Assembly: GCA_030631455.1 (NCBI GenBank)
Contig: DAOVLC010000010.1
Span: 1 to 11,487 of the forward strand
Length of the DNA: 11,487 bases
Reading direction: 5' to 3'
Source: Candidatus Zixiibacteriota bacterium
Lineage (GTDB): Bacteria > Zixibacteria > MSB-5A5 > JAABVY01 > JAHJOQ01
The translations under genes were made by a program, and so were the position numbers. Below the pieces are notes generated by a model, which saw nothing but the letters and a program-made list of their open reading frames with translations, ran no database searches and was not told the DNA's origin. Shown piece after piece: positions 1-11,487 of the stretch; positions within the stretch are counted from its first letter, which is position 1; each line of letters opens with the position of its first letter.

Positions 1-2394
1 GTGTATCGTCCTATCGAACAGAAACCCGAGCTCGGACGCGCCAACCAGGATTTGAAGGAAGACAACCTCTATCGGATCGATGAGGATTGCATGCGTTGGT
101 GCTACTACGAATTGAATCTTTTCGGAGATCCGACTGTCACTTTCCGACAGATCAGCTCAATTGCTTTCGATTATCCCGCTGGTATTCCTACAGTTCTTAC
201 TCCCGGGCAGCCTACTTCTGTCGAGGTTGTTGTGAGCGGTCTATTCGACGGGGAGCCGGTGCCGTCTTCAGGTCAGCTTCACTATTCCATTGACGGCGCG
301 GCCTACGTGACCATTGATATGGACGAATTCCCGACGAATCACTACGACGCGGTATTGCCAGCTCTTGAATGTGGCTCTACGATCGAATTCTACTTCACCG
401 CGGAAGAAGCATCCTACGGAACGTTCAGCGATCCGAGGAACGCACCAACGGAGGTGTACAGCGCCATACCGGCACAGGATATTCAAGTCTCATTCGAAGA
501 TAACTTCGAAACGGATCAGGGTTGGACAACGGAGGTTCTCGGTGCGACCAGTGGCGATTGGGAACGCGGTGTGCCCGTTAATGATCCGGGCTGGGAATAT
601 GACCCTGCTTCCGACGGCGATGGAAGCGGCCAGTGTTTCCTGACGGATAACCAAATGGGTAATACCGATGTAGACGATGGCGCGGTCAGACTGTTCTCAC
701 CTGTATTAGACATGTCTGGAGGTCAGGTCGTCATCTCGTACGATTACTACCTCTATCTCACCAACACAGCGGGCGGCGTTGACATGCTGCTGGTAGAGAT
801 CAACAGCAACGGCGGCGTCGGCAGCTGGATCGAAATCGCAAGACACGACACGGACGGCAGTACTAACTGGCGCCAGCATAACATCGACCATGCCACCATG
901 GATGCCGCTGGAGTTGAACTGACCGCAAACATGCAGCTCAGGTTCACCGCAAATGATGCCGATCCACAGAGCATTAACGAATCAGGTATAGACCATTTCC
1001 AGGTAACTGTCTACCTCTGTGACGATATGACAGACACTGACGAAGACGGGATTCCGGACATGGAAGACAATTGTCCCTGGACTTACAATCCGTTGCAGGA
1101 AGACGACGATAGCGATGAATTCGGCAACCTCTGCGACAACTGCCCTACGACGAGCAATCCCGACCAAACTGATACCGATGACGACGGTTCGGGCGATGCC
1201 TGCGACGATTGCACCGACACCGACGGTGATGGTTTTGGCAATCCGGGCTTCCCGGCCAATCTCTGCGATGTCGACAACTGCCCGTTCGAGCCGAACCCGA
1301 ATCAGGAGGATTCTGACAGCGACGGCCTGGGCGATAGCTGCGATCATTGCACTGATATTGACGGTGATGGTTTCGGCGATCCCGGTTTCCCGAATAATAC
1401 CTGCCTGATCGATAATTGCCCCACTATCGCGAATGCCGATCAATCCGATGCCGATGAAGATGGGCTTGGTGACAGTTGCGACGTCTGCACCGACACTGAC
1501 GAAGACGGGTACGGTGATCCCGGTTATCCGGCGAATACTTGTGAGGTTGACAACTGTCCCGGCGTTGCGAACCCGGACCAGGCTGATTCGGACGATGATG
1601 GAGTGGGCGACCTCTGCGATGCATGCCCGAATGACCCGGATGATCTATGCTGCGATCCGCAGTTCGACAATGAGCCACCAGTGATAACCTCTGGATCATC
1701 TATCACGGTCACACCGGGAGAATCATTCGAATACACAGCGGAGGCTTCCGATCCAAACTGTGACGGCACCGGCCTTGACATCTCTTTTGCCGACATACCG
1801 TCCTGGTGCTCACTCACAGACCTGACAGTCTCAGGTACGGCGGAATGCGGCTATGCCGATACATCATTTAGGGTTTTGGTTTCAGACGGTGAACTGGCAG
1901 ATATGGTTGTGGTCACAATCACAATTGATAATTCGAATGTCGCGCCTGCGATTGATGAAGTTGCGAATGTAGTTCTTCACAATGACGTTACGTTTGAGTT
2001 CTACCCTGACTTTACCGATCCCGATGATACGGAGCATACGATAACGTATTCGGAGTATCCGTCGTGGTGTACTGTTCAGAATGATTCGGTTATTGGTATT
2101 GCTCCAGAAGAAGCTTCAGTGCAGACACTGACAGTCGCGGTAGCAGATTATTGCAGCGCAGACACGATGTCCTTCGACATCTCGACGTTCTTATGCGGTG
2201 ACACTGACCAGTCCGGAGAGGTCGATATCGATGATGCCGTATTCCTTATCAATTACGTGTTTGCAGGTGGTCCTGCTCCGGAACCAATGGAAGCGGGCGA
2301 TGCTGACTGCTCCGGCGATGTCGACATTGATGATATCGTTTACCTTATAGCATACATCTTTTCCGGAGGACCGGAAGCATGTGAAGGCTGCTGA
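1..2394 (+). CDS. Secreted multidomain protease, C-terminal part (C25/gingipain-like end, TSP3-like repeats, dockerin)
   Basis: The reading frame is open at base 1, so the N-terminus and probable catalytic domain lie upstream; the GTG at base 1 is not a credible start. Residues ~1-50 end in [15 protein letters not shown], which resembles the last strand of gingipain-type C25 cysteine peptidase domains. Then come an Ig-like domain (~50-160), a jelly-roll/MAM-like domain (~160-342, starting near DNFETDQGW), Asp- and Cys-rich thrombospondin type-3-like calcium-binding repeats (~344-548), two cadherin/Ig-like domains (~555-640 and ~643-728), and a two-loop dockerin (732-797) with [13 protein letters not shown] and [13 protein letters not shown]. 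It is probably an exported, calcium-stabilised protein anchored through its dockerin. The next gene encodes another dockerin protease on the same strand. The C25 assignment rests on a short stretch and is moderate; the repeats and dockerin are clear. Confidence 0.8.
1210..1623 (+). repeat. Three tandem 138-bp units coding TSP3-like calcium-binding repeats
   Basis: Units begin at the Cys codons at 1210, 1348 and 1486 (residues 404, 450, 496), and the next in-register Cys is at 1624, so the period is exactly 46 codons three times. Each unit reads roughly C-T-D-x-D-x-D-G-[FY]-G-[ND]-P-G-[FY]-P-x-N-x-C-x-x-D-N-C-P, then N-x-x-Q-x-D, then D-x-D-G-[LV]-G-D-x-C-D. Asp triplets would bind calcium and the Cys pairs probably form disulfides. 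Shorter units without the PG-[FY]-P loop precede them (~1030-1209). The DNA has diverged more than the protein, which suggests an old duplication under purifying selection. Confidence 0.9.
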
Positions 2395-2523
2395 CAAGTA
2401 TGCGGATGAGGGTGGAACCTGATTCGCTGAATTGAGTTACGATTGATGAGAAAACGATTAGCTATAGGCCGCTTCGTGAAAGGCCGAATATAGAATGTAA
2501 TGCGAATTAACAGAAGGTGAGAA

Positions 2524-5500
2524 ATGAGAAGTCGATTCATATTGATCGTAACACTTCTGCTGTCATTGATAGCATTATCCAGCGCTATGGCAGGTGAGAC
2601 ATATTTCAAGTTCGATGTCCAGTCGCGGGAAGAGATGATTAAACTCACGAAAGTGATTTCGATCGACAATGTCGTCGGTACTGAAGTGTATGCGTACGCG
2701 AACGATGAGCAACTGGCAAGATTTGAGAGCCTCGGTTACGCGTACACGGTACTTCCTCCCCCATCGACCCTCATCCAGCCGAAGATGACGACGGAAAAGA
2801 GCGGAATGAAGGACTGGGATGCATATCCGACTTATGACGCGTATGTCAGCATGATGTATCAGTTCGAAGCTGACTATCCACTTATCTGTGATGTTCAGAA
2901 CGTCGGTTTCACAGTGGAGGGGCGTGAACTTCTGTTTGCCAAGATTTCGGATAATGTCTATGTGGAGGAGAATGAGCCGGAGGTTATGCACACAGGCACG
3001 ATGCATGGCGATGAAACGGCCGGCTATGTGCTACTACTGAGATTGATCGACTCTCTTCTTGTCAGCTATGGTTCCGATCCCCGTATCACTGACATGATCA
3101 ACAACATGGAGGTATGGATTAACCCGAATGCGAATCCGGATGGTACCTATGCCGGCGGAAACAGCTCGGTATACGGTGCAACACGTTACAATGCGAATGG
3201 CTATGATCTGAATCGTAATTTCCCCGATCCTGAAGATGGTCCGTATCCTGGAGGTACGAGACAAACCGAAACGACAGTCATGATGGAACTCGCCGAAAAC
3301 AACCGCTTCATCATTTCGGCCAATTTTCACGGCGGCGCTGAGGTCATAAACTACCCGTGGGATACATGGAGTCAGAGACATGCAGATGACTCTTGGTGGA
3401 TAAATGTTTCAAGAGCGTACGCCGATACGGTTCACGACTACGCTCCAAGCAGCTACATGGATGGCTTCGACAATGGAATCACCAATGGATACGACTGGTA
3501 TTCCATAAATGGTGGACGTCAGGATTACATGACCTATTTCCGCGGAGGCCGCGAAGTGACGGCAGAGATATCGGGCACGAAGCTTCTCCCCGCAAGCCAG
3601 CTGCCGGCGCACTGGGAATACAACAAACGATCCTTGATCGACTGGCTCGAAAACGCACGTTATGGCATAACCGGACTCGTCACCGAGGTCTCTACCGGTT
3701 ATCCGGTTGATGCGACAATAACGGTAGTCGGCCACGACATCGATAGCTCCCGCGTTTTCACCGATCCTAATATTGGTGATTACCACCGCATGATTGATGC
3801 CGGAACGTATGATCTTGAATTCTCTGCACTCGGATATATCACACAGACGATTGAAGATATATATGTGTCAGCCGGTGGCACCGTGATACAGCATGTACAG
3901 ATGGAGCTTCTGCTCGACGAGCCGCTCCTGAGCTACGTGGGCAACGATGCCGGCCTAATCAATCCCGGAGATGCCGTCGCGATGCATATAACGCTCAGGA
4001 ACGACGGCGGAAAAAACGCGGACAATGTATCAGGTACCTTGTCTACCGCTGACACTCTTGTAACTATCACTCAGGACTTCTCGACGTTTCCCAATATCGC
4101 GAAATTGGGTGGCCAGGCTCCGTCAAACAATCTCTACATGTTCGACATTTCGCCGTCATGCCCGCTGATGCACTCAGCGGAGTTCGAGCTTTATGTCGAA
4201 GCAGACGGAGGATATGTCGATACTGTCACCTTCAATGTGATGGCTGGACAGCAGGTTGAGGATTTCGAAACCGGAGCGTTCGCACAGTACCCGTGGGAGA
4301 TGGGTGGAGATCAGCCATGGACCGCAGTTACATCCGGAGTATACGAGGGTGCTTATTGCGCAAAGTCCGGTGATATAGGCGACTACGACACATCGAGCGT
4401 ATTCGTAACTCTTGATATTACGTCCGGCGGTACGATTTCATTCTACTACAAAGTTTCATCCGAGTCCGGCTGGGATTACCTCGAATTCTTCATCGACGGA
4501 AGCAGAAAAGACAGGTGGTCCGGCGAGGTTGGATGGACTGAGGCGTCGTACTCGGTCACATCAGGCACGCATACATTCAAATGGCAATACATGAAAGATG
4601 GTAGTCAATCGAATGGTGGCGACTGCGGCTGGGTCGACTATATCATCTTTCCCGCCGCGACAGTGCCTATCGATATCACGACCGAATTCGTTCCTGACTG
4701 GACAATCGGAGTATTCTATTCTCAGCAGCTTGTAGCCTCAGGCGGCAGCGGTCAGCATACGTGGAGTGATCTTTATGGCGATCTCGACGGTACCGGGCTA
4801 TCGCTATCCACATCGGGACTACTTTCAGGCACCGCGACATCAACCGGCACGATCAGCTTCACCGCGCATGTCGAAGACAACGGCGGAGCTTCGGACGATC
4901 AGCCGTTCAGTTTTACGATGAACGCCGTTCCCGAGATAACGACTACATCCCTACCTGATTGGACCGAGGACTGGGCATATTCGACGCAGCTTCAATCGAC
5001 AGGCGGCACAGGTGTAAAAGGTTGGAGTGATTTGAACGATGATCTCGCAGGTACAGGACTGTCTCTGACTCACACCGGTCTGCTATCCGGTACGCCGGCG
5101 ACTGCCGGTACAATCAGTCTGACTGTTCATCTTGAAGATGAGGCTGGCGCCTATGATGAGCAACCGTTCAGCTTCTCGATCAACCCGCCACTCGAAATAA
5201 CTGCGACGTCTCCTCCCGATTGGACCGCCAGCGTCCCGTATTCGGCTCAGCTTCAGGTTACCGGTGGTACAGGCACGATGATCTGGAGCGATCCGAACAA
5301 CCATCTGTCCGGAACCGGGCTTTCGCTGTTATCGAGTGGGCTGCTGTCAGGCATACCGAATACTCCGGGTCTGATCAACTTCACGGCGCATATCGATGAT
5401 GAGATCGGAGCATATGACAATCAGCCATTCAGCTTCACGATCAACCCGGCGCTCTCAATCACCACGCTCTCCCTTCCATCCGCGACGGTCGACGAACCGT

Positions 5501-5922
5501 ACTCCGAACAGCTCGAAGTTACTGGCGGCACAGGTGACAAGGTCTGGAGCGATCTGAACGATGATCTTGTCGGGACGGGATTATCCCTGTCAACCACAGG
5601 ACTTCTCACTGGCATACCATCGTCTGAGGGCTCGATCAGCTTTACGGCACGTGTCGAAGATGAGATTGGAGCTGATACGCAAGCACCTCTCTCTATAGAA
5701 GTAGGGCACAGCTGGATATGCGGCGACGCAAACGCCTCTACGGAGATCGATATCGACGACGTGGTTTACTTGATTGCGTACGTATTCTCTGGTGGCCCGG
5801 CCCCCGAGCCTCTGGAGTCGGGTGATGTTGATTGCACGGGCGAGATAGACATCGACGACGTTGTCTATGTGATCCAATACATATTCGCAGGCGGCCCCGC
5901 CCCATGCGCTGACTGCCCGTAA
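2524..5922 (+). CDS. Secreted M14 zinc carboxypeptidase with Ig-like repeats and C-terminal dockerin
   Basis: This 1132-residue protein is complete. A signal peptide spans residues 1-23 (probable cleavage A23/G24), followed by a pro-region-like segment (~25-88). The M14 peptidase domain (~100-375) shows zinc ligands H161 and E164 (HGDE) and H269 (NFHGG), the substrate-binding N230-R231 (DLNRNF), and probable catalytic E348 in VTAEIS, so it should be an active metallocarboxypeptidase. Next are a carboxypeptidase regulatory-like domain (~380-462), a CARDB-like beta domain (~465-575), a MAM-like jelly roll (~579-713), four He_PIG-like Ig repeats (718-~1062) and a two-loop dockerin (1066-1132). 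In the first dockerin loop the usual Gly at position 6 is Thr. An AGAAGGTGA ribosome site lies just before the ATG. It probably degrades peptides outside the cell while docked to a partner, together with the upstream protease; the exact substrate is unknown. Confidence 0.93.
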   Translation: MRSRFILIVTLLLSLIALSSAMAGETYFKFDVQSREEMIKLTKVISIDNVVGTEVYAYANDEQLARFESLGYAYTVLPPPSTLIQPKMTTEKSGMKDWDAYPTYDAYVSMMYQFEADYPLICDVQNVGFTVEGRELLFAKISDNVYVEENEPEVMHTGTMHGDETAGYVLLLRLIDSLLVSYGSDPRITDMINNMEVWINPNANPDGTYAGGNSSVYGATRYNANGYDLNRNFPDPEDGPYPGGTRQTETTVMMELAENNRFIISANFHGGAEVINYPWDTWSQRHADDSWWINVSRAYADTVHDYAPSSYMDGFDNGITNGYDWYSINGGRQDYMTYFRGGREVTAEISGTKLLPASQLPAHWEYNKRSLIDWLENARYGITGLVTEVSTGYPVDATITVVGHDIDSSRVFTDPNIGDYHRMIDAGTYDLEFSALGYITQTIEDIYVSAGGTVIQHVQMELLLDEPLLSYVGNDAGLINPGDAVAMHITLRNDGGKNADNVSGTLSTADTLVTITQDFSTFPNIAKLGGQAPSNNLYMFDISPSCPLMHSAEFELYVEADGGYVDTVTFNVMAGQQVEDFETGAFAQYPWEMGGDQPWTAVTSGVYEGAYCAKSGDIGDYDTSSVFVTLDITSGGTISFYYKVSSESGWDYLEFFIDGSRKDRWSGEVGWTEASYSVTSGTHTFKWQYMKDGSQSNGGDCGWVDYIIFPAATVPIDITTEFVPDWTIGVFYSQQLVASGGSGQHTWSDLYGDLDGTGLSLSTSGLLSGTATSTGTISFTAHVEDNGGASDDQPFSFTMNAVPEITTTSLPDWTEDWAYSTQLQSTGGTGVKGWSDLNDDLAGTGLSLTHTGLLSGTPATAGTISLTVHLEDEAGAYDEQPFSFSINPPLEITATSPPDWTASVPYSAQLQVTGGTGTMIWSDPNNHLSGTGLSLLSSGLLSGIPNTPGLINFTAHIDDEIGAYDNQPFSFTINPALSITTLSLPSATVDEPYSEQLEVTGGTGDKVWSDLNDDLVGTGLSLSTTGLLTGIPSSEGSISFTARVEDEIGADTQAPLSIEVGHSWICGDANASTEIDIDDVVYLIAYVFSGGPAPEPLESGDVDCTGEIDIDDVVYVIQYIFAGGPAPCADCP
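4675..5706 (+). repeat. Four tandem 261-bp Ig-like (He_PIG type) domain repeats
   Basis: Repeats begin at residues 718, 805, 892 and 979 of the M14 protein (bases 4675, 4936, 5197, 5458), each exactly 87 codons from the last; the fourth is slightly shorter and runs into the dockerin linker. The shared pattern is I-T-x-x-x-x-P, then Y-S-x-Q-L, x-G-G-[ST]-G, W-S-D, G-T-G-L-S-L, G-L-L-[ST]-G, and a final strand with D-x-x-G. This is the putative-Ig family pattern in which bacterial surface proteins build stalk-like spacers. Confidence 0.9.
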
Positions 5923-5951
5923 GGTTGAAGAGTCGCATATTCTTGACAATT

Positions 5952-5982
5952 AGGGGGGCCTGGATGATCAAGGCTCCCTTTT
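5952..5982 (+). terminator. Rho-independent terminator after the protease genes
   Basis: About 30 bases after the M14 stop codon, 5952-5961 can pair with 5971-5980 (G-rich arm against GGCTCCC) with one or two G-T wobbles and a 9-base loop, followed directly by a TTTT run. It separates the protease block from the membrane cassette. No energy calculation was done. Confidence 0.7.
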
Positions 5983-6083
5983 CATCTCTGAGAATATCAA
6001 ACTGGTTCACTTCGAATCCATTTTCGAGCCTTGTCTAAACCGTTTCCACGCAATCGCCGAACTCCATAAGACGGCCGATTTGG

Positions 6084-6096
6084 GGTTTGACAAACC
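6084..6096. promoter_or_regulatory. 13-nt perfect palindrome over the -35 element, possible operator
   Basis: GGTTTGACAAACC is a perfect inverted repeat with 6-base arms around a central A. It overlaps the -35 box of the proposed promoter, so a dimeric regulator bound here would block transcription. It is short, and no second copy was noticed in the window. Confidence 0.3.
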
Positions 6097-6114
6097 ATAT
6101 TCTCGGCATATCTT
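6087..6114 (+). promoter_or_regulatory. Sigma70-type promoter for the membrane cassette
   Basis: A perfect -35 TTGACA (6087-6092) is followed after 16 bases by TATCTT (6109-6114), which matches the -10 consensus at four of six positions. Transcription would start near 6121, just ahead of the GAGGAGG ribosome site (6128-6134), giving a leader of about 18 bases. It lies downstream of the terminator, as expected for a new transcription unit. The -35 sits inside a palindrome (listed separately). Confidence 0.5.
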
Positions 6115-6138
6115 ACCGATGCGGTTTGAGGAGGCCTT

Positions 6139-6771
6139 ATGTCATCGTTTCTGAGCAAACAATTACCTATGGCAGTTGCGTTTTTTGCCGGGTTTGTCAT
6201 GATCGTTGCCTTTTTCTCCGGCAATGCCTTCATCTCATGGTTTTCCCAGCAGCAGTTGAAATGGATCACGATTGTGGGTGGATTCGCGCTGCTTCTCGGA
6301 GTCGCGTCGATAACCCGCGTATCGCTTGCCCACGTAAGGCAGAGAAAAACTAACTGGCCGTACAAGGTTGTGCTGCTGGCATTCCTGACCGTATCATCCG
6401 TATTTGCCATCTTTCAGGGGACAGAACAGGGGACAGTCTACGACTGGCTTTTCCAGAACATGAACGCCCCGATGATGTCGACAATGTTCTCCATGCTGGC
6501 GTTTTTTATCGCGTCAGCCGCATATCGTGCGTTCAGGGCGAGAACTTTGGAGGCGACAATATTGTTAATAACAGCGACGATTGTTATGCTTGGCCGAGTG
6601 CCGTTGGGTCGTGCTATTTTCAGTTACCTTCCCCAGGTTACGGACTGGATTATGAATTATCCCAACCTCTCAGTACAACGTGGGATAATCATTGGTGCGG
6701 CCCTCGGCGCGGCCAGCATGTCTCTTCGGATAATTCTCGGCATAGAGCGAACATATCTGGGGAGGTCATAG
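6139..6771 (+). CDS. Uncharacterised six-helix membrane protein (cassette protein A)
   Basis: This 210-residue protein has about six hydrophobic segments (roughly residues 10-30, 41-60, 74-92, 107-127, 133-152, 180-198) and no signal peptide or soluble domain, so it is an integral inner-membrane protein. Polar stretches between helices look conserved in character: YDWLFQNMNAP, AAYRAFRARTLEAT, MLGRVPLG, and a C-terminal SLRIILGIERTYLG. From memory it resembles hypothetical proteins of Zixibacteria-like and other candidate phyla, but I know no family with a function. The ATG is set by GAGGAGG at 6128-6134. Only three bases separate its stop from the next gene, so the two are probably translated together. 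No transporter motif or enzyme signature was seen, so no function is proposed. Confidence 0.88.
   Translation: MSSFLSKQLPMAVAFFAGFVMIVAFFSGNAFISWFSQQQLKWITIVGGFALLLGVASITRVSLAHVRQRKTNWPYKVVLLAFLTVSSVFAIFQGTEQGTVYDWLFQNMNAPMMSTMFSMLAFFIASAAYRAFRARTLEATILLITATIVMLGRVPLGRAIFSYLPQVTDWIMNYPNLSVQRGIIIGAALGAASMSLRIILGIERTYLGRS
6759..6765 (+). promoter_or_regulatory. Ribosome binding site fixing the TTG start of cassette gene B
   Basis: GGGGAGG lies nine bases before TTG at 6775, inside the last codons of gene A. No ATG or GTG is better placed, so TTG is the probable start. Confidence 0.75.
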
Positions 6772-6774
6772 AGT

Positions 6775-7602
6775 TTGGCCTCCCGATTCCTGCGTATTAT
6801 CACTAATATAGACAGAAGGGTCATCTATGCGGCTGTATCTCTGTCTGTCGTTGCGCCCCTGATATTCAAATTCCCGATGCCGATCTCCATCTCACCGGAA
6901 ACAGTAACTCTTTACGAAAGGGTGGAGGCCATCCCGGACAGTTCGACTATCATACTTACGTTCGACTATTATCCCTCAACGCTCGCCGAGACTGAACCGA
7001 TGTCGATCGCGGCTCTCAATCAATGCTGGCGAAAGGACCTGAAGATCATCACCCTCTCGACAGTCGGGCTCGGCGGTCCCAGTATAGCAGACCGGGTGAT
7101 GGCGACTATGGCTGAGCAGTTCGGGAAAGTGTATGGAGTCGATTATGTCAATCTCGGATATAAGGCCAATTATCAGGCTGTGCTCCTCGGACTCGGCAAA
7201 TCGATCAGATCGATTTATCCTACCGATTTCTACGGCACTCCGCTCGATTCGATTCCAATTATGCGGGGAATCGACAACTATGAAGGTGTAGAGTTTATAT
7301 TCATCGTATCGGATAACACAATTGTCGACTTTTGGGTCGGCCTGGTAAATGCTCAATACGGCACCGAAATGGGAGCAGGAGTCACTGCTGTGATGGCGCC
7401 GAAGTTCTACGCCTACGTAAGAGCCGATCAGTTAGTCGGTCTACTTGGCGGAATGAAGGGCGCAGCAGAATACGAGGAGCTGGTAGGGGCCGTTGGTATG
7501 GCTACAACAGGCATGGGCGCACAATCGATGGTGCACTTGATGATCATATTCTTCATCATAATGGGCAACATCGCTTACTTCATCGGTCGAAGGGAAAAAT
7601 GA
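6775..7602 (+). CDS. Uncharacterised protein anchored at both ends with an alpha/beta-like central domain (cassette protein B)
   Basis: This 275-residue protein starts at TTG, chosen because GGGGAGG (6759-6765) lies nine bases upstream. A hydrophobic segment near residues 18-33 and a C-terminal helix (~251-270, followed by GRREK) bracket a soluble region of about 210 residues. That region alternates hydrophobic strands (STIILTFDYYP, DLKIITLSTVG, GVEFIFIVS) with helices, as in Rossmann-like or other alpha/beta folds. Other striking stretches are GLGGPSIADRVM, YGVDYVNLGYKANYQAV, FYGTPLDSIPIMRGIDNY, and LVGLLGGMKGAAEYEELVG. I recall similar hypothetical proteins but no characterised one. Its stop overlaps the next start by four bases (ATGA), so it belongs with genes A and C. 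By the positive-inside rule the central domain may face outward, but that is inference. Confidence 0.88.
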   Translation: MASRFLRIITNIDRRVIYAAVSLSVVAPLIFKFPMPISISPETVTLYERVEAIPDSSTIILTFDYYPSTLAETEPMSIAALNQCWRKDLKIITLSTVGLGGPSIADRVMATMAEQFGKVYGVDYVNLGYKANYQAVLLGLGKSIRSIYPTDFYGTPLDSIPIMRGIDNYEGVEFIFIVSDNTIVDFWVGLVNAQYGTEMGAGVTAVMAPKFYAYVRADQLVGLLGGMKGAAEYEELVGAVGMATTGMGAQSMVHLMIIFFIIMGNIAYFIGRREK

Positions 7603-8246
7603 GCGAGAGCCTGGTCAACTTCCTCCAAGTCAGCGTCGCCGGGTTCCTGACCCTGTGTATATTCTCCTTTCTATACAAGGACAACCCCTTCTACAGGCTC
7701 GCGGAACATATCTACGCCGGACTGTCAGCCGGTTACTACGTCGGACTCATATGGCACGCTGTGATCTTACAGCAGTTGTGGATGCCAATCACCCGCGATG
7801 GCGAATACACCCTACTGATACCGGGAATCATGGGCGTTCTCCTGTTCACGCGGTTGACCGAGAAGCTTTCGTATGTGTCCCGTGTTTCCATCGCATTCGT
7901 TATGGGCAATACCGCCGGGATATCGATCATGCAGCAGTTGCATGGCTATGTGCTTCCTCAGACGGGCGACACCATAAGCGGACTGCTCGGCGCGGGAAGC
8001 TGGTTCGCAACACTTGGCGCATGGATCATCTTCGTCGGAGTAATCTCTACCCTGATATATTTCTACTTCTCCAAGGAACATAGAGGGATATTCGGGGCCA
8101 CTGCACGCGTCGGGATTGTATTTATTATGATCTCATTCGGCGCGCATTTCGGATACACGGTCATGGGGCGCGTGTCGCTCCTGATAGGCAGAATCCGGTT
8201 CCTGATGTTTGACTGCGTCGACAGCTTCAAGCATCTCATAAATTAG
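7599..8246 (+). CDS. Uncharacterised polytopic membrane protein (cassette protein C)
   Basis: This 215-residue protein starts at the ATG that overlaps the stop of gene B (ATGA), with AAGGGA at 7590-7595 upstream. The frame is open further upstream (from 7332), but that stretch lies within gene B, so the short start is correct. About six hydrophobic segments are visible (near residues 8-22, 36-55, 68-84, 92-108, 130-153, 165-185). The N-terminal motif LYKDNPFYRLAEHIYAGLSA is the most distinctive part: charged and aromatic residues right after helix 1 suggest a functional site or subunit interface. A segment with GNTAGISIMQQLHGY follows mid-protein. I recall similar hypothetical proteins but no known function. 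Its overlap with gene B suggests coupled translation and perhaps one complex. Confidence 0.87.
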   Translation: MSESLVNFLQVSVAGFLTLCIFSFLYKDNPFYRLAEHIYAGLSAGYYVGLIWHAVILQQLWMPITRDGEYTLLIPGIMGVLLFTRLTEKLSYVSRVSIAFVMGNTAGISIMQQLHGYVLPQTGDTISGLLGAGSWFATLGAWIIFVGVISTLIYFYFSKEHRGIFGATARVGIVFIMISFGAHFGYTVMGRVSLLIGRIRFLMFDCVDSFKHLIN

Positions 8247-8294
8247 TTGCAAAGCAGGGGCCAAGAGTATATCATTGTCCTTTGATGTATTCCT

Positions 8295-8300
8295 GGGAGG
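8295..8300 (+). promoter_or_regulatory. Ribosome binding site fixing the TTG start of the nucleotidyltransferase
   Basis: GGGAGG lies seven bases before TTG at 8308. The family normally starts within a few residues of the strand VIIPAAG, which agrees with this start rather than the TTG at 8275. Confidence 0.75.
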
Positions 8301-8307
8301 TTTCGCA

Positions 8308-9288
8308 TTGAAAGTGATTATTCCTGCGGCAGGCGTGGGTACCAGACTGAGACCGCATACACACAGCGCTCCCAAGGCGCTCCTCTATGTCGCAGGCAAA
8401 CCGATTCTCGCCCACATCGTCGATCAGGTAGTCCAGCTCAATCCGTCGGAAGTAACGATCATCGTCGGATTTCTGGGTTCTCAGATTGTTGACTTCGTGA
8501 AGAGAGAGTACGATCTGAACGTCAGATTTGTCGAGCAAAAAGAACTTCTCGGGCTTGGATACGCGATTCTCTTGGGGATCGAACCGGGAGAAACCGAAGA
8601 TCTCCTCGTAATTCTCGGAGATACGATTGTCGAAACCGACTGGCAGGGCCTGCTCGGTCGCAATCAGAATGTCTTGGGCGTAAAAGAGGTTGATGAGCCG
8701 CAGAGATTCGGCATTGTTGAGGTTAAGGGCACCAGAATCACATCTATCGTCGAAAAACCGGAGAACCCTAAATCGAACCTCGCCGTTGTCGGAGTGTACT
8801 ACATCAAGGATACCATGGCGCTCCGCAATGCGTTAGAGGAAATATACAATAATGGAATCAGAACAAAAGGCGAGATTCAGGTGACCGATGCGATACAGCT
8901 TCTTCTCGATAATGGAGTCGAGCTGCACGCTGTTTCGATCGATGGGTGGTATGATTGCGGCAGAAGAGAGACCATGCTTCAAACCAACAGACACTTGCTC
9001 GCGAATCATACTGACAAGAGAGAAAACAGTGACCACCCTGAAAGTGTCTTGATTCCGCCGGTTTATGTAGCACCTGATGCAGTGATTGAAAGATCGATAA
9101 TCGGCCCGGATACATCCGTAGCGGCCAGATGTGTGATCAGGAATTCCATCATAAGAGATTCGATAATATCGGCAGGCGCGCACGTCGAAGACGCAAGGCT
9201 TATGTCTTCTCTCATTGGCAACAACGCTGTGGTCAATGGATCGTTCAAAATACTCAACGTTGGAGACTCGTCTGAGATAAGTTATTAG
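8308..9288 (+). CDS. Sugar-1-phosphate nucleotidyltransferase with left-handed beta-helix tail
   Basis: The 326-residue protein joins a sugar-1-phosphate to a nucleoside triphosphate, giving an NDP-sugar for glycan synthesis and pyrophosphate. The N-terminal GT-A-type domain shows the pyrophosphorylase signature AAGVGTRLRP with APKAL, the metal-site Asp in ILGD (D105), the VEKP motif (E149-K150) and a late Asp in GWYDCG (D216). The tail (~250-320) carries hexapeptide-like repeats (VYVAPDAVI, SIIGPDTSV, SIISAGAHV) expected to form a left-handed beta helix, as in long RmlA-like and GlmU-like enzymes. No acetyltransferase assignment is justified. Sequence cannot settle the nucleotide or sugar; glucose-1-phosphate with dTTP is a common annotation for relatives. 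The TTG start is preferred because GGGAGG (8295-8300) lies seven bases upstream and the protein then begins directly with MKVIIPAAG. An earlier TTG at 8275 adds 11 residues without such support. It lies 61 bases after the membrane cassette and 51 before metK. Confidence 0.9.
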   Translation: MKVIIPAAGVGTRLRPHTHSAPKALLYVAGKPILAHIVDQVVQLNPSEVTIIVGFLGSQIVDFVKREYDLNVRFVEQKELLGLGYAILLGIEPGETEDLLVILGDTIVETDWQGLLGRNQNVLGVKEVDEPQRFGIVEVKGTRITSIVEKPENPKSNLAVVGVYYIKDTMALRNALEEIYNNGIRTKGEIQVTDAIQLLLDNGVELHAVSIDGWYDCGRRETMLQTNRHLLANHTDKRENSDHPESVLIPPVYVAPDAVIERSIIGPDTSVAARCVIRNSIIRDSIISAGAHVEDARLMSSLIGNNAVVNGSFKILNVGDSSEISY

Positions 9289-9339
9289 GGGCGTTTCGCT
9301 GCCGTAAATTCTCGTGGTCTTTCAGTACAGGGAGGTATT

Positions 9340-11487
<2,148 letters not shown>

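Follow-up and report, generated by a model that had tools for sequence, protein, structure and literature searches.

The described families that come closest to the system analyzed in this work are DUF6754 (PF20539) and MutL/GlmL (PF13941; NCBIfam NF040745, NF040744, and TIGR01319). The membrane protein that we call D belongs to DUF6754, but Pfam supplies a domain name only, and the proteins A, B, C, and E, as well as the gene cassette as a whole, fall outside that family. Likewise, the protein M is a member of the Pfam family MutL with both phosphate motifs, but it is longer (∼600 residues vs. 459 positions), stays under the three NCBIfam cut-offs and is coupled to a membrane cassette. At the level of predicted fold, B and D show a three-layer alpha/beta architecture that may be akin to that of Sir2, CODH epsilon, and other Rossmann-like domains, from which they differ in having no sequence match and no known ligand motif and in being membrane-anchored at both ends. 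The several small polytopic subunits of the cassette resemble those of the Rnf/Nqr and Mrp membrane complexes, with a weak RnfC barrel-sandwich match in E and a weak Na+/H+ antiporter subunit G match in A; however, these scores are far under the cut-offs and no flavin, iron-sulfur, or antiporter subunit was recognized. No paper on DUF6754, PF20539, or the cassette was found in the literature searched, which excluded most subscription journals. We regard the system as new in its parts and in its arrangement, DUF6754 and MutL being the only named families within it.

Genes A, B, and C of the window

The window, which is the whole stretch of DNA analyzed (11,487 nucleotides), corresponds to the entire contig C23 of a zixibacterial genome of 2.16 Mb in 427 contigs that is 79% complete. 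An earlier note, made from the letters of this DNA alone, had singled out three closely spaced genes, here A, B, and C, as an undescribed membrane system (Table 1). Their spacing was borne out by the coordinates, as the A stop codon ends at 6771 and B starts with a TTG at 6775, leaving a gap of 3 nt, while the ATG of C at 7599 overlaps by 4 nt the end of B, whose stop codon ends at 7602. The topology that it had read from the sequence also holds: alignment-averaged hydropathy describes A and C as polytopic and gives B one hydrophobic helix at each end, and the AlphaFold model of B (pLDDT 93.3, pTM 0.88) has an alpha/beta domain at about residues 38–240, between helices 14–31 and 242–274. According to the positive-inside rule, this domain is predicted to lie outside the cytoplasm. 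The three motifs highlighted in the note all sit in strongly conserved parts of A, B, and C, and in a 166-row alignment of C, E36 and R191 are invariant and N29, Q121, and R198 nearly so. B has 1740 matches in the protein database with E no higher than 0.001, which is far beyond chance and argues that A, B, and C are real genes; among the 120 matches listed, the organism-named ones are hypothetical proteins, nearly all of them from Zixibacteria.

Table 1. Position and properties of the genes and signals around the A-B-C trio in the window
Feature	Position	Strand	Description
Terminator-like hairpin with short T run, 3' of the M14 peptidase gene	about 5952..5983	+	Found by folding
Sigma-70-like promoter match, TTGACA-16-TATCTT	6087..6114	+	10/12 consensus positions
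Gene A	6139..6771	+	210 aa; S126, R130, R133, R181, E203, and R204 conserved; about six membrane helices
Gene B	6775..7602	+	275 aa; Rossmann-like domain between an N-terminal and a C-terminal membrane helix
Alpha/beta domain of B (residues 38-240)	6886..7494	+	Conserved D64, E72, D123, D151, Q219, E234
Gene C	7599..8246	+	215 aa, about six membrane helices
Nucleotidyltransferase (NTP_transferase) gene	8275..9288	+	Comes after C in the window-type paralogue group

The trio had also been credited with its own promoter and a preceding terminator. Both signals exist, but they are statistically weak when compared to shuffled sequences: the region 5850–8400 contains five promoter-like sites vs. a shuffle mean of 3.3 (sd 2.0), and the hairpin before A (about 5952–5980; −17 kcal/mol, z −1.45) is matched or surpassed in folding by 20 of 200 shuffles and is absent from the output of a pattern scan over the same region. 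As regulatory signals, the promoter match and the hairpin are weak evidence. The nucleotidyltransferase gene after C is probably a neighbor rather than a subunit; it is followed in the window by S-adenosylmethionine synthetase and S-adenosylhomocysteine hydrolase genes, and this synteny, nucleotidyltransferase-metK-ahcY after C (window 8275–11485), is repeated at loci L055, L068, L069, and L070. On the other side of the trio, positions 1–2394 encode a large protein that contains thrombospondin type 3 repeats and ends in a dockerin-like tail (22.4 bits vs. a cut-off of 22.9), and positions 2524–5922 a large M14 carboxypeptidase with He_PIG domains whose end resembles that tail by eye. Both proteins are probably secreted.

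According to the earlier note, no transporter, protease, or glycosyltransferase motif explains the trio, and a match of any of its members to a characterized family would speak against an undescribed system. We looked for such matches, and A, B, and C hit no Pfam or NCBIfam family above cut-off, those three kinds of families included. When relatives were scanned (31 for A, 87 for B, and 32 for C), family matches were only sporadic, the most frequent being Acyl_transf_3 in 3 of the 31 A relatives (best E 1.8e-05). Profile searches against PDB sequences gave no match for A, B, C, or M; D was matched in its Fn3 part only, and E had weak KOW or RNA polymerase beta'-like matches. Furthermore, there was no Rfam match at gathering thresholds, and no PADLOC anti-phage defence model was hit at E up to 0.01 by the single representatives of A, B, C, D, E, and M that were searched. 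Fold comparison with VIA-align, which covers the fold families listed there, placed the predicted B and D domains in the three-layer alpha/beta architecture, with Sir2, CODH epsilon, and other Rossmann-like (DHS-like) domains as candidate fold relatives. Sequence homology between B and D was considered and rejected, as sequence comparison found no match between them.

The D-A-B-C cassette

The A-B-C trio is part of a four-gene cassette, D-A-B-C, in which D carries DUF6754. B is matched six times in the host genome, twice only in part where a contig ends, and each of the four further A genes found there has D in front of it; the four D copies scanned in this genome all belong to PF20539 (327–415 bits vs. 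a cut-off of 27). Outside the phylum Zixibacteria, where one locus was taken from each of the 40 D-positive genomes, the order D-A-B-C is found at 36 of 40 loci. The exceptions are two loci with D alone (L047 and L050), one with D-A-B and no recognized C (L033), and L027, in which the contig ends just past A, inside a frame taken as an extended front part of B. A second set, the named one, comprises 79 loci from the best 80 scan hits and 117 D genes (one a second frame, L104), 32 of which have less than 3.5 kb downstream and were left out; A-B-C comes after 80 of the 85 assessable D genes. The best 80 hits come from Zixibacteria, Cloacimonadota, Latescibacterota, Eisenbacteria, Coatesbacteria, Stahlbacteria/WOR-3, Effluviviaceae, Neomarinimicrobiota/Marinimicrobia, Riflebacteria, and Gemmatimonadota, together with single bins labeled Caldithrix, Planctomycetaceae, and Puniceispirillum (this last label being doubtful), and the cassette recurs across about a dozen bacterial lineages. 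The genome search thus revealed the conserved synteny across phyla that the note had proposed as a check, in cassettes whose members also diverge together (see below). What has to be changed in its proposal is the extent of the system: the three genes are uncharacterized and conserved, but they belong to a four-gene cassette with D, to which M, E, and often S and T must be added.

In the window itself, A, B, and C lie in order on one strand without a DUF6754 gene beside A. The host genome contains a short D, without the fibronectin part, on contig C420 (L071), where it overlaps a phosphoglucose-isomerase-type gene; in a sister genome (G096) the corresponding D is found at C37:7605–8471, and A-B-C start ∼10 kb downstream of it on that contig, separated from it by other genes. 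As other families of the phylum have the D of the window-type paralogue immediately in front of A (L055, L058, and L062), the window represents a split cassette whose D is apart from A-B-C.

D proteins are between 258 and 975 aa long, some of them with Fn3, and have 20 nearly invariant polar or charged positions, with the invariant-residue motifs GRATEMG, AESLxLAETG, and CDYTLxGEEL; A and C have conserved charges as well. Some loci show local variations, such as two D genes in a row (L034 and L055) or four B genes (L042). Two B fragments at contig ends (L007, 10775–11083, and L009, 2–691) cover different parts of B, and contigs C290 and C252 may be neighbors that make up a three-cassette array behind M-E.

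Distribution of the cassette

We used a sample of 288 genomes, 132 in the phylum and 156 outside it, the latter spanning 153 families; B, D, and E were counted at E up to 1e-3, and A and C were looked for in fetched loci only. DUF6754 was found in all 132 genomes of the phylum, with four to six matches in 111 and one to three in 21, in 40 of the 156 outside genomes, and in none of 14 control genomes. B was found in 131 of the 132 and in 41 of the 156, and 39 of the outside genomes are common to B and D. This presence of D in every sampled genome of the phylum and its recurrence elsewhere suggest that the system is likely to have a basic function. Copy numbers of B and D are equal or close, from two to six, in 13 better assembled genomes and in G000; the largest difference is that of G106, with three B vs. 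five D matches, some of the D fragmentary. Weak B matches occur in two D-negative genomes (G223 and G284) and an M match in a third (G217), and these are possible diverged or broken systems. An apparent case of D without B (G190, with a weak D) was rejected, as the narrow model A1 had missed a B that the wider model A2 finds.

In the case of Chloroflexota, the phylum of G190, D is present in 34 of 121 genomes and B in 33, all within those 34, whereas none of the 87 D-negative genomes has B. The names among these matches include Chloroflexales, Roseiflexaceae, Kouleothrix, and Viridilinea, and through these relatives the system may become accessible in cultured organisms. The overlapping loci found in G298 and G306 present the order (T)-S-D-A-B-C-M on one contig, and M comes after C at L170–L174, weakly at L171. 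In this lineage B has a long N-terminal extension (L160, L163, and L169–L174), with B-holding frames of up to ∼1500 residues, which is consistent with a cytosolic N terminus of B. The frame that follows A at L027 contains repeated WLR motifs.

The Tol-like genes next to M-E in some Zixibacteria prompted the idea of a link between the system and a diderm envelope. We dropped it because Omp85 is near-universal in the outside genomes (147 of 156) and does not discriminate between D-positive (39 of 40) and D-negative ones (108 of 116), and because the system is also found in Chloroflexota.

Joint divergence of A, B, C, and D

Over 106 cassettes, the correlations between the distance matrices of the four proteins lie at 0.74–0.84. 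Five of the 111 cassettes were left out for having an identical B, as were members that cover less than 80% of the model; a few genomes enter this set twice, as sampled genome and as named locus. When members were shuffled within loci holding at least two cassettes (26 loci, 58 cassettes, and 200 shuffles), the correlation was at most 0.61. As the real correlations exceed all within-locus shuffles, paralogous cassettes diverge as units, a pattern that linkage and duplication alone could also yield. We infer that D, A, B, and C very probably make up a physical complex.

M and E, partners of the cassette

Clustering of neighboring genes revealed that E (∼375 residues) adjoins D and that M (∼600 residues) adjoins E. 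The two M proteins scanned match MutL (PF13941) with 434.4 and 400.5 bits (cut-off 27; E 6e-130), and both phosphate-binding motifs are present, DCGSTTTK and DIGGATTD. M is predicted to be a MutL-family ASKHA ATPase. Of the two E scanned, one shows weak similarity to biotin/lipoyl domains and an RnfC-like match below threshold, and the hairpin of E, as read from the alignment, has no invariant lysine; we predict a barrel-sandwich-like cytosolic protein. E was found in 160 of the 288 genomes, 123 of 132 in the phylum and 37 of 156 outside, where it occurs in 37 of the 40 D-positive genomes and in none of the 116 D-negative ones. M, counted only at E up to 1e-100, was found in 156 genomes, 120 in the phylum and 36 outside (35 of the 40 D-positive and 1 of the 116 D-negative); the M of the host genome is a fragment at a contig end (L009) and is hence outside this count. 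These co-occurrence counts treat every genome as independent irrespective of relatedness, over outside genomes drawn from 153 families. The fullest operon, T-S-M-E-D-A-B-C, is found at L015, L023, L029, L032, L035, L044 (with M in two frames), L118, L122, L134, L142, and L158, whereas M and E lie away from the cassette at most other loci. The small proteins T and S had no family at the threshold used.

M belongs to PF13941, and its named NCBIfam relatives are presumably accessory proteins of amino-acid mutase pathways. M and E could accordingly act as a GlmL-type chaperone that reactivates a soluble B12 enzyme, with operon convenience as the only link to D-A-B-C. However, M falls below the NCBIfam cut-offs (best of two, 231.8/475, 217.8/600, and 177.9/204.05 bits), no mutase gene was recognized by eye among the inspected neighbors, and M and E track D across lineages, in many of which they share one operon with it, so that we regard such a chaperone as very improbable. 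M and E are instead probably functional partners of D-A-B-C. Both have mostly one match per genome vs. several D-A-B-C, which agrees better with a service module shared among the complexes than with a fixed subunit.

A putative ATP-driven membrane machine

In the arrangement that we propose, A and C would form the polytopic core of the D-A-B-C complex. The highly conserved Rossmann-like domain of D (DUF6754) would be cytosolic, the fibronectin-like part that often comes before its first membrane helix would presumably be outside, and the similarly folded domain of B would face it from the outer side of the membrane. The several paralogous complexes of a genome would be served by one cytosolic module, in which M, together with E, would spend ATP to activate, load, or assemble each of them; we give this ATP-dependent activation an even chance. 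The complex would then couple a ligand event on one of its faces to the other, and the ATP motifs of M, the nearly invariant residues in D, and the conserved charges in A and C fit such a coupling of ATP and ligand to a transmembrane event. The outcome that we put first would be the transport of small molecules or ions through A/C, although preferring transport to sensing or catalysis is a first guess that we make tentatively. As a whole, the reading as a membrane complex with a shared M/E module and ATP-driven coupling, most likely for transport, is one that we hold with slightly less than even confidence.

The invariant residues of D could also be a cytosolic active site, in which case D-A-B-C would be a membrane-bound enzyme, for example of redox or group-transfer chemistry in lipid or envelope metabolism. 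This seems unlikely to us, because neither a cofactor motif nor a catalytic family was found in A, B, and C of the window, a single enzyme would rarely have two Rossmann-like domains placed on opposite sides of the membrane, and the genomic contexts vary among paralogue groups. Less likely still is a transmembrane sensor, in which the outer parts of D and B would bind a ligand and the cytosolic part of D would signal to M/E. The wide length range of D, with Fn3 in some, the several paralogues per genome, and the RCK/KtrA-like folds among the fold matches of D would suit a sensor, as would a gene directly after C in WOR-3/Stahlbacteria (L116, L117, L143, and L145) for a ∼280-residue protein that resembles a PATAN/DUF4388 regulator; but no kinase, cyclase, or transcription factor output domain was found in the scanned cassette genes.

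In the most ambitious reading, the system might represent a new class of energy-using membrane machine, in which two new polytopic families hold a pair of Rossmann-like domains of the sirtuin/CODH-epsilon type opposite each other on the two sides of the membrane. Each cell would have several versions of it that differ in substrate, and a single ASKHA ATPase with its adaptor would drive them all. This is a speculative possibility about which we are doubtful. If true, such a machine would be basic in Zixibacteria and standard in about a quarter of the other sampled lineages, including many Chloroflexota. The gene set also gives MutL-type ATPases a possible membrane-linked role. As three of the four membrane subunits matched no family in these searches, the annotation of these environmental bacteria misses a whole membrane system.

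Genomic context of the paralogous cassettes

The neighbors of the cassettes were named by Pfam scan in some cases and recognized by eye in the rest. One paralogue group lies beside what we take to be ABC sugar transporter genes (L056, L059, L064, and L072). A presumed glycine-cleavage gcvP-like gene comes before the operon at L158, L118, L122, and L134, and a presumed lipoate-ligase-like gene after it at L029, L109, and L142. The genes after E that we consider Tol-like are found at L063, L133, and L155; only the first of them is found at L140 and none at L113. These neighbor genes do not decide between transport, enzyme, and sensor. Finally, a protein of ∼250 residues with a signal-like start is encoded between M and E at the Zixibacteria-type loci L063, L113, L128, L133, L138, L140, and L155, and it is a possible further component.
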